Below, in pieces: positions 1 through 64,000 of a stretch of 64,000 nucleotides of DNA. Below the pieces are notes generated by a model. That model was given only the letters and a program-made list of their open reading frames with translations, ran no database searches and was not told the origin of the DNA. The translations under genes were made by a program, and so were the position numbers. The DNA lies in IMG/VR virus record IMGVR_UViG_3300045999_009250, positions 1 through 64,000 of that record; one strand, 5' to 3'. The DNA is from a virus. How positions within the stretch are numbered: position 1 is the first letter of the stretch; every line of letters starts with the position of its first letter.

Positions 1-2
1 CA

Positions 3-941
3 GGTCGTCGTTTATACACAGATGAAAATCCAAAAGATACTGTATCTATTAAATTTAAAACTAAAGAAGATATAGTTGATACATTAAATAAAGATTCATT
101 TAAATCTAAACCACATGCTCGTCAATCACAAATTATTAATTTAATTCATCAACGAGTAAGAGCAGCATATGGTAAAGCAAAAGATCCTGAAGTAAAATCT
201 AGATTAAAACGTGCTTTAGATTATATTGAAAAACGTAAAGAATCATCTAAAGCTAAAACACAACGTTTAAATAAAGTAAAAGAAACAGCAGACCCACAAT
301 CAGGTAAAGCAGCACCATATGGTTCTGGTTATGCTCCTGTTAAAAATAAAAATATAAATGAGTTAAGACAAGGTCTTTTAGATTATTTAAAACAACAACT
401 TCCAAATTTCCCTGATTATGTTATAAAGGATTGGATTTATAAAATGATTAAAAAAGATGATAATATCAACACAGCCGAAGGTATTCAGGATTGGATTGAT
501 AGTCAACTTAAAGATTTAAAATGGGAGACTAAGACAAACTTTCCTATAACAATGGATATTTTTGGTAATAAAACTCAACAAGAATTAAAATCAAGAATTG
601 GAGGGGAAATTAGACAAGATGTAGGTAAGGATATTGAAAGACACAATACACAACAAAAATTATTAAAAAGTCAAGGAATATCTAAAGAACCTATTATTAT
701 ATTTAAAACTAAAGATGGTAAATATGAATTAGGAGAAGGCTGGCATAGAACTACACAAGCATTTAAAATGTATCCTGAAGGTTTTATTCAACCTAATGTT
801 TATATTGGTTTAAATGCTAAATGGTTAAATGAAATGTTAGAAGAAGATATACTTACTGAAAAATGTTGGAAAGGATATACTCAAAAAGGTATGAAAACAA
901 TGTTTGGTAAAAAATATCCAAATTGTGTAAAAATAAAATGA
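3..941 (+). CDS. Virion-associated hypothetical protein, 5' end outside window (partial)
   Basis: The frame is open from base 3, so the ATG at 444 is internal and this is the C-terminal 312 codons of a larger protein. The first ~110 residues are Lys/Arg-rich and helical (a KRALDYIEKRKE stretch). The C-terminal half has a DGKYELGEGWHRT segment at about 238-250, which resembles the nucleotide-binding loop of ParB/sulfiredoxin-like folds. That match is by eye and weak. The stop TGA overlaps the next ATG (ATGA), so translation is probably coupled. The neighbours are leader-bearing putative capsid-internal proteins, so a virion role is likely but unproven. Confidence 0.75.
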   Translation, partial: GRRLYTDENPKDTVSIKFKTKEDIVDTLNKDSFKSKPHARQSQIINLIHQRVRAAYGKAKDPEVKSRLKRALDYIEKRKESSKAKTQRLNKVKETADPQSGKAAPYGSGYAPVKNKNINELRQGLLDYLKQQLPNFPDYVIKDWIYKMIKKDDNINTAEGIQDWIDSQLKDLKWETKTNFPITMDIFGNKTQQELKSRIGGEIRQDVGKDIERHNTQQKLLKSQGISKEPIIIFKTKDGKYELGEGWHRTTQAFKMYPEGFIQPNVYIGLNAKWLNEMLEEDILTEKCWKGYTQKGMKTMFGKKYPNCVKIK

Positions 942-1264
942 TAAAATTATTAGATATATTAAAAGAAGCTAAAAAACTTAAAGAAACTTTTGAGGAATTT
1001 GCTAAAAAACGTGGTGAAGGTGCTGCTAAAATAGCTTCAAATGCTGAAGAAAAAGGTGGTTTAGCATTATTAACTTGGCACCACTTTAAAGTTAAAGCTC
1101 CTTATTATAAAAAAGCAACTAACGGTAAATTTGATAAAGAAGTTGCTACAAAAGAATTTGAACAAACACTTAAAAAAATATCTTTAAACATGACACCAAT
1201 TGAATTTCAAAGAGAAGTTGGTCGTTTAGAGGTATTAGGTGAATTACTAATAAGAGAAAAATAA
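938..1264 (+). CDS. Small protein with capsid-targeting-like N-terminus
   Basis: 108 residues. I chose the ATG at 938 over 923 because it overlaps the upstream stop (ATGA) and gives MIKLLDILKEA, which matches the leaders of other proteins here. ILKE followed by A fits the I/L-x-E cleavage rule of T4 prohead proteases, so the leader may direct packaging and be removed. The rest is basic and helical, with a WHHFKVKAPYY segment near the middle. The stop overlaps the next start (TAATG). Function unknown. Confidence 0.75.
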   Translation: MIKLLDILKEAKKLKETFEEFAKKRGEGAAKIASNAEEKGGLALLTWHHFKVKAPYYKKATNGKFDKEVATKEFEQTLKKISLNMTPIEFQREVGRLEVLGELLIREK

Positions 1265-1881
1265 TGTTAAATGAAAATATTCCTTATTTTAAATGTTTAA
1301 TAAGACGCTCTCATTATACTCATAATTCTAAAGATAATAACATTTTTGATAATGCCTATGTTTTTGGAATACAATCTATTACAGGTAAAATACTAACCTT
1401 TCATATTATGACAGATTTTGGAATGGTAAGAAGTAGAGTCCCCATTTCAGAACTTTTTATAAAAGAACCAACTAAAGATATTCCTTTCTATTATAAACAA
1501 TTATGGGATTGTTTTAGTGAAAATGTATCTGTTACAAAATATTCATTTTTACTAGAAAAAAGATGCCAGGTTATTTTAAGAAATAAAACTAAAGTTTGGG
1601 CTACTTATTTATTTACTGTAGATTGGTACGATAATCCATATTCTGACGAACCTACTGATTATAAAGCAGGTCATGTTTTAGTAGCAGATGGTGGTTATCT
1701 TTTATGTATGCCTAATAATAGAATTTATTGGAGAGATTCAAATTGGGTTACATCTGAATTTCCATTAAATGTTAAAGACATAAAAGTAGATAAATATTTA
1801 CTCTCAGTAGAATCAGTAGCAGATAAATGGATAACTGAAGACACAGATTCTTATTATTACGATATAAATGAAACTGTATAA
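1264..1881 (+). CDS. Conserved phage hypothetical protein
   Basis: 205 residues, starting inside the stop of the preceding gene, so translationally coupled. It is rich in Trp and Tyr and appears mostly beta, with no signal peptide or membrane segment. The N-terminal pattern (PYFKCLIRR, then FGIQSITGKILTFHIM, then VPISELF) recalls a protein I have seen in marine T4-like phages, where the function is not known. It shows no I/L-x-E leader. A possible assembly or virion role is inferred from its neighbours only. Confidence 0.75.
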   Translation: MLNENIPYFKCLIRRSHYTHNSKDNNIFDNAYVFGIQSITGKILTFHIMTDFGMVRSRVPISELFIKEPTKDIPFYYKQLWDCFSENVSVTKYSFLLEKRCQVILRNKTKVWATYLFTVDWYDNPYSDEPTDYKAGHVLVADGGYLLCMPNNRIYWRDSNWVTSEFPLNVKDIKVDKYLLSVESVADKWITEDTDSYYYDINETV

Positions 1882-1906
1882 AAAAGATAATAATCAAAAT
1901 TTTTGT

Positions 1907-1917
1907 AATATTTATAA
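1907..1917 (+). promoter_or_regulatory. ATATTTATAA box, 2 nt before the ATG at 1920
   Basis: AATATTTATAA ends only 2 nt before the start codon. If it is a -10-type promoter element, the mRNA would be leaderless or begin inside the gene. Confidence 0.55.
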
Positions 1918-1919
1918 GC

Positions 1920-2246
1920 ATGATCAAGTTTATAGACATCATTCGTGAATCAACAAATCCTAACATATATTTAGTATATTGTAGAATTGTTGTTAACAGT
2001 GATGCAAGACCCATGCAAGAAATATTATCGGATATTAGAGCTATTCCTGGTGTTACTATTGTAGATATAGTAGATGCTGATGATGAAACACACGGTATAA
2101 GACACGTTGTTGATCTTAGCTTAAAAATTGATCCATCTCCATTTGAACCATTTGATGGAAAATCTTATTCAAAAATATTAGCAGGTATCAAAAGAATACC
2201 ATCTATATACACAGCCAAATTTACATCAACTCCAACAACAGTATAA
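1920..2246 (+). CDS. Small leader-bearing hypothetical protein
   Basis: 108 residues with the N-terminus MIKFIDIIREST, one of the recurring leaders here, with an I-R-E site at residues 8-10. The body alternates predicted strands and helices (YCRIVVNSD, IRAIPGVTIVDIVDADDE, VVDLSLKID, GIKRIPSIYTAKF), which looks like a ferredoxin-like babbab fold. A promoter-like box lies directly in front, so this gene probably starts the transcription unit running to about 7.9 kb. Function unknown. Confidence 0.8.
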   Translation: MIKFIDIIRESTNPNIYLVYCRIVVNSDARPMQEILSDIRAIPGVTIVDIVDADDETHGIRHVVDLSLKIDPSPFEPFDGKSYSKILAGIKRIPSIYTAKFTSTPTTV

Positions 2247-2251
2247 TAAAA

Positions 2252-4921
2252 ATGAGTTTAAAACAAACAACATCCCCAATATACAAATTTATAACACACG
2301 TTGCAAGTAATTTATATCCATTACTTGAATATGCAGAAAATGTAATATTAAAATACATTGAAAAATTTAAAGAAGAAGCAGATGACTTAAATATAACAAT
2401 ATCAGATAATCAACTGAGAAAATACATTGAGCGTTTTGATCAAATAAAAAATTCACCTAAAATTACTGATAAAGAATTACGTAATTACACTTTATCTCAA
2501 TTAATAAAATTAATAACATCTTCTGAAGGTGTTAATAGTGGAGATGATGAGATAGAAAACACACCAGATGTTGTTTATAATGAAGGTGGTAAAACTATAT
2601 ATAATGGTTCTAAAGAAGGTAATTGCCTACTGTATGGTAGGGGTGAAAGATGGTGTATTACTAGAGGATCATATGGTAATTATAGATATAGTAGAGATAG
2701 AGGATATCCAACATTTTATTTAGCTAAAAATGAAAATTTACCTAGCTCTAATAAATTAAGTTTTGTTGCTATACAAGTTAGAGATACACCTCAGGAAACT
2801 AATAGATATGTTTATACTAATAGAGATAATAGTCCAAATGAATCATCACCTATGGATTTTAGTAAACTAATGAGTGAAATTCCTTGGTTAGCAGATATTC
2901 CAAATATTAAAAATATATTAAAATACATTCCTTTAAAATCATCAGAAAAATTAAATCAACTATATAAAGACAACCCAATAAATATAAGAGAATGGCTAAA
3001 ATTAGAATTTTCAGCTAAAAAACAATATCTTGTTGTTAGAAAAGGTAAAGAAATGTTTGATGATGTTTCTAATAATGAGTTTATTTCTAAATACTTACCT
3101 AAATTTCCACAATTAGCTAATTTTATTGCTATTACTCCTGGTATTTTTGATAGTGATGAATTATTAAAAAATTTAGATAGCTTTTCAAGTAATGATAGAA
3201 GATCAGTTACTGCAAATTTACAAAATTCTATAAGTTTAAATTATTTACCAAAAGATTTTTTCTCATTTGATGTTAAAAAATTAATAACTACTTTAAAGAA
3301 ATGGGATATTAATGGTGATCAAAGAATATATATTACTGAAGATGGTAGTACAATTGTATTATTAACTTTAGGTGAAAATATTAGAATGGGTTTATATCAA
3401 GCAGATGATGATTATCCTAATGTTAAATTAAATAAAAGAACATCCAAATACTTATTAGAATACCCTGAATTAGATAAAATCCCCTTTCAGAACTTAATAG
3501 ATTTAGCATCTGAAGGTGTTGTTGATAAAAGTGTATTAGGTGCTGTTTTAGAACAAGCAAAAACAAATCCAAATTCGTCAATTGTTGTTAAAGAAATAGA
3601 TGGTAAACAAATCTTAATAGATGCAAATTCATTTCTTTCTTATAAAATAGAAGGAGATACAATAACTAGAGTTCCATTTAATGACGAAGATGTACAAACA
3701 GCATTTGCACAAGAAGAAAATAATAAAGGATTTCAAGAATCAGCATTAAATATATTTAAAAATGAAGAAGATATTCCAGGAACTATAAATAAGGAAGGTT
3801 TAGCATCAATTGTTAATGCAACACCATACAATGAAAGAACATTCACAACAGAAGAGACTAATGGCCCGGCTGTATTATTAACAATACCAGGTGATGAAGC
3901 CCCAAATTTCTTTACAATTAATACAAATGGTGGAACTAACTCTTATTTAATAATGCCAACTGTGTATATTGGTAGTAATAATAATTGGAGACTTTTTAAT
4001 AGAAATAGAAAGGCTGTTAGTAACTCTGAGCAAATACAAGCTATTATTAATTACTTAAGAGGATCAGGTAAAACACTAAATGATGAATCATTATTAAATA
4101 CTTTAAGAGCATCACAATATTATGAACCTGAAGTAGATATTGTTAAACAATTTGTACGATTAAACCCACCACTAGCAGCTGAAAATAGATACAGACCAGT
4201 AATATTTAATGATACATTACTTATTATTAATACTGCTAATCCAAGAGAAAGTTTACAACTTTCAGATAGAAGTGGTAAATTAGTTAAAGCTAATATATCA
4301 CCTGCTCAAGCATCACGATTAATAGGTACTACGGCACCAGCAGCACAAGGGGCAGGTGAACGAGTAGCCACTCCAGTAGCAGGTACTGGTAGAAGAGGCA
4401 GACCAGCAGGCGTACCTAATGCTCCTGTAGCTCCAGCAGCAAACGTCCCAGCAGGTCAAGGTGAATCTGTAGCAGGAATTATGGCAAACTATGAATTAGG
4501 AAATGGATTTACTCAATTACCGGGTCGTTCATTTACTAGATTAAATACAAACACAGGAGTTGGACAACAAATAACTAATAATAGAGGTGCTACTCGTCGT
4601 AATAATTTATTAGGAAATAATGGTCGTGTAGTAAGAAACATTTCAGTAGGCCCAAGTGATATTTATATAATTAGATTAGCCAATGGTTCAAATGTAGCAT
4701 CAGTTGTAGTACAACCAGGTAACTTACATTACTTAATTACTTCAACAAATGCTATCTCTTTAAATTCACCCGCTGAATTATTAAATGCTTTACAACAAAG
4801 AAATTTAGCAGAAGCAAGAGGATACATAATGAATGAATATTTAGAACGGAATCCACAACATAAAAACGAATTTAAAGAATTAATTAAAAAAACCATAACC
4901 GAAAAACAAACCAACAAATAA
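2252..4921 (+). CDS. Large multidomain virion-type protein with GxxxC/WCIT module
   Basis: 889 residues. The first ~100 residues are helical. Residues ~105-195 form a module with NCLLYGRGERWCITRGSYGN followed by PTFYLAKNEN and SFVAIQVRD. An equivalent module occurs in the 772-residue protein at 54026 (HKCISY, YSHCVAQP, PTFYFLFDR, WHVLVIQV), so the two are paralogues about 52 kb apart. Residues ~690-745 are an Ala/Pro/Gly-rich linker, and the last ~140 residues are Asn/Arg-rich ending in a basic helix. No membrane segment or signal peptide is seen. The conserved Cys residues could be catalytic or structural. I infer a packaged or ejected protein by analogy with T4 Alt in size and position, but no ADP-ribosyltransferase motif is clear. 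Confidence 0.75.
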   Translation: MSLKQTTSPIYKFITHVASNLYPLLEYAENVILKYIEKFKEEADDLNITISDNQLRKYIERFDQIKNSPKITDKELRNYTLSQLIKLITSSEGVNSGDDEIENTPDVVYNEGGKTIYNGSKEGNCLLYGRGERWCITRGSYGNYRYSRDRGYPTFYLAKNENLPSSNKLSFVAIQVRDTPQETNRYVYTNRDNSPNESSPMDFSKLMSEIPWLADIPNIKNILKYIPLKSSEKLNQLYKDNPINIREWLKLEFSAKKQYLVVRKGKEMFDDVSNNEFISKYLPKFPQLANFIAITPGIFDSDELLKNLDSFSSNDRRSVTANLQNSISLNYLPKDFFSFDVKKLITTLKKWDINGDQRIYITEDGSTIVLLTLGENIRMGLYQADDDYPNVKLNKRTSKYLLEYPELDKIPFQNLIDLASEGVVDKSVLGAVLEQAKTNPNSSIVVKEIDGKQILIDANSFLSYKIEGDTITRVPFNDEDVQTAFAQEENNKGFQESALNIFKNEEDIPGTINKEGLASIVNATPYNERTFTTEETNGPAVLLTIPGDEAPNFFTINTNGGTNSYLIMPTVYIGSNNNWRLFNRNRKAVSNSEQIQAIINYLRGSGKTLNDESLLNTLRASQYYEPEVDIVKQFVRLNPPLAAENRYRPVIFNDTLLIINTANPRESLQLSDRSGKLVKANISPAQASRLIGTTAPAAQGAGERVATPVAGTGRRGRPAGVPNAPVAPAANVPAGQGESVAGIMANYELGNGFTQLPGRSFTRLNTNTGVGQQITNNRGATRRNNLLGNNGRVVRNISVGPSDIYIIRLANGSNVASVVVQPGNLHYLITSTNAISLNSPAELLNALQQRNLAEARGYIMNEYLERNPQHKNEFKELIKKTITEKQTNK

Positions 4922-4922
4922 T

Positions 4923-5369
4923 ATGAAAATTAAAGATTTAAGACAAATAATTAGAGAAGAAATCAAAAGTGTGTTGAGTGAAAATCAACCTGCTCCTGCT
5001 AAACCACGTGAAACCCCTGGTAGAGAAGTAGCTGAACCGGGAACTAAACCAGGTAAAGAGGAAAAACGTAGAAAATTAGGTAATCCTAATGTTAAACCAG
5101 CTCCTAAAGCTAAAGCTACACTTAAAGAAGCAGATATTATATCTAAAATTACAAAAAGATTTAAAAGTAAACAAATGGATGAGCTTTTAACTTTGGGTGA
5201 TGATAATGATTCCAAAAAATCAGATTCAAAAGCAAAACCTTTATATACTGATAAAGAAATAGAGGCAATGACTCCACAACAAGCAAAAGCAGCCATTAAT
5301 AAAGGAATATGGAATGTCCCAGCTAATTCAAATGTACTTAAAAAATTAAGAGAAAAATCAAAACAATAA
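4923..5369 (+). CDS. Basic, low-complexity protein with I-R-E leader
   Basis: 148 residues. The N-terminus MKIKDLRQIIREEIKSVLSE carries two candidate prohead-protease sites (IRE and LSE). Residues ~20-65 are Pro/Lys/Ala-rich and probably disordered, followed by a helical region and a short motif (YTDKEIEAMTPQQAKAAINK). It starts 1 nt after the upstream stop and its last base overlaps the next ATG (AATGA). Composition and leader resemble T4 internal head proteins, which are small, basic and processed. That comparison is inference. Confidence 0.7.
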   Translation: MKIKDLRQIIREEIKSVLSENQPAPAKPRETPGREVAEPGTKPGKEEKRRKLGNPNVKPAPKAKATLKEADIISKITKRFKSKQMDELLTLGDDNDSKKSDSKAKPLYTDKEIEAMTPQQAKAAINKGIWNVPANSNVLKKLREKSKQ

Positions 5370-7087
5370 TGATTAATTTACTAGAAGCAGAATACGAAGA
5401 TATTTTTCGTCCTGAAACAATGGCAGCCTTAAAAGGCAAATCAGGTGAATCATTAAGACAAATGCTTGGAAACAAGGAATTAATGCAAACCCTTATAAGA
5501 TCTAAAGAAGTATTAAATGACATAATAGCAGCAGAAAAAGGATATCATGATTTACTAGAAGGAATAGCAATAGAAATGGTAACTCAAGCTTATCCAATTA
5601 TTGATTATGCTAATATTAAAATAGATGCTAAAATAGGAGGAGATATAGGTAGTGGAGAACCATCAGATGATGAACCTTCACTAGAAATTCCAGCAGAAGC
5701 CGAAAAAGCAAGACGTCGTATTATTAATGGTATTACTCAAGGTGCATCAATTAGAGGAGCATTTGCTTTTTATTTATTTAGAGAATATCTTGATATGATG
5801 GATGATACTTTAGTAGATAGATATAATGAAATATTAAAATTAGTATTTGGTATATATGATGATGAAAATGCTATTGCTATGATGTTAGCTGCTTTAGCAC
5901 AAGGTCAAAAAATGCAAGGTGGTGAAAGTGAAGTTGAATATGATGAAGAAAATGAGCAATTTGTTATTAAAGCACGTGCACTTTGTTTTCCAATGTTAGT
6001 ACATGAAATTGTAAAAGGATTGTATGAAATAGTAGGAACTGAAGGATTTGGAACTGATAAAGAAAAAAATAAAGCTATTGTTGGTGCTGTAGATAAAGTA
6101 TCAAATGAGCCTAACGATTTTCGATTCGGAAAATTCATATATGACGCGATAACAAAGTTATATAATGAGAGTAACTTAGATGACAATAGAATACGTGAAT
6201 TATTTTTTGCATCGCTATATAAACTAGGAGATGATGAATTTTTTCCATTTGTAGAAAATGCTGTTAATGATCAATTAACACCTGAACAAAAAAGATGGGC
6301 ATTGGGTGAAATGAAAGATATTGAAAAAGATCTTAAAAAAGATGATACTGGTTTAAGTGGATTAGATGAAGGACAAATAGATGAAATAAAAGGAAAAAAC
6401 ATTGCTGTAGGTGATATTTTTACATTATCTGCTGATTTGGGTAAATTTAAAAACGGAAATAAAGTTAGAGTATCATCAAAAACCCCATCCGGTGGTGATA
6501 TTAAATTAATATTATCTAGTATTGATGGTAAAATTAAAGACATATTTTTCTTAGATAAAAATGATGAATTTGAAGGTCTAGATGAAAATGAAAATAATGA
6601 ACTTGAAGGATCTAATGAACCGGCTCCAACCCCATCAACCCCACCAGGTGAAATTAGTGCTGAAGAAGCTAAACGTTTAATAAAAGATACAAACGGTAAA
6701 ATTTTCACAGCAACATTTAATAAAAAGGATGGTACTGAAAGAGTAATGAATGCTCGTTTAGGTGTAAAAAAATATTTAAAAGGAGGAACATTAGCTTATG
6801 ACGCTGAATCTAAAGGTTTAATTCCTGTTTATGATATGCAATATAAAGAAAATCCAGAAAAAGCATATAGAACAATTAATGTTAATACACTTACTAAATT
6901 AAAAATAGGAAAAAATATATATACAGTAACATCTTCAGTAACAGAAAATACTATCGTTGAAGGTAAAGCAAAAGAACTATTTGATGAAATACTTGAATTA
7001 ATAAGAAAACGTACTCGTGAGATGAATGATGATGACGCTTTTGAATTTCATGAAAAATTAAAAACTTGGATTAATAAGTTAATATAA
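5369..7087 (+). CDS. Large acidic virion-type hypothetical protein
   Basis: 572 residues beginning MINLLEAEYEDIFRPE, where LLE and LEAE could be processing sites. Residues ~20-230 are helical with a conserved-looking ALCFPMLVHEIVKGLYEI segment near 210. Residues ~315-410 contain an acidic linker (EFEGLDENENNELEGSNEP) and a small beta domain, and a second beta domain with TATFNKKDGTERVMNARLG follows. It overlaps the upstream gene by 1 nt. Function unknown; structural or ejected protein inferred from context. Confidence 0.75.
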   Translation: MINLLEAEYEDIFRPETMAALKGKSGESLRQMLGNKELMQTLIRSKEVLNDIIAAEKGYHDLLEGIAIEMVTQAYPIIDYANIKIDAKIGGDIGSGEPSDDEPSLEIPAEAEKARRRIINGITQGASIRGAFAFYLFREYLDMMDDTLVDRYNEILKLVFGIYDDENAIAMMLAALAQGQKMQGGESEVEYDEENEQFVIKARALCFPMLVHEIVKGLYEIVGTEGFGTDKEKNKAIVGAVDKVSNEPNDFRFGKFIYDAITKLYNESNLDDNRIRELFFASLYKLGDDEFFPFVENAVNDQLTPEQKRWALGEMKDIEKDLKKDDTGLSGLDEGQIDEIKGKNIAVGDIFTLSADLGKFKNGNKVRVSSKTPSGGDIKLILSSIDGKIKDIFFLDKNDEFEGLDENENNELEGSNEPAPTPSTPPGEISAEEAKRLIKDTNGKIFTATFNKKDGTERVMNARLGVKKYLKGGTLAYDAESKGLIPVYDMQYKENPEKAYRTINVNTLTKLKIGKNIYTVTSSVTENTIVEGKAKELFDEILELIRKRTREMNDDDAFEFHEKLKTWINKLI

Positions 7088-7091
7088 TAAA

Positions 7092-7901
7092 ATGATTAGT
7101 TTAGTTGAAATTTTAAAGGAATTAGGACAGCGTAAGCATTACACTGAAAGAAAATTTCAACGAACAAATATATCTAGAATAAAAATCCCTGATGAAGCTT
7201 ATGGTGGTTATGATGTCAAAGAAACTAACATTAAATTAATAAGTATTTTAAAAAAAGAAATACTTGATAGATTGAATAATCTAGAAAAAATAAATATAGT
7301 ATCGTCCTTTAAATATTATGTTGGATATAGAGTATTTAAACCAATATTAATTAGTAATGGTAAAAAATATCCTATTGTTATGTATGTAGATTATCAAGAA
7401 AAAAATAAAGAAAGAAAAAAATACGGAGATTTATATTATGCTGTAGTAAATAAAGATGAACTTATTACCTTAATTTTAAGTAGTGATATTAGTAATACTG
7501 AATTAGAACATAGAATAGCACATAATCTTGAAATAGAACAAGAAATTCGTAATGCTAATGTTAAAATTATAGAATCATCAAATTATGATTATATTATAGA
7601 TCTTGATAAATTATATGGAAAAAGTCAACAAGTAAATAAAACACCGTCAAAAGACTCAGTAGAATACAAAGTTAATATGGCTTATAGAAAAGATACTAGT
7701 TTTAATCATAAAATTTATGGAGAAGGAGTAGTAGTAGATACATCAAATGGAAAAGCGGGAATGGGAGATGCTAGAGGAAAATTAGATTGGGTAGATGTAG
7801 ATTTTAAAAACTCAAAACCAGTACTTAAAGGAGGAAAATTAACAACAATAAAAAGAATATCTCCAGTATATACTAAAAAATATTTTGATAATCTCCAATA
7901 A
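7092..7901 (+). CDS. Leader-bearing hypothetical protein
   Basis: 269 residues with the leader MISLVEILKELG, containing the L-K-E site. The body has a central mixed domain (IVSSFKYYVGYRVF, PIVMYVDYQEKNKERKKYG) and a C-terminal beta segment (NHKIYGEGVVVDTSNGKAG, then LDWVDVDFKNSKPVL) that looks like an SH3-like barrel binding region. This is the last gene of the 1.9-7.9 kb run, and a box, hairpins and a terminator follow. Function unknown. Confidence 0.75.
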   Translation: MISLVEILKELGQRKHYTERKFQRTNISRIKIPDEAYGGYDVKETNIKLISILKKEILDRLNNLEKINIVSSFKYYVGYRVFKPILISNGKKYPIVMYVDYQEKNKERKKYGDLYYAVVNKDELITLILSSDISNTELEHRIAHNLEIEQEIRNANVKIIESSNYDYIIDLDKLYGKSQQVNKTPSKDSVEYKVNMAYRKDTSFNHKIYGEGVVVDTSNGKAGMGDARGKLDWVDVDFKNSKPVLKGGKLTTIKRISPVYTKKYFDNLQ

Positions 7902-7908
7902 ACTAAAC

Positions 7909-7918
7909 ATATTTATAA
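7909..7918 (+). promoter_or_regulatory. ATATTTATAA box with no ORF downstream
   Basis: Exact ATATTTATAA copy 8 nt after the upstream stop. No start codon follows before the terminator at 7978-8011, which suggests a non-coding transcript. Confidence 0.5.
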
Positions 7919-7924
7919 TTAAAT

Positions 7925-8011
7925 AAACTACAGAACAGATTTATAGCCTGTTCGATTAAACAAAAATTTTAAGAGAGCTGTAACCTCAATTTTGGGTTAC
8001 AGTTTTTTTTT
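7925..8011 (+). ncRNA. Candidate small RNA (two hairpins plus terminator)
   Basis: Between the box at 7909-7918 and the U-tract at 8003-8011 lie a hairpin (GAACAG 7933-7938 with CTGTTC 7948-7953) and a strong terminator hairpin, with no reasonable ORF. A promoter-like box, compact structure and intrinsic terminator are the layout of a small RNA of about 85-90 nt. The 5' end is a guess from the box position. It could instead be only the end of the upstream mRNA. Confidence 0.35.
7978..8011 (+). terminator. Rho-independent terminator
   Basis: CTGTAACC (7978-7985) pairs with GGTTACAG (7995-8002), followed by nine Ts. It separates the virion-protein run from the dehydrogenase gene. Confidence 0.85.
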
Positions 8012-8020
8012 CGTATATTA
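8009..8020 (+). promoter_or_regulatory. TTTCGTATATTA element before the dehydrogenase gene
   Basis: The same 12-mer occurs at 9371-9382 before the next gene, and a relaxed TTGTATATTA at 62397-62406 lies before the helicase gene. None of these three genes has an ATATTTATAA box of its own, so this may be a second promoter class. Inference only. Confidence 0.35.
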
Positions 8021-8029
8021 ATATAAAGT

Positions 8030-9370
8030 ATGGATAAAAAAATAGTAATTATAGGAGCCGGTGTAGCAGGTATTAATGCTGCTACTAAATTAGTAGATAA
8101 TGGTTATCCTGGAGAGTTAATCACAATTATCGATAAAGGTAATGACCCACATAACCGCTTACCTGAAGAGGTAATGACAGGTATGTTAGGAGCTGGAGGA
8201 TGGTCAGATGGTAAATTAACTTACCACACAGAAATCGGAGGTCAATTAGCAAAATATTGTGGTGAGGAAAAAGCTATGGAATTGATGGATCAAGTTATTA
8301 GTAACTTTAGACGTTTCCACCCAAAACCAGAAGAAATATTTATGTCAGATCCACAAACAGAACCTGATTTTATTAAACCATATTTTGGTTTAAGAATGTT
8401 TCCTGTATGGCATATAGGTTCAAATTATTTACATGAAATTGCTAAAGCATGGTATCAATATTTAGTTGATAAAGGAGTAGATTTTCATTGGGGGACTGAA
8501 ATAATTAAGATTGATTTTAATAATGATGATCCTCTATTTACTGGAGGAACATGTTATGGTAAATGGATAAACGAAAAAGGAGAACATTTTGATACTCACC
8601 ATTATGATACTTTAATATTTGCAGTAGGCAAATCAGGTATTGATTTTGCTCAAAAATTAGCTAATGATTATAAATTACCTAATGAACCTAAATCAGTTCA
8701 AATTGGAGTACGTTTTGAAGCACCACAAAAATATTTTCAAAAATTAATTGATATAAGTTATGATTTTAAACTATATCAGAAGTTTGATAATGTATCTTTA
8801 AGATCATTCTGTACTAACAATAATGCAGCTTATGTAGCTGTTGAAGAAACATATGGTGATATTAGTTACAATGGTCATGCTAAAAAAGGTGAGGAATTTA
8901 GAAACGATATGACCAATTTTGGTATTTTAATGGAAATTAAAGGTATTGAAAATCCGTTTGAATGGTCAAGAAAGGTAGTAGAATCATGTCAAGCCAATAA
9001 AACAGGATTATATTACTCACCTAATATGACTCGTAAACCAGGATTAACATCAGAAGGTACAACAGTATCAGCTTGGGAAATATCTGAACATTCACTAGAT
9101 AATATTAGAAATGCTATGGGTGGTTATTTTGAACATATAGAAAAATTCATTGAAGATATGAATAAAATATTTGAATTTGGAGATGATTGGGGAATGTATA
9201 TTCCTGAAGTAAAATACTTATCTCCTGAACCATTAGTAAATTACACAGATTTATCATTAAATGAATATCCAAATGTACATTTTGTAGGTGATGCTTTATC
9301 AGCGCGCGGGATAACTGTTAGTGGTGCACATGGAATTTATGTAGCAGAAAGTTTGGTAAATAAAAATTAA
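8030..9370 (+). CDS. FAD-dependent dehydrogenase (COG2509-like)
   Basis: 446 residues. The N-terminus KIVIIGAGVAGINAATKL is a Rossmann dinucleotide-binding GxGxxG site for FAD, with an acidic IIDKG at the end of the second strand. The segment GAGGWSDGKLTYHTEIGG matches the signature of the COG2509-type FAD-dependent dehydrogenase family (usually GAGxFSDGKL). The C-terminal VHFVGDALSARGITVSGAHG is the second FAD-contact region of GR2-like oxidoreductases. Family substrates are poorly known. The gene stands alone behind a terminator and the TTTCGTATATTA element, so it looks like a host-derived auxiliary metabolic gene. It appears full length. Confidence 0.85.
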   Translation: MDKKIVIIGAGVAGINAATKLVDNGYPGELITIIDKGNDPHNRLPEEVMTGMLGAGGWSDGKLTYHTEIGGQLAKYCGEEKAMELMDQVISNFRRFHPKPEEIFMSDPQTEPDFIKPYFGLRMFPVWHIGSNYLHEIAKAWYQYLVDKGVDFHWGTEIIKIDFNNDDPLFTGGTCYGKWINEKGEHFDTHHYDTLIFAVGKSGIDFAQKLANDYKLPNEPKSVQIGVRFEAPQKYFQKLIDISYDFKLYQKFDNVSLRSFCTNNNAAYVAVEETYGDISYNGHAKKGEEFRNDMTNFGILMEIKGIENPFEWSRKVVESCQANKTGLYYSPNMTRKPGLTSEGTTVSAWEISEHSLDNIRNAMGGYFEHIEKFIEDMNKIFEFGDDWGMYIPEVKYLSPEPLVNYTDLSLNEYPNVHFVGDALSARGITVSGAHGIYVAESLVNKN

Positions 9371-9382
9371 TTTCGTATATTA
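9371..9382 (+). promoter_or_regulatory. TTTCGTATATTA element, second exact copy
   Basis: Exact copy of the 12-mer at 8009-8020, lying 5 nt before the ATG at 9388. Confidence 0.35.
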
Positions 9383-9387
9383 TAATT

Positions 9388-9447
9388 ATGAGTAAAAAGT
9401 TTGAAGCAAGTAAATTTTACAACTGGGAAGATTTTTATATTTTATAA
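9388..9447 (+). pseudogene. 5' fragment of a gene split by the HNH endonuclease insertion
   Basis: A 19-codon ORF (MSKKFEASKFYNWEDFYIL, stop at 9445-9447) sits behind its own promoter-like element but stops just where the endonuclease unit begins. The ORF at 10111-10362, on the far side of the endonuclease, begins with ENNKWKPSRK and would be a natural continuation of a small soluble protein. I infer that one gene was cut into two pieces. The fragment may also be a genuine tiny ORF. Confidence 0.45.
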
Positions 9448-9456
9448 TATTTATTA
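9447..9456 (+). promoter_or_regulatory. ATATTTATTA box before the HNH endonuclease
   Basis: One-base variant of the box, 13 nt before the ATG at 9470. The GIY-YIG gene at 61745 has the same ATATTTATTA variant, so mobile endonucleases may carry their own promoter. Confidence 0.5.
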
Positions 9457-9469
9457 ATAAATAAAATAT

Positions 9470-10147
9470 ATGAATTATAAAAAACATTATAATAATTTAA
9501 TAGAAACTAGAAGAAATAGAGTTTTAGATTTAAATCAATATTATGAAAAACACCATATAATACCAAAATGTATGGGTGGAACAAATGATAAAGAAAATAT
9601 AATTAAATTAACAGCAAGAGAACATTTTATAGCTCATTGGTTGTTATATAAAGAATATAAAAATAAATCATTAGCTGCTGCCTTTTGGAGAATGTGTTTT
9701 AATGGTAATAAAAATATGAGAAGATATATACCATCATCTAGGACATATGAAGAAGCTAGATTAAATTATATAAAAGAATATAAAGGTAAACCTAAGCATA
9801 CTGAGGAAAGTAAAAGAAATATAGGATTAAAAAATCAAAAACCTAAACCTAAAGAATATGGCATTAATTTGAGTAAATTAATGAAAGAAGGTTTAGCTGA
9901 AAAAATTGGAAAAAGTAACAAAGGTATAAGTAGGGGAAAAAATAGAAAAATAAGTTGGAATGTGGGTAGAAATAAATCTCTTTTTATACAATATGACATA
10001 GAAGGAAATATTATTAAAGAGTGGGATGGATTGGAAGAATTAAAAAAAGAATTTAGTATATCATCTATATATAATTCATTTAAAAATAATAAAATATATA
10101 AAAAATCAATATGGAAAATAATAAGTGGAAACCTTCGAGAAAATTAA
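9470..10147 (+). CDS. HNH homing endonuclease with NUMOD-type DNA-binding repeats
   Basis: 225 residues. Residues ~22-62 contain YEKHHIIPKCMGGTNDKENI followed by LTAREHFIAHWLLYKEYK, the HNH active site (HH...N...H) of homing endonucleases such as those in T4-like phages. The centre is Lys-rich with HTEESKRNIGLKN, typical of NUMOD3 repeats, and the C-terminus (IKEWDGLEELKKEF ... KKSIWKI) looks like NUMOD1. It nicks or cuts a specific site to spread its own gene. It overlaps the next ORF by 37 nt and seems inserted into that gene. Only ~22 nt separate the upstream stop from its start, so no room exists for a group I intron core. Confidence 0.9.
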   Translation: MNYKKHYNNLIETRRNRVLDLNQYYEKHHIIPKCMGGTNDKENIIKLTAREHFIAHWLLYKEYKNKSLAAAFWRMCFNGNKNMRRYIPSSRTYEEARLNYIKEYKGKPKHTEESKRNIGLKNQKPKPKEYGINLSKLMKEGLAEKIGKSNKGISRGKNRKISWNVGRNKSLFIQYDIEGNIIKEWDGLEELKKEFSISSIYNSFKNNKIYKKSIWKIISGNLREN

Positions 10148-10362
10148 CTAAGGCTGATGGAACAATAGCATATATTTGGGAAAACTGTTTGCATAGCTGG
10201 GAAGGACCAGCTTTAATACCTGAGGGTGATAATCGTAAAAGAGAATATTATATTCATGGTATAAAATATAGTGAAGATGCTTGGAAAGAAGCTCGTAAAA
10301 ATAGACAGGGTCTTCCATGGTATAAACAATCAGCTAATAAAGGAGGAACAAATAGGTTTTAA
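10111..10362 (+). CDS. Small protein with HxxxGPA / WxxNG-type repeat, probable 3' fragment
   Basis: 83 residues. The pattern YIWENCLHSWEGPALIPEGD followed by REYYIHGIKYSEDAWKEAR matches a small phage protein family with repeats of the form W-x-N-G-x-x-H-R-x-D-G-P-A, of unknown function. The ATG lies inside the 3' end of the HNH endonuclease gene, so the present start may have been created by that insertion, with the original N-terminus left at 9388-9447. It may still be made and work without its first residues. Confidence 0.65.
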   Translation: MENNKWKPSRKLTKADGTIAYIWENCLHSWEGPALIPEGDNRKREYYIHGIKYSEDAWKEARKNRQGLPWYKQSANKGGTNRF

Positions 10363-10363
10363 T

Positions 10364-10888
10364 ATGAAAATAGGATTATGTGGAACAGTAAGTGTAGGAA
10401 AAACTACACTTGTAAATGCGCTTAAGGAATTACCTGAATTTGCTGATTATGAAATAGCAACTGAGCGTTCAAAATATTTAAGAGATCAAGGTATTGCTTT
10501 AAATAGTGATTCAACTTTTAAAGGTCAATTAGTATTTGCTGCTGAACGTTCATTAGAATTAATGAAAGAAAATATTATAACTGATAGAACAGTTTATGAT
10601 GTTAGTGCTTTTACATTAAGTGCCAAATCTATTGAGTGGTGGATTAGAGAAACATTTGTTCAATTAATAATGCAATTACATAAAGAATATGATGTTATAA
10701 TTTATGTATCTCCTGAAGGTATTGAAATTGAAGATAATGGAGTTAGAACTACTGACTCAGAATACAGAGATAAAATAGATAAAGTTATTAAGGAAATGTT
10801 AGTAGAATGGACTCCTGTTAAATTAATTGAGGTAAAAGGTACTACTGAAGATAGAATAACAACCATTAAAGAGGCACTATTTTCATAA
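10364..10888 (+). CDS. P-loop AAA ATPase/kinase (NadR-like AAA_28 family)
   Basis: 174 residues from the ATG at 10364. The in-frame ATG at 10271 would overlap the upstream gene and add an unrelated basic N-terminus. MKIGLCGTVSVGKTTLVNAL is a Walker A motif, VIIYVSPEG a later core strand and TDRTVYDVSAF the Walker B region, all arranged as in the NadR-type AAA_28 nucleotide kinase-like ATPases found in many phages. Its function may be nucleotide or cofactor phosphorylation, but no substrate motif decides this. It starts 1 nt after the upstream stop. Confidence 0.8.
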   Translation: MKIGLCGTVSVGKTTLVNALKELPEFADYEIATERSKYLRDQGIALNSDSTFKGQLVFAAERSLELMKENIITDRTVYDVSAFTLSAKSIEWWIRETFVQLIMQLHKEYDVIIYVSPEGIEIEDNGVRTTDSEYRDKIDKVIKEMLVEWTPVKLIEVKGTTEDRITTIKEALFS

Positions 10889-10896
10889 TATTTATG
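10887..10896 (+). promoter_or_regulatory. Box variant AATATTTATG overlapping a gene boundary
   Basis: It overlaps the stop of the ATPase gene and ends 3 nt before the ATG at 10900. The ATG at 10894 lies inside the box, which argues for 10900 as the start. Confidence 0.45.
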
Positions 10897-10899
10897 GTC

Positions 10900-11136
10900 A
10901 TGAAAAAATCTGACCTAAAACTAGAAATTAAAAAATATATTTCAGAAATATTATCTGAAGACGTAAATGAGGCTATTGGTGCTGAAATTACAGGTAAAAC
11001 AGGTAAGAAAACAGTAGCGTCTTTTTCAAATACAAAAGATATGACTGATTTTAAATCTAAAAACCCAAACATTGCTAGTGTAACACCATTAGAAGAAGAT
11101 AAGTCTAAAATAATCAAAAAATTAAGAGGAGAATAA
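10900..11136 (+). CDS. Small leader-bearing hypothetical protein
   Basis: 78 residues from ATG 10900 (10894 adds MV but overlaps the promoter-like box). MKKSDLKLEIKKYISEILSED is an amphipathic helix ending in I-L-S-E, a candidate prohead-protease site. The rest (FSNTKDMTDFKSKNPNIASV) is similar to short phage proteins of unknown function. It lies just ahead of the head-assembly genes, which agrees with a capsid-internal role, though this is inferred. Confidence 0.65.
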   Translation: MKKSDLKLEIKKYISEILSEDVNEAIGAEITGKTGKKTVASFSNTKDMTDFKSKNPNIASVTPLEEDKSKIIKKLRGE

Positions 11137-11137
11137 T

Positions 11138-11716
11138 ATGAAAATTAAAATCTCTTATATTATTATAGCCGCGTTAGTGGCTATAATTATTTTCATGACT
11201 AAATGTGGAGATGGTAAATTTATTCCAACAGGCAATTCTGATACTCAATATATTGAGACATCAAAATGGGATACTCTTAGTATTCATGATACAATTACAA
11301 AACCAAAATGGAAGAAAATAACAATCCATACTCATGATACTTTAATAGATTCTATCCCATACCCAGTTTATGGTTATGTTACATTAACTGAAGACACAAT
11401 CTCGGTTATAAATGATTCAACAAGATTATTTGTATTATATAAAATATACAGTCAAGATCCATTATATAAACTAGAAAAAAGTGTTAATTTAAGTGTTAAA
11501 CGTAAAACAATAACTAGTATTATAACTAAAGAAATGGTTAGAAAAAATGCATTATTTGTTGGACCATCAGTTGGTATAGGAAAAAATAGTGGTTTTATAT
11601 CTTTAAATGGTTTATATGAACATAAAGGTAAAACAATATATGGTTTAGGGGTTGGAGTAACAAACCAAGTTCAACCAATTATTAAAGCTGGAATTTACTG
11701 GCAAATATTGAAGTAA
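11138..11716 (+). CDS. Membrane-anchored hypothetical protein
   Basis: 192 residues. Residues ~5-20 (ISYIIIAALVAIIIFM) are a strong N-terminal membrane anchor, followed by a Cys that does not fit a good lipobox (MTKC). The rest is probably periplasmic and beta-rich, with Thr-rich strands (WDTLSIHDTITKPKW) and a C-terminal Gly-rich strand region (GPSVGIGKNSGFISLNG) like a small beta-sandwich. AGAGGAGA 5-12 nt before the ATG is one of the few Shine-Dalgarno-like sites here. It could be a lysis accessory or envelope protein, and a role as inner-membrane spanin is possible but unsupported. Confidence 0.7.
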   Translation: MKIKISYIIIAALVAIIIFMTKCGDGKFIPTGNSDTQYIETSKWDTLSIHDTITKPKWKKITIHTHDTLIDSIPYPVYGYVTLTEDTISVINDSTRLFVLYKIYSQDPLYKLEKSVNLSVKRKTITSIITKEMVRKNALFVGPSVGIGKNSGFISLNGLYEHKGKTIYGLGVGVTNQVQPIIKAGIYWQILK

Positions 11717-11728
11717 AATTTCTTGTAT

Positions 11729-11738
11729 ATATTTATAT
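11729..11738 (+). promoter_or_regulatory. ATATTTATAT box before terminase
   Basis: Last-base variant of the box in an intergenic gap, 18 nt before the terminase ATG at 11757. Confidence 0.5.
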
Positions 11739-11756
11739 TAGACAATAATATAATAT

Positions 11757-13322
11757 ATGAGTCAAGATTTAAAAGCAATTATAAGAGAAGAATATATAAA
11801 GTGTTCCCAAGATCCGGCTCACTTTATGAAAAAATATTGTAATATTCAACACCCACAAAGAGGTAGAGTAATATTCAATTTATACCCGTTTCAAGATAAA
11901 GTATTACATTTATGGAGAGATAATCCATATTCAATAGTACTAAAATCAAGACAATTAGGTATATCTACTTTAGCCGCAGGTTATTCCTTGTGGCTAATGT
12001 TGTTTCATAAAGACAAAAACGTACTTTGTATTGCAACTAAGCAAGAAACAGCAAAAAACATGGTAACGAAAGTTAAATTCATGTTTGATAACTTACCTTC
12101 TTGGTTAAAAATAACAGCAGAAGAAAATAACAAATTAACACTACGATTAAGTAATGGATCTCAAATCAAAGCAACTTCAGCATCATCAGATGCAGGTCGT
12201 TCAGAAGCAGTATCTTTACTAATAGTCGATGAAGCAGCATTTATTGAACAAATTGGAGAAATATGGGCATCAGCACAACAAACATTAGCAACGGGTGGTG
12301 GAGCAATTGTTCTATCAACACCTTATGGAACTGGAAACTGGTTTCACAAGACATGGGTATCAGCAGAGAACAAGGAAAACGACTTTTTACCTATCAAACT
12401 ACCTTGGTTCGTACATCCAGAACGAAATGAGGAATGGAGAAAACGTCAAGACGAATTATTAGGAGATCCTAGATTAGCAGCACAAGAGTGTGATTGCGAT
12501 TTTAGTACATCAGGTGATGTTGTGTTTTTTCCTGAATGGGTTGAATTTATAAATCAAACAACAATACAAGAACCATTAGAACGTAGAGGAGCAGATCAAA
12601 ATTTATGGATATGGGAAGTAGCTGATTATTCAAGAGAATATATGATAATAGCTGACGTAGCTAGAGGAGACGGTAAAGATTATTCTACATTTCATGTTAT
12701 GGATATAGCTACAAATACACAAATAGCCGAATATAGAGGACAACTACCACCAAAAGAATTTGGTTATTTATTAGTAGCAATAGCTACAGAATATAATATG
12801 GGATTATTAGTAATTGAAAATGCTTCAATTGGTTGGGCTACAATAGATTCTGTATTAGAAAGAGGATATTCAAACATTTACTATTCTCCTAAATCAGATA
12901 CATTAACTGTAGATTCTTATTTTAATCAATTTGAAAACAGTACAAATGTTACACCTGGTTTTACAATGTCCTTAAAAACAAGACCTTTAGTAATTAATAA
13001 ATTTAGAGAATATATTGGTGATAAATCAGTAACAATTCGTTCAAAACGTTTATTAGAGGAAATGAAAGTATTTGTATGGAAAAATGGTAGAGCAGAAGCA
13101 CAAACAGGATACAATGATGATTTAGTCATGCCGTTTGGTATAGCAATGTATTTAAGAGATACTTCATTAAAATTCCAACAACAATCTCATGATCTTACTC
13201 GAGCTACTCTTGGTAGTATGAAAAAAGTATCGTATAATGGAGGATATAATTCTAACCAAATTCAAAATCCATATGCTATGCAAACAAAAGATGGAATGGA
13301 GAATATTAATTGGTTATTATAA
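11757..13322 (+). CDS. Terminase large subunit (T4 gp17-like)
   Basis: 521 residues. This is the ATP-driven DNA-packaging motor and headful nuclease that docks on the portal. The ATPase domain (1-~260) has the variant Walker A SRQLGIST (~64-71), Walker B LLIVDEAAF (~154-162) and the coupling motif LSTPYG. The RNase H-like nuclease domain starts at ~300 with MIIADVARGDGKDYSTFHV (first Asp), then LLVIENASIG (Glu), and YNDDLVMPFGIAM (last Asp). The length is shorter than T4 gp17 (610). No small terminase is seen nearby. The portal follows directly. Confidence 0.95.
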   Translation: MSQDLKAIIREEYIKCSQDPAHFMKKYCNIQHPQRGRVIFNLYPFQDKVLHLWRDNPYSIVLKSRQLGISTLAAGYSLWLMLFHKDKNVLCIATKQETAKNMVTKVKFMFDNLPSWLKITAEENNKLTLRLSNGSQIKATSASSDAGRSEAVSLLIVDEAAFIEQIGEIWASAQQTLATGGGAIVLSTPYGTGNWFHKTWVSAENKENDFLPIKLPWFVHPERNEEWRKRQDELLGDPRLAAQECDCDFSTSGDVVFFPEWVEFINQTTIQEPLERRGADQNLWIWEVADYSREYMIIADVARGDGKDYSTFHVMDIATNTQIAEYRGQLPPKEFGYLLVAIATEYNMGLLVIENASIGWATIDSVLERGYSNIYYSPKSDTLTVDSYFNQFENSTNVTPGFTMSLKTRPLVINKFREYIGDKSVTIRSKRLLEEMKVFVWKNGRAEAQTGYNDDLVMPFGIAMYLRDTSLKFQQQSHDLTRATLGSMKKVSYNGGYNSNQIQNPYAMQTKDGMENINWLL

Positions 13323-13331
13323 TATTTATAA
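13322..13331 (+). promoter_or_regulatory. ATATTTATAA box before portal
   Basis: Exact copy overlapping the terminase stop codon, 18 nt before the portal ATG. Confidence 0.55.
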
Positions 13332-13349
13332 CATATAACAAAATAAAAA

Positions 13350-15242
13350 ATGGCTGATAAAAGTTTATTTACCCGATTACAAAGATTATTTTCTACAGAT
13401 GTAATTATTCGTAATCAAGGAGGCAATCAATTAAAAGTAATGGATGTTGATTCCATTCAACGTTCCGGAGATATAGCAACAAATTCATTAGTAGATAGAT
13501 ATAATCGTCTATATTCACCATCAACAACATCATTATTAGGTTCTCAATTAAACGTAAACTGGCAGTACTTACGTACAATGACTTACTCAGATTACGATAA
13601 TATGGATTATGATGCTATTGTAGCTTCTGCTCTTGATATTATTGCTGATGAATGTACGTTAAAAAATGACATGGGAGAAGTACTCCAAATCAGAAGTAGT
13701 AACGAGGATGTTCAACAAATACTTTATAATTTATTTTATGATGTATTAAATATCGAATTTAATTTATGGTCTTGGATTCGCCAAATGTGTAAATATGGTG
13801 ACTTTTTCTTAAAAATGGAAATTGCTGAAAAATATGGTGTATATAATGTAATACCTTACACAGCATTTCATATTGAAAGACAAGAAAACTATGATAAAGA
13901 ACGTCCAAACTCAGTAAGATTTAAATATGCACCTGAAGGTATTTATGCTGGAGGATCAGGTTACTATGGTACGCCAAATATTGGAACATTTGATAATCAA
14001 CCAGGTATATTTTTTGAAAACTATGAAATGGCTCATTTTAGATTATTAACTGATGTTAACTATCTTCCTTATGGTCGTTCATATCTAGAACCAGCTCGTC
14101 GTATTTTTAAACAATATGTTTTAATGGAAGATGCTATGTTAATTCATAGAATTTCTCGTTCACCAGATAGAAGAATATTTTATATCAATGTTGGATCAAT
14201 TCCACCAAATGAAGTAGAAAACTTCATGCAGAAAACTATCACTACAATGAAACGTACTCCATTAATGGATAGCCAAACAGGTGAATATAATTTAAAATAT
14301 AACATGCAAAACATGTTAGAAGATTTTTATATCCCAATCAGAGGTAATGATCAAACAACAAAAATAGAAACTACACCAGGTTTAACTTACGATGGTATTC
14401 AAGACGTAGAATATTTAAGAGATAAATTATTTGCTGCTTTAAAAGTACCTAAAGCTTTTATGGGGTATGAAAAAGATTTAACAGGTAAAGCAACATTAGC
14501 AGCTGAAGATATTCGTTTTGCACGCACAATTGACCGTATACAACGTATTACCTTATCTGAATTATATAAAATTGCGCTTGTACATTTATATGCCCAAGGT
14601 TACACAGGTGAAGAATTAACTAATTTTGAATTAGATTTAACTACTCCATCTATTATCTATGATCAGGAAAAAATTGCATTATTAACTCAAAAGGTAGAAT
14701 TAGCTAAATCAATAATGGATGCTAAATTATTACCTACAGATTGGATTTACGATAATATATTCCACTTCAGTCAAGATCAATTTGATGAATATAGAGATTT
14801 AGTAGCTGAAGACCAAAAACGTGCATTTAGATATAATCAATTATTTGAAGAAGGTAATGATCCTAAAGAAACAGGTAAATCATATGGTACACCACACGAT
14901 CTAGCTTCACTTTATGGTAGAGGTAGATATGAAGAAACTAGTGTACCTGATGGATATGATGAAAAAGTACCATTAGGAAGACCAAAAGAAAAAGTAACTG
15001 ATAGAAATACACAAGATGATTTCTTAGGAAAAGACAGATTAGGTGTTCAAGGAATGAAAAAAGATGATAACGAATCTGATTCAATTCGTCCTCAATATAA
15101 AGGTGGTTCACCGTTAGCATTAGAGGCAAAACAAGTCTACCTTAAAAATAAAACATTAATTGAAAGTTTAGGTAAAAAAGTATCTATTGAAAGAGACTCA
15201 GCAGGAGAATCATTATTAGATGAATCTAGATTAAAAGAATAA
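13350..15242 (+). CDS. Portal protein (T4 gp20-like)
   Basis: 630 residues, somewhat longer than T4 gp20 (524). The dodecameric portal starts head assembly and is the DNA channel. Typical features are the N-terminal YRTMTYSDYDNMDYDAIVAS-type region, IADECT near residue 110, the stem/wing segment RRIFKQYVLMEDAMLIHRI and SRSPDRRIFYINVG (~260-290), and KVPKAFMGYEKDLTGKATLA (~370). The C-terminal ~100 residues are Gly/Asp/Arg-rich and end in SLLDESRLKE, a possible prohead-protease tail. It sits between the terminase and core genes as in T4. Confidence 0.95.
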   Translation: MADKSLFTRLQRLFSTDVIIRNQGGNQLKVMDVDSIQRSGDIATNSLVDRYNRLYSPSTTSLLGSQLNVNWQYLRTMTYSDYDNMDYDAIVASALDIIADECTLKNDMGEVLQIRSSNEDVQQILYNLFYDVLNIEFNLWSWIRQMCKYGDFFLKMEIAEKYGVYNVIPYTAFHIERQENYDKERPNSVRFKYAPEGIYAGGSGYYGTPNIGTFDNQPGIFFENYEMAHFRLLTDVNYLPYGRSYLEPARRIFKQYVLMEDAMLIHRISRSPDRRIFYINVGSIPPNEVENFMQKTITTMKRTPLMDSQTGEYNLKYNMQNMLEDFYIPIRGNDQTTKIETTPGLTYDGIQDVEYLRDKLFAALKVPKAFMGYEKDLTGKATLAAEDIRFARTIDRIQRITLSELYKIALVHLYAQGYTGEELTNFELDLTTPSIIYDQEKIALLTQKVELAKSIMDAKLLPTDWIYDNIFHFSQDQFDEYRDLVAEDQKRAFRYNQLFEEGNDPKETGKSYGTPHDLASLYGRGRYEETSVPDGYDEKVPLGRPKEKVTDRNTQDDFLGKDRLGVQGMKKDDNESDSIRPQYKGGSPLALEAKQVYLKNKTLIESLGKKVSIERDSAGESLLDESRLKE

Positions 15243-15252
15243 AAATTATTAT

Positions 15253-15262
15253 ATATTTATAA
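15253..15262 (+). promoter_or_regulatory. ATATTTATAA box
   Basis: Exact copy, 13 nt before the ATG at 15276. Confidence 0.55.
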
Positions 15263-15275
15263 CAAAATCTCAAGA

Positions 15276-16145
15276 ATGAATATTAAACACTCAAAGTACA
15301 AAAATACAGGAATACTGTTTGAACTTTTAGTAAGACAAATTACCGCTGATACATTATCTGGTGTTGATTCTAAAGCTACTAAAATTTTAAAAAAATACTT
15401 TGTTAAAACAGAATTAGGAAGAGAATATAAATTATATGAAACACTTTCTAAACATAAAAATCTTACTGAGGGTAAAGCTGAGGTAGTAATTAATTCTATA
15501 ATTGAGTCCTCTAAAAATTTAAATAGAGGAGCATTAAAAAGACAAAAATATAATATAATTAAAGAGATAGCTAGTCATTATAATTTAGATGAATTTTTTA
15601 AAACAAAATTACCTAGTTATAAATCACAAGCAGCATTATATACATTATTAGAAATATATAATAGCGAAAACTTATCAAATCCAGACCAAATAATTGATAA
15701 TAAAATTATAATATTAGAAACATTAACAACAAAATCAATCGATAAACAAAAAGTAGAAGATGATTTGATGACTGAATTTCAAACATATGATAAAGATTTA
15801 CGTATTTTAACGTATCGTGTAATGTTAGAAAAATTTAATGGTAAATACGAATCATTAAATACATCACAAAAAATGGTATTAAAAGAATTTATCAATTCAA
15901 TAGATTCAACACCGAAATTAAAAGAATTTTATAATACTAAAATAACTGAGATTAAGTCTGAATTAAGCAATTTGTGTAAAAAAGTTTCGGATAAAGCAAT
16001 TCAAATTAAATTAACAGAAGTTAACAACATGTTAACCCCATTAGGTAAATTATCTAAGATAGATAATGATGATCTAGTTAATTTATTACAATACTATGCA
16101 CTTTTAGAAGAACTAACTAAAGCGAATGTTCAAGTACAAATATAA
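15276..16145 (+). CDS. Head-module helical protein, function unknown
   Basis: 289 residues, strongly helical and Lys/Glu/Leu-rich, with no membrane segment. The N-terminus KHSKYKNTGILFELLVRQIT is a conserved-looking start in portal-linked genes of marine T4-like phages. Long helices at ~150-289 (KITEIKSELSNLCKKVSD) may form a coiled coil. Its place between portal and protease, where T4 has gp67 and gp68, suggests a prohead core or portal-linked factor. That assignment is positional. The last 20 nt overlap the next gene. Confidence 0.75.
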   Translation: MNIKHSKYKNTGILFELLVRQITADTLSGVDSKATKILKKYFVKTELGREYKLYETLSKHKNLTEGKAEVVINSIIESSKNLNRGALKRQKYNIIKEIASHYNLDEFFKTKLPSYKSQAALYTLLEIYNSENLSNPDQIIDNKIIILETLTTKSIDKQKVEDDLMTEFQTYDKDLRILTYRVMLEKFNGKYESLNTSQKMVLKEFINSIDSTPKLKEFYNTKITEIKSELSNLCKKVSDKAIQIKLTEVNNMLTPLGKLSKIDNDDLVNLLQYYALLEELTKANVQVQI

Positions 16146-16686
16146 AATAAAAGAAGAATCAACTATTTCATCTGATTCTGGATTTACATCTGGAGGCACT
16201 GGAGAAAATCATAGTGGGCCTTCTAAAAAAAAATCAACTTACGGAGCATATACACAAGTAGGATTTAAAAAAGTAACAGAAGGTCCTGGAGCTACAGTAG
16301 GTCCTGGTCCAAAAGCAGGTCCTGAAGGTGTTAAAGATAATGTATATGTTAAAAAATTTAAATATAAATTAGTTAATCGTCCTGCTCTAAATAAAGCAGC
16401 TAAAGGTATTGAAATAAAAGCATTGTGGGAAGCAAATACTAATGTTGAAGAATTTATTACAGGATTAAATATAACAAATCCAGATAATAAAAAATTTATT
16501 ACATCTCGTATTTTAGGATTTGATGAATTAGAAACAAAACTAAATGAATTAATTCCTTTATTACAACAAGCAAAACACAAAACTATGGATTTTTACAGAC
16601 AAGATCCAAATTCATTTACCGTTCTATATGGAACAGATATTGCAAACGAATATCTAAATGATTTACTAGAACTATTTAAAAATTAA
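16126..16686 (+). CDS. Head-module protein sharing an SGFTSG peptide with the capsid protein
   Basis: 186 residues. Near the N-terminus KIKEESTISSDSGFTSGGTG resembles NSGFTSGTQGENWAG at residues ~68-82 of the major capsid protein, right where maturation cleavage of that protein is expected. An I-K-E site precedes it here. Then comes a Gly/Pro-rich linker (GPGATVGPGPKAGPEG) and a helical C-terminus. It overlaps the upstream gene by 20 nt. It could be a small processed core protein or vertex factor; no homologue is recognised. Confidence 0.7.
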   Translation: MFKYKYKIKEESTISSDSGFTSGGTGENHSGPSKKKSTYGAYTQVGFKKVTEGPGATVGPGPKAGPEGVKDNVYVKKFKYKLVNRPALNKAAKGIEIKALWEANTNVEEFITGLNITNPDNKKFITSRILGFDELETKLNELIPLLQQAKHKTMDFYRQDPNSFTVLYGTDIANEYLNDLLELFKN

Positions 16687-16689
16687 AAC

Positions 16690-17022
16690 ATGGCTAATTA
16701 TAATGTTTCAGTTACACAAAGTATAGTAATACAACCAGCAAATATTTTAGCTAGTCAGGTAACAACTTATACTATATCAAATCCTTTAATTGGTTCTTCT
16801 TATTTTACATTAGAAACAGTAAGAAACAATGACGGATTTTATAATTCAACTTCTCCTAAAAACACCTCAGGTTCATTTTCATTAGGAACAGGATTAGCAG
16901 AATTAATACAATCAGATTATATAGCTTCAGTTATTGTAGCACCAGGAGGAGGTACATTAACGTTTACACCTGCTAATAATATAACAGGTTCTACTTTATA
17001 TTTAAGAGGAACAGGAGCATAA
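16690..17022 (+). CDS. Small beta-rich structural protein
   Basis: 110 residues, Ser/Thr/Asn-rich, alternating predicted strands (NYNVSVTQSIVIQPANI, YFTLETVRNNDG, APGGGTLTFTPANNI). The composition is like the 140-residue protein at 25201 and phage decoration or fibre proteins. Set between core genes, it may be a head decoration protein; this is inference. Starts 3 nt after the upstream stop. Confidence 0.65.
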   Translation: MANYNVSVTQSIVIQPANILASQVTTYTISNPLIGSSYFTLETVRNNDGFYNSTSPKNTSGSFSLGTGLAELIQSDYIASVIVAPGGGTLTFTPANNITGSTLYLRGTGA

Positions 17023-17030
17023 AAATTAAC

Positions 17031-17040
17031 ATATTTATAA
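17031..17040 (+). promoter_or_regulatory. ATATTTATAA box, 4 nt before ATG
   Basis: Exact copy; only TAAA separates it from the ATG at 17045. Confidence 0.55.
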
Positions 17041-17044
17041 TAAA

Positions 17045-18268
17045 ATGGAAAAAACATTACAACAACAATATACTCTTATTAGAGAAGGTAAAGGAAATAA
17101 AGATCACTTTCTTAAACAAGCAAGAAATTTATTCCCAGAATTCATTACACCAGTTAATGATTATAATACTACAGTTCATATTTTAAAATCAAAAAGTATT
17201 TTAAGTGAAACCGCTATAGGAGGAGTAATCACTTCAAATCCAAATAAACCAGATTGGTTTAAAATATTTGATACTAATTTAAAAGAAGCAGTAGGTGTTA
17301 AAAACACTAAAGAATATGGTGATCAAAACGAATTTGAAAAAATTGATAAACAAGTTCAAGATGCTTTAGATCATCAATTTGATAATAAAGATGATAAAAA
17401 CATAGACAATGTTTATGGACAATCATTTTTAATGGGATACTATACTGAAATGAAAGATCCTAAAAACGCTGATAAAACAGTTGATGAATTAAAAGCTATT
17501 GTATTAAAAAACATGGTTAAAGACATCAATTATTATCATACTGAAGCATCATTTGGTGTTAAAGAAATTGGATATACAAAAGATGTAGTTGGTGGTGGAG
17601 ATGCAATAGCACCCAAAGGCAAATATAAATCATCAGGATATGGTGATATGCCTAAAGCTAAAGTTGTTAAAGAATCTTTAAATGAAGCTAAAAAATCAAA
17701 CGTTCAAACTCGTATTAAAGATTTAGAAAAACAAAACGAAGTATTAGCTTTAGAATCTAAAATAGCATCATTGGATGAAGCAATTAATGAATTAACTCAA
17801 AAAGTATCATTATCTGAATCTGATGAGTTAACTGATATGATGGATCCTAAAAAAATTAATGAACTTAAAAAAGACATTAAAGTACTTGAAAAATACAAAA
17901 TGACTTGTGAGAAAAAATTATCAAAATTAGGTGGTAAAAAAACCATAGTTGATGAAAATAAAGATGAAGACTATGGTGGTTTAAATCCTGAAGATTATGA
18001 TTTAATGGATGATGGTAGTATGGTTGATCCTGAAACAGGAAAAGTAGTTTGGAGCCCAACCAATGAAAAAATAACTGAAAACGAAAACGAAAATCCCCCT
18101 AACAAATATACATTTGTTGATAAAAAAGTAGTTAGAAGAATTAGTCCACAAAATGGAGATAAATCATATGATATTCAATTTGATGATCGCACAGAAAAAA
18201 CAATTTATGCAAGTCATGATGATTGGGATAAAATCAATTCTATATATCAAAAAGCTAAAAACGGATAA
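17045..18268 (+). CDS. Prohead core-like coiled-coil protein
   Basis: 407 residues. The N-terminus QQQYTLIREGKGNKDHF contains an I-R-E site and a second (SILSE) near residue 55. Residues ~220-295 form a Lys/Glu/Leu coiled coil (RIKDLEKQNEVLALESKIAS), followed by an acidic stretch and a compact C-terminal domain (VRRISPQNGDKSYDIQFDD) resembling an SH3-like or Tudor-like fold. Its position directly before the protease, with cleavage sites and a coiled coil, suits a scaffold core component. No T4 counterpart is recognised by sequence. Confidence 0.7.
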   Translation: MEKTLQQQYTLIREGKGNKDHFLKQARNLFPEFITPVNDYNTTVHILKSKSILSETAIGGVITSNPNKPDWFKIFDTNLKEAVGVKNTKEYGDQNEFEKIDKQVQDALDHQFDNKDDKNIDNVYGQSFLMGYYTEMKDPKNADKTVDELKAIVLKNMVKDINYYHTEASFGVKEIGYTKDVVGGGDAIAPKGKYKSSGYGDMPKAKVVKESLNEAKKSNVQTRIKDLEKQNEVLALESKIASLDEAINELTQKVSLSESDELTDMMDPKKINELKKDIKVLEKYKMTCEKKLSKLGGKKTIVDENKDEDYGGLNPEDYDLMDDGSMVDPETGKVVWSPTNEKITENENENPPNKYTFVDKKVVRRISPQNGDKSYDIQFDDRTEKTIYASHDDWDKINSIYQKAKNG

Positions 18269-18271
18269 TTA

Positions 18272-18880
18272 ATGAAACAAGTATTAATTGAAACTATACC
18301 GTTTAATGTATCTCCGATACAATTAACTGAAGGAATGAAAGCCCGTTCTGGTAATCCTTTAGTTGAAGGTATTTTAGCTACTGCCGAAGTAAAAAATGGT
18401 AATGGTAGATACTATTCTAAAGATTTATGGGAAAGAGAAATTAATAAATACATGGATGTTGTTAAAGAAAATAGAGCAACAGGCGAGTTAGACCACCCAG
18501 AATCTACAATTATTAATCTAAAAAACGTATCTCATATTATTAGAGAAATTAGATGGGACAACGATAAAGTAATAGGTAAAATAGAAATATTACCAACAAC
18601 ATCAGGTAACATATTAAAAGCTCTTATTGAAAACGGAGTTATGGTGGGTGTATCATCTCGTGGAATGGGTAGTTTAAAAGAAATGAATGAAGGTACTTTA
18701 GAAGTACAAGATGATTTCGAACTATTATGTTGGGATTTCGTATCAACACCTTCAAACCCGGGCTCATATATGAATTTAGTAAGAGAAGGTAAGGAAAATA
18801 ATATTATAAACCCATATAATAAGGTGAATTTATTATTAACCGAAATCTTATGTGCTAATGGTTCTTGTCCAATATTTTAA
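18272..18880 (+). CDS. Prohead protease (T4 gp21-like)
   Basis: 202 residues. Serine protease of the herpesvirus-assemblin-like fold that cleaves scaffold, capsid and internal proteins at I/L-x-E. The catalytic His lies in TGELDHPES (~74) and the Ser in VMVGVSSRGMGS (~128-130), in the right order and spacing for gp21. GNGRYYSKDLW near residue 48 and DFVSTPSNPGSYM near 165 are also family hallmarks. It starts 3 nt after the upstream stop. Its specificity predicts which proteins in the window are processed. Confidence 0.93.
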   Translation: MKQVLIETIPFNVSPIQLTEGMKARSGNPLVEGILATAEVKNGNGRYYSKDLWEREINKYMDVVKENRATGELDHPESTIINLKNVSHIIREIRWDNDKVIGKIEILPTTSGNILKALIENGVMVGVSSRGMGSLKEMNEGTLEVQDDFELLCWDFVSTPSNPGSYMNLVREGKENNIINPYNKVNLLLTEILCANGSCPIF

Positions 18881-18891
18881 ACAATAAAACT

Positions 18892-19047
18892 ATGAAAATA
18901 ATAAACTCTTGGAAATCAAAAGCAAAACAATTCGATAAAATAGATATAACTGCAAGAATATCTTATTTGTCTATATTTGAATTAAATATAGATTTTTCTA
19001 AAAAATCTTACAGATTAGTAATATTAAATTTCGGTATTAACTCTTAA
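18892..19047 (+). CDS. Short basic hypothetical protein
   Basis: 51 residues from ATG 18892 (MKIINSWKSKAKQFDKIDI). The upstream in-frame ATG at 18865 lies inside the protease gene. It has two hydrophobic stretches but no clear membrane helix. A terminator follows about 27 nt later. It may be a real small gene at the end of the protease unit or chance; no homologue recognised. Confidence 0.4.
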   Translation: MKIINSWKSKAKQFDKIDITARISYLSIFELNIDFSKKSYRLVILNFGINS

Positions 19048-19073
19048 CCCCTCTCTGGATAGAATCCATTGAT

Positions 19074-19106
19074 AGACCCTTCCCTAAAAAGAAGGGTTTC
19101 TTTTTT
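19074..19106 (+). terminator. Rho-independent terminator after protease unit
   Basis: ACCCTTC (19076-19082) pairs with GAAGGGT (19091-19097), with T-rich sequence after it. A small extra hairpin TGGAT-AGA-ATCCA lies at 19056-19068. Confidence 0.8.
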
Positions 19107-19183
19107 CGATTTTAGAAAAGGTGCATATATGTATCGAGGAATATACGGTTCATTTTATATCGTATCTATTTTAAATATTCTAT

Positions 19184-19213
19184 TACGCTTCGATTTTATC
19201 TACAATAAGCGTA
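19184..19213 (+). promoter_or_regulatory. Inverted repeat in the scaffold-gene leader
   Basis: TACGCTT (19184-19190) and AAGCGTA (19207-19213) form a 7-bp stem around 16 nt, in the 139-nt AT-rich leader before the scaffold gene. There is no ATATTTATAA box here, so this unit is likely driven by a different promoter. The role of the repeat is unknown. Confidence 0.35.
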
Positions 19214-19245
19214 TTTCCAACAAAACAATTTGAGGACAAAAAACA

Positions 19246-20307
19246 ATGACAAACAGAGATTTGCTAAAAGAAGCAATCGCAGATGCCAAAGCAGTTAAAG
19301 AAACAGCTATCGCAAATGCAAAATTAGCTCTTGAAGAAACTTTCAACCCGTATCTAAGAGAAAGATTAGCTGCAAAGTTAAACGAATTAGATGAAGCAGA
19401 AGAAGAAACAGAGTTAAAAGAAACAGAAGAAGTAATGGACGAAAATTATTCTGAAGATGATGACATGATGGAAGAAACCATGGAAGTGGAAAATGCAGAA
19501 ATGGCAGCTGAAGCAGATACATTAGATCTAGAAGCTCTTCTAAGAGAATTAGACGGTATTGAAGAAGACAAAACAGTCAACGCCGCAGGTTACGCTGAAG
19601 ATGAAGATAACGATGATCACGGTAATCTAAACGAAGCTGAAGATGATGAAGTTGCTAAAGGTGAAGATGATGATGAAGATGAAAACATCAACATTGAAGA
19701 CATGAGCACAGAAGATTTAGAATCATTTATCAAAGACGTAATCTCAGACATGGTATCAGCAGGTGAATTAGAAGCTGGTGAAGAAGGCGAAGAAGGCGGC
19801 GAAGAAGAAGATGTTATGAAAATGGATGATGAGGGTGATGATGAAGAAGAAATTAACTTAGATGCTATAGTAGCTGAACTTAAAAAGAAACCAGTAACTA
19901 AAAAATCAAGTAAAGAAGATGATAAAGAAGACAAAGTTAAAAAGATGGAAAAAGAACTTAAAGAAGCTTATGACGCTTTAAGACTTGTTAAATCTGAATT
20001 AAACGAAGTTAACTTATTCAACGCTAAATTACTTTACACAAACAAAATCTTCAGAAACAAAAACTTATCTGAATCACAAAAAGTAAAAGTATTAGCAGCA
20101 TTTGATAAAGCTGTTAACGTAAAAGAAGCTAAATTAGTATATGAAACATTAAGTGAAGGTTTAAAACAAACAAAAACTCCAGTTAACGAATCATTATTAA
20201 GAGGTGCGGCATCTAAAGTATCTGGTATTGCTCCAAAGAAACCAATTCTTGAAGTAAATGACCAATTAAACAGATGGCAAATATTAGCCGGTATCAAAAA
20301 AATATAA
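19246..20307 (+). CDS. Prohead scaffold protein (T4 gp22-like)
   Basis: 353 residues. Major internal scaffold around which the capsid assembles and which the protease destroys. It opens with MTNRDLLKEAIADAK (an L-K-E site), has very acidic runs between ~45 and ~215 (EDDDEDENINIEDM, GEEGEEGGEEEDV), a Lys-rich coiled coil at ~230-260, and ends ILEVNDQLNRWQILAGIKKI, like the C-terminus of gp22 that binds the shell. Placement between gp21 and gp23 matches T4. It uses more C-ending codons (AAC, TTC) than average here, as does the capsid gene, in keeping with high expression. Confidence 0.9.
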   Translation: MTNRDLLKEAIADAKAVKETAIANAKLALEETFNPYLRERLAAKLNELDEAEEETELKETEEVMDENYSEDDDMMEETMEVENAEMAAEADTLDLEALLRELDGIEEDKTVNAAGYAEDEDNDDHGNLNEAEDDEVAKGEDDDEDENINIEDMSTEDLESFIKDVISDMVSAGELEAGEEGEEGGEEEDVMKMDDEGDDEEEINLDAIVAELKKKPVTKKSSKEDDKEDKVKKMEKELKEAYDALRLVKSELNEVNLFNAKLLYTNKIFRNKNLSESQKVKVLAAFDKAVNVKEAKLVYETLSEGLKQTKTPVNESLLRGAASKVSGIAPKKPILEVNDQLNRWQILAGIKKI

Positions 20308-20334
20308 CAATAAAAAAACAAAACAATTAAAACA

Positions 20335-22068
20335 ATGTCAAACGTACATCAATTATTAGAAAGCGCAGCAGGAAACTGGAAATCACTACAAAGTGATGCT
20401 GCTAAATTAGCTTCTAAATGGACTAAAACAGGTCTATTAGAAGGCTTAACTACTGTGGACAGTAACAATATGTCCCTTTTATTAGAAAACCAAGCAAAAC
20501 AATTAGTAACAGAAACTAACACTGTTGCTTCAAACTCTGGATTCACTTCTGGTACACAAGGTGAAAACTGGGCTGGTATTGCATTACCATTAGTAAGAAA
20601 AGTATTCGGAACTATCGTAGCTAAAGAATTCGTTTCTGTTCAACCAATGAACATGCCTTCTGGTTTAGTATTCTTCTTAGATTTCCAATACGGAAACAAC
20701 AAAAATCCATTTACTGCAGGTTCTTCTTTATATGGTAACAGAAATGCTTCTGGTCAATATCCATTTGCTACTCCAGCAGCTGAAGGCGGTTTATACAACC
20801 CAGCAAACAAATTTACTTACTCTACTAACCAATTCTCAGCTTCTGTTCCATTAACTGGATCTACTGCTGGTGGTGTTTTACCTACTATTGGTGCTGGTAC
20901 TGGTTCAGTAGTTACAGCATCATGGGCTGAATTAAATTTTGATTCTGAATATTCAGCATCAGTAATTGCAAACAGAATATACAAAGTAACTGTTGCTACA
21001 GCTTCTGTATTAACTAACTTTGATCCAGATGCAGTAAGAGGTTTCACTTTAGTATCTGGTTCTACATTTACTGCTTCTAATATTTTACCTCAGTTTACAA
21101 CTTATAACTATACAGCAGGAACTATTAGTTTCTTCTATACAGCTTCAGCTACTTTAGGTGCTAATAATACTGCCGGTGCTTCTGCTACTATTTTCTATAA
21201 CAAAGGTAATAACAGTAGTACATTATCTGGTAATGATGCTAGAGCTGATTTCGAAGCAGATAGAACAGACGTATCTGTACCTAACTCTTTAAGTAGTTCA
21301 AACATCGTAATCCCAGAAATTAATGTTAAAATGCAATCACAAGCCATCACTGCTAAAACTAAAAAGTTAAAAGCTGTATGGACTCCTGAGTTCGCTCAAG
21401 ATTTAAGTGCTTACCAAAACATTGATGCTGAAGCTGAATTAACTAACATCATGAGTGAGTATATTTCAATGGAAATTGACTTAGAAATCTTAGAAATGTT
21501 AATCGAAGATGCTGCAGCTGGTACTGAATACTGGTCAGCAATTAACAACCAAACTATTTCAACCCAAGGTACTATAACTAACTTAGGAACTTCAGGTTAT
21601 TATAACACTCAAGGTCAATGGTTCCAAACTTTAGGTACTAAAATCCAAAAATTAAGCAACAAAATCCACCAATTAACTTTACGTGGAGGTGCTAATTTTA
21701 TCGTAACTTCTCCAACAGTAGCTACTATCTTAGAATCAATCCCAGGATTTGCTTCTACAAGCAATGGTGAAGCTGATCAAATGGAATATGCTTTCGGTGT
21801 ACAAAAAATTGGTACTGTAAACGGTCGTTACAAGGTTTACAAAAATCCTTACATGACTGAGAATTTGATGTTAATGGGTTACAGAGGTAGTCAGTTCCTA
21901 GAAACAGGTGCTGTATTTGCTCCGTACATTCCGTTAATCATGACTCCGTTAGTGTACGATCCAGAAACTTTCACTCCAAGAAAAGGTCTATTAACTCGTT
22001 ACGCTAAGAAAATGTTAAGACCTGAATTCTACGCGAAAATCTATGTTAGTGGTTTAAACACTATCTAA
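20335..22068 (+). CDS. Major capsid protein (T4 gp23-like)
   Basis: 577 residues; HK97 fold, forms the hexamers of the shell. The N-terminal ~65 residues form a helical delta domain with many L-x-E sites (QLLES, GLLEG, LLLEN, LVTET), so the mature protein probably starts near TNTVASNSGFTSG. KAVWTPEFAQDLSAYQNIDA and AELTNIMSEYISMEIDLEI (~345-385) are the gp23 signature, and the C-terminus VYDPETFTPRKGLLTRYAKK is also typical. It is longer than T4 gp23 (521); the excess appears as a Ser/Thr/Ala-rich beta insert at ~145-300. C-ending codons are enriched, as expected for the most abundant protein. Confidence 0.96.
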   Translation: MSNVHQLLESAAGNWKSLQSDAAKLASKWTKTGLLEGLTTVDSNNMSLLLENQAKQLVTETNTVASNSGFTSGTQGENWAGIALPLVRKVFGTIVAKEFVSVQPMNMPSGLVFFLDFQYGNNKNPFTAGSSLYGNRNASGQYPFATPAAEGGLYNPANKFTYSTNQFSASVPLTGSTAGGVLPTIGAGTGSVVTASWAELNFDSEYSASVIANRIYKVTVATASVLTNFDPDAVRGFTLVSGSTFTASNILPQFTTYNYTAGTISFFYTASATLGANNTAGASATIFYNKGNNSSTLSGNDARADFEADRTDVSVPNSLSSSNIVIPEINVKMQSQAITAKTKKLKAVWTPEFAQDLSAYQNIDAEAELTNIMSEYISMEIDLEILEMLIEDAAAGTEYWSAINNQTISTQGTITNLGTSGYYNTQGQWFQTLGTKIQKLSNKIHQLTLRGGANFIVTSPTVATILESIPGFASTSNGEADQMEYAFGVQKIGTVNGRYKVYKNPYMTENLMLMGYRGSQFLETGAVFAPYIPLIMTPLVYDPETFTPRKGLLTRYAKKMLRPEFYAKIYVSGLNTI

Positions 22069-22100
22069 TATTAGATAACACTTTATAACTAAAATTAAAG

Positions 22101-22126
22101 AACCCCACCAAAAGTGGGGTTTTTTC
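22101..22126 (+). terminator. Strong rho-independent terminator after the capsid gene
   Basis: AACCCCAC (22101-22108), loop CAAAA, GTGGGGTT (22114-22121), then Ts. It closes the head module. Confidence 0.9.
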
Positions 22127-22161
22127 TTTTTATTTGGCTAACTTAGATATCTTTATTACAT

Positions 22162-22179
22162 TTATATAGGCCTATATAA
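22162..22179 (+). promoter_or_regulatory. 18-bp perfect palindrome, candidate operator
   Basis: TTATATAGGCCTATATAA is perfectly self-complementary and lies 30 nt before the ATG of the pentein gene, right after the capsid terminator. This is a typical size for the operator of a dimeric repressor. It could also act as a cruciform or RNA hairpin. I saw no second copy. Confidence 0.4.
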
Positions 22180-22209
22180 TATGTATAGATAAATAAAAAT
22201 AGTTTTAAA

Positions 22210-23124
22210 ATGATAGAAACCCCTTCACAATTAAAGGTTCCAAGTTATGTATTAAACTTCCCCTTTTCTCTAAGCACTGAAAATCCAAACAATATTTGGA
22301 TGGAAGAATTATCACCCGAAGATTTAAAAATTAATAAACCTAAAGCTTATAAACAGTTTATGGATTTATATAATTTTATAGCTGGTGGTTCTTTAGTTTA
22401 TTTATTACCATCGTATGGTGATTATCAAGACCAAGTTTACGTGGCTAATGTGGGAATGCAATTACCCCACATTAAAGACGATAATATTGTGTTATTATCC
22501 AATTTTACTTCCGAACCTAGACAAGGTGAAGAATTAGTAGCAAAACCGTTCTTTAATTTAATGGGTTATAATACTCATCTATGTCCATTTAAATGGGAAG
22601 GTGAAGCAGATTTAAAATACATTGGTGGTAACACTTACATAGGTGGATACGGTCAACGTTCAACTAAAGAAGCTTATGAGTGGATGGAACAAAACTTTGA
22701 TATGAATATTATTAAAATAGAAATGGTTGAACCTTATTTATATCATTTAGATTGTTCAGTATTTCCATTAACTGATAAAAAAACATTAGTTTGTACTGAA
22801 TTATTTACACCTGAAGAATTAGAAGAAATAGGAAAATATACAGAAATTATTGATATTAGTGTTGATGATGCTTTTGGTGGATTAACAAATTCAGTAAGAA
22901 TGGGAAATATGATTTTATGTGCATCTAACATTTCAGAATTAAAACGTACTGATCCTTTATATGAGTTAGAAAAACATAAAATAGATACATTAGAAAGAAT
23001 ATGCGCTAATGAAGGTTTAGAACCAGTTATATTCAATTTATCAGAATATATGAAATCAGGTGCTATGTTATCATGCTGTGTAATGCACTTAAATTATGTT
23101 GATTATACTAAATCATTAATATAA
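22210..23124 (+). CDS. Pentein-fold guanidino-group enzyme (DDAH/amidinotransferase-like)
   Basis: 304 residues. Penteins act on arginine-type guanidinium groups through a Cys/His/acid site. Seen here: VYVANVG (~77-82, first blade strand), SEPRQGEE (~101-108, Arg), GEADLKYIGGNTYIGGYGQR (131-150, equivalent to EGGD...FVGxSxRT of DDAH), YHLDCSVFPL (178-187, His179 and Asp181, matching HLKxxxxxL), NSVRMGN (~227-233) and SGAMLSCCVMHLN (283-295) with the nucleophile Cys289 or Cys290. This order is that of dimethylarginine dimethylaminohydrolase and arginine deiminase relatives. Substrate cannot be fixed: hydrolase or transferase are both possible. The stop overlaps the next ATG (TAATG), so it is translated with the decarboxylase-like gene. 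Confidence 0.75.
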   Translation: MIETPSQLKVPSYVLNFPFSLSTENPNNIWMEELSPEDLKINKPKAYKQFMDLYNFIAGGSLVYLLPSYGDYQDQVYVANVGMQLPHIKDDNIVLLSNFTSEPRQGEELVAKPFFNLMGYNTHLCPFKWEGEADLKYIGGNTYIGGYGQRSTKEAYEWMEQNFDMNIIKIEMVEPYLYHLDCSVFPLTDKKTLVCTELFTPEELEEIGKYTEIIDISVDDAFGGLTNSVRMGNMILCASNISELKRTDPLYELEKHKIDTLERICANEGLEPVIFNLSEYMKSGAMLSCCVMHLNYVDYTKSLI

Positions 23125-23840
23125 TGGCTAAAACATTAAAAGACTGGATTAATACAGATGTAAAAAAGGCTGAAAAAATGTCTATTGAACAATTATCAAA
23201 TCAATTTTTCTTTAGAGATCCTTTAAGAACAATGTATATTGATAATGAACATTTTTATTCACCAGCTGATGGAACTATCTTATATCAAAAAGTAATTAAT
23301 GATCCTACTGAACCTATTGTGGAAATTAAAGGTATAAATTATACTTTACAAGATGCAATGGGTGATAAAGATTATAACAAACCATCTTTAGTTGTTGGTA
23401 TATTTATGTCATTTTATGATCCTCACATTATAAGAATTCCATATGGTGGTGTTATTGATTATGAATATTTAGAGGCAATAGAATCAACAAATAAGCCTAT
23501 GTTAGCAACCGAAAAAGATATCTTTAACGGTAAAATTAACCCAGCAAATCTAGAATATCTTAAAAATAATGAAAGAATGAAAATAAAAATAAATTCACTT
23601 TCTTTAGAATATCAATATAATATGTGTTTAATAGCTGATGAAGATGTAAATGTTATATCTTCATTTAAAAAACAACAAGATATATGTTCACAAAACGATA
23701 GATTTGGGTTAGTGCGTTGGGGTAGTCAAACAGAATTAATATTACCTTTAGATAAGCGCTTTGATTTTGAACTATGTCAAGAGGATCACACCCATGTTGA
23801 GGCTGGTTTGGATAAGTTAATAAAAATAAAATGGAAATAA
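23124..23840 (+). CDS. Phosphatidylserine decarboxylase-like pyruvoyl enzyme
   Basis: 238 residues. This family makes phosphatidylethanolamine from phosphatidylserine after self-cleavage creates a pyruvoyl group. Seen: FFRDPLR (29-35), FYSPADGTI (44-52, catalytic Asp49), VEIKGINYTLQDAMG (66-80), FYDPHIIRIPYGG (97-109, His101), and RFGLVRWGSQTELILP (cleavage between Gly200 and Ser201), matching the usual F-x-x-GST motif. Asp, His and Ser of the autoprocessing triad are all kept. It lacks the N-terminal membrane region of bacterial Psd, like the short Psd-related soluble forms. It may act on phosphatidylserine or on a related substrate. ATG overlaps the pentein stop. Confidence 0.78.
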   Translation: MAKTLKDWINTDVKKAEKMSIEQLSNQFFFRDPLRTMYIDNEHFYSPADGTILYQKVINDPTEPIVEIKGINYTLQDAMGDKDYNKPSLVVGIFMSFYDPHIIRIPYGGVIDYEYLEAIESTNKPMLATEKDIFNGKINPANLEYLKNNERMKIKINSLSLEYQYNMCLIADEDVNVISSFKKQQDICSQNDRFGLVRWGSQTELILPLDKRFDFELCQEDHTHVEAGLDKLIKIKWK

Positions 23841-24409
23841 AAACGGTAAATATTTATTTTTTACATAATGATGACAATATACCTTTTTATATTGGAAAAA
23901 CAAACAATATTAAGGATAGAATAAATAATCATAAAAGAACATTTGGTAAAAAAACTATTTTAGAAATAATAGATGTTGTAGATATAAAAGAATGGAAATT
24001 TTGGGAAAAATATTGGATATCTCAATTTAAAATGTGGGGGTTTATTCTTTTAAATAAAAATAAAGGAGGAGGAGGACCGGATTTTCATGATGATGAAATT
24101 AAAAAATTAATAAGTAAAAATAAAAAAGTTACCGGATATAAAGATAATGAATTAAGAAAACAAAATATTAGCAAATCAAATAAAGGAAAACCAAATTCTA
24201 TGAAAGGAAAAAAACAACCACAAGAATATGTTATAAAACGAGCTGAATCTAATAGAAAACCATGTTTGCAATTAAAAGATGGAATATTAATTAAAGAATG
24301 GTTAAGTAGTAGTGAAGCAAATGATGTTTATAACGGTGTTAATAACGTATTAAACGGTAGAGCTAAAACAGCTCATGGTTATGTATGGTTATGGAAAAAT
24401 GATAAATAA
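23831..24409 (+). CDS. GIY-YIG homing endonuclease
   Basis: 192 residues. NIYFLHNDDNIPFYIGKTNN (~7-26) is the GIY-YIG core, with the catalytic Arg in IKDRINNHKR and the Glu in WEKYWISQF. The C-terminal part has Lys-rich NUMOD3-like repeats (NISKSNKGKPNSMKGKKQP) and a NUMOD1-type end (IKEWLSSSEANDVYNG ... GYVWLWK). It overlaps the decarboxylase gene by 10 nt, without shortening its conserved core. A mobile gene inserted in the intergenic space before phoH. It has no box of its own. Confidence 0.9.
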   Translation: MEIKTVNIYFLHNDDNIPFYIGKTNNIKDRINNHKRTFGKKTILEIIDVVDIKEWKFWEKYWISQFKMWGFILLNKNKGGGGPDFHDDEIKKLISKNKKVTGYKDNELRKQNISKSNKGKPNSMKGKKQPQEYVIKRAESNRKPCLQLKDGILIKEWLSSSEANDVYNGVNNVLNGRAKTAHGYVWLWKNDK

Positions 24410-24433
24410 CAAACTTATTAAAATTATAACAAA

Positions 24434-25120
24434 ATGAACCCACCAAAACATGACGACGAGGTTTTTAAAAATAAAACCAAACCAAAAGGTCCAATCAAAT
24501 TCAAAATCGAATTAAATTCAGAACAGAAAGAAGCCAAGCAGATAATTTTAGATAATCCTGTAACACTTATAAAAGGTATGGCTGGTTCAGGTAAAACACT
24601 ATTAGCTTGTCAAATAGCTTTAGATATGGTTTTTAAAAAAGAAATGGAAAAAATCATTATTACAAGACCAACTGTATCTAAAGAAGAAATTGGTTTCTTA
24701 CCAGGTGATTTAAAAGAAAAAATGGATCCTTGGTTAGCACCTATTTATTCTAACTTATATCTTCTATATGATAAAATAAAAATAGATAAATTAGTAGCAG
24801 ATGGTCAAATAGAAATTGTACCTTTTGCATTTATGAGAGGTAGAACGTTTCCTAAATCATTTGTTATTGTAGACGAATGTCAAAACATAACACACTCACA
24901 AACCGAAATGATGTTAGGTCGTTTAGGTAAAGGGGGTAAAATTGTATTTTGTGGTGATATTTCGCAAGTAGATCTAAAAAGTAAAAGAGATTCTGGTATT
25001 GGATTTTTTGATATTTTAGATGCAAGAGTAAAAGGTGTTAGAACAATCTCATTAAAGAAAAATCATCGTCATGAAATAGTAGAAGAAATTCTTAGAATTT
25101 ACGAAGAAGTTAGAGATTAA
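24434..25120 (+). CDS. phoH: PhoH-like ATPase
   Basis: 228 residues. P-loop ATPase of the PhoH family, common in marine phages and linked to RNA metabolism and phosphate stress, exact role unsettled. Walker A GMAGSGKTLLA (~48-58), ITRPTVSKEEIGFLPGDLKE (~76-95, the family signature), Walker B FVIVDECQN (~143-151), and GDISQVDL (~176). Complete compared with short phage PhoH. A terminator follows at 25143, so it ends the accessory cassette. Confidence 0.93.
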   Translation: MNPPKHDDEVFKNKTKPKGPIKFKIELNSEQKEAKQIILDNPVTLIKGMAGSGKTLLACQIALDMVFKKEMEKIIITRPTVSKEEIGFLPGDLKEKMDPWLAPIYSNLYLLYDKIKIDKLVADGQIEIVPFAFMRGRTFPKSFVIVDECQNITHSQTEMMLGRLGKGGKIVFCGDISQVDLKSKRDSGIGFFDILDARVKGVRTISLKKNHRHEIVEEILRIYEEVRD

Positions 25121-25142
25121 ATATTTAGAATAATATGTGTGG

Positions 25143-25167
25143 AAGCCAATCGTTAGATTGGCTTTTT
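25143..25167 (+). terminator. Rho-independent terminator after phoH
   Basis: AAGCCAATC (25143-25151), loop GTTA, GATTGGCTT (25156-25164), then Ts. Confidence 0.9.
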
Positions 25168-25180
25168 CCTTTCTATTTTA

Positions 25181-25190
25181 ATATTTATAA
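25181..25190 (+). promoter_or_regulatory. ATATTTATAA box
   Basis: Exact copy, directly after the phoH terminator and 10 nt before the ATG at 25201. The order terminator-box-gene supports a promoter role. Confidence 0.6.
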
Positions 25191-25200
25191 CTAAAAACAA

Positions 25201-25623
25201 ATGGCAATTTTTACCTTAAAAATAATAGAACAATTAACACTTAATGGAGATGATGTCGGATCTTCTGTTACTCAAACAATTAATAATATTAATTTTATGG
25301 ATAATAGAATACTAAATATCCCTTCAGGATCTGTAACAACTATATTTTCATTAGATAATTTACCTGGAGCTGGTACTTTTGTAAGCAGTAGTTTTCAATA
25401 TGGTAGAGTTACAAATAATTCAACTACAGTACCTGTTAAATTAATTGTATCTTCTTCAACAGAAGCTATGAGTTTTTTAATAGCAACAGGAAGTTCATTT
25501 ATACTTTCTACAAGTAAAATAACAGGTAGTACTTCAGGTTTAAACTTTAGTGATATAAAATCAATAAAAGTTGAACCATCAGGTAGTGTTGCTTCAATAG
25601 AATATTACGTAATAACAAACTAA
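25201..25623 (+). CDS. Small beta-rich structural protein
   Basis: 140 residues, Ser/Thr-rich with short strands (MAIFTLKIIEQLTLNGDDVG, GSVTTIFSLDNLPGAG, IKSIKVEPSGSVASIEYYV). It resembles the 110-residue protein at 16690 in composition. First gene of the neck module. It may be a decoration or neck-whisker type protein, which is a guess from context. Confidence 0.7.
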   Translation: MAIFTLKIIEQLTLNGDDVGSSVTQTINNINFMDNRILNIPSGSVTTIFSLDNLPGAGTFVSSSFQYGRVTNNSTTVPVKLIVSSSTEAMSFLIATGSSFILSTSKITGSTSGLNFSDIKSIKVEPSGSVASIEYYVITN

Positions 25624-25633
25624 TTAAACAATT

Positions 25634-26857
25634 ATGGCAAACATCCCTATTTGGCCCGGTTCAAGCTCATTTGCTTCAGTATATAATTCATTTTATATCA
25701 GTGGAACATTACCATCACCCACACCATTTGGTTTTTATGATACTGATCCTCAATTTCAGACAGATGCTGATAAAGTATCTAATTTTTGTGCATTACGTTT
25801 AGGATATCCTATTGAAAATATTGAATTACAAGATATTAATTTTTGGGCTGGATTTGAAGAAGCTACAACAATTTATGGTAATGAATTATATGCATTTCAA
25901 ACAAGAGATAATTATTTAAGTTTTGAAGGTGCTTCAACTAATACAAATGTAAACAATTCATTAATAACACCTTCATTTGAAACTATTGTTAGATTATCTC
26001 AACAATATGGTGAAGAAGCTGGTGTTGGAGGTAATGTAACTTATTATAAAGGATTATTACCATTAGTAGCAGGTCAACAAAGATATGATTTAAAACAATG
26101 GGCTACAAATGAAGGTATTACTGGAGGTATTGAGATTAAAAGAGTATTTTTCCAACCACCACCAGCAATTAATCAATTATATTCACCAATGTTAGGTACT
26201 GGTCCTGGTGGTTTAGGAGGTGTTCCTGCTGCTGGTATTTACGGTATAGGATATGGTTATACAAACTATATGATGATGCCTACTAGTTTTACTATGGCTA
26301 ATATTAACGCAATTGAAATGCAAAATACAGTAACATTATCTAATTATACTTTTGAATTAGTAAATAATATAATAAGTGTATTTCCTATTCCTGGAACAGG
26401 TTTACAAGATGGTTTTGGTGGAGAGCTTGAAGGGTTTAATAACTATTATTTATCATTTGAATATATTAAATTAGAAGATAGAATTAATTCTGCTTATTCT
26501 AATGGTAATAATTTAATTACAAATACTTCAAATGTACCTTATATTAATCCTGTTTATACTCAAATAAATTCAATAGGTAGAAGTTGGATTTTTGAATATA
26601 CTTTAGCATTAGCTAAAGAAATGTTAGGATATGTTAGAGGAAAATATTCAACAATCCCAATTCCAGGTGATTCTGTAACATTAAACCAACAAGATTTATT
26701 ATCATCAGCTACTGCAACTAAAGAAGCATTAATAACAAGATTAAGAGATTATTTTGATCAAACTTCACGTCAAGCATTATTAGAGAGAAGAGCAGCAGAA
26801 TCATTAGCTCGTGTAAATGAAATTAATCAAGTACCAATGACAATTTTTATAGGATAA
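25634..26857 (+). CDS. Neck protein (T4 gp13-like)
   Basis: 407 residues. The N-terminal half has FCALRLGYPIENIELQDINF and FWAGFEEATTIYGNEL, a pattern of phage head-tail connector proteins. Its position just before a gp14-like and a gp15-like gene matches the T4 order 13-14-15. Residues ~180-215 are Gly/Pro/Tyr-rich, and the C-terminal helix (ITRLRDYFDQTSRQALLERR) may contact the portal. Sequence identity to T4 cannot be judged by eye, so the assignment rests on order and general pattern. Confidence 0.65.
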   Translation: MANIPIWPGSSSFASVYNSFYISGTLPSPTPFGFYDTDPQFQTDADKVSNFCALRLGYPIENIELQDINFWAGFEEATTIYGNELYAFQTRDNYLSFEGASTNTNVNNSLITPSFETIVRLSQQYGEEAGVGGNVTYYKGLLPLVAGQQRYDLKQWATNEGITGGIEIKRVFFQPPPAINQLYSPMLGTGPGGLGGVPAAGIYGIGYGYTNYMMMPTSFTMANINAIEMQNTVTLSNYTFELVNNIISVFPIPGTGLQDGFGGELEGFNNYYLSFEYIKLEDRINSAYSNGNNLITNTSNVPYINPVYTQINSIGRSWIFEYTLALAKEMLGYVRGKYSTIPIPGDSVTLNQQDLLSSATATKEALITRLRDYFDQTSRQALLERRAAESLARVNEINQVPMTIFIG

Positions 26858-26858
26858 T

Positions 26859-27416
26859 ATGGCATTATACGGTGAAGCAAGAGACATAAGTCTATTCAGA
26901 CGAATCAATCGTGAATTGATGGGTAATATTATTTCTCAACAAGTAATATTTTACAAATATAATGTAACTACTACAAAATCAAACATGTATGGAGAATCAG
27001 TAGAAGGAAGAAATTTTGCTGAACCTGTTATATTATTTGCTTTAATAGAATTAGGAACTCCTGAATCACCAGTAAATGAATTAGGTGTAGACTTTACATG
27101 GCCTATTACTTTTAGATTTTTACGTGATGATTTAATAGGTAAGAATCCTGATTTTAATTCTGGTAGTTTATATGGTGCTGATTTACAACCAGTAGTAGGA
27201 GATGTAATAGCTTATCAAAACGGATATTGGGAAATAGATAATACATACAATACACAATATGTTATGGGTAAAAATCCAGAATATCCTTATTATGATGCTA
27301 ATGGAGATAATCCATTAAATGCAGGCCTAGAAAATTTCGGATACAGTGTTGAAGTAAGATGTGATTGTCATTACGTTCCTTCAGACAGATTAAATATTAT
27401 TAAATCAAGAATGTAA
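26859..27416 (+). CDS. Neck protein (T4 gp14-like)
   Basis: 185 residues, starting 1 nt after the gp13-like stop. The N-terminal ARDISLFRRINRELMGNIISQ and the acidic central strands with VGDVIAYQNGYWEIDNT recall the gp14/connector-type proteins of T4-like phages, which close the head and receive the tail. CDCHYVPSDRLNI near the C-terminus. Its final TAATGG overlaps the next start. Assignment is mainly positional. Confidence 0.62.
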   Translation: MALYGEARDISLFRRINRELMGNIISQQVIFYKYNVTTTKSNMYGESVEGRNFAEPVILFALIELGTPESPVNELGVDFTWPITFRFLRDDLIGKNPDFNSGSLYGADLQPVVGDVIAYQNGYWEIDNTYNTQYVMGKNPEYPYYDANGDNPLNAGLENFGYSVEVRCDCHYVPSDRLNIIKSRM

Positions 27417-28600
27417 TGGCTAAAGTAAGAAAACCAATACCACCTACCCAAAGAGAACTTAGTTTAAAGCAACATACTGCTTTTGATCAAGAACAAGGTA
27501 ATCCTAATTCATTTGTTGAGGATGGAAAAACAAATAGATCTTTAAATTTATCATTTAAAGACGATAATACAAAACCATTTTCTGTTGGTATTAAAGATAT
27601 TGACGAGGCCATATTTTATTACTTTCAAAATATAATTAAACCTACCGTAATACAAAACGGTCAAATATTGCCTGTTCCTGTAGTATATGCTTCTCCTGAA
27701 AAAATGAAATCATATCAAAAGGATGGTTATTATAGAGATCAAAACGGTAAAATACAAGCACCATTAATTGCATTTAAGCGTGAATCTATTGATAAAAATA
27801 GAACAATAGCAAATAAATTAGATGCTAATAATCCTAATAATTTTGGTGTATTTACTAAAAAATATAATCCAAAAAATGCATACGATAATTTTCATGTATT
27901 AAATAACAGAGTACCAGTTAAAACACATTACGCTGTAGTAATGCCTGATTATTTAACAATTACTTATTCATTTACAGTTTTTACTTATTATGTAGAACAA
28001 TTAAATAAAATAATAGAAGCAATTGAATATGCATCTGATGCTTATTGGGGTGATCCTCAATTATTCCAATTCAGAGCAATGATTGATTCTTTTAATTTTC
28101 AAACAGAATTAAATACAAGTGATGAAAGATTGGTTCGTAGTACATTTACTGTAAAATTAAATGGATATATAGTTCCTGAAGTAATACAAAGAGATTTAAA
28201 TGCTGTTAAAAAATTTAATGATAAAGCAAAAATATTATTAGCAATAGAAACCGATGTTTCATTTAAAGACCCAGCAAGTTTATCAAATGTAACAAAATCA
28301 CCTAAAAAAGTAACTTTTGCTCCTAGTGCTGCTCCATCAATACCTTCAATATTAATATCAACATCTGATTTTTCGTCAGATAAATTAACAGCTAATACTG
28401 GAGAATTAATTACATTTACTGATTTAACAACCAATGCACCAACTGCTTGGATGTGGATGTTTGGAGACGGAACATCATCATCGTTACAAAACCCAACTAA
28501 AATTTATTCTACCTCAGGTACTTATTCAGTTACATTAATATCTGGAAGAAATAATTCAAGTGGTATTGTAACAAAAACAAATTATATAACGATATTATAA
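27416..28600 (+). CDS. Tail completion protein (T4 gp15-like) with a C-terminal PKD domain
   Basis: 394 residues. Residues ~1-290 match the tail-terminator type (DYLTITYSFTVFTYYVEQLN, then IEYASDAYWGDPQLFQF and VRSTFTVKLNGYIVPEV), the ring that caps sheath and tube. Residues ~322-394 are an added Ig-like PKD domain: NTGELITFTDLTTN, AWMWMFGDGTSSSLQNPTKI, YSTSGTYSVTLIS. PKD domains on phage virions usually bind glycans or extend surface contacts. T4 gp15 (272) has no such extension, so this is a fusion exposed at the neck. Confidence 0.7.
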   Translation: MAKVRKPIPPTQRELSLKQHTAFDQEQGNPNSFVEDGKTNRSLNLSFKDDNTKPFSVGIKDIDEAIFYYFQNIIKPTVIQNGQILPVPVVYASPEKMKSYQKDGYYRDQNGKIQAPLIAFKRESIDKNRTIANKLDANNPNNFGVFTKKYNPKNAYDNFHVLNNRVPVKTHYAVVMPDYLTITYSFTVFTYYVEQLNKIIEAIEYASDAYWGDPQLFQFRAMIDSFNFQTELNTSDERLVRSTFTVKLNGYIVPEVIQRDLNAVKKFNDKAKILLAIETDVSFKDPASLSNVTKSPKKVTFAPSAAPSIPSILISTSDFSSDKLTANTGELITFTDLTTNAPTAWMWMFGDGTSSSLQNPTKIYSTSGTYSVTLISGRNNSSGIVTKTNYITIL

Positions 28601-28606
28601 ATTTTA

Positions 28607-28616
28607 ATATTTATAA
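28607..28616 (+). promoter_or_regulatory. ATATTTATAA box before first fibre gene
   Basis: Exact copy (28607-28616), 12 nt before the ATG at 28629. Confidence 0.55.
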
Positions 28617-28628
28617 CAAACAACATTA

Positions 28629-30239
28629 ATGGCAAAGATTAGATTTTTAGATAATGTACCTATTGGAGTATTTGCAACAAATCCAAATGGCGGTGGTATA
28701 TCAAATAGTGGTTCCTTTACCGGTTCATTTAGTGGATCATTTACCGGTTCATTACAAGGGACAGCTAGTTGGGCCGAAAACTCAGTATCAGCATCATATT
28801 TTTCAGGAAGTATATCAAATGCAGTAAGCTCATCTTATGCTTTAAGTTCATCATTTGCATTAACTGCATCATTTGCCTTAAATGCAGGAACAACTATAAA
28901 CACAGGTTCATTTGTAACTACAAGTAGTTTTAATAATTTTACTTCATCTTATAATACTGGATCATTCACAGGTTCATTTACAGGTAGTTTATCAGGAACA
29001 GCAAGTTTTTCTGTAAGTTCATCTCAATCAATAAGCTCATCTTACACTTTAAGTTCAAGTTTTGCTCTTAGTTCTTCATTTGCTATAAGTTCATCAAGAG
29101 CTGTAAGTTCATCTTTTAGTATTAGTAGTTCATATGCTGTAAGTTCATCATACGCTTTAAGCGCTTCATTTGCTCCTACAAACACTACAGGTTCATTCAC
29201 AGGTAGTTTTACAGGCTCATTACTTGGGACAGCATCATACGCTTCTAACGCTTTAAGTTCTTCATTTGCATTAACAGCTTCTTTTGCTCTTAATGCAGGA
29301 ACAACTATAAATACTAGCTCATTTGTAACAACTTCTAGTTTTAATGCTTTTACAAGCTCTTATAACACAGGATCATTTACAGGTTCATTTAATGGAATAG
29401 CAACAACAGCATCAAATACAATATTACAAAATCTAATTTTAACTAATCAAACAGTTGGTGCTTTAACATCAGGAACAACATTACCTACAGGAACAGGATT
29501 AGAGAGTATATTAAGAACAATGCTTGTTACATATATTCCTCCTACTTTATCATCTTTAGTAATGAGAAATGGAGGATCTAATATATCAACTGCTGCTAGA
29601 GATGTAGGAGATTCATTTACAGTAAATACAGCTTCATTTTCAGCAGCAGCTGATAACCCAACAAGTATATTTCCTATAAGCTCATCATGGACAGGATCAG
29701 GAGCTGATATAGGAACACAAACATTTTATTTTGGAGATAATGTATTATCATCATCTAATGTAAGAAGTATTGGAGGTAGTTATACAATTAATAGAGCTAC
29801 TACAAACGGTACAGTTACTTTTACTGTAAATGGTAGACGGTCAGATACAGGAGCAGCTATTACAGGTACTACTACTTCAATATCATTTCAATGGAGAAAT
29901 TATCTATCAGCATCACCAACCACCCCAACAGATAATGCTACAGCACAAACAGTAGTAAATGCTTCAGTTACTTCTACTTTAGATACAGATAGAGCATGGA
30001 CTGCAACTTGTACAGCAGCTAATAATATATTAGGAAATTTTACTTATGTAATATATCCTGCTTCTTATGGAAACTTATCAAATATAATTCAAAATGGAGC
30101 ATTATCTGTTTTAACAGCATTTACCAATTTAGGAGATTTTACTGTAACAAATGCATTCGGTGCTTCCATTTTAGTAAGAATATATAAATCAAATTCAGAC
30201 AAAGCTTTCGCAAGCGGAACAACACTAGCAATATCATAA
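28629..30239 (+). CDS. Tail-fibre protein 1, hexad-repeat shaft with C-terminal head
   Basis: 536 residues. Residues ~25-270 are low-complexity Ser/Ala/Phe/Tyr/Thr/Gly sequence in six-residue steps (SSSFAL-SASFAP type) with TGSFTGSFTGSL blocks and GTASYA joints, which suggests a trimeric beta-fibrous shaft. Residues ~270-536 are a non-repetitive beta-rich head (SLVMRNGGSNIS, TNGTVTFTVNGRRSD, AWTATCTAANN). The same shaft units recur in the two other fibre genes. Likely a receptor-binding or whisker fibre. Codons vary less than expected, so the DNA itself is repetitive. Confidence 0.8.
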   Translation: MAKIRFLDNVPIGVFATNPNGGGISNSGSFTGSFSGSFTGSLQGTASWAENSVSASYFSGSISNAVSSSYALSSSFALTASFALNAGTTINTGSFVTTSSFNNFTSSYNTGSFTGSFTGSLSGTASFSVSSSQSISSSYTLSSSFALSSSFAISSSRAVSSSFSISSSYAVSSSYALSASFAPTNTTGSFTGSFTGSLLGTASYASNALSSSFALTASFALNAGTTINTSSFVTTSSFNAFTSSYNTGSFTGSFNGIATTASNTILQNLILTNQTVGALTSGTTLPTGTGLESILRTMLVTYIPPTLSSLVMRNGGSNISTAARDVGDSFTVNTASFSAAADNPTSIFPISSSWTGSGADIGTQTFYFGDNVLSSSNVRSIGGSYTINRATTNGTVTFTVNGRRSDTGAAITGTTTSISFQWRNYLSASPTTPTDNATAQTVVNASVTSTLDTDRAWTATCTAANNILGNFTYVIYPASYGNLSNIIQNGALSVLTAFTNLGDFTVTNAFGASILVRIYKSNSDKAFASGTTLAIS

Positions 30240-33200
30240 CAAAATGCCAATTTTTTACCCTGACATATTAGAACATAATAATCCCGATAGGGCTTTAGTT
30301 GATATAACTCAATTAAGAGGAAATAGTTACCCTTTAGGATCACTATCAGAAACAGGTTCAATTCCTGATAATAAAAGAAAACTAGGAGCTATTATATTTG
30401 TATCTTCTTCACAAGAATTTTATGGTTTTTATGGTCAAACAACAGGATCATTAGATTGGGATAGTACATCAAATTGGAGAACCCTATCAACATTTTCCGG
30501 TTCTTACACAGGATCATTTTCCGGTTCTTTTATAGGAAATTTAACAGGTACATCTTCTTATTCTACAAACGCTTTAAGTTCATCATTTGCATTAACAGCA
30601 TCATTTGCCTTAAATGCAGGAACAACTATAAGCACAGGTTCATTCGTAACAACTTCAAGCTTTAATTCATTTACTTCAAGTTATAACACAGGATCATTCA
30701 CTGGTAGTTTTACCGGCTCATTACTTGGTACTTCAAGTTTTTCTATAAGTTCATCTCAATCAATAAGTTCATCATTTGCATCAACCTCTTCATTACCATT
30801 ACGTGGAATAATAACAGCTTCAGCAAATAATACAACCCTAACATTTACACGAGGAGATAACACTACATTTGATGTAACCGTTTCACAGTCTGGATCTGTA
30901 TCAACAGCATCTTATGCTTTATTTGCAGAACAAGCTTTAAGTTCTTCATTTGCTTCAACTGCTTCATTTGCTCCAAGTTATACTCTATTAACAACATTTA
31001 ATAATTTTACTAGTTCTTTTAGAACTGGATCTTATACAGGATCATTTACAGGTAGTTTATTAGGTACAGCAAGTTACGCAAATCAAGCCTTAAGTTCTTC
31101 ATTTGCATCAACCTCTTTAATAGCAACTAGTTCATCATTTGCTTCAACAGCATCTTATTTAAATACATTAAATCAAGATTTAACATTTAACGGTAATTTA
31201 ACACTAAACGGAACAGCAAGTATAACTTATTTAAATATAAGTTATGAATCTGCTTCAGTAATATATTCATCAGGATCAAACCAATTTGGTGATGCAACTG
31301 ATGATACACAAACCTTAATAGGAAGAACTATTGTAAGTGGTAGTTTTGAAGTAACAGGTAGTACTAATATTCCTTCAATAACAGGCTCATTATTAGGAAC
31401 AGCATCATATGCTAATAATGCTTTAAGTTCATCTTATGCAACAACATCATCTTATGTGCTAAATGCTATAAGTGCAAGTTATGCATCTAGTTCAACAAGT
31501 GCGTCTTATGCGGCGACTGCTTCTTTCGTAACAACAGCTCAAACTGCATCTTATGTATTACAAGCAGTAAGTAGTTCATTTGCTTCTACAGCCTCAAGAG
31601 CAACTAGTGCTTCATATGCTGCTACTGCTTCAATAGCAACAAGTTCATCTTATACTTTAAGTTCATCATATGCCTTAAGTGCATCATTTGCTCCAATAAA
31701 TACTACAGGTTCATTTACTGGATCGTTTACAGGAAGTTTATTAGGAACAGCTTCCTATTCTACAAATGCTTTAAGTTCTTCATTTGCATTAACTGCATCT
31801 TTTGCTCTTAATGCAGGAACAACTATTAACACAAGTTCATTTGTAACAACTTCAAGTTTTAATGCTTTTACAAGCTCATACAATACAGGTTCATTCACAG
31901 GATCCTTTACAGGTTCATTTTTAGGAACGTCATCATTTGCATTAAGTTCCTCAAGAGCTATAAGTTCATCATTTGCTACTACTTCATCATTTGCTGTTAG
32001 TAGTTCATATGCTCTTAGTGCATCATTTGCTCCAACTAACACTACAGGTTCATTCACAGGCAGTTTTACAGGTTCATTGTTAGGAACAGCCTCTTATGCT
32101 AATAATGCTTTAAGTTCTTCTTTTGCAACAACTGCATCATTACCACTACGTGGTGTGATAACAGCTTCAGCTGCTAATACAACCATAACATTTACACGAG
32201 GAGATAACACTACATTTGATGTTACTGTATCTCAATCCGGATCTGTAGCAACAGCATCTTATGCTTTATTTGCAGAACAAGCAAGATCATCTTCATATGC
32301 AGCAACAGCATCAGTATTATTAGGAAGTGTTGTTAGTTCAAGTTACGCTGCAACAGCATCTATTGCTACAAGTGCTTCTTATGCTTTAAGTGCATCATTT
32401 GCTCCAACAAATACAACAGGCTCATTTACAGGCTCATTTACAGGTTCGTTTTTAGGAACTGCCTCTTATGCTACAAATGCTTTAAGTGCATCTTATGCTT
32501 TAAATGGTGGTGTAACTCAATTATTAGCAGGTCCTAATATTGTTTTATCACCAATAAGTGGTTTAGGACAGGTTACAATAACAGCTAATTTAAGTGGAAG
32601 TACTTCATTTAATACATCTACCGGTTCTTATGGTAGTTTTTACTCTACACAAACACAGACAAATGTAGCAGGAACAGCTAGATCAATGTCTTTGAATGTG
32701 ACTGACATTACTAATGGAGTGTCTATTTCAGGATCAACAAACCCCTTCAATACCTATATTAAAGTACAAAACCCAGGAGTTTATGACATACAATTCTCAG
32801 CACAAGTAGATAAAACAGACAGTGGAACAGATGAGATATGGATATGGATTAGAAAAAATGGAACTGACATAAGTGATTCTGCTACATCTGTAGAATTACA
32901 AGGTAATGGTGCTCACTATGTCGCAGCATGGAATTTCTTTGTTAATGCTGCTGCAAATGACTACTTTCAATTAATGTGGTATTCACCTGATGCTAACGTA
33001 CGATTACATGCAGAATCAGCATTTGGAGTAGTACCAGGCATACCTTCACTTATTGTAACAGCAAATAGAGTAGATCAATTTTTATCAAACACAGGTTCAT
33101 TTAGTGGTTCATTTAACGGTAATTTTACAGGTTCATTATTAGGTACAGCTTCTAATGCAATAAGTTCTTCTTATACATTAACTGCATCTATTGCTACTAG

Positions 33201-34066
33201 TGCGTCTTATGCTGCGACTGCTTCGTATGTAGTTAATGCTTTAACAGCATCATATGTAGTAACTGCTCAAACAGCATCTTACGTACTAAACGCTGTTAGT
33301 TCATCATTTGCTTCAACAGCCTCTATAGCGACAAGTTCATCATTTGCTTTAACAGCATCATTTGCTCCAACAAATACAACTGGATCATTTACAGGTTCAT
33401 TTACTGGAAGTTTATTAGGTACTGCTTCTTATGCTACAAATGCTTTAAGTTCTTCATTTGCAACCACCTCATCTTTTAGTATAAGTTCTTCATTTGCAAC
33501 ATCTGCTTCATTTGCTCCAACAAACACTACAGGATCATTTACAGGTAGTTTTACAGGTAGTTTATTAGGAACAGCTAGTTGGGCATCAAATGCTTTACAA
33601 GCAATTAGTTCATCATTTGCATCAACTGCTTCAATATCAACTAGTTCATCATATGCCTTAAGTAGTTCATATGCATTAAGTTCATCATTTGCTATTAGTA
33701 GTTCATATGCCTTAAGTGCATCATTTTCTCCAACAAACACAACAGGGTCTTTTACAGGCTCATTTACAGGCAGTTTATTAGGAACAGCCTCTTATGCTAA
33801 TAATGCTTTAAGTTCTTCATTTGCTTTAACTGCTTCCTTTGCACCTGCTTATACAACTTTAACAGCGTTTAACAGTTTCACTGGATCATTTAGAACAGGA
33901 TCATTTACAGGATCGTTTACAGGAAGTGTTTTAGGAACTTCATCGTTTGCTACTCAAGCATTAAGTTCTTCATTTGCTTTAACATCCTCTATAGCAACAA
34001 GTTCTTCATTTGCTTTAAGTTCTTCATTTGCTTTAACAGCATCTTATGCTTTAAATGCAGGATCAG
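28701..34066 (+). repeat. Degenerate coding repeats across two fibre genes
   Basis: DNA versions of the shaft units, such as acaggttcatttacaggt and ttaagttcatcatttgct, recur dozens of times in both genes and again in the gene at 35517. They are direct, dispersed and in frame. They are good substrates for recombination, which could change fibre length and swap heads. They are not CRISPR repeats: spacing is irregular and the frame is open. Confidence 0.85.
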
Positions 34067-34311
34067 GAGGATTAACAACAAAATCAGGTAACGTAGCAAA
34101 TACATCATTTACAGGAAATCCTAAAAGAGCAACTGTTACTTTTTCAACACCATTTACAAACAATAATTATGCTATAACAATAACAGGAGAGGATTCAAGA
34201 ACTTGGACTATAGATAGTAAAGTATCAGGAAGTTTTATAATAGATACAAACAGTAGTACTAATTTAGCTGGGACTACTTATTGGATTTCTGTAGCTTATG
34301 GTGAAAGTTAA
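30244..34311 (+). CDS. Giant tail-fibre protein 2
   Basis: 1355 residues. A short N-terminal domain (~1-80; FYPDILEHNNPDRALVDI, then IIFVSSSQEFYGFYG) attaches it to the virion. Long hexad-repeat shafts follow, broken by repeated modules: PLRGIITASANNTTLTFTRG plus TVSQSGSV occurs twice (~185-225 and ~635-675). At ~760-945 there is a jelly-roll-like domain (PGVYDIQFSAQVDKTDSGTD, then HYVAAWNFFVNAAANDYF) of a type seen in many phage adhesins, here in mid-fibre. The C-terminus (NPKRATVTFSTPF, RTWTIDSKVSGSF, YWISVAYGES) is a small knob known from phage fibre tips. Probably the main long fibre. Confidence 0.85.
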   Translation: MPIFYPDILEHNNPDRALVDITQLRGNSYPLGSLSETGSIPDNKRKLGAIIFVSSSQEFYGFYGQTTGSLDWDSTSNWRTLSTFSGSYTGSFSGSFIGNLTGTSSYSTNALSSSFALTASFALNAGTTISTGSFVTTSSFNSFTSSYNTGSFTGSFTGSLLGTSSFSISSSQSISSSFASTSSLPLRGIITASANNTTLTFTRGDNTTFDVTVSQSGSVSTASYALFAEQALSSSFASTASFAPSYTLLTTFNNFTSSFRTGSYTGSFTGSLLGTASYANQALSSSFASTSLIATSSSFASTASYLNTLNQDLTFNGNLTLNGTASITYLNISYESASVIYSSGSNQFGDATDDTQTLIGRTIVSGSFEVTGSTNIPSITGSLLGTASYANNALSSSYATTSSYVLNAISASYASSSTSASYAATASFVTTAQTASYVLQAVSSSFASTASRATSASYAATASIATSSSYTLSSSYALSASFAPINTTGSFTGSFTGSLLGTASYSTNALSSSFALTASFALNAGTTINTSSFVTTSSFNAFTSSYNTGSFTGSFTGSFLGTSSFALSSSRAISSSFATTSSFAVSSSYALSASFAPTNTTGSFTGSFTGSLLGTASYANNALSSSFATTASLPLRGVITASAANTTITFTRGDNTTFDVTVSQSGSVATASYALFAEQARSSSYAATASVLLGSVVSSSYAATASIATSASYALSASFAPTNTTGSFTGSFTGSFLGTASYATNALSASYALNGGVTQLLAGPNIVLSPISGLGQVTITANLSGSTSFNTSTGSYGSFYSTQTQTNVAGTARSMSLNVTDITNGVSISGSTNPFNTYIKVQNPGVYDIQFSAQVDKTDSGTDEIWIWIRKNGTDISDSATSVELQGNGAHYVAAWNFFVNAAANDYFQLMWYSPDANVRLHAESAFGVVPGIPSLIVTANRVDQFLSNTGSFSGSFNGNFTGSLLGTASNAISSSYTLTASIATSASYAATASYVVNALTASYVVTAQTASYVLNAVSSSFASTASIATSSSFALTASFAPTNTTGSFTGSFTGSLLGTASYATNALSSSFATTSSFSISSSFATSASFAPTNTTGSFTGSFTGSLLGTASWASNALQAISSSFASTASISTSSSYALSSSYALSSSFAISSSYALSASFSPTNTTGSFTGSFTGSLLGTASYANNALSSSFALTASFAPAYTTLTAFNSFTGSFRTGSFTGSFTGSVLGTSSFATQALSSSFALTSSIATSSSFALSSSFALTASYALNAGSGGLTTKSGNVANTSFTGNPKRATVTFSTPFTNNNYAITITGEDSRTWTIDSKVSGSFIIDTNSSTNLAGTTYWISVAYGES

Positions 34312-34321
34312 TAAATAAAGT

Positions 34322-34329
34322 TATAAATA
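34322..34329 (+). promoter_or_regulatory. TATAAATA in T4 late-promoter orientation
   Basis: TATAAATA stands 4 nt before the ATG at 34334, the reverse orientation to the ATATTTATAA boxes. It may be chance in AT-rich DNA. Confidence 0.25.
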
Positions 34330-34333
34330 AAGT

Positions 34334-35497
34334 ATGATAAAAATAAACTCAAATTCTCTTAATTTAAAAGGAGGAAAAACATTAGTTGGTGATTTTGAAT
34401 ATGAATTTGGTAATACATCATTTACATTTAATGGTCAGGTTCGAACAATAATCCAACAATCAGACGGAAAATTAGTAGTTGGAGGAGATTTCACAACATA
34501 CTCTGGTTCTGCTAATGATTACATTGTTAGAATAAATCCTGATGGAACTAAGGATACAACTTTTAATATAGGAAATGGTTTTAATAACTTTGTTTTATCA
34601 ATAATTCAACAATCTGATGGCAAGTTATTAGTTGGAGGAGATTTCACAACATATTCTGGTTCTGCTAATAACAGAATAGTTCGAATAAATACTGATGGAA
34701 CTAAGGATGCAACTTTTAATATGGGAACAGGTTTTAATGGTATTGTTCGAACAATAATCCAACAATCTGTTGACAAGTTAGTAGTTGTAGGAAATTTCAC
34801 AACATACTCTGGTTTTACTAATAACAGAATAGTTAGACTAAATACTGATGGAACTAAGGATGCAACTTTTAATATGGGAACAGGTTTTGATGTTTTAGTT
34901 TTATCAATAATCCAACAATCAGACGGAAAATTAGTAGTTGGAGGAGATTTCATAACATACTCTGGTTTTGCTAATAACTACATTGTTAGAATAAATTCTG
35001 ATGGAACTAAGGATACAACTTTTAATATAGGAACAGGTTTTAATGGTTTTGTTCGAACAGTAATTCAACAATCTGATGGCAAGTTATTAGTTGGAGGAGA
35101 TTTCACAACATATTCTGGTTCTGCTAATAACAGAATAGTTCGAATAAATACTGATGGAACTAAGGATACAACTTTTAATATGGGAACAGGTTTTGATGCT
35201 TCTATTATTCCAATAATCCAACAACCAGACGGAAAATTATTAGTTGGAGGAAATTTCACAACATACTCTGGTTCAGCTAATAACAGAATAGTTAGACTAA
35301 ATTCTGATGGAACTAAGGATGCAACTTTTAATATAGGAACAGGTTTTAATGACATTGTTATTCCAATAATCCAACAATCTAATGGCAAGTTTTTAATTGG
35401 AGGAAATTTCACAACATACTCTGGTTCTGTTGCTGAGCGTATGGTTCTTATTAATCCTGATGGAACTACGGGTGGTCAAACTAGAAGAATTAATTAA
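34334..35497 (+). CDS. Seven-repeat delta-60 beta-propeller adhesin
   Basis: 387 residues. After ~32 N-terminal residues come seven repeats of 51 residues, each of the form I-I-Q-Q-S-D-G-K-L-x-V-G-G-D-F-T-T-Y-S-G, then N-x-I-V-R-I-N-x-D-G-T-K-D-T-T-F-N-x-G-x-G-F. This is the delta-60 repeat known from bacterial surface proteins. Seven copies would close a seven-bladed propeller. The last copy is shorter and diverged. It lies between two fibre genes, so it is probably a receptor- or glycan-binding part of the adhesion apparatus. There is no signal peptide, as expected for a virion protein. Confidence 0.88.
   Translation: MIKINSNSLNLKGGKTLVGDFEYEFGNTSFTFNGQVRTIIQQSDGKLVVGGDFTTYSGSANDYIVRINPDGTKDTTFNIGNGFNNFVLSIIQQSDGKLLVGGDFTTYSGSANNRIVRINTDGTKDATFNMGTGFNGIVRTIIQQSVDKLVVVGNFTTYSGFTNNRIVRLNTDGTKDATFNMGTGFDVLVLSIIQQSDGKLVVGGDFITYSGFANNYIVRINSDGTKDTTFNIGTGFNGFVRTVIQQSDGKLLVGGDFTTYSGSANNRIVRINTDGTKDTTFNMGTGFDASIIPIIQQPDGKLLVGGNFTTYSGSANNRIVRLNSDGTKDATFNIGTGFNDIVIPIIQQSNGKFLIGGNFTTYSGSVAERMVLINPDGTTGGQTRRIN
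34430..35485 (+). repeat. Seven tandem 153-bp repeats encoding propeller blades
   Basis: The repeats keep strong DNA identity: blocks like gttggaggagatttcacaac and tctgatggaactaaggat recur every 153 bp. This points to recent amplification or gene conversion. Confidence 0.88.
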
Positions 35498-35500
35498 CTA

Positions 35501-35510
35501 ATATTTATAA
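35501..35510 (+). promoter_or_regulatory. ATATTTATAA box
   Basis: Exact copy, 6 nt before the ATG at 35517. Confidence 0.55.
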
Positions 35511-35516
35511 TAAACA

Positions 35517-37136
35517 ATGCCAATATTTTTTACAGACTCAGCGAGTATAGATAATTTAAGTGTAACAGGAAGTATAAGAATTTCAGGTTCACTTGTAGTT
35601 AACGGAACTATCTCTGGTTCGTTAAGTGGTACTTCATCATACGCTACAAATGCTTTAAGTTCATCATTTGCTTTAACATCGTCTATAGCGACAAGTTCAT
35701 CATTTGCATCTACTGCTTCATTTGCTCCAGCATATACAACCCTAACTTCTTTTAATAGTTTCACTGGATCATTTAGAACAGGTTCGTTTACAGGATCGTT
35801 TACAGGAAGTGTTTTAGGAACATCAAGTTATGCTACTCAAGCCTTAAGTTCATCATTTGCAGCAACCGCTTCATTATTATTAGGAAGTGTAGTAAGTGCT
35901 TCATATGCATCTACTGCTTCTATTGCAACAAGCTCTTCATATGCGGCGACAGCATCATTATTATTAGGAAGTATTCAAAGTGCATCGTATGCCTTAAGTT
36001 CTTCTTACTCATTAACAGCATCATTTGCTTTAAATGGTGGTGGAGGTGGGCCTGCGTTTCCGTTTGTAGGAGCTGCTGTAATAACAGGAAGTTTAATAGT
36101 ATCAGGTTCAAGTAATACTGTAGGAATAATAGGAAGTGGATCGAATATATTTAACATTTCAGGTTCACAAGGAAGTATATTTCAAGTATCAGAAAACGCA
36201 ACATCAGAATTATTAACAGTTACTTCAGCTTCAGTTGATGTATTATCTGTTACAACTACCGGTGCTAGTATAACTGGTAGTTTAAGAGTAACTAGTGGAA
36301 TAACAGGATCTTTATTAGGTACTGCATCTTATGCAACTCAAGCCTTATCATCTTCGTTTGCAATAAGCTCATCAAGAGCTGTTAGTTCATCATTTGCTTC
36401 TACAGCCTCTATAGCGACAAGTTCATCATTTGCATCTACAGCATCATTTGCTCCTGCTTATACAACTTTAACCACATTTAATAGTTTTACTAGTTCTTAT
36501 AGAAGTGGATCATTCACAGGTTCATTTACTGGAAGTTTGTTAGGAACATCATCTTTTGCTACAAATGCTCTAAGTTCTTCATTTGCATCTACAGCATCTT
36601 TTTTATTAGGAAGTGTAGTTAGTGCCTCATATGCATTAACAGCATCATTCTTATCAGGAAATGCAATAAGTTCATCATTCGCTTCAACTTCTTCTTTACC
36701 TTTACAAGGCATAATAACTGCATCAGCATTAAATACAACAATAACATTTACAAAAGGAGACGGAACAACATTCCCTGTAACAGTATCTCAATCAGGATCT
36801 ATAGCAACAGCATCTTATGCTTTATTTGCAGAACAAGCTTTAAGTTCTTCATTTGCATCAACAGCATCTTATGTTTTAGGTGGTGGTTCTGGAACAGTAA
36901 CTTCTGTTGCTGCTTTGACAATTAGTACAACAGGTACTGATGTAAGTAGTTCAGTAGTGAATCCAACTACAACACCTGTTATTACTCTTAACATACCTAC
37001 TGCAGATGCTACAAATAGGGGAGCATTAAGTCCATCAGATTGGACTACATTTAATGACAAACAAAAAGCAATCACAAGCGGAACAGCAGCACCTTCAGGC
37101 GGTTCTGATGGAGATATTTATTTACAATATGTTTAA
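35517..37136 (+). CDS. Tail-fibre protein 3 with Bacteroidota-type C-terminal block
   Basis: 539 residues. The N-terminus (FFTDSASIDNLSVTGSIRIS) is unlike the other fibres. Shaft hexads and TGSFTGSFTGS blocks fill ~35-180 and ~270-470. A GSNIFNISGSQGSIFQVSEN segment (~205-250) is a chaperone-free shaft type common in phage structural proteins. The PLQGIITASALNTTITFTKG module appears once. The last ~80 residues (ISTTGTDVSSSVVNPTTTPV, then ATNRGALSPSDWTTFNDKQ) are a block I associate with Bacteroidota phages and prophages. It ends abruptly without a knob, so the head may be another protein. Confidence 0.85.
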   Translation: MPIFFTDSASIDNLSVTGSIRISGSLVVNGTISGSLSGTSSYATNALSSSFALTSSIATSSSFASTASFAPAYTTLTSFNSFTGSFRTGSFTGSFTGSVLGTSSYATQALSSSFAATASLLLGSVVSASYASTASIATSSSYAATASLLLGSIQSASYALSSSYSLTASFALNGGGGGPAFPFVGAAVITGSLIVSGSSNTVGIIGSGSNIFNISGSQGSIFQVSENATSELLTVTSASVDVLSVTTTGASITGSLRVTSGITGSLLGTASYATQALSSSFAISSSRAVSSSFASTASIATSSSFASTASFAPAYTTLTTFNSFTSSYRSGSFTGSFTGSLLGTSSFATNALSSSFASTASFLLGSVVSASYALTASFLSGNAISSSFASTSSLPLQGIITASALNTTITFTKGDGTTFPVTVSQSGSIATASYALFAEQALSSSFASTASYVLGGGSGTVTSVAALTISTTGTDVSSSVVNPTTTPVITLNIPTADATNRGALSPSDWTTFNDKQKAITSGTAAPSGGSDGDIYLQYV

Positions 37137-37137
37137 C

Positions 37138-37147
37138 ATATTTATAT
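37138..37147 (+). promoter_or_regulatory. ATATTTATAT box
   Basis: Last-base variant, 43 nt before the ATG at 37191, the longest gap of the set. Confidence 0.4.
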
Positions 37148-37190
37148 ATGCATAATCTATAATCTAAAAAACAATACAATTAAATAAAAT

Positions 37191-37397
37191 ATGAAAGTAA
37201 TTAGTAAGACGGAGTCATTTCTATATCTATCAGATGGTGGAGATTGGGCATTACAAGTTGGTAACGAAAGTTTTGAGATACTACCACAAGCAGGTGGTTT
37301 GGTATATCAATCGGGAGTTAATCTTGACAATTTAGCTAACCTAATCATAGAGGCAAAAGAACACGCAATACAAAATGAAATAATATGGCAGCAATAA
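37191..37397 (+). CDS. Small hypothetical protein
   Basis: 68 residues (MKVISKTESFLYLSDGGDW...), alpha/beta, ending in a helix (LANLIIEAKEHAIQN). Its end overlaps the next gene by 13 nt. First gene of the GC-richer island. No homologue recognised. Confidence 0.65.
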   Translation: MKVISKTESFLYLSDGGDWALQVGNESFEILPQAGGLVYQSGVNLDNLANLIIEAKEHAIQNEIIWQQ

Positions 37398-38233
37398 CAG
37401 ACTTATCTGATTTAATTAACAGACAATCAGGCGGCAATAGTGGTACTCCTGAAAATATCTTTTTTCACAAAGTACCTCGTGTTGCAGGTGTTACTGCAAC
37501 TTCACCAATATCAGGTAGGGGATGTTCTCTTTGGGAGTATGATGGTATGCCTGCAAAAGGTGCAGTCCCAACAATAGGTTCAATACCTGACCGTACAACT
37601 CAGGGTGCAATACCTTTTACTGCCGCAGGTGGTGGTAGAGATAAACACTTAATTGGGGCATCTATTACACCATTAACCGCAGGCGTGTATTTATTGTACG
37701 ATAGGTTATTTCACGAGGGTGGGTTAAATGCAACTTTAACATCTGCACAAACAATTCAAGGGTCAACTCCAACTCCTGCATTAACAAGGAATACGGGAGG
37801 TGCAGGGAACATAGCGTTTTATGAAATTTACACTATTATAGGAACAACATCTACAACTCTCACAATGACCTACACAAACCAAGCAGGTACGGGAAGTAGA
37901 ACATCAACTATTAACATAGGTGCAACGGGTTTCCGTGAGGTTACAAGAATGCAAAGAATACCTTTAGCAGCGGGTGATAGTGGAATACAAGCAATAGAGC
38001 AAATACAATTAACTGCTACTACGGGAACTGCAGGTAACTTCGGTATAACCATTGCTCAACCTTTGGCTTGGATACCTGTTGGGGCAGGTGGTACAATGGG
38101 GTGGAGAGATTACACAACAGGATTGCCCGGCATACCCGTTATTGACCCTAATGCTTGTTTAGCACTAATGTTTATTCCAAGTGCTGCAACTGCACCTGAA
38201 TTATTTGGTTCATTAGCAACAATTGAAAAATAA
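37385..38233 (+). CDS. Duplicated structural protein, copy A
   Basis: 282 residues, beta-rich, Gly/Thr/Ala-rich, no signal peptide. The C-terminal ~180 residues align by eye with the next gene: GLNATLTSAQT, then TMTYTNQAGTGSRTS, then FREVTRMQRIPLAAGDSGIQ and TATTGTAGNFGITIAQPLA. The pair thus arose by tandem duplication. Base composition is clearly richer in G+C than the flanks (one 60-nt row at 37921 has 28 G/C, against 14 in a typical row near 10021). A surface or capsid-fibre role is likely from its location; unproven. Confidence 0.75.
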   Translation: MAAITDLSDLINRQSGGNSGTPENIFFHKVPRVAGVTATSPISGRGCSLWEYDGMPAKGAVPTIGSIPDRTTQGAIPFTAAGGGRDKHLIGASITPLTAGVYLLYDRLFHEGGLNATLTSAQTIQGSTPTPALTRNTGGAGNIAFYEIYTIIGTTSTTLTMTYTNQAGTGSRTSTINIGATGFREVTRMQRIPLAAGDSGIQAIEQIQLTATTGTAGNFGITIAQPLAWIPVGAGGTMGWRDYTTGLPGIPVIDPNACLALMFIPSAATAPELFGSLATIEK

Positions 38234-39042
38234 TGGCACTAACAGACTTTGATGAATATGTAGAAAAGCTAAAAGAAAATCGTGTTGCAGATTTTCAGCT
38301 ATCCACATCAATCGCTAGAACTTTGCGATTGAACGCAAGTTGGCAATCTTTTAATCCTGCACCTGCCGTACCTACTACAAGCGTTGCTCTTAATAAGGAT
38401 TCTGCACAATCAATGGGACCTATCCCTGACATATCAACAGGGCGACTTACATTTTTGGGCGGTAGATTTAATACTTCAACATTTGGCGCAGGCGGTATGC
38501 TTTTAGTTGATTTGTTAAATGTTAGCGGAGGACTGAATGCTACTTTAACAACAGCTCAAACAACCAACTTACCAACCGCACCATTAACAAGATATACATC
38601 GGGTGAGGGAGTTATGGCAGGGATAGTAGTTTATACACAAGTAGGAAACACAGTTACAACGGTAACAATAAGCTACACAAATTCAGCGGGTGTGAGTGGT
38701 AGAACATCTACTGCCACAACAATTGGTGCAGGTTTTTATAGAGAAGTAGGATTGTTAATTCCAATACCATTACAAGCAGGTGATACAGGTGTGGAAAGTA
38801 TTGAATCAGTAACCGTTACTGCCACCACAGGAACGGCAGGCAATTTTGGGGTGTGTATGTTCAAGCCTTTAGCAATGATTTCATTGGAAAGTGCAACAGG
38901 TGCAATGCCATTAGATTCAGTTAGTACAGGTTGCATTATCGGTTCTTTGGCAGAAATAGACCCTGATGCTTGCCTTGCAATTAGTGTATTTTCTGCAGTA
39001 TCAACATCACTAACAGGTGCTATAATTTTAACAGAAGCATAA
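38233..39042 (+). CDS. Duplicated structural protein, copy B
   Basis: 269 residues; paralogue of the preceding gene (GLNATLTTAQT, VTISYTNSAGVSGRTS, YREVGLLIPIPLQAGDTGVE, TATTGTAGNFGVCMFKPLA). The N-terminal ~90 residues have diverged (DFDEYVEKLKENRVADFQLS). It starts in the stop of copy A (TAATGG), so both are made together, perhaps as a hetero-oligomer. The same higher G+C composition is seen. Function unknown. Confidence 0.75.
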   Translation: MALTDFDEYVEKLKENRVADFQLSTSIARTLRLNASWQSFNPAPAVPTTSVALNKDSAQSMGPIPDISTGRLTFLGGRFNTSTFGAGGMLLVDLLNVSGGLNATLTTAQTTNLPTAPLTRYTSGEGVMAGIVVYTQVGNTVTTVTISYTNSAGVSGRTSTATTIGAGFYREVGLLIPIPLQAGDTGVESIESVTVTATTGTAGNFGVCMFKPLAMISLESATGAMPLDSVSTGCIIGSLAEIDPDACLAISVFSAVSTSLTGAIILTEA

Positions 39043-39043
39043 A

Positions 39044-39235
39044 ATGGCAACAAGAAGATTATTTGATGGGGCGCAGATTGAAATAGGACAAGTACCTATT
39101 GAGCTACCAGTATCTGGAAACATAATGTGGATTAAAATAGCAGGTGTGTGGAAAGATGCTATAACATGGATAAAAGTAGCTGGGGTATGGAAAACTGCAA
39201 ATCCAAAAATTAAAATATCAGGAGTTTGGAGGTAA
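39044..39235 (+). CDS. Small protein with three IKxxGVWK repeats
   Basis: 63 residues. Contains WIKIAGVWKDA, WIKVAGVWKTA and IKISGVWR in tandem, a short Trp repeat also found in other phage tail or fibre-linked proteins, probably beta-hairpins. ATG overlaps nothing but lies 1 nt after the upstream stop. Last gene of the GC-richer island. Confidence 0.7.
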   Translation: MATRRLFDGAQIEIGQVPIELPVSGNIMWIKIAGVWKDAITWIKVAGVWKTANPKIKISGVWR

Positions 39236-39315
39236 AAACTGAAAATGATATATCAGAAATAGAATAAACACTTATAATACGTTACTTAACAGTTAAATTA
39301 TTAATTAAATAAAAA

Positions 39316-39558
39316 ATGAAAGCTAAAGAATTTTTAAATGGAAAAACATTAACAGCAGTAGAAACTGTAAATAATTTAATCATAAACCTAGTAATAGAGG
39401 AAACACTTTATGGATTAAAAATAGATACATCATCTATCCTATCAGGAACAAAATTAATTAGAACTAACCAGTTTGAAATTCAAGATGATATTTTAACTGT
39501 AGGTATTATATCAATGGATTTAACAACAACTGATATGTTGGCTAAAGACATTGAATAA
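39316..39558 (+). CDS. Small hypothetical protein
   Basis: 80 residues (MKAKEFLNGKTLTAVETVNN...), alternating strands (LIINLVIEETLYGLKID, NQFEIQDDILTVGIIS). Base composition returns to the AT-rich norm. A potential small structural or assembly protein; nothing recognised. The 80 nt before it hold no visible signal. Confidence 0.6.
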   Translation: MKAKEFLNGKTLTAVETVNNLIINLVIEETLYGLKIDTSSILSGTKLIRTNQFEIQDDILTVGIISMDLTTTDMLAKDIE

Positions 39559-39601
39559 TAAAAAATAATACATTAAGTTTTAAAAAATCAATATTTTTTA
39601 T

Positions 39602-39611
39602 ATATTTATAA
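39602..39611 (+). promoter_or_regulatory. ATATTTATAA box, 3 nt before ATG
   Basis: Exact copy, separated from the ATG at 39615 by TAA only. Confidence 0.55.
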
Positions 39612-39614
39612 TAA

Positions 39615-40412
39615 ATGGCTTTAAATCTTTCAACAACAGGTATAGTAGACGGGCAGATAATAAATGCAGCTCAAATAACTCAAAGTATAGACGCTTTAAC
39701 AGGAACGGAAGCATATGATATCACCATCTCAGGTTCTTTTACTTTAGTAGGAACAACAGGTAGTGGAACTTTTAACCGTTCAATTCAAACATTACAAGTA
39801 GAACCAAACACAACGATTCCATTAACTGATAGAGAATATAATATAGCTTTTTTTAACTCAACATCTTCAACTCCTACACCGTTAAAATGGAGTGGAACAG
39901 GTCCTTCTTTTAATCCGGTTACAGAAACATTAACAGTAACAAATTTTCAAGGTACTGCTTCATTTTGTGCTACTTCATCTTTAGCACAAACAGCATCTTT
40001 TTTAAGTGGTTTTCCATTCCAATTTGCTCCTTCATATGTTGATATTAGTAGTGGTACAAATCCACCAATTAATCCTTATAATGTGGTTGGAGGAAATAAA
40101 TCATTTATATTTTTAAATCAAATAGGAACTGGATCTGTAGGATTGTTATTTTTACCATCATCACAAGATGGACAAATAATTAATTTTGCTGTAAGTAATG
40201 TACAATCAACTTCATTAGATTATTCACAAATTAGTATTACTGCTTCAGGTGTAGCTATTTTTGGATATAACAATTTAAATATTCCTTTAGGAGGAAGTGA
40301 TACATTAGATGATTTAACGTTAAATCCAGCAACAGATAATCGCAATGGGTTTCAATTTATGTACAAAACAACACCAGTCCCAGGATGGTATTATATATCT
40401 TACGGACAATAA
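39615..40412 (+). CDS. Fibre-related structural protein
   Basis: 265 residues. The N-terminus MALNLSTTGIVDGQIINAAQ is typical of phage proteins with a DGxxxxAxx segment that attach fibres. A short hexad stretch (FQGTASFCATSSLAQTASFL, ~115-135) links it to the three fibre genes. The C-terminal ~120 residues are a beta domain (KSFIFLNQIGTGSVGLLFLP, WYYISYGQ) resembling small fibre tips. Probably a short tail fibre or whisker. Confidence 0.7.
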   Translation: MALNLSTTGIVDGQIINAAQITQSIDALTGTEAYDITISGSFTLVGTTGSGTFNRSIQTLQVEPNTTIPLTDREYNIAFFNSTSSTPTPLKWSGTGPSFNPVTETLTVTNFQGTASFCATSSLAQTASFLSGFPFQFAPSYVDISSGTNPPINPYNVVGGNKSFIFLNQIGTGSVGLLFLPSSQDGQIINFAVSNVQSTSLDYSQISITASGVAIFGYNNLNIPLGGSDTLDDLTLNPATDNRNGFQFMYKTTPVPGWYYISYGQ

Positions 40413-40414
40413 TA

Positions 40415-40424
40415 ATATTTATAA
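40415..40424 (+). promoter_or_regulatory. ATATTTATAA box, 4 nt before ATG
   Basis: Exact copy; it decides for the ATG at 40429 instead of the upstream in-frame ATG at 40345, which lies inside the previous gene. Confidence 0.55.
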
Positions 40425-40428
40425 ACAT

Positions 40429-40680
40429 ATGGAAAAAACAGTTTTAACAACAGAAGAGTTACAATCATTAAAAGGTTTTCAAACAACAAGAAGTCAAATC
40501 ATTAATGATTTTGGTGTAATTGAATTTCAAATTCAAGAATTAAAATCACAAAAAGAAATGATAATAAAAGTACTTTCAGATTTAAAAATCGAAGAAAATA
40601 AAGTTAGCCAACAATTGCAAGAAAAATATGGAGAAGGAAATATTGATTTAAACAGTGGAGAATTCATTAGTTTAAATTAA
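40429..40680 (+). CDS. Small coiled-coil protein
   Basis: 83 residues (MEKTVLTTEELQSLKGFQTT...), with one long amphipathic helix (IQELKSQKEMIIKVLSDLK). Similar small coiled-coil proteins occur beside tail genes in many marine phages, with unknown role. May be an assembly chaperone for the sheath or fibres next door. Confidence 0.7.
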   Translation: MEKTVLTTEELQSLKGFQTTRSQIINDFGVIEFQIQELKSQKEMIIKVLSDLKIEENKVSQQLQEKYGEGNIDLNSGEFISLN

Positions 40681-40698
40681 TTTTTAAAAACATCTACC

Positions 40699-40708
40699 AT
40701 ATTTATTA
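40699..40708 (+). promoter_or_regulatory. ATATTTATTA box before tail sheath
   Basis: Variant copy, 32 nt before the sheath ATG at 40741. Confidence 0.45.
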
Positions 40709-40740
40709 CAGAACAATAAATAAAATAATAAATAAATAAC

Positions 40741-42465
40741 ATGGTAGAAACATTAATATCTCCTGGTGTTTTAGCGATTGAAAACGATCAATCATTCATA
40801 ACCCAACAACCAGTAACCGTAGGTGCGGCTATTATTGGTCCAACAGTTAAAGGTCCTGTAGAAGTTCCAACAATTGTTACTTCTTACAGTGATTATCAAA
40901 ACAAATTTGGTACTACTTTTATTAGTGGTAGTCAAGTTTATAGCTATTTTACATCAATAGCTGCTTACAACTATTTTAACAACGGTGGTCAAACATTGTT
41001 AGTTTCTCGTGTTGTAAGTGGTACTTTCAGTGAAGCAACTACTGAAGTAGGCGCAACTGGTTTAAATGGTATCACAAATGCTAACACATCAGCTTCTTTA
41101 GTATTAGCTACTTTATCTGAAGGTACTATTATGAATAGTACAGGTAGTGAAGATGCTAGTGGTGCTTTAGCTAGTGGATCAGCAGATAATATCAGATGGC
41201 AAATTACAAACAACGATACTGCTTCAGGTACTTTCTCATTATTAATTAGACAAGGTGATGATACTGTAAACGATCCTAGTATATTAGAAACTTGGACTAA
41301 CTTATCAATGGACCCTACCGCTCCAAATTTTGTAACTAAAGTAATAGGTGATTCTAAATCAAACTACAATTCTACTACAAATCAAATAGAAGTTTCAGGT
41401 TCAACTCCTAATTTCTCAAGATACGTAAGAGTAAAATCAGTATTAACTCCAACTCCATTCTATTTTGATAACAACGGTGTTGCAAAATCACAATTTACAG
41501 GTTCTATTCCAGTAAATAAAAGTGGTTCATTCGGTAATGCTACTGGTAATTTATTTGGTGCTGGCGCTGCTTATTATGAAACTATAACAAGTGGTAACAA
41601 TTCACAAGGTCTTCCAAGTGCAAGTTACAACAACATGATTAGTTTGTTATCTAATCAAGATGATTATAGATTTAACGTATTAATAGCTCCTGGTTTATTC
41701 AATTCATTACAAACTTCTCAAGTTACAAGTGTAATTAATAACACTCAAAACAGAGGTGATAATATTTTTGTACTTGATTTAGTTCCTTATAATGTAAATA
41801 CAATAGCATCAGTAACAGCACAATCAACTTCAAGAAATACTTCATATGCTGCTTCATATTGGCCTTGGCTTCAAACAATTGACCCAGATTCAGGACAACG
41901 TGTTTGGGTACCAGCTTCAACAATGGTAGCAGGTGTGTATGCATTTAATGATAGCGTAAGTGAGCCTTGGTTTGCACCTGCAGGTATTAATAGAGGTGGA
42001 TTATCTACTGTTATTAGAGCAGCTCAAAAATTATCACAAACTCAAAGAGATACTTTATATAATAATAAAGTAAATCCAATTGCAACATTCCCAGGTACTG
42101 GAGTTGTAGTATATGGACAAAAAACATTACAAACAAAAGCATCTTCATTAGATAGAGTAAATGTTCGTAGATTATTAATTTCATTAAAATCATATATTTC
42201 TCAAGTTGCTAATAACTTAGTATTTGAACAAAATAGTATAGCTACTCGTAATGCTTTCTTAGCACAAGTAAATCCATACTTAACATCAGTTCAACAAAGA
42301 CAAGGATTATTTGCATTTAAAGTAGTAATGGATGATTCAAACAATACGCCAGATGTAATTGATAGAAATCAATTAGTAGGTCAAATCTATTTACAACCAA
42401 CTAAAACTGCTGAATTTATTTACTTAAACTTCAACATTTTACCTACAGGAGTAAGTTTCGAATAA
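40741..42465 (+). CDS. Tail sheath protein (T4 gp18-like)
   Basis: 574 residues. Contractile sheath subunit. MVETLISPGVLAIENDQSFI and VGAAIIGPTVKGPVEVPTIV (~25-45) are the conserved N-terminus of T4-type sheaths; SYSDYQNKFG-like text near 55, AYWPWLQTIDPDSGQRVWVP (~375-395) and the C-terminal KAFVAQ-type segment (RNAFLAQVNPYLTSVQQRQG, GQIYLQPTKTAEFIYLNFNI) complete the core. Shorter than T4 gp18 (659), as fewer outer domains are present. Confidence 0.95.
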   Translation: MVETLISPGVLAIENDQSFITQQPVTVGAAIIGPTVKGPVEVPTIVTSYSDYQNKFGTTFISGSQVYSYFTSIAAYNYFNNGGQTLLVSRVVSGTFSEATTEVGATGLNGITNANTSASLVLATLSEGTIMNSTGSEDASGALASGSADNIRWQITNNDTASGTFSLLIRQGDDTVNDPSILETWTNLSMDPTAPNFVTKVIGDSKSNYNSTTNQIEVSGSTPNFSRYVRVKSVLTPTPFYFDNNGVAKSQFTGSIPVNKSGSFGNATGNLFGAGAAYYETITSGNNSQGLPSASYNNMISLLSNQDDYRFNVLIAPGLFNSLQTSQVTSVINNTQNRGDNIFVLDLVPYNVNTIASVTAQSTSRNTSYAASYWPWLQTIDPDSGQRVWVPASTMVAGVYAFNDSVSEPWFAPAGINRGGLSTVIRAAQKLSQTQRDTLYNNKVNPIATFPGTGVVVYGQKTLQTKASSLDRVNVRRLLISLKSYISQVANNLVFEQNSIATRNAFLAQVNPYLTSVQQRQGLFAFKVVMDDSNNTPDVIDRNQLVGQIYLQPTKTAEFIYLNFNILPTGVSFE

Positions 42466-42480
42466 TTTTTTAAAAACATA

Positions 42481-42490
42481 ATATTTATAA
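42481..42490 (+). promoter_or_regulatory. ATATTTATAA box before tail tube
   Basis: Exact copy, 22 nt before the ATG at 42513. Sheath and tube thus each have a box. Confidence 0.55.
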
Positions 42491-42512
42491 CAAAATTAAA
42501 TAAAATAAAAAC

Positions 42513-43001
42513 ATGGCAGTATTAGATCCAAACGAAATATTTTTCACAGCATTTGAACCAAAACAACAAAATAGATTTATTATGTATGTTGACGGTATAC
42601 CTTCGTATATAATTAAGGGAGTAAACGCTGTGACGCTAACCCAAGATAGTATTCCTCTTAACCATATAAACGTACAACGTTTCGTTAAAGGTAAATCTAA
42701 ATGGGGTGAAATCCAATTAACATTATTTGATCCAATTACACCTTCGGGTGCTCAGGCAGTAATGGAATGGGTACGTTTACATCACGAATCTGTAACAGGT
42801 AGAGATGGTTATTCTGACTTCTATAAGAAAGATTTAACAATAGATGTTTTAGGTCCAGTAGGTGATATTGTATCAGAATGGATTATTAAAGGTGCATTAA
42901 TTACAAATGCTAACTTTGGTGATTATAGCTGGGATAATGAATCAACAGCACAAAATATCCAAATTACAGTACAACCAGATTATTGTGTATTAAACTTCTA
43001 A
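42513..43001 (+). CDS. Tail tube protein (T4 gp19-like)
   Basis: 162 residues, the same size as T4 gp19 (163). Forms the inner tube through which DNA passes. Features: PKQQNRFIMYVDGIPSYIIK near the start, RFVKGKSKWGEIQLTLFDPI in the middle, and IIKGALITNANFGDYSWDN near the end, all family-like. It directly follows the sheath and is closed by a terminator. Confidence 0.95.
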   Translation: MAVLDPNEIFFTAFEPKQQNRFIMYVDGIPSYIIKGVNAVTLTQDSIPLNHINVQRFVKGKSKWGEIQLTLFDPITPSGAQAVMEWVRLHHESVTGRDGYSDFYKKDLTIDVLGPVGDIVSEWIIKGALITNANFGDYSWDNESTAQNIQITVQPDYCVLNF

Positions 43002-43024
43002 TTAATAAAAATAATTTTAAAGAT

Positions 43025-43053
43025 AGCTCGCAATTTTTGCGAGCTTCTTTTTT
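43025..43053 (+). terminator. Rho-independent terminator after tail tube
   Basis: AGCTCGCAA (43025-43033) pairs with TTGCGAGCT (43037-43045), with a T-rich tail. Confidence 0.9.
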
Positions 43054-43059
43054 TCTTAT

Positions 43060-43069
43060 ATATTTATAT
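43060..43069 (+). promoter_or_regulatory. ATATTTATAT box
   Basis: Last-base variant right after the tube terminator, 29 nt before the ATG at 43099. Confidence 0.5.
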
Positions 43070-43098
43070 AGGACAAAAAGTTATAATAAATAAAAATT

Positions 43099-43836
43099 AT
43101 GGAAGAAAACAAATTTAGTTTCCCAACAGAAATTGTAGATTTACCTTCAAAAGGTTTAATTTACCCTGAAACATCTCCTTTATCATCTGGAACAGTTGAA
43201 ATGAAATACATGACAGCTAGAGAAGAAGATATATTAACAAATCAATCCTATATTCAAAAAGGGACAGTACTTGATAAATTACTTGAATCCTTAATTGTAA
43301 CAAAAGGAGTAAATGTTAAAGATTTAATTGTTGGAGATAAAAATGCATTATTCGTTGCAGCTCGTGTTTTAGGATACGGTAAAGATTATTCATTTAATTA
43401 TGCTGGAGGAGAAATAACAGTTGATTTATCAAAAGTAGAAAATAAATCTTTTGATGAATCTCAATTCACTAAAGGAATAAATGAATTTTCTTATACTTTA
43501 CCTCATTCTAATAATAAAATTACCTATAAAATATTAACAGGAAATGATGAAACAAATATTGATAAGGAAATTGAAGGATTAAAGAAAATTAACAAAGATT
43601 TCTCGCCAGAATTATCTACTCGTTTAAAATATATGATAACTTCAGTTGAAGGTGATAGAGATAATAAATCTATAAGAGAATTTGTTGATAATTTTTTATT
43701 AGCTAAAGATTCACGTGCTTTAAGAGAATACATTAAAAAAACACAACCTGATGTTAATTTAACTTTCATAACTGATAGCGGAGTGGAGGTCGCTATCCCA
43801 ATAGGGATTAACTTTTTTTGGCCTGACGCTGGATAA
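43099..43836 (+). CDS. Baseplate hub / tail assembly chaperone (T4 gp26-like)
   Basis: 245 residues. PTEIVDLPSKGLIYP followed by VEMKYMTAREEDILTNQSYI is the well-known start of the gp26-like hub family in T4-like phages. A helical C-terminal half contains STRLKYMITSVEGDRDNKSI. Position just before the tape measure also fits a tail assembly chaperone. The protein ends 17 nt before the next gene; no sign of programmed frameshift was found. Confidence 0.8.
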   Translation: MEENKFSFPTEIVDLPSKGLIYPETSPLSSGTVEMKYMTAREEDILTNQSYIQKGTVLDKLLESLIVTKGVNVKDLIVGDKNALFVAARVLGYGKDYSFNYAGGEITVDLSKVENKSFDESQFTKGINEFSYTLPHSNNKITYKILTGNDETNIDKEIEGLKKINKDFSPELSTRLKYMITSVEGDRDNKSIREFVDNFLLAKDSRALREYIKKTQPDVNLTFITDSGVEVAIPIGINFFWPDAG

Positions 43837-43852
43837 TGCTCCTTTATTTCGT

Positions 43853-44128
43853 ATGAGTTTGTTTAAACAAATTCACGAAATAGTATTTCATGGTAATGGT
43901 GGTTTTGATTGGAATACAATTTACAATATGCCAATATGGTTACGTAAATATACATTTTTACAAATTCAAAAACATTATGAAGATGAAGCATCAGAATATG
44001 AAAAAGCACAAAACGGAAGTAAAACAGTATTAATGGATTCATCAGGTAAAGTTAATAAATCCGAATTTAATAAAACTGCTAAACCTATTACACCACCAAC
44101 ATACATTACGAAGGCCTCTAAAAAATAG
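43853..44128 (+). CDS. Small tail assembly protein (gp51 / chaperone-like)
   Basis: 91 residues. IVFHGNGGFDWNTIYNMPIW followed by LRKYTFLQIQKHYEDEA resembles the YNMPIWLRR-type short proteins placed before tape-measure genes in T4-like phages. The C-terminus is Lys/Thr-rich and disordered. Its last codons are part of a terminator hairpin. Probably a chaperone for the tape measure or a hub catalyst. Confidence 0.7.
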   Translation: MSLFKQIHEIVFHGNGGFDWNTIYNMPIWLRKYTFLQIQKHYEDEASEYEKAQNGSKTVLMDSSGKVNKSEFNKTAKPITPPTYITKASKK

Positions 44129-44137
44129 AGGCTTTCA
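44112..44137 (+). terminator. Terminator overlapping the end of the chaperone gene
   Basis: GCCTCTA (44114-44120), loop AAAAA, TAGAGGC (44126-44132), then TTTC. The second arm contains the stop codon; the U-tract is weak. Confidence 0.6.
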
Positions 44138-44147
44138 ATATTTATAA
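44138..44147 (+). promoter_or_regulatory. ATATTTATAA box before tape measure
   Basis: Exact copy, directly after a terminator and 18 nt before the ATG at 44166. Confidence 0.58.
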
Positions 44148-44165
44148 TAAATAATAAATAGACAG

Positions 44166-46907
44166 ATGCCTACTCCTGAAGAAATAAAAAAACAAAAAGA
44201 ATTAAATGATCTTTTAGTTAAAGAAAACGAAATTCTTAGAGATAGATTAAAGCTTCAATCTGAAAGTTATGATTTATCTTCAACACTAGTAGAAGACTTA
44301 AAAGATATTTTAGGTATTGAATCTAGAAGAAGTGTTTTTGAATCTGGCATATTAGATATTAATAAAAAAATAAATAGAGCTATACGTGATCAAAGATTAG
44401 AATTTGAAGAAATAGAAGATATTCAAAAACAAATTTCTAGAAATATTATCACAATTAATAAAGCTAAATTATTTGAAACCAGTTTAGAAAGTCAATTAAA
44501 TGCTCTTGGTAAACAAAAAGCAGAAAAAGATGCTAACAGAATAAACAATATTGAAAATTTTAATAAAGCTGTTGTTAAACAATATAAAGAATTAAGTAAT
44601 ATATTATCTTTATCTAAAGATGAAAGAGATCTTCGTAAAGATGAAATAAAAGAACTTAGAAATAAAATATATACCAATGAAAAACTAATAGAAAGTAATT
44701 TTAAAAATATGAGTCTTTCTTCTAAACAGTTTTATATTACTAAAAAACAACGAGAAGAATTAGAAAAAATAAATGTTGAATTAAAAAAAGAAGAAGAAAA
44801 AAGAAAAGAAATACAAAAACAATTAGGTATTTTTGGAGGTGCGTTAAAAGGATTAGAAAGAATCCCAGTATTAAAAAATTTAGGTATTGATTTTAAAGAA
44901 ATTCGTGAAGAAGCTGAAAATACTACTAAAGCAACAAAAAGTGGCGTTCAAGGATTAGGAGCAGGATTAAAATCATTAGGTAATCAACTTAAATCATCAC
45001 TTACAAATCCAGCAAACATAACTTTATTTGTTATACAACAAATAATTGATGCTCTTATAAAATCAGATAAGGCAACAGGAGAATTAGCAAAAGCATTTGG
45101 TACTTCATATAATGAAGCAAATAATTTAAGAAATGAACTTAATAATATAGCTAATTCAAGTGGAGATATTAATATTACAACTTTAGCATTACAAAAATCA
45201 TTAATAGCTGTTAATAAAGAATTTGGAACAGCAACAATGCTTAGTGGAGAATTATTAAAAGATTTTACTCAATTAACAGAAGTAGCTGGTTACACAAATG
45301 AAACTGCAGCTCGTCTTTCTAAAATATCAGTAGCAACAGGAACAGATTTATCAGATAATACAGCTAAAATATTAGGTCAAGCTAAAGCATTTAATATAAC
45401 TAATAAATTAGCTTTAAATGAAAAAGAAATTGTTGAAGATGTAGCTAAAGCATCTAAAGCAACAACTTTATCTTTAGGAATGCATTCAGGTAAATTAGCT
45501 CAAGCCGTGGCTCAAGCAAAAGCATTAGGAGCAAATTTAGAAAAAGTAGAAGCAATATCTCAATCTTTACTTAATTTTGAATCATCTATATCCTCAGAAT
45601 TAGAAGCTGAGTTAATAACAGGTAAAGATTTAAATCTAGAGCGTGCTCGTATGTATGCTTTAAATAATGATATAGCTGGAGTAGCAAGAGAAATAGCAGG
45701 ACAAATAGGTACAGCTGCTGATTTTACTAATACAAATGTTATAGCACAAGAAGCATTAGCTAAATCTGTTGGTATGACTAGAGAAGATTTAGCAGCTTCA
45801 TTAATTGAAAGAGAAGCTTTAGCTAAAATTGGATTAAAAGATGCTGCAGCCGCTAAAGAAAAATTTGATGATTTAGTTAAACAATATGGTTATGAAAAAG
45901 CTATTCAAAAATTAGGTGATGAAAAATATGGTCAACAGTTAGCTTCTCAATCTATTCAAGAACGTTTTAATGCTTCGATTGAAAAATTAAAAGAAATATT
46001 TGTTAGTTTAGCAGGCCCTATATTAAAAGTGATATCTCCTATAGTAGATATATTAGCCCCAATATTATCAGTTATTGGTGGTATAGTAGGAAATATTGCA
46101 GGTGCTTTTGGAAAAATATTAGGCCCCCTTGCTGCTGGTTATGCTATATTAAAAAGTACACAACTTGTCTTAACATCAATTTCAGCAATACAAGCATTTA
46201 TAACCAAATCCCAAACAACTCAACTAGGATTAGGAGGTAGTATTTTAGCTAACTTAGGTTTTCAAAGAGCAGTATTAGCATATAATTTAATTATGAAAAG
46301 AGAAGATAATAAATTATCAGCAATTTCAGCCTTTTTATCTCAAACAATATTAGGTAGTATAATAGCTCAAGGAGCTGCTATATTAAAAAATATAGGAAGA
46401 GCTACTTTAGAATTAATTATAAAAAATCAAATAGCATTAGCTACTTTAACTTCAAGTGCTGCTTTAACTTTTGGGGTAGGGGCAGCAGTAGCAGTAGCAG
46501 CAGCATTAGCTGGATATGCTGTTATGAAAGCTGTAGCAGCAGATGATTTAATATCATCACCTGAAGGATATGGTAAACGCACATTATTAGCACCAGAAGG
46601 TGCAATAGCGTTAAACGATAAAGATACAATAATAGCTGGTACTGATTTAGGAGGCAATAAATCATCTTCTCCATTATCACAACCAATTAATAATAATAAA
46701 ATAAACAAACCAATAAATCCACCACCACTAACTATTGATTATAATAAAATGGCAGCAGCCGTAGCAATATCAATAGCTAAAGAAATAAATAACAGACCAG
46801 TTCAAGTTTCAGTAGAAATGGATGGTGAAAAAGTAGCTAAAGGTGTAGGTAATAACTCAACTAAATTTAGTAATTCTATGAGCACAAATACTTTTCAAGT
46901 TCAATAA
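44166..46907 (+). CDS. Tail tape-measure protein (gp29 role)
   Basis: 913 residues. The first ~230 are a Lys/Glu-rich coiled coil (KKEEEKRKEIQKQLGIFGG). Residues ~280-560 are helical. Hydrophobic, membrane-active segments lie at ~615-665 (AGPILKVISPIVDILAPILS) and ~760-790 (GVGAAVAVAAALAGYAVMK). The end has GYGKRTLLAPEGAIALNDKD, a C-terminal pattern I know from phage tape measures. It sets tail length and probably enters the inner membrane during ejection. Gene order (chaperones before, hub after) agrees. Confidence 0.85.
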   Translation: MPTPEEIKKQKELNDLLVKENEILRDRLKLQSESYDLSSTLVEDLKDILGIESRRSVFESGILDINKKINRAIRDQRLEFEEIEDIQKQISRNIITINKAKLFETSLESQLNALGKQKAEKDANRINNIENFNKAVVKQYKELSNILSLSKDERDLRKDEIKELRNKIYTNEKLIESNFKNMSLSSKQFYITKKQREELEKINVELKKEEEKRKEIQKQLGIFGGALKGLERIPVLKNLGIDFKEIREEAENTTKATKSGVQGLGAGLKSLGNQLKSSLTNPANITLFVIQQIIDALIKSDKATGELAKAFGTSYNEANNLRNELNNIANSSGDINITTLALQKSLIAVNKEFGTATMLSGELLKDFTQLTEVAGYTNETAARLSKISVATGTDLSDNTAKILGQAKAFNITNKLALNEKEIVEDVAKASKATTLSLGMHSGKLAQAVAQAKALGANLEKVEAISQSLLNFESSISSELEAELITGKDLNLERARMYALNNDIAGVAREIAGQIGTAADFTNTNVIAQEALAKSVGMTREDLAASLIEREALAKIGLKDAAAAKEKFDDLVKQYGYEKAIQKLGDEKYGQQLASQSIQERFNASIEKLKEIFVSLAGPILKVISPIVDILAPILSVIGGIVGNIAGAFGKILGPLAAGYAILKSTQLVLTSISAIQAFITKSQTTQLGLGGSILANLGFQRAVLAYNLIMKREDNKLSAISAFLSQTILGSIIAQGAAILKNIGRATLELIIKNQIALATLTSSAALTFGVGAAVAVAAALAGYAVMKAVAADDLISSPEGYGKRTLLAPEGAIALNDKDTIIAGTDLGGNKSSSPLSQPINNNKINKPINPPPLTIDYNKMAAAVAISIAKEINNRPVQVSVEMDGEKVAKGVGNNSTKFSNSMSTNTFQVQ

Positions 46908-46913
46908 TTTATA

Positions 46914-46923
46914 ATATTTATAA
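46914..46923 (+). promoter_or_regulatory. ATATTTATAA box
   Basis: Exact copy, 15 nt before the ATG at 46939. Confidence 0.55.
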
Positions 46924-46938
46924 TCAAAAACAAATATC

Positions 46939-47226
46939 ATGGGACTATTAGATAAATTAAAAACTCAAGGAACACCATTCAGTGTAGACAATGGAGCAAC
47001 ACCACCTATTAATCCAGGTGCAACAAAACAATCAAAATTACATGCTAATGGAGGACAACCTTCATATTCATTAAATGGGAGTAATTTTATAGATGTAAAT
47101 GCAGCATATAATGAATATAGAGATGGTGTACCAAATATACTACCACAACCATCACAGTTAGATCTAAATGGAACAATACCAAAAGTAGCTGGTAAATTAC
47201 CTTATTTAGATAACTTACCTAAATAA
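46939..47226 (+). CDS. Small Pro/Asn-rich baseplate-linked protein
   Basis: 95 residues (MGLLDKLKTQGTPFSVDNGA...), low in predicted structure, with YNEYRDGVPNILPQPSQLDL. Starts like the next protein (MGL...). It may be an adaptor or plug in the baseplate; not recognised. Confidence 0.7.
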   Translation: MGLLDKLKTQGTPFSVDNGATPPINPGATKQSKLHANGGQPSYSLNGSNFIDVNAAYNEYRDGVPNILPQPSQLDLNGTIPKVAGKLPYLDNLPK

Positions 47227-47230
47227 TTAA

Positions 47231-49963
47231 ATGGGGTTAATAAACCTACTTACAGATCCAAAAAACTTTAAGTTTTATAATGGCGGACAAGGTTATACCG
47301 GCAACGGAAATCAGCCTGGTTTGACTAATATCCCTTATGGTAAAGATAGAATTGATGGAGGAAGTAGTGGCCAACCCTATATTCAAATTCCAATTCCTGA
47401 TGACATAAGTAATTTAGGAGCTGTTAATAAAGATTTTATTTTAAGAGGAGGAACTTTAGCAGTTTCAAATTCTGCTACTGATGCTTTAAGATTAACAAAA
47501 ATGTTTGGTGATCTAAAATCACCTAGTGGTTTACTATTTGCTTCTAAACAACAGATATTATCACGCACAGCTGTTCGTACTCAAGCAAGTGGTAAAGGAT
47601 TAAATGAAGGTATTTATAATCCATTAACTACTATAGCACAAGCTGGTGTAGTAGCATTTGGAATTCATTTAAATAAACAATCATTAATAATACCATATTC
47701 AGAAACAGTAACTAATAATCAACAGCCTGAAGATAATAGGTTATATAGTTTATACGATGAAAAAATAATAAATAAAAGAGGCTCTCTTCCAGGAATTAAA
47801 GGATTCGCAACTGACCCAATTAGTTTAAATCCATTATTACTTTCATACTCAGGAGGACCAGGATCTACTTTAGGAGTAGGAAAAACTAATATAAGATTTG
47901 CAGATCAAAGAACAGGTGTAAATAATTCATTAGCCAAAACTAATCCAATATATTTTTACAAGGGATCTTCAAGATCTATTGATACATTAAATAATAATCA
48001 AATATCACAAGGTGGTATACTTATTGATCCTAGCCAATCATGGACAACTACAGGTAAATATAAAATTTATGATGTTTCAAAATCAAAATATATAAATTAT
48101 ACATCATCTGTTTTACCTTTATTTGATGTAAACACACCACAAGAAGCAGGAACAATTCTTCAAAATAATACTGATATACCTCAATACACTAAAGGTTCTG
48201 ATTTTATATGGGGTAAAAAGAAAAAATTTTCTAGTAATTATTTAAATTATGTTACAATTCAAAATTCACGTAATATTGAAAATAATAAATCTTTAGAGAT
48301 TGAACGTGAACAATCCCCTTATATAAAAAATAATAAATTAGTTGACGAAATAGTTCCTGAAAATCAAAGAATAATAGGAGTTGGTGGAAGTTTTATACAA
48401 AAAAACATAAAAACAGAACCTAATACTTTAAATATAGACGCTATACAAGAAAGTGGTTTAATATTTAATGTTAGTCAATCATGGACTTATGATTCTTATC
48501 AAATAAAATCAGGTAGTTTTGGAAAACAAGATTTACCTAAATTTAATGTAAAAGTTTCTCAAAATCAAGGAACTATTTTACAAATAACTGGTGAAAAATC
48601 ATGGAATCCACAATATGATATTGCAACTAAAAATACTTCTAGTTTAACAAATAGAGTTAGTAACACATATCAAACACTAGCTTCTGGGTCTAAAATTAAC
48701 AACAGTGGAAGTTATAATAATGTATATAATTCTGGTTCTTTAAAAAATAATCAATTAATTAGGAATAATAATACTTATACTTATTCTCAAACAGATTTAA
48801 TAGATGAAAAAAATAATCCTGGTAAATTATCTTTTTCACCTGCAATTCGAGATTTTAGAGCAGTTCTAAGAGATAAATTAGAAAAAGTGTCAGCAGGTTC
48901 TAAACAAAAAGCTATAGATGCTGGTCAATTAACAGAAGCTCCAAATTATATAGATAAAAGTATAGAAAAAAGAGTTAAAATAGGTGGTTTAAATGGTGAT
49001 GGCCCTGGAGCACGAGCAGGTAAAAGCTATGCTAATTATACTAATGGTGTAGTATACTCAGGAGGAAGAACAGGCCCACTAGATGATATAAATGCACTAC
49101 TTAGCTATAAAGATACAGAAGCAGACGATACAATATCAGATTTATGTAATTTTAGAATAGCAATTATAGACAATAATACTCCTACTTTAAAAACATTTTT
49201 ACATTTTAGAGCATTTTTAAATTCAATATCAGATGCATATACTGCAGAATGGAATCCAACAAAATATCTAGGAAGAGGTGAAAGTTTTTATAATTATAAT
49301 GGGTTTACTCGACAAATGTCATTATCTTGGACAGTAGCAGCTCAATCTAAACAAGAGTTAATTCCAATGTATAAAAGATTAAATTATTTAGCATCATCTT
49401 TAACTCCTGAGTATAGTCCTAATGGTTATATGAGAGGTAATATGGTTCAATTTACTATTGGAGGTTATATATATGAACAACCAGGTATAATTACTAGTTT
49501 AACGTATGATATTAGTGAAGATACAACATGGGAAATAGGAATAGATGTTGATGGAGAAAGAGACACAAAAATTAAACAATTACCCCATATTCTTAAAGTA
49601 ACATGTAATTTTACACCTATACAAAAATTCAGACCTGAAGTACAATATTTTGATAATGATTATAAACATTATATATCATTAGAAGATCCTACAGGAAATG
49701 AATATGGTAGTACTGCTCCTGATGTTACACCGACAGATGTAACACCTGAAGCAAACGAAACGAATACAGATGAAAAAAGATTAATAAATCCTAAAATTGA
49801 AAATCCAAAATATATTCCTCCTCCACCTCAAACATCAGTACCCCCACGTTATAGTATTCCTGATGACAAATATTCAAATCCTGAATTATTTATCCCACAA
49901 AAACCAAGGAACGGATTTGGCGGCGGAGGCTTCGGCGGAGGCGGTGCAGGAGGAAGTTGGTAA
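47231..49963 (+). CDS. Large tail/baseplate structural protein
   Basis: 910 residues. The N-terminal ~600 residues are Asn/Ser-rich with several similar blocks (GGILIDPSQSWTTTGKY, then SGLIFNVSQSWTYDSYQ; FDVNTPQEAGTILQ, then FNVKVSQNQGTILQ), so an internal duplication is likely. Residues ~635-800 hold a conserved-looking part: FRAFLNSISDAYTAEWNPTK, YNYNGFTRQMSLSWTVAAQS and LIPMYKRLNYLASSL, a pattern common in structural proteins of cyanophages and marine T4-like phages. The tail GFGGGGFGGGGAGGSW is Gly-rich. Probably a baseplate or hub-periphery protein. Confidence 0.75.
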   Translation: MGLINLLTDPKNFKFYNGGQGYTGNGNQPGLTNIPYGKDRIDGGSSGQPYIQIPIPDDISNLGAVNKDFILRGGTLAVSNSATDALRLTKMFGDLKSPSGLLFASKQQILSRTAVRTQASGKGLNEGIYNPLTTIAQAGVVAFGIHLNKQSLIIPYSETVTNNQQPEDNRLYSLYDEKIINKRGSLPGIKGFATDPISLNPLLLSYSGGPGSTLGVGKTNIRFADQRTGVNNSLAKTNPIYFYKGSSRSIDTLNNNQISQGGILIDPSQSWTTTGKYKIYDVSKSKYINYTSSVLPLFDVNTPQEAGTILQNNTDIPQYTKGSDFIWGKKKKFSSNYLNYVTIQNSRNIENNKSLEIEREQSPYIKNNKLVDEIVPENQRIIGVGGSFIQKNIKTEPNTLNIDAIQESGLIFNVSQSWTYDSYQIKSGSFGKQDLPKFNVKVSQNQGTILQITGEKSWNPQYDIATKNTSSLTNRVSNTYQTLASGSKINNSGSYNNVYNSGSLKNNQLIRNNNTYTYSQTDLIDEKNNPGKLSFSPAIRDFRAVLRDKLEKVSAGSKQKAIDAGQLTEAPNYIDKSIEKRVKIGGLNGDGPGARAGKSYANYTNGVVYSGGRTGPLDDINALLSYKDTEADDTISDLCNFRIAIIDNNTPTLKTFLHFRAFLNSISDAYTAEWNPTKYLGRGESFYNYNGFTRQMSLSWTVAAQSKQELIPMYKRLNYLASSLTPEYSPNGYMRGNMVQFTIGGYIYEQPGIITSLTYDISEDTTWEIGIDVDGERDTKIKQLPHILKVTCNFTPIQKFRPEVQYFDNDYKHYISLEDPTGNEYGSTAPDVTPTDVTPEANETNTDEKRLINPKIENPKYIPPPPQTSVPPRYSIPDDKYSNPELFIPQKPRNGFGGGGFGGGGAGGSW

Positions 49964-49973
49964 TTAAAATATA

Positions 49974-50297
49974 ATGAATAGATATCAAAACATACCAAAA
50001 ACAAAAATAGATGGAAATGTAGTTTATGTAACTTCACGTTATCCTGAGGTTCCTTTATCCTCTAATGATATTTATGTATATACAACACAAGGAGATAGAT
50101 TTGATACTTTAGCTCAACAGTTTTACAATGATAGTTCTTTATGGTGGGTAATTTCTATAGCAAATACAGCAGTAGCAGGAACCGATTTACCATCAGATTT
50201 ACCACAAAACTCATTAGTAGCGCCAGAAGGAATACAAATTAGAATTCCTGCAAACTATCAAAATGTGATAAATGATTTTAATTCAATAAATGGTTAA
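49974..50297 (+). CDS. LysM-like baseplate protein (T4 gp53-like)
   Basis: 107 residues. YVYTTQGDRFDTLAQQFYND followed by SLWWVISIANT and QIRIPANYQ is the LysM-like pattern of gp53 and related baseplate/hub-collar proteins (P2 gpX type). Shorter than T4 gp53 (196), so only the LysM-like half is kept. It lies between two large baseplate genes, 3 nt before the hub gene. Confidence 0.8.
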   Translation: MNRYQNIPKTKIDGNVVYVTSRYPEVPLSSNDIYVYTTQGDRFDTLAQQFYNDSSLWWVISIANTAVAGTDLPSDLPQNSLVAPEGIQIRIPANYQNVINDFNSING

Positions 50298-50300
50298 TGT

Positions 50301-53300
50301 ATGAATATAGTAGGTGAAGGTATTAATGAAAAAATAGCAAATCAAATTGCACAGCGTCAAAAAGTATATGGTTCTATAAATAGAAACAATACAGAATTAA
50401 CATATTTAAATACTAGAAGTGGATGGTGTAAATTAATGTCTAGTGTAAGTATTGACCAAACAACACCTATTAGAAATTTAAATATTCCTGCTGGAACCCA
50501 ACTTGCAAAAAATAATGTATTATTTAATGGTATTGTATCTTATAATCCTGATAATAACTCATTTAAAAATAATCAAGGAATAGCATTTGATGGCAGTATT
50601 TTTAATACAGGAGCTTATGGTTTAGGAGGTACAGAATTCGGTTTAAGACCAATGCCTGGTATACTTTCAGCTGAAATTAGAACGGAAACAAGAGGCTCAA
50701 TAAAAACAGCAACAGTAAAAATCCAAGCAAATAATAGACAACAATTTGATATAATTGATTTATTATATATGCGTTTAGGATATAGTGTTTTATTAGAGTG
50801 GGGGCAAAGCTCTTATTTTGACGATAAAGGTAATTATATAAAAGATAATCCATATTCTTTAATGGGTTATTGGTTTAAAGGAAATTGTCCTGATCCTAAT
50901 GATAGTAGTAAACAAATTCCATTAACATATAATTCAATATTACCATTAATAGATAGATATAGATTAGCATCGTTTGGAAATTATGATGCTATATTTGCTA
51001 AAGTAGTTAATTTTACTTGGACTGTTACTAATGATGGAAAATATGATATCACAATAAAATTAATAAGTTTAGGAGATGTTATTGAATCTTTAAAAGCAAA
51101 TACTTTACTAGGTGGAACTCAAACTCAAACTACAGAAATTCAAGAAAAGAGAAACTCTAATTTACTAGAACGAGGAATATCAGCTATTGGTGAATTTTTT
51201 AACCCAACAAGTCCAATAGAATCATTTGAACAAGCCCATGAAATTGGAAAAGAATTTAAATTAATATATGATCTTTTAAATGAAAACTCCCCAGATGTAT
51301 ATGGTTTAACACCATACAAAGTAAGTTATACTGATCCAGATAAAAATGAATTATATTCACATATAGAATATTTTTCACAAACATTTGAAGGTGGATCGCA
51401 AGGATATTACATAAGATTTGGTGCTTTTTTATCCTTTTTAAAAGCAAAAGTAATTCCTAATATAAATAATGATCCAAATATTAAGTTAATAGACGTAGAT
51501 TTTAATAGAATAGGTAATATTATTTACACCCAACCATATACAATTAGTGCAGATCCTAAAGTATGTTATGTAAAAAAATCAATTTATGTTACATCTAAAG
51601 GTCAAAAATATGATTTTATACCGGGTGCTGATGATTTTATAATAGATTTTAATGGTGATACTAATATTAAAGGTAAATATGGAAATATAATGAATATTTA
51701 TTTTAATATGGAATGGATTCTTAATAAAATAGATGAAATTAAAGATAATAAAGGTAAAATATCTTTGTATGGTTTATTGGATGCTTTATGTAAAGGATAC
51801 AATGAATCAACAGGAAATTTCAACAAATTAGAACCAATAATTGACACAGAAACAAATACTATTAGAATTGTAGATGATGTAGCACTTCCAGATAAAGATG
51901 CTATATTAAAATCAAAATACATTACAGATGTTTATAAGGATATATCAACAGAAGAAGTAATATTTGATACATATGGGTATTATGCTGGAACATTAGAAAG
52001 TATTTATGGTAATAAAGTACCACATGCTGGTTTTATTAAAGATTTAAGTTTTACTACAACTGTATCACCAGAATTAGCTACAATGATTACTATTGGATCA
52101 ACAAAACAGGGATATATAAAAGGAGCAGATGCTACTTCTTTATCTAGAATGAATAATGGTTTAACAGATAGATTTAAAGAAAAAATAACAAATGCTGATG
52201 AAACAGAAGAAACAATAGAAACGCCAAAACCATTAGAGGTTCAATATAAAGCAGCTCTTACTTCTTTTGATAATTTTATTATAGATTTAGGAACTAATGT
52301 TAATAAAAAACTCCCAAACTATGTTTTAGATTCAATACAAGATTATAAAAATCTTCAAACGCAACTATTAGAATATTATCAATACGCTGAAATAGAAAAA
52401 AATGTAAAATTCGATCCAACTATATCATCAGCAAATAGTGGATTTTTACCATTTGATTTATCTTTAAAAATGGATGGACTATCAGGAATGAAAGTATACC
52501 AAAAATTTACTATTGATACTAATTTCTTACCAACAAATTATCCTGGTACTTTAGAATTTTTAATTAAAGGTATAAATCATGTTATTGATAACAATGAATG
52601 GACTACTAGTATTGAATCAATGGCTATTCCTAAAAATCCATTTGCTATTACTGGATCTAGTGAAGCAGAAAGAAGTGCAAATAGAGGAGAACCACAAGAA
52701 TATAGTACAACATCTCCAACATTTTATTACCAATCTAATTTACCACCGGAACAAGCTAAAAATAGAGCTACATTAACACGTATTTTAGATGATGGCACAC
52801 AAACTTTAGGAATTTTAGAAATATATGATGTGAATCATGTTAATATTATATATAGATTGGCTACAGTAGAATTACCTTGGAAAAATAATCAAAACGGAAG
52901 TAGTTGTATTCCAACAGGTAATTATTTAGTAAACAGTAGACAAACATCTAAATATGGTAAACATTTTTGGTTAGTAGGAAGTGAATCAGGACAATGGAAA
53001 CGAATTCCAGGATCAAATCCAACAGATAGAACTTGGGTATTAATACATACTGCTCCTAAAGCACCAGGGTGGTTAGCAGGATGTATAGGTCCTGGCCCTC
53101 AATTTAATTTTAAAAATAAAAATGCTCAAGGTAATCCTGATGGAATAGGTACAAATTATTTAAACCCTGCAAAAAATGAATCTACTGAGGCTTTAAATAA
53201 ATTAGTAAGCACACTATATGAGGATAAAGGATTCAAAATAGAAATCAGAAATGGATTTAATGTAAGTTCAACAGCTTTACCTAAAAGTATTAATGATGCT

Positions 53301-53357
53301 AAAATAAAAGCCTTAGCTACTGATGTAAGATACCAAGATTTATTTAAAGGAATGTAA
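50301..53357 (+). CDS. Baseplate hub protein fused to a C-terminal DUF5675 domain
   Basis: 1018 residues. Residues ~1-160 (NTRSGWCKLMSSVSIDQ, RPMPGILSAEIRTETRGSIK, QQFDIIDLLYMRLGYSVLLE) follow a hub pattern seen in marine T4-like phages. The middle is beta-rich. Residues ~821-985 match DUF5675: TLGILEI, LATVELPWKNN, SCIPTGNYLV, then RTWVLIHTAPKAPGW and LAGCIGPG, with His917-type and Cys929-type residues (IH...GCI) that look catalytic as in the L,D-transpeptidase-like arrangement. T4 carries a lysozyme in its hub spike (gp5); here DUF5675 may be the cell-wall-acting part. That role is inferred. Confidence 0.8.
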   Translation: MNIVGEGINEKIANQIAQRQKVYGSINRNNTELTYLNTRSGWCKLMSSVSIDQTTPIRNLNIPAGTQLAKNNVLFNGIVSYNPDNNSFKNNQGIAFDGSIFNTGAYGLGGTEFGLRPMPGILSAEIRTETRGSIKTATVKIQANNRQQFDIIDLLYMRLGYSVLLEWGQSSYFDDKGNYIKDNPYSLMGYWFKGNCPDPNDSSKQIPLTYNSILPLIDRYRLASFGNYDAIFAKVVNFTWTVTNDGKYDITIKLISLGDVIESLKANTLLGGTQTQTTEIQEKRNSNLLERGISAIGEFFNPTSPIESFEQAHEIGKEFKLIYDLLNENSPDVYGLTPYKVSYTDPDKNELYSHIEYFSQTFEGGSQGYYIRFGAFLSFLKAKVIPNINNDPNIKLIDVDFNRIGNIIYTQPYTISADPKVCYVKKSIYVTSKGQKYDFIPGADDFIIDFNGDTNIKGKYGNIMNIYFNMEWILNKIDEIKDNKGKISLYGLLDALCKGYNESTGNFNKLEPIIDTETNTIRIVDDVALPDKDAILKSKYITDVYKDISTEEVIFDTYGYYAGTLESIYGNKVPHAGFIKDLSFTTTVSPELATMITIGSTKQGYIKGADATSLSRMNNGLTDRFKEKITNADETEETIETPKPLEVQYKAALTSFDNFIIDLGTNVNKKLPNYVLDSIQDYKNLQTQLLEYYQYAEIEKNVKFDPTISSANSGFLPFDLSLKMDGLSGMKVYQKFTIDTNFLPTNYPGTLEFLIKGINHVIDNNEWTTSIESMAIPKNPFAITGSSEAERSANRGEPQEYSTTSPTFYYQSNLPPEQAKNRATLTRILDDGTQTLGILEIYDVNHVNIIYRLATVELPWKNNQNGSSCIPTGNYLVNSRQTSKYGKHFWLVGSESGQWKRIPGSNPTDRTWVLIHTAPKAPGWLAGCIGPGPQFNFKNKNAQGNPDGIGTNYLNPAKNESTEALNKLVSTLYEDKGFKIEIRNGFNVSSTALPKSINDAKIKALATDVRYQDLFKGM

Positions 53358-53359
53358 TT

Positions 53360-54001
53360 ATGTATTATCCATTATCACAAATCACCCCTAATTTATATAC
53401 AAATGGAAATGAATTTTTCATTAATGGAGAAAGTTATACTGGATATTATTTTAAAACAAGTAAAGGAAAATACTTTACAGGTAAAACCCCTAATGATCTT
53501 CCTAATTTAGAACTTTTTCCAATTACCCAAGATTTTTGGGAAGCTACAGCTGAAACAGAATTAACAGGAAAATCATTTATTCAATTAGCTGACAACTATG
53601 ATGGATTAGTTTACAATAATGAAAACCAAGACCCTAAAAGTAATTCTATTTATAATAATCTAAAACCACAACAACAAATAACTTACACTCCTTATTATAA
53701 TCCACAACAACCAACACAACAAGATTATCAAAACGGAGAGTTTAGAAGATTTTTTTGTAAAAAAACAAACGAAATATTATATATTGAAATAAATAAAGAT
53801 CAATACGATAAATTAATAGCAAAAGATCCTCAAATATTGTGGCAATTATATTTACCATTTAATATAACATGGCAATTAACTGGAGATGAACAACAAGTAG
53901 CTAGAGTAAATAAAAATATGGTAGAATTAGCTATAAAAAACCTAAAACTACCTAAATTCAATCTTTACATAAAAGAAGATTACACTAAGTATTATCAATA
54001 A
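53360..54001 (+). CDS. Baseplate-associated hypothetical protein
   Basis: 213 residues. MYYPLSQITPNLYTNGNEFF opens a two-part protein with a YTGYYFKTSKGKYFTGKTP segment, a start that I know from structural loci of marine phages, with unknown function. The middle is Gln/Pro-rich and the C-terminal part has RRFFCKKTNEILYIEINKDQ and WQLTGDEQQVARVNKN. It begins 2 nt after the hub gene, so it is probably a baseplate component. Confidence 0.7.
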   Translation: MYYPLSQITPNLYTNGNEFFINGESYTGYYFKTSKGKYFTGKTPNDLPNLELFPITQDFWEATAETELTGKSFIQLADNYDGLVYNNENQDPKSNSIYNNLKPQQQITYTPYYNPQQPTQQDYQNGEFRRFFCKKTNEILYIEINKDQYDKLIAKDPQILWQLYLPFNITWQLTGDEQQVARVNKNMVELAIKNLKLPKFNLYIKEDYTKYYQ

Positions 54002-54008
54002 TCTTATA

Positions 54009-54018
54009 ATATTTATAA
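54009..54018 (+). promoter_or_regulatory. ATATTTATAA box, 7 nt before ATG
   Basis: Exact copy before the ATG at 54026. Confidence 0.55.
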
Positions 54019-54025
54019 CCATATT

Positions 54026-56344
54026 ATGATTAGATTTACAACAATATTAAAAGAATATAGTGATGCAATAATAAAAAAAGTTACGGACCGTTGGATAGGT
54101 GAAGATTCTAATGTTACTCCTGATTTAGCATTAAAGTTAATTAATACTTTTGACCAAAAAAAGGACTCACTATCTAGTAGATTACCAATACTTGTATTAC
54201 CTGATGAATTAAAGCAAAGTAAGAAATACTTAGATATTACTCAATATTCATATGCTGATATAGTTAGATTACTTAAATCTATACCAGAAAACCCAGAGCA
54301 AATTAAAAAAGCAGCAGTAGCAAAGTTTGTATCAAAAGAAAACATTGATAAAGAAACAGCTCAAAGTTATACTGCTCGTTTTATGAATAAAAGAGGAAAA
54401 TTAAAACAAGGTATAACTAATGGTATTGAAGATAATGAGGGAAATAAATTATTTTCAAAAGAAGAAGTTATTAATTTTATCCCTAAACGTTTATTAGATA
54501 ATAATTTATATTTTGATCCTAACAATTGGAGGTGGGATGATTTTGAACAGATTATGGATGCCTTATTCCCATCAGAAAGACAATCAACAGGAGAAGAAAA
54601 CACAGCAACAACAGATGCTGATAAAATATATGATAAAGATGGAATTGAAATATACAAGGGTGATGATAAACATAAATGTATATCTTACAATCCTTCAGAT
54701 CCTAAAACTAAATTAAAAAAATATTCTCATTGTGTAGCGCAACCAATAGGGAGCAACATGTACGATAATTATAGATTCAAAGATATAACACCTACTTTTT
54801 ATTTTTTATTTGATCGTAATAAACCATCAACAGGAATTAAACCTAGGTTTGATGATAAATGGCATGTTTTGGTAATTCAAGTACTAATTAATGAACAAGG
54901 ATATATTGTAACAAATGCTAATAATGATGGAGATAAATTTGCTAAAACATGGGAAGATATATCTAATATAGTCCCAGCAGATACATGGGATAAAATTAAA
55001 GGATTAAAAGACTATTTTAAACCAATAAAATTATCCCCAGAAGAAAGAGGAAGAAAACTAAATACTGGTAAGAATTTAAATGTAGATGAATTTAAAGAAT
55101 TATCCCAAGATGAAAAAGAATTATATGTACAAGGTAAAGGATCTGAAGACAAACTTACAGATGATATCTTAAATATATTACCAAATTATAAAATCAATTA
55201 TGGTGGTATAACAAAAACATTAGCAAATCTAGCTATTGATAGTGGACAAAAATACAAATATTCACAACTAAAAGATAATGAAGCCTTAGCAAAACGATAT
55301 GCTATCTTCAGATTTAGACATACTAATTATGGTAATACTCCAATTCCACTTCCTTTTATTAAATATTTAGATGAACCAGCAAAAGAAAAATATTTAGAAA
55401 CATTTGATGCATATTTAACATATGAATATATTGAAAAATATTTTGGACCAAAAGTAACAGAAAAATATGTAAATAATCAATTAGAAAAATTAGAGTATTT
55501 ACCACCATCAGCAATCAAATACGTAAACGATCCTAAAAAACGCCAATTATTAGAAGCATATTCTAAATTATTTTCAAAGTGGGAATTAGATAGTGACACA
55601 AATATAAGTGATGAACAACTAGAAAATTTAAAAACTGCACCTGAACAAAAAATAACTCCAAAACCCATAACTGAAAAAGAATGGAAAGGAATGCCGGATA
55701 ATGATAGATCAAATATTATAAAAGTAGCAAAACAAATTAATGGTAAAGAACAATACTTAACCTTATTATACGCTTTACCTTATGTTATACAAGATAAAAC
55801 AAATTCATATGTCTTGTTACCTAAAACATCAGATACAAATGGAAATTGGGTATTAGCAGATATTAAAGGTAATGTAGTTAAAGATAATATTAGTGGTAAT
55901 GATAGCGTATTAGATGGTGAACCACTTGATTTTAATAATGGTTATATGAATATGGACTCATTTAAACGTATATATAATATAAGTGATTTAAAAATAAAAT
56001 CATCAAATAATGTAAGCGAAGAATTTCGCCGTTTACAACAATTAGCAGGTATTATTACAGAGATGCCTGTAATAAGTAATCCTGTTAGTAAAAAAATCTA
56101 TGGTATTGAAAAAAATTATTCACCATATGATTTTGGTCCTTTCACTGAGGACGAAGCTAAAGCTAAGGCTATAGAATATGCTAATGAAGATCCTGGAAAC
56201 ACATATCAACCTAGATTATATAATGCTATGCGTGATGAATTACCTGCTATAGAAAGAATGGATATGCCTCGTATAGATAAAAATGGCAATTTAGAAGATG
56301 TTAATAATACACCTTTTTCACAAGGTGATTTAGATGATTACTAA
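54026..56344 (+). CDS. Large leader-bearing protein, paralogue of the gene at 2252
   Basis: 772 residues. Leader MIRFTTILKEYS has an L-K-E site and matches those at 938, 1920 and 7092. Residues ~195-310 hold the module shared with the protein at 2252: KDGIEIYKGDDKHKCISYNP, YSHCVAQPIGSNMYDNYRF, PTFYFLFDR, WHVLVIQVLINEQGYIVTNA. The region ~340-510 is helical, and ~545-660 a beta domain. Near ~670 VSEEFRRLQQLAGIITEMPV could be a second processing region. Probably packaged in the head and ejected with DNA; its activity is unknown. Confidence 0.75.
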   Translation: MIRFTTILKEYSDAIIKKVTDRWIGEDSNVTPDLALKLINTFDQKKDSLSSRLPILVLPDELKQSKKYLDITQYSYADIVRLLKSIPENPEQIKKAAVAKFVSKENIDKETAQSYTARFMNKRGKLKQGITNGIEDNEGNKLFSKEEVINFIPKRLLDNNLYFDPNNWRWDDFEQIMDALFPSERQSTGEENTATTDADKIYDKDGIEIYKGDDKHKCISYNPSDPKTKLKKYSHCVAQPIGSNMYDNYRFKDITPTFYFLFDRNKPSTGIKPRFDDKWHVLVIQVLINEQGYIVTNANNDGDKFAKTWEDISNIVPADTWDKIKGLKDYFKPIKLSPEERGRKLNTGKNLNVDEFKELSQDEKELYVQGKGSEDKLTDDILNILPNYKINYGGITKTLANLAIDSGQKYKYSQLKDNEALAKRYAIFRFRHTNYGNTPIPLPFIKYLDEPAKEKYLETFDAYLTYEYIEKYFGPKVTEKYVNNQLEKLEYLPPSAIKYVNDPKKRQLLEAYSKLFSKWELDSDTNISDEQLENLKTAPEQKITPKPITEKEWKGMPDNDRSNIIKVAKQINGKEQYLTLLYALPYVIQDKTNSYVLLPKTSDTNGNWVLADIKGNVVKDNISGNDSVLDGEPLDFNNGYMNMDSFKRIYNISDLKIKSSNNVSEEFRRLQQLAGIITEMPVISNPVSKKIYGIEKNYSPYDFGPFTEDEAKAKAIEYANEDPGNTYQPRLYNAMRDELPAIERMDMPRIDKNGNLEDVNNTPFSQGDLDDY

Positions 56345-56366
56345 AATTTATAAAATTTAATATATT

Positions 56367-56393
56367 AAGGCTTGGGAAACCAAGCCTTTTTTT
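56367..56393 (+). terminator. Strong rho-independent terminator
   Basis: AAGGCTTGG (56367-56375), GAAA tetraloop, CCAAGCCTT (56380-56388), then Ts. It divides virion genes from replication genes. Confidence 0.93.
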
Positions 56394-56395
56394 GT

Positions 56396-56405
56396 ATGTT
56401 TATAT
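56396..56405 (+). promoter_or_regulatory. Box variant ATGTTTATAT before polymerase
   Basis: Two mismatches to ATATTTATAA, directly after a terminator and 9 nt before the ATG at 56415. Confidence 0.35.
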
Positions 56406-56414
56406 CAAAAGGTT

Positions 56415-57695
56415 ATGTTTTGGTTATTAGAAAATGAAGAGCAATTAGGATATTTTATTCAAAATCCTATAAAAGAAGCATTTGTTGAAATAATTCCTTT
56501 TAACGATAATATCCACCCTGCCATTAACGACATATCTTTAGTATATATAAAACCGTTTAATAACACTAAAGCTTATATGTTATGCGTTGACCATAGTGAA
56601 ACATTTAGCATTAATAAGACAACTATATACGCGTTTATACACAAAATAGATAAAGTATGGGTACGTGATAAAAAGTCGGCACTATACTATTTTCCATTTA
56701 AAAACATATGCTGCCTGTCCCCACTTAATCCTACGTATATACAAAGCGACACACAAGCACACATACATTTTCAAAATACGGATTACCCAAAACTTAATAG
56801 AATAATACCTGTTTCTAAGCATTATGAAAAATGTGAACATATTTATGAGCAAGTAAAAAAAGTTTTATCTCAACCGTTACCCGAATATTATTCATTTTAT
56901 AACGAAAAAGTAATACTAGCGTTTTTTGGAATTGAGAGAAACGGAATACAAATAAACAAAGACAAATTCAATGAAAGTTATCACCCGACTAAAGATTTTT
57001 ATTCTATATACGACAATAGAATTTACACGCAATACAACTTATCTACCACTACTCGTAGACCAAGTAATTCCTTTAATGGTATTAATTTTGCCGCATTAAA
57101 TAAAGATAGCGGAGTAAGATCCTCATTCATTCCAAACAATAAGTTTGTGGAAATTGATATTTCTGCTTACCACCCACATCTAGCGGCTAGGTTAATTGGT
57201 TATGATTTTCAAGGTTTAGACGTACATAGTGCATTTGCTGAAATGTACGGGGTAAGTTATGAGGAATCCAAGCAAATTACGTTTAGACAACTATATGGCG
57301 GTATTTACAAACAATACGAGCATTTAGAGTATTTTCAAATGGTGAAAGCGTTTATTAACAAAGCGTGGAACGAATTTGAAACAAATGGTAAATATAAAGT
57401 ACCGATTTCAGGTTATATATTTGAAACGGAGAGGTTAGAAAACATGAATCCGCAGAAATTGTTTAACTATATTTTACAGAATGTAGAATCAGCGGTTAAC
57501 ACTTATATTCTAATGGATATTCATAAATTGTTAAGAGGTAAACAAACTAAAATAGTACTATATACTTATGATTCGTTTTTATTTGATATAGGAGATGAGG
57601 GGATTGAAGATGAATTGAGAGAAATATTTAAAAAATATAAATTACAAATAAAAACCAAATATGGGACAGATTATGACTTTGAGCAGACCAGATGA
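56415..57695 (+). CDS. Family A-like DNA polymerase, short form
   Basis: 426 residues. Pol I-type motifs are in order: TTTRRPSNSFNGINFAAL (~211-228, like TGRLSSxxPNLQNI), motif A VEIDISAYHPHLAARLIG (245-262, Asp248), motif B ESKQITFRQLYGG (284-296, like K...NFGxxYG), the helix LQNVESAVNTYI (~354-365), and motif C TYDSFLFD (384-391, Asp386). The ~200-residue N-terminus looks like an exonuclease-type domain without clear acidic residues, so proofreading is doubtful. T4 itself uses a family B polymerase. This enzyme lies beside gp32, UvsX and helicase genes and is probably the replicative or an accessory polymerase. Confidence 0.82.
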   Translation: MFWLLENEEQLGYFIQNPIKEAFVEIIPFNDNIHPAINDISLVYIKPFNNTKAYMLCVDHSETFSINKTTIYAFIHKIDKVWVRDKKSALYYFPFKNICCLSPLNPTYIQSDTQAHIHFQNTDYPKLNRIIPVSKHYEKCEHIYEQVKKVLSQPLPEYYSFYNEKVILAFFGIERNGIQINKDKFNESYHPTKDFYSIYDNRIYTQYNLSTTTRRPSNSFNGINFAALNKDSGVRSSFIPNNKFVEIDISAYHPHLAARLIGYDFQGLDVHSAFAEMYGVSYEESKQITFRQLYGGIYKQYEHLEYFQMVKAFINKAWNEFETNGKYKVPISGYIFETERLENMNPQKLFNYILQNVESAVNTYILMDIHKLLRGKQTKIVLYTYDSFLFDIGDEGIEDELREIFKKYKLQIKTKYGTDYDFEQTR

Positions 57696-57696
57696 T

Positions 57697-58137
57697 ATGT
57701 ATAACGTAGATAGTCGATATGACTTTGATACTTATATAGATTCCAACATGTTAAATAATAAATTGTTTGCGACCTTTACTGGACCTAATGAATTAGATAA
57801 ACTAATTGTTAGTTTGTCTTCGACGTATACAATTATGTATAATAAAATGTTTGTACTTTATGTTAAAAGTACTGACGAATATGTTGTAACATATAATATT
57901 GAGCAAACTAATACTGATGGTATTCCTCAAAATACTATTTTAGTTCATCGTAAAAAAGAATCCAATACTTTATATACAATAAATGCTTTAAATGATTTAA
58001 TTAAAAAATTAAATGGTGGGGTTGTTGATCCTAGTTTTAGAGTAAATTGGCAGCATTATAAAAATTGTATTTTATTAACAAATCATAACGAGTTAAAACA
58101 ACTTAATACAAAAGTTTATAAGATTATTGATCTTTAA
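57697..58137 (+). CDS. Replication-module hypothetical protein
   Basis: 146 residues from the ATG at 57697, 1 nt after the polymerase stop (ATGATATG). The longer in-frame start at 57661 lies within the polymerase gene. Mixed alpha/beta: ATFTGPNELDKLIVSLSSTY, MFVLYVKSTDEYVVTYNIEQ, TLYTINALNDLIKKLNGG. No DNA-binding motif recognised. Tight linkage to the polymerase suggests an accessory factor. Confidence 0.7.
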   Translation: MYNVDSRYDFDTYIDSNMLNNKLFATFTGPNELDKLIVSLSSTYTIMYNKMFVLYVKSTDEYVVTYNIEQTNTDGIPQNTILVHRKKESNTLYTINALNDLIKKLNGGVVDPSFRVNWQHYKNCILLTNHNELKQLNTKVYKIIDL

Positions 58138-58140
58138 CAT

Positions 58141-58602
58141 ATGTATAATCACATGAAGCCAGCAGATAACTTTGACCTAAGACAATTTATTACCGAAGGT
58201 CGTTTATTAAAAGAAAACATAAACGAAGGTGATTTAAAAATGTATTATGATATTCTTATGGATATTGGAGGTGAAGATTTAGCAGGTGAATATGAAGATT
58301 TAGCTAAAAAAGCTAAACAATACAAATCATTTGCTGAATTTGTAAAAAATGATCTTGAAGTATTAAACCAAGATGATTCAGAACAAGTGGATGATATAAA
58401 AACAGATTTTGTATCAGCTAAAATTAGAAAAATGTCACCAGAAGAATTTACTATGTTTGTTAAAAATATAGGAGATTATGATTTATGGAATAATGCTCCT
58501 AATGAAATTGATCCTTTTAATAATGTTGGTCAAAGAATGGATGTATTGTCTAATGAAGATATTGAAAGTATCAATAAATATTTTGATGCTTTAGTAAAAT
58601 AA
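58141..58602 (+). CDS. Leader-type hypothetical protein
   Basis: 153 residues (or 149 from the ATG at 58153). FDLRQFITEGRLLKENINEG contains I-T-E and L-K-E, like the leaders of putative packaged proteins, although it lies among replication genes. The remainder is acidic and helical with AEFVKNDLEVLNQDD and KMSPEEFTMFVKNIGDYDLW. Function unknown. Confidence 0.7.
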   Translation: MYNHMKPADNFDLRQFITEGRLLKENINEGDLKMYYDILMDIGGEDLAGEYEDLAKKAKQYKSFAEFVKNDLEVLNQDDSEQVDDIKTDFVSAKIRKMSPEEFTMFVKNIGDYDLWNNAPNEIDPFNNVGQRMDVLSNEDIESINKYFDALVK

Positions 58603-58635
58603 AAGGTTATTAATTCCTTATAAAAATTACACTAT

Positions 58636-58653
58636 AGTTTGGTGTCTCAAACT
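58636..58653 (+). promoter_or_regulatory. Hairpin in the SSB leader
   Basis: AGTTTG (58636-58641) and CAAACT (58648-58653) form a 6-bp stem with loop GTGTCT, 39 nt before the SSB start. T4 gene 32 is autoregulated through a structured leader, so this is a candidate autoregulatory element. No T-run follows, so it is not a terminator. Confidence 0.35.
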
Positions 58654-58692
58654 TAAGTTCTTATATTTCCCACATTAAACAAATATAGATTT

Positions 58693-59544
58693 ATGAATAT
58701 AGATGCAATTAAACAACGACTGAATGCTTTACAGTCTAATCAGAACACAAGCAAGAAAGAAAAAATCGATTACACAAAAGTTTACTGGAAACCAAAACAA
58801 GAAGGAAAGTACCAAATTCGTATTGTTCCTTCAAAGAACAGCCCAACAAACCCTTTTCAAGAGGTTTTTGTTCACTATGGAATCTCTAAATTTCCGATTT
58901 ACGCTCTAACCAACTGGGGTGAAAAAGACCCAATCGTAGAATTCGCAACAAAATTGCGCACTACAAATGACAAAGAAAATTGGGTATTAGCTAAAAAACT
59001 AGACCCTAAAATGAGAATTTTCGCACCAGTAGTTGTGCGTGGTGAAGAAGAACAAGGCGTTAGACTTTGGGAATTCGGAAAAGAAATCTACATGCAGTTA
59101 TTAGGAATTGCTGAAGATGAAGATTATGGTGATTACACAGACATCAACGAAGGCAGAGACTTTACAGTCGATGTAGTTAAAGGTGATGTAGGTGGACGTC
59201 AAGGTCTAAAATCATCAATTAGAATTAAACCTAAAACATCTCCTGTAAGTAAAGATGCAGCTCAAATTCAAACATTTTTAACTGAACAACCTTCTATTTT
59301 AGAGATTCAACGTAAAATGGATTATGAGACTTTGAAAAACACCTTACAAACATGGTTAACACCAGAAGAAAATGAAGAAGAAATTATCGCTGAAGAAGAA
59401 GTAGAAGAAGTAGAAACTGCACCAGTAGCACCAGCTAAAAATTATGCTACAAAACAACCAGTAGCTTCTAAAGCAACATCAAAAGCAGAAAAATTTGATT
59501 CATTATTCGATGATGAAGATAGTTCAGACGATCTTCCATTCTAA
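58693..59544 (+). CDS. Single-stranded DNA-binding protein (T4 gp32-like)
   Basis: 283 residues, near T4 gp32 (301). N-terminal basic region, core with YWKPKQEGKYQIRIVPSKNS (~31-50) followed by PFQEVFVHYGI, and a long acidic linker (EENEEEIIAEEEVEEVETAP). The last residues FDSLFDDEDSSDDLPF are an acidic tip for partner binding, as in SSB and gp32. The zinc-binding Cys/His cluster of T4 gp32 is not evident. First gene of a unit with uvsX and the nuclease; its leader has a hairpin. Confidence 0.9.
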   Translation: MNIDAIKQRLNALQSNQNTSKKEKIDYTKVYWKPKQEGKYQIRIVPSKNSPTNPFQEVFVHYGISKFPIYALTNWGEKDPIVEFATKLRTTNDKENWVLAKKLDPKMRIFAPVVVRGEEEQGVRLWEFGKEIYMQLLGIAEDEDYGDYTDINEGRDFTVDVVKGDVGGRQGLKSSIRIKPKTSPVSKDAAQIQTFLTEQPSILEIQRKMDYETLKNTLQTWLTPEENEEEIIAEEEVEEVETAPVAPAKNYATKQPVASKATSKAEKFDSLFDDEDSSDDLPF

Positions 59545-59561
59545 TTAAAATTAAAAAAGTT

Positions 59562-60659
59562 ATGGCAAAAGTAAAAAGAAGCGAATCGCTAACGGCCGCC
59601 GTCTCCCAAGAGATTAAAGCCAATTTCAATCTTGATTCATTCAAGGAGAAAAAAATGCTTAACGGCAACGTTAAGTTTAAAGAACAACGATGGGTTCCTT
59701 TTTCCACTGCCTTACAAGAAGCTTTATCAATTCCCGGTATTCCCTTAGGCCATATTTCAATGGTTAGAGGTAAAAGTAATACTGGTAAATCAACAACAGC
59801 AATCGAAGTAGCGGTAAACGCCCAGAAAATGGGCGTTTTACCGGTGCTTATTATTACTGAGATGAAGCATGATTGGAAGCATTGGAAAACAATGGGATTC
59901 GAGATGGAAGACGTTGTTGACGAATCAACCGGAGAGATTGTAGATCACAACGGTTTCTTTATTTATCGTGATAGAAGTACATTGAATTCAATTGAAGATA
60001 TTGCTGCTTTTATTATTGATCTAATCAACGAACAAAAGAAAGGTAATTTACCTTACGATTTATTATTTATTTGGGATTCAGTAGGATCAATTCCTTGCCA
60101 AATGAGTTTAGATCAAGGTAAAAACAATCCAATGTGGAACGCAGGTGCAATAGCAACACAATTTGGTAATTTTATTAACCAACAAATTGTAATGTCTAGA
60201 AAAGAAACCTACCAATACACAAATTCATTGTTCATTGTAAACAAAACAGGTGTTGCACCAGCAGAAGGTCCTATGGCTCGTCCAAAAATGACTAACAAAG
60301 GTGGTGACACGTTCTATTATGATGCTTCATTAGTATTAACATTTGGTAATATCACAAACGCTGGTACATCTAAATTAAATGCTACTAAAGATAAGAAAAA
60401 AGTTGAATTTGCTTTACGTACTAAAATTGCTTGTGATAAAAACCACATTAATGGTATTACAACAACAGGTACTATTGTAAGTACAGTTCATGGTTTTATC
60501 AAAGATGATACTAATATTATTAATAAGTATAAAAAAGAACACGCTAATGAGTGGATTAGTATACTTGGTGAAGGCGAATATGGGATTACTGAAGATAATA
60601 GTGAATGGGAAGAAAAAGCCGATATCACTGAATTATTAGAAAACCTAGAAGCCGAATAA
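59562..60659 (+). CDS. uvsX: UvsX-like RecA recombinase
   Basis: 365 residues, about the size of T4 UvsX (391). ATP-dependent strand exchange for recombination-driven replication and repair. Walker A RGKSNTGKSTTAIEV (~69-83), Walker B LPYDLLFIWDSVGSIP (~165-180), then QQIVMSRKETYQYTNSLFIV and PKMTNKGGDTFYYDASLVLT (DNA-binding loop region). Acidic C-terminus as in RecA-type proteins. Directly after SSB, 17 nt apart. Confidence 0.95.
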   Translation: MAKVKRSESLTAAVSQEIKANFNLDSFKEKKMLNGNVKFKEQRWVPFSTALQEALSIPGIPLGHISMVRGKSNTGKSTTAIEVAVNAQKMGVLPVLIITEMKHDWKHWKTMGFEMEDVVDESTGEIVDHNGFFIYRDRSTLNSIEDIAAFIIDLINEQKKGNLPYDLLFIWDSVGSIPCQMSLDQGKNNPMWNAGAIATQFGNFINQQIVMSRKETYQYTNSLFIVNKTGVAPAEGPMARPKMTNKGGDTFYYDASLVLTFGNITNAGTSKLNATKDKKKVEFALRTKIACDKNHINGITTTGTIVSTVHGFIKDDTNIINKYKKEHANEWISILGEGEYGITEDNSEWEEKADITELLENLEAE

Positions 60660-60660
60660 T

Positions 60661-61707
60661 ATGAATAAGAACGAGTTATTAAAATTACTAAACGACACTC
60701 CTGAACCTGAACAATCAGTAGAAACTAATCCTTATGAAAGAGTATTATTAATAGATGGTTTAAATCTATTTTTTAGAAATTTTGCAATGATGAATTTTAC
60801 TAACCAAGCAGGTGTTCATGTTGGTGGTTTGGGTGGTTTTATTCGTTCATTGAATTCCTTAATTGGTACAATTAAACCAACGTCTGTGTACGTTGTATTT
60901 GATGGGGTAGGTTCTTCCGTAAATCGGAAGAACTTATTACCTGAATACAAATCAGGACGTAATTTAGTTAGAATTACAAATTGGGATTCATTTGAATCGC
61001 TAGAAGAAGAACACGATGCTAAAATAGACCAAATAGTAAGATTAATACATTATTTAAAATGTTTACCTGTTAAAACTATAAGTCTAGATAAGGTAGAAGC
61101 CGATGATGTTATCGCCTATTTAAGCAATATAATGTCTAATAAGTATAATTCTCAGGTTTTCATAGTATCTAATGATAAAGATTTTATTCAACTTATAACG
61201 GATAAAATTACAGTATATAGACCTACAGAAAAAGATTTTTATACTAAAAATTTAGTTAAACAGAGCTTTGGAGTCTTAACAGAAAATTTTATATTATATA
61301 AAACATTGTTAGGAGATAAATCAGATAAAGTAGAAGGTATAAAAGGATTAGGTGAAAAAGGACTATTAAAAAAGTTTCCTGAATTAGCAGAACGTCCTTG
61401 TACATTACAAGACATCTATGATATTTCATGTGCTAAGTTTAAAGAACATATTGTTTATGCGAGGGTTGTTGATGAAATTGACAAATTAGAAAATAATTAT
61501 GTAATTATGGACTTACACAATCCACTAATGGATGATATAGAAAAAGATTATATTAACGAGGTTGTGATTGAACCGTTGTCACCACTAAAAGTTAACGATT
61601 TTATGCGTCTTTATAATGAAGATGGATTAAGTCATATGATTAAAAACACAGAATATGTACTTAACACTACATATCAAACACTAAACGGTTTCGCTAAAAA
61701 GATATGA
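60661..61707 (+). CDS. rnh: RNase H / 5'-3' flap exonuclease (T4 Rnh-like)
   Basis: 348 residues; T4 Rnh is 305. FEN-type nuclease that removes RNA primers. Acidic active-site motifs: VLLIDGLNLFFRNFA (~29-43), VYVVFDGVGSSVNRK (~78-92), DKVEADDVIAYLSN (~143-156) and VFIVSNDKDFIQLI (~164-177). The helix-hairpin-helix is GDKSDKVEGIKGLGEKGL (~218-235). Starts 1 nt after uvsX. Confidence 0.92.
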   Translation: MNKNELLKLLNDTPEPEQSVETNPYERVLLIDGLNLFFRNFAMMNFTNQAGVHVGGLGGFIRSLNSLIGTIKPTSVYVVFDGVGSSVNRKNLLPEYKSGRNLVRITNWDSFESLEEEHDAKIDQIVRLIHYLKCLPVKTISLDKVEADDVIAYLSNIMSNKYNSQVFIVSNDKDFIQLITDKITVYRPTEKDFYTKNLVKQSFGVLTENFILYKTLLGDKSDKVEGIKGLGEKGLLKKFPELAERPCTLQDIYDISCAKFKEHIVYARVVDEIDKLENNYVIMDLHNPLMDDIEKDYINEVVIEPLSPLKVNDFMRLYNEDGLSHMIKNTEYVLNTTYQTLNGFAKKI

Positions 61708-61725
61708 CCCTTAATTCATTCCATA

Positions 61726-61735
61726 ATATTTATTA
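61726..61735 (+). promoter_or_regulatory. ATATTTATTA box before GIY-YIG gene
   Basis: The same variant as before the HNH endonuclease at 9470; 9 nt before the ATG at 61745. Confidence 0.5.
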
Positions 61736-61744
61736 TAAAATAAT

Positions 61745-62395
61745 ATGGTAATATATTTAACTAAAAATTTAATTAATGGAAAACAATATATAGGTAAAGA
61801 TATTAATAATAATCCTAACTATTTAGGGAGTGGTACTTATATAAAAAAAGCTATTATAAAATATGGTAAAAATAACTTCGAAAAAATCATATTGGAAAAG
61901 TGTAATTCAAAAGAAGAGTTATGGAAAAGAGAAGAATGGTGGTTAAATTTTTATCAAGCAGAAACTAACCCATTATTTTACAATAAAACAAATAAAGCAT
62001 TTGGAAACTCAGGACAAACAGAACATGGAAAATTAAAAATAGCTGAATATCAAAAAGGTAAAGTTCGTTCTGAAGAAACAAAAAAACGTATGTCTGAAAA
62101 TAGAAAAGGACATAAAATGTATAATGATGAATGGAAAGAAAAAATTAGTCAATCTTTAATTGGTAAAACACGAACTAAAGAATGGAAAGACAAACAAAGT
62201 GAAATTTTAAAAGGAAATAAAAACAGAAGAAAAAAAGTTATGCAATACGACAAACAGAAAAATTTTATTAAAGAGTGGGATTCTGTTTTAGAAGCAGCTA
62301 TCTTTTTAAATAAAAAAACAGGAGCAGCTATTACAGAAGTATGTAGCGGAAAAAGAAAATCTATATATGGTTATATTTGGGAATATAAAAAATAG
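61745..62395 (+). CDS. GIY-YIG homing endonuclease
   Basis: 216 residues. MVIYLTKNLINGKQYIGKDI is the GIY-YIG core (VIYLTKN, then QYIGK), with a catalytic Glu in LWKREEWWLNFYQAE. Several NUMOD3-type repeats (GKVRSEETKKRMSENRKGHK, GKTRTKEWKDKQSEILKGNK) and a NUMOD1-type end (IKEWDSVLEAAIFL ... IYGYIWEYK) bind DNA. It stands between rnh and the helicase gene, with its own box. Probably free-standing; not within a coding frame. Confidence 0.92.
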   Translation: MVIYLTKNLINGKQYIGKDINNNPNYLGSGTYIKKAIIKYGKNNFEKIILEKCNSKEELWKREEWWLNFYQAETNPLFYNKTNKAFGNSGQTEHGKLKIAEYQKGKVRSEETKKRMSENRKGHKMYNDEWKEKISQSLIGKTRTKEWKDKQSEILKGNKNRRKKVMQYDKQKNFIKEWDSVLEAAIFLNKKTGAAITEVCSGKRKSIYGYIWEYKK

Positions 62396-62396
62396 A

Positions 62397-62406
62397 TTGT
62401 ATATTA
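62397..62406 (+). promoter_or_regulatory. TTGTATATTA element before helicase
   Basis: Relaxed match to TTTCGTATATTA at 8009 and 9371; 28 nt before the TTG start. Confidence 0.25.
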
Positions 62407-62434
62407 AAGTATTAACAATTAAATTATAAAAGTT

Positions 62435-63817
62435 TTGACATTAGGATCACTAGACAAATATGGGATGGGTTTTCAAACCAAAGTACTATCATCCTTACTT
62501 ACACATAAAGCATTTTTACTAAATATACAAGATGTATTAAGTGATGAATATTTTACAAATCAAGCACATAAATGGATTATTAAAGAAATATTAAAATATT
62601 TCAATAAATATCACACATGTCCTACTATGGATGTTTTAAAAGTAGAGCTTAAGAAAATCGATAATGAAGTTTTACAACTATCAATTAAAGAACAATTAAG
62701 AGAAGCTTACAAAGCATCAGATGATGATTTAAAATATGTTGAAGAAGAATTTTCAAATTTCTGTAAAAATCAACAATTAAAAAAAGCATTATTAACAAGT
62801 GTAGATTTTCTAAATGCAGGTGACTATGATTCAATTAGATCATTAATTGACAACGCTTTAAAATCAGGTCAAGACAAAAATGTAGGCCATGAATACAATA
62901 AAGATGTTGAATCACGTTATAGAGAAGATCATAGAACAATAGTACCTACACCATGGCCCGAAATTAATGATTTATTACAGGGTGGATTAGGTAATGGTGA
63001 TTTTGGATTATTATTTGGTAATCCAGGTGGTGGTAAATCATGGTCATTAATAGCTCTTGGTGGTTATGCTGCTAGTTTAGGATATAACGTGTTACATTAT
63101 ACACTAGAATTAGGTTCTGATTATGTAGGTCGTAGATATGATGCATTCTTTACAAAAATTTCAGTACAAGATATTACTAAACATAAAATTAAAGTAGAAG
63201 AAGCAATATCAAATTTAACAGGTCAAATAATAATAGCAGAATATTCACCAGGTAAAGCATCAGTCTCTACAATAGAAGCGCATATTAAAAAATGCATGGA
63301 TCAAGATTTCAAACCAGATCTTATTATTATAGATTATGTTGATCTATTGAGATCTAAAAAGAATAATCGTGAACGAAAAGATGAAATTGATGATATTTAT
63401 GTAAGCACTAAAGGACTTGCTAGAGAATTAAACTTACCAATTTGGAGTGTATCTCAAGTAAATAGAGCGGGAGCAAAAGATAATATTATTGAAGGAGATA
63501 AAGCAGCAGGATCATATGATAAAATGATGATTGTTGACGTAGCTATATCTTTATCAAGAAAAAAAGAAGACAAAGTAAATGGAACAGGAAGATTTCACAT
63601 TATGAAAAATAGATATGGAATAGACGGATTATCGTACTATTTAAAAGCTAATACATCTACTGGCCACTTTGAAATTTTATCTCAAATGGATGAAGATGAT
63701 GAAAATAATCAAAATACTCCACCCCCTCAACAAAATAAACAATTCGGGAATAGTATTAGCCCTGTAGACAAGTCAATTATTCAACAAAGGTTTTTCGAAT
63801 TATCAAACACAAATTAA
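62435..63817 (+). CDS. Replicative DNA helicase (T4 gp41 / DnaB-like)
   Basis: 460 residues. Hexameric 5'-3' helicase of the replisome. N-terminal helical domain (~1-150), then Walker A LFGNPGGGKSWSLIAL (~191-206), TLELGSDYVGRRYDAFFTK (~225-243), Walker B PDLIIIDYVDLLRSKK (~289-304), and WSVSQVNRAGA with DKAAGSYDKMMIVDVAISLS (H3/H4 region). The start is TTG at 62435: an in-frame TAA lies at 62420-62422 and the first ATG is 10 codons further in (62465), which would cut the usual N-terminal LGSLDKYG. The GIY-YIG insertion may have destroyed an original ATG. Confidence 0.92.
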   Translation: MTLGSLDKYGMGFQTKVLSSLLTHKAFLLNIQDVLSDEYFTNQAHKWIIKEILKYFNKYHTCPTMDVLKVELKKIDNEVLQLSIKEQLREAYKASDDDLKYVEEEFSNFCKNQQLKKALLTSVDFLNAGDYDSIRSLIDNALKSGQDKNVGHEYNKDVESRYREDHRTIVPTPWPEINDLLQGGLGNGDFGLLFGNPGGGKSWSLIALGGYAASLGYNVLHYTLELGSDYVGRRYDAFFTKISVQDITKHKIKVEEAISNLTGQIIIAEYSPGKASVSTIEAHIKKCMDQDFKPDLIIIDYVDLLRSKKNNRERKDEIDDIYVSTKGLARELNLPIWSVSQVNRAGAKDNIIEGDKAAGSYDKMMIVDVAISLSRKKEDKVNGTGRFHIMKNRYGIDGLSYYLKANTSTGHFEILSQMDEDDENNQNTPPPQQNKQFGNSISPVDKSIIQQRFFELSNTN

Positions 63818-63842
63818 AAAAAAAAATTATTAAAAAAAGAAA

Positions 63843-64000
63843 ATGTTAACAACAGAATCCCAAATTCTATCTGAGATCACAACTCACCTCAAGTATGCTA
63901 AATTCAATCCTGAATTACAGCGAAGAGAAACATGGCACGAGTTAGTTACTCGTAACAAAAACATGCATATTAAAAAATATCCTCAATTAACTGAGGAAAT
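63843..64000 (+). CDS. Ribonucleotide reductase, class II-like, 5' end only
   Basis: 52 codons before the window ends. SEITTHLKYAKFNPELQRRE, then TWHELVTRNKNMHIKKYPQL, resembles the N-terminus of adenosylcobalamin-dependent (NrdJ-type) ribonucleotide reductases in phages and bacteria (pattern KYA...RRETWxELVxRN...HxKK). It would supply deoxynucleotides for replication. The class is tentative, since active-site Cys residues are outside the window. Confidence 0.7.
   Translation, partial: MLTTESQILSEITTHLKYAKFNPELQRRETWHELVTRNKNMHIKKYPQLTEE

Follow-up and report, generated by a model that had tools for sequence, protein, structure and literature searches.

Linked pentein and phosphatidylserine decarboxylase-like genes in large phages: a possible two-enzyme route from arginine to putrescine

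Introduction

Pyruvoyl enzymes of the AdoMetDC family that decarboxylate ornithine or arginine occur in phage genomes, and spermidine is needed for T4 DNA synthesis and maturation, according to extracts of a survey (PMC9992855) in which arginase homologues are reported from giant viruses and none from phage; extracts of PMC10407285 and PMC7226272 give further background on phage polyamines. The AdoMetDC-derived enzymes SpeDC and SpeDA are described in parts of PMC9992855 and PMC10407285 as pyruvoyl enzymes that phages, like bacteria, have recruited to make polyamines. The terms 'phosphatidylserine decarboxylase' and 'arginine dihydrolase' occur in neither of the main texts of these two papers. 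Phosphatidylserine decarboxylase (PSD) is reported among ocean virus genes (PMC11360552).

The enzymes most similar to the two proteins studied here are the arginine dihydrolase domain of the cyanobacterial ArgZ (Sll1336) and AgrE (Alr4995), which converts arginine to ornithine, the short-type PSDs (PF02666; PRK05305/TIGR00164), and PsiD, an L-tryptophan decarboxylase that has the PSD fold and acts on a free amino acid. Here we describe a linked pair of genes, encoding a pentein and a PSD-like protein, which is carried by many large phages, including Campylobacter and Bacteroides phages. Among the matches listed in a search of open-licence full texts, we found no literature linking the two genes or explaining the pair.

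Results

The pair lies in the window, by which we mean the whole stretch of 64,000 nucleotides that was analysed, itself part of a virus record of 171,684 bases. The relevant features are as follows.

20335 to 22068, plus strand: gp23-like major capsid protein gene (PF07068, E 3e-77)
22097 to 22125, plus strand: intrinsic terminator 3' of the major capsid gene, with a 12-pair stem and T tract
22162 to 22179, no strand: 18-bp perfect palindrome TTATATAGGCCTATATAA
22180 to 22187, plus strand: late-promoter-like element TATGTATA
22210 to 23124, plus strand: pentein, arginine-dihydrolase-like, 304 aa (putative nucleophile C289; H179, D181, N80, R104, R150)
23124 to 23840, plus strand: PSD-family pyruvoyl decarboxylase-like protein, 238 aa (D49, H101, G200-S201-Q202, E130, D172)
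23721 to 23726, plus strand: Gly200-Ser201 codons, predicted self-cleavage site yielding the pyruvoyl group (computed from the ORF coordinates; motif invariant)
23831 to 24409, plus strand: GIY-YIG homing endonuclease gene, overlapping the 3' end of the PSD-like gene
After the GIY-YIG homing endonuclease gene: PhoH-like gene, named by eye

Both genes of the pair are real and intact. Their ORFs overlap by one base, the A of TAATG being common to both, and this overlap, with the family and fold matches given below, bears out the preliminary description of a guanidino-acting pentein translationally coupled to a PSD-family pyruvoyl enzyme. Compared to its relative at locus L010, the pentein gene has 0.058 non-synonymous and 0.377 synonymous changes per site, and is therefore under purifying selection; the corresponding values for the PSD-like gene, from a gap-free and less sure comparison, are 0.284 and 0.798.

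The region upstream of the pair contains several candidate regulatory elements. A scan revealed 4 terminator-like sites in the region compared to 0.8 expected from shuffles, and the terminator at 22097-22125, which had been proposed to separate the capsid gene from the pair, was among them. The palindrome at 22162-22179 was the only one with arms of at least 9 in 511 non-overlapping slices of 125 nt, a scan blind to palindromes that cross slice borders. Upstream perfect palindromes in 24 relatives reached arms of no more than 2 to 6 bp, and the 12-bp core was kept in 2 of these relatives; the palindrome itself is present as first described, but its proposed role as an operator was rejected because it is not conserved. 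A second element, TAT[G/T]TATA, which we take to resemble the T4 late promoter TATAAATA, occurs in 26 copies on the plus strand of the window. Fourteen of these copies precede one of 51 ORF starts by 8-70 nt, compared to 1.3 expected by length alone; the pattern was defined with the sequence already in view, and because gaps are AT-rich the real expectation is higher than 1.3. The element was also found 22-44 nt upstream of the pentein gene in 19 of 24 relatives (60-nt zone searched). Its presence, together with the terminator, suggests that the pair is a separate, probably late, transcription unit, which would be expressed late in infection from a dedicated late promoter next to the capsid gene.

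To assess the linkage of the two genes, we used the best 80 loci or fewer from each of four scans of viral contigs, which had reported 170, 28, 208, and 214 relatives. Both genes were present in 175 of the 179 viral loci in this set, and all four singles were at contig ends; after merging identical sequences the count was 122 of 126. Spacing was 25 nt or less in 173 of the 175 pairs of the set, inserts of about 0.75 and 1.05 kb separated the genes in two loci, and 102 of the 122 distinct pairs showed the same one-base overlap. The two genes are inherited together in phages. One of the observations named beforehand as speaking against the first interpretation was the occurrence of relatives with either gene alone at random places; no such phage appeared among these loci apart from the singles at contig ends, and the co-inheritance agrees with the suggestion that both genes probably serve one pathway.

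We then anchored the survey on the capsid gene, using the best 80 of 312 relatives, of which 59 loci had 2 kb of room downstream and 21 had too little. The 59 loci comprised 43 with both genes, 15 with neither, and 1 in which the pentein gene was cut by the contig end; the unit was thus apparently gained or lost whole. In the 15 loci lacking the pair, an absence that applies to the locus and not to whole genomes, phoH followed gp23 directly or within up to about 1.4 kb.

Comparison with 50,697 phage records showed that the same 46 records match both proteins, 40 from Campylobacter and 6 from Bacteroides phages (lists compared by eye); when the window's own proteins were the queries, 45 and 46 records were matched. 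The 40 Campylobacter records, which include RefSeq duplicates and one record with fragmented genes (PP921807), are the same set as that found by a Fletchervirus terminase at E ≤ 1e-60, which defines the scope of the Campylobacter phages here. In these records the genes are annotated, separately and without a link, as 'amidinotransferase' and 'phosphatidylserine decarboxylase', or carry no annotation. The preliminary description did not know the pair from phages; both genes match in all 40 of these records, though under such separate annotations or none. The two genes adjoin in Bacteroides phage DAC19 and are far apart in Campylobacter phage CPX (28,995-29,762 and 122,512-123,495); since both are kept without adjacency in CPX, a joint function can be argued. 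When a plasmid collection was searched with the Sulfurimonas pentein as sole query, nothing matched at E ≤ 1e-20.

We next placed the pentein. Against Pfam it matched nothing at E ≤ 1, and it scored 88 bits with the NCBIfam DDAH model NF045659 (curated cut-off 300) and 70 bits with the arginine dihydrolase model NF052232 (curated cut-off 450), far under both. Relative to the cut-offs, the DDAH score is slightly the better of the two. Other pentein copies scored 85-87 bits (two bacterial) and 51-79 bits (two phage) with NF052232. A strong match was obtained to phrog_12759 (E 3.5e-60), labelled as unknown function in PHROGs. In the PDB, a profile of 23 sequences retrieved ArgZ/AgrE and nothing else at E ≤ 0.001 (E 2e-23 to 1e-20), and the extra matches of a broader pentein profile were all above E 0.1. 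Structure prediction (pLDDT 87.9) gave the same neighbor: ArgZ was the best Foldseek match (E 2.5e-18), and in VIA it reached Z 31.8, with 2.1 Å over 264 residues, compared to 26.6 for AstB (also a dihydrolase), 25.6 for DDAH, 25.2 for arginine deiminase, 23.2 for SxtG, 22.8 for AGAT, and 20.1 for agmatine deiminase. The protein has the pentein fold across nearly its whole length, with ArgZ as its nearest solved relative. It differs from ArgZ/AgrE in that identity is only 24% across the structural alignment and in that the phage protein stands alone, without the ornithine cyclodeaminase domain.

On the alignment, the pentein keeps the catalytic residues of these dihydrolases. N80 and C289 of the window align with N71 and C264 of the N71S and wild-type chains of ArgZ/AgrE, two residues that the PDB titles of the N71S and C264S chains link to catalysis. 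In an alignment of 52 copies, which leaves out the truncated or disrupted bacterial copies L199, L215, and L224, the set N28, N80, R104, E130, R150, H179, D181, and C289 is common to 51; it corresponds to N22, N71, R90, E118, R139, H168, D170, and C264 of AgrE, numbered by counting along the printed alignment. We take R90 and R139 of AgrE to hold the arginine carboxylate. H179 and D181 are kept in all 52 copies, N80 and C289 in 51, the one exception among the aligned copies being L196 of Streptoalloteichus; further exceptions to the set occur in Streptoalloteichus and in G460. Both Streptoalloteichus pentein copies lack the catalytic Cys, and PSD-like genes persist next to them.

The PSD-like protein matched PF02666 (E 5e-21; 75.7 bits compared to a gathering score of 22), the sole Pfam family at E ≤ 1, and no AdoMetDC homology was found, which sets its protein family apart from that of SpeDC and SpeDA. 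With the curated PSD equivalog models its best score was 80 bits compared to a cut-off of 183, and all 14 listed models were below cut-off. Since the arginine dihydrolase and PSD cut-offs are both missed, neither family name should be assigned outright. In the HMM and fold searches proposed in the preliminary description, the PSD-like protein passed the Pfam cut-off and the pentein matched the ArgZ/AgrE structures strongly but stayed below the cut-offs of the DDAH and arginine dihydrolase models. A match to phrog_12670 (E 1e-38) again carries the PHROGs label of unknown function. Of the catalytic residues first named for the two proteins, H179, D181, C289, and the EGEAD motif of the pentein and D49, H101, and G200-S201 of the PSD-like protein are conserved, but C290 is not.

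The PSD-like protein shares with short-type PSDs the family, the Asp/His/Gly-Ser motifs and the predicted pyruvoyl chemistry, but differs from them at several positions. H101 corresponds in the alignment to the first of the two His residues in the E. coli PSD DYHRVH motif; the second is Arg here, a single His being also present in the nine short-type ordinary PSDs compared. Across 18 ordinary PSDs and 58 PSD-like rows, which represent 55 genes with three duplicated and omit L218, L223, and L224, Q202 of a Gly-Ser-Gln site was found in 58/58 rows compared to R, C, T, or S in 18/18 ordinary enzymes, so that a GSR or GST/GSS-type cleavage site is lacking; D172 and E130 are likewise invariant in the 58 rows, the first being G or A and the second H, K, R, N, or a gap in ordinary PSDs. 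In a tree of 61 rows, which carried long-branch warnings and left DAC19 and CPX unplaced among the PSD-like rows, 43 PSD-like rows split with SH-aLRT 98 from the 18 ordinary PSDs, which the same genomes also encode, so that the protein belongs to a clade apart from ordinary phosphatidylserine decarboxylases. A second, higher-scoring PF02666 gene was present in 27 of the 34 carrier genomes searched, a set without L219 and including the L190 MAG, where the gene sits on a phage contig. The median N-terminal hydropathy maximum was -0.21 in the 58 PSD-like rows compared to 1.22 in the 18 ordinary PSDs, with overlapping ranges (-1.03 to 1.84 and 0.26 to 2.36). The invariant Gly-Ser-Gln and the two gained acidic residues fit a small cationic substrate, and judging by these sequence features the protein would be soluble and act on a small cationic amino acid.

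Structure comparison added less. For the predicted model (pLDDT 83.6) the top five Foldseek matches were all PsiD and all weak (E 1.5e-3 to 9.6e-3, TM 0.45); identity to PsiD is about 10%, and a different substrate is expected. In VIA the IIAGlc glucose phosphocarrier scored best (Z 11.7), above E. coli PSD (10.3) and PsiD (9.7), so that fold alone decides little; on the placement of this protein, sequence says more than fold. The only matches below E 0.001 in a viral structure library were three giant-virus PSDs, one without a name.

A genome scan gave 35 loci, one of which (L190) lies on a contig carrying gp23 (by eye) and was counted as phage, leaving 34 bacterial loci. In 31 of these the PSD-like gene is followed by the pentein gene 56-202 nt downstream, the reverse of the phage order. 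Record titles assign the 31 neighboring pairs to Verrucomicrobiota, Actinomycetota, Campylobacterota, Pseudomonadota, Latescibacterota, and Eisenbacteria, except for two that belong to untitled bacteria. In 24 of the 34 loci a MATE gene is present no more than about 2 kb from the pair, on the opposite strand in the 11 Verrucomicrobiales loci and on the same strand in 13 others, and an MsbA-related ABC exporter is near the pair in a Methylococcaceae locus; no MATE match was found at the Actinomycetota loci L196, L203, L205, L219, and L222. The three loci without a neighboring pentein gene are L223, where the PSD-like gene is truncated at a contig end, L193, where a pentein and a MATE-like gene (by eye) lie about 0.6 Mb off on the same chromosome, and the KSB1 locus L191, where an amidinotransferase closest to SxtG/HsvA/AGAT (best E 2e-154) adjoins the PSD-like gene and a pair-type pentein is present on another contig of the genome. 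L191 is the one bacterial locus with a different arginine-acting partner beside the PSD-like gene. Amidinotransferases of the SxtG/HsvA/AGAT type also release ornithine from arginine.

Bacterial carriage of the pair is rare. A search for a Campylobacterota source of the Campylobacter phage genes found the pentein in 1 of 298 genomes sampled, the Sulfurimonas MAG used as the center. Searching 337 Verrucomicrobiota gave 7 pentein matches at E ≤ 0.001. Two were strong (E < 1e-90), and their genomes also carry the PSD-like gene (E ≤ 1e-30); one of these genomes, G460, has the phage gene order and virus-like neighbors (by eye).

Discussion

Our preferred reading, to which we give an even chance, is that the pair forms an arginine-to-ornithine-to-putrescine pathway made late in infection. 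In the first step the ArgZ-type pentein would strip the guanidino group off L-arginine through a covalent intermediate at C289, yielding L-ornithine, ammonia, and CO2. In the second step the PSD-fold protein would cut itself between G200 and S201, converting S201 to a pyruvoyl group, and would decarboxylate L-ornithine to putrescine, so that the pair may need no pyridoxal phosphate. The polyamine could be used for DNA condensation, packaging, and late synthesis, and in bacteria the nearby MATE exporter would presumably export the product. The wider claim is one in which our confidence falls a little short of even: a new two-enzyme route combining an ArgZ-type dihydrolase with a new class of pyruvoyl ornithine decarboxylase, derived from the PSD family by a change of charge at the substrate site, and occurring as a sealed two-gene unit in T4-like phages, Campylobacter and Bacteroides phages, and bacteria of at least 6 phyla, usually joined by a MATE exporter.

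If true, the pathway would provide the first arginine-to-ornithine step and the first complete arginine-to-putrescine pathway in tailed phages, within the scope of the extracts of PMC9992855, leading from arginine straight to polyamine without a host enzyme. The conserved 'amidinotransferase' and 'phosphatidylserine decarboxylase' genes found in the 40 Fletchervirus-type Campylobacter phage records, and their counterparts in cultured Bacteroides phages and in some two hundred viral-contig matches, would gain a testable function. The lipid annotation, which misleads, would be corrected, ornithine decarboxylation would have one more pyruvoyl protein family, and a bacterial operon of decarboxylase, pentein and, often, exporter would be named.

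An alternative that we consider improbable is that the pentein is an amidinotransferase, moving the amidino group of arginine to an amine made by the PSD-like decarboxylase, the resulting guanidino compound being exported by bacteria and put to use inside the cell by phages. The amidinotransferase that follows the PSD-like gene in KSB1 and the MATE genes of the bacterial loci are consistent with such chemistry, but the pentein is nearer the dihydrolases by sequence and fold (VIA Z 31.8 compared to 21.6-23.2), and the KSB1 genome has the pair-type pentein as well.

Less probable still is an agmatine route, in which the PSD-like enzyme would be an arginine decarboxylase and the pentein would convert agmatine to putrescine or N-carbamoylputrescine. 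E130 and D172 would suit this cationic substrate too, and phages have pyruvoyl arginine decarboxylases of another family (extracts of PMC9992855). Against this, agmatine deiminases are further from the pentein (VIA Z about 20). The pentein also keeps the equivalents of AgrE R90 and R139, presumed ligands of a carboxylate and unneeded for agmatine.

We regard a role in DNA base modification (7-deazaguanine, or a putrescinyl- or aminoacyl-base) as very unlikely. The phage of the window has QueC, PTPS (QueD-type), a radical-SAM QueE-like protein, and GTP cyclohydrolase I, and QueC was found in 10 of 15 pair-bearing records searched. This role was set aside since QueC is absent from the full DAC19 and CPX records, both of which bear the pair (the three other records lacking it are fragments), and since in bacteria the pair sits on chromosomes in the vicinity of an exporter gene.

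The remodeling of host lipids first suggested for the pair, by a true PSD making phosphatidylethanolamine and a pentein modifying amino-acid lipids, has PF02666 membership above the gathering score in its favor, but we dropped it as the least probable reading in view of the separate clade, the altered residues at or near the cleavage site (the GSQ that every PSD-like row shows and the gain of two acidic residues), the ordinary PSD also present in 27 of 34 carriers, and an N-terminus that is mostly less hydrophobic, with overlapping ranges.

Several observations were counted against the arginine-to-putrescine pathway, namely the Streptoalloteichus penteins described above, the missed curated cut-offs, the weak fold matches of the PSD-like protein, and a mixed complement of polyamine genes. 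Across the 34 carrier genomes this complement showed no clean pattern, giving neither proof nor exclusion of putrescine as the product. PF02784 was present in 32 genomes (as a single copy, possibly LysA, in 17), PF01564 in 25, and PF01276 above cut-off in 6; speA was above cut-off in 7, so putrescine from the pair would be redundant there, and fragmentary in more. The MATE exporter fits a secreted guanidino product equally well.

Variation at the pair in viruses and bacteria

The pentein and PSD-like genes are not contiguous in two viral contigs, being separated by inserts of ~0.75 kb in L005 (1904-2660) and ~1.05 kb in L179 (5579-6631). Fifteen capsid loci from close relatives (L280-L283, L287, L290, L293, L309, L312, L322, L329, L337, L340, L346, and L354) were found without the pair, and in some of these the gap between gp23, the major capsid gene, and phoH was filled by ~1 kb of other sequence. 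In 2 phages, that of the window and Campylobacter phage CPX (L003), the end of the PSD-like gene is overlapped by a homing endonuclease gene:

Window 23831-24409, GIY-YIG homing endonuclease gene
L003 6740-8185, homing endonuclease gene annotated as Hef-like

A divergent pair with its genes in phage order was present on a 121 kb contig of the Verrucomicrobiota genome G460 (L275), where the neighbouring genes appeared virus-like when judged by eye and the pentein carries Ser at the position of N80, which aligns with N71 of ArgZ/AgrE. Streptoalloteichus hindustanus has the operon twice (L196/L258 and L261); the catalytic Cys is replaced by Arg and Ser in the two penteins, and the PSD-like genes are retained. 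In a KSB1 bacterium (L191, 598-2428), an SxtG/HsvA/AGAT-type amidinotransferase gene follows the PSD-like gene, in the position usually taken by the pentein.

Other features of the window's phage

A TAT[G/T]TATA element is enriched just upstream of ORF starts across the whole window, and is likely a late promoter of this phage group. Four genes in L184 (record bases 64001-82000) probably constitute a 7-deazaguanine DNA modification set:

L184 3832-4731, QueC
L184 6016-6480, PTPS (QueD-type)
L184 6480-7259, radical-SAM QueE-like
L184 9985-10659, GTP cyclohydrolase I

The same phage also encodes a patatin-like phospholipase (L188, 2424-3317).
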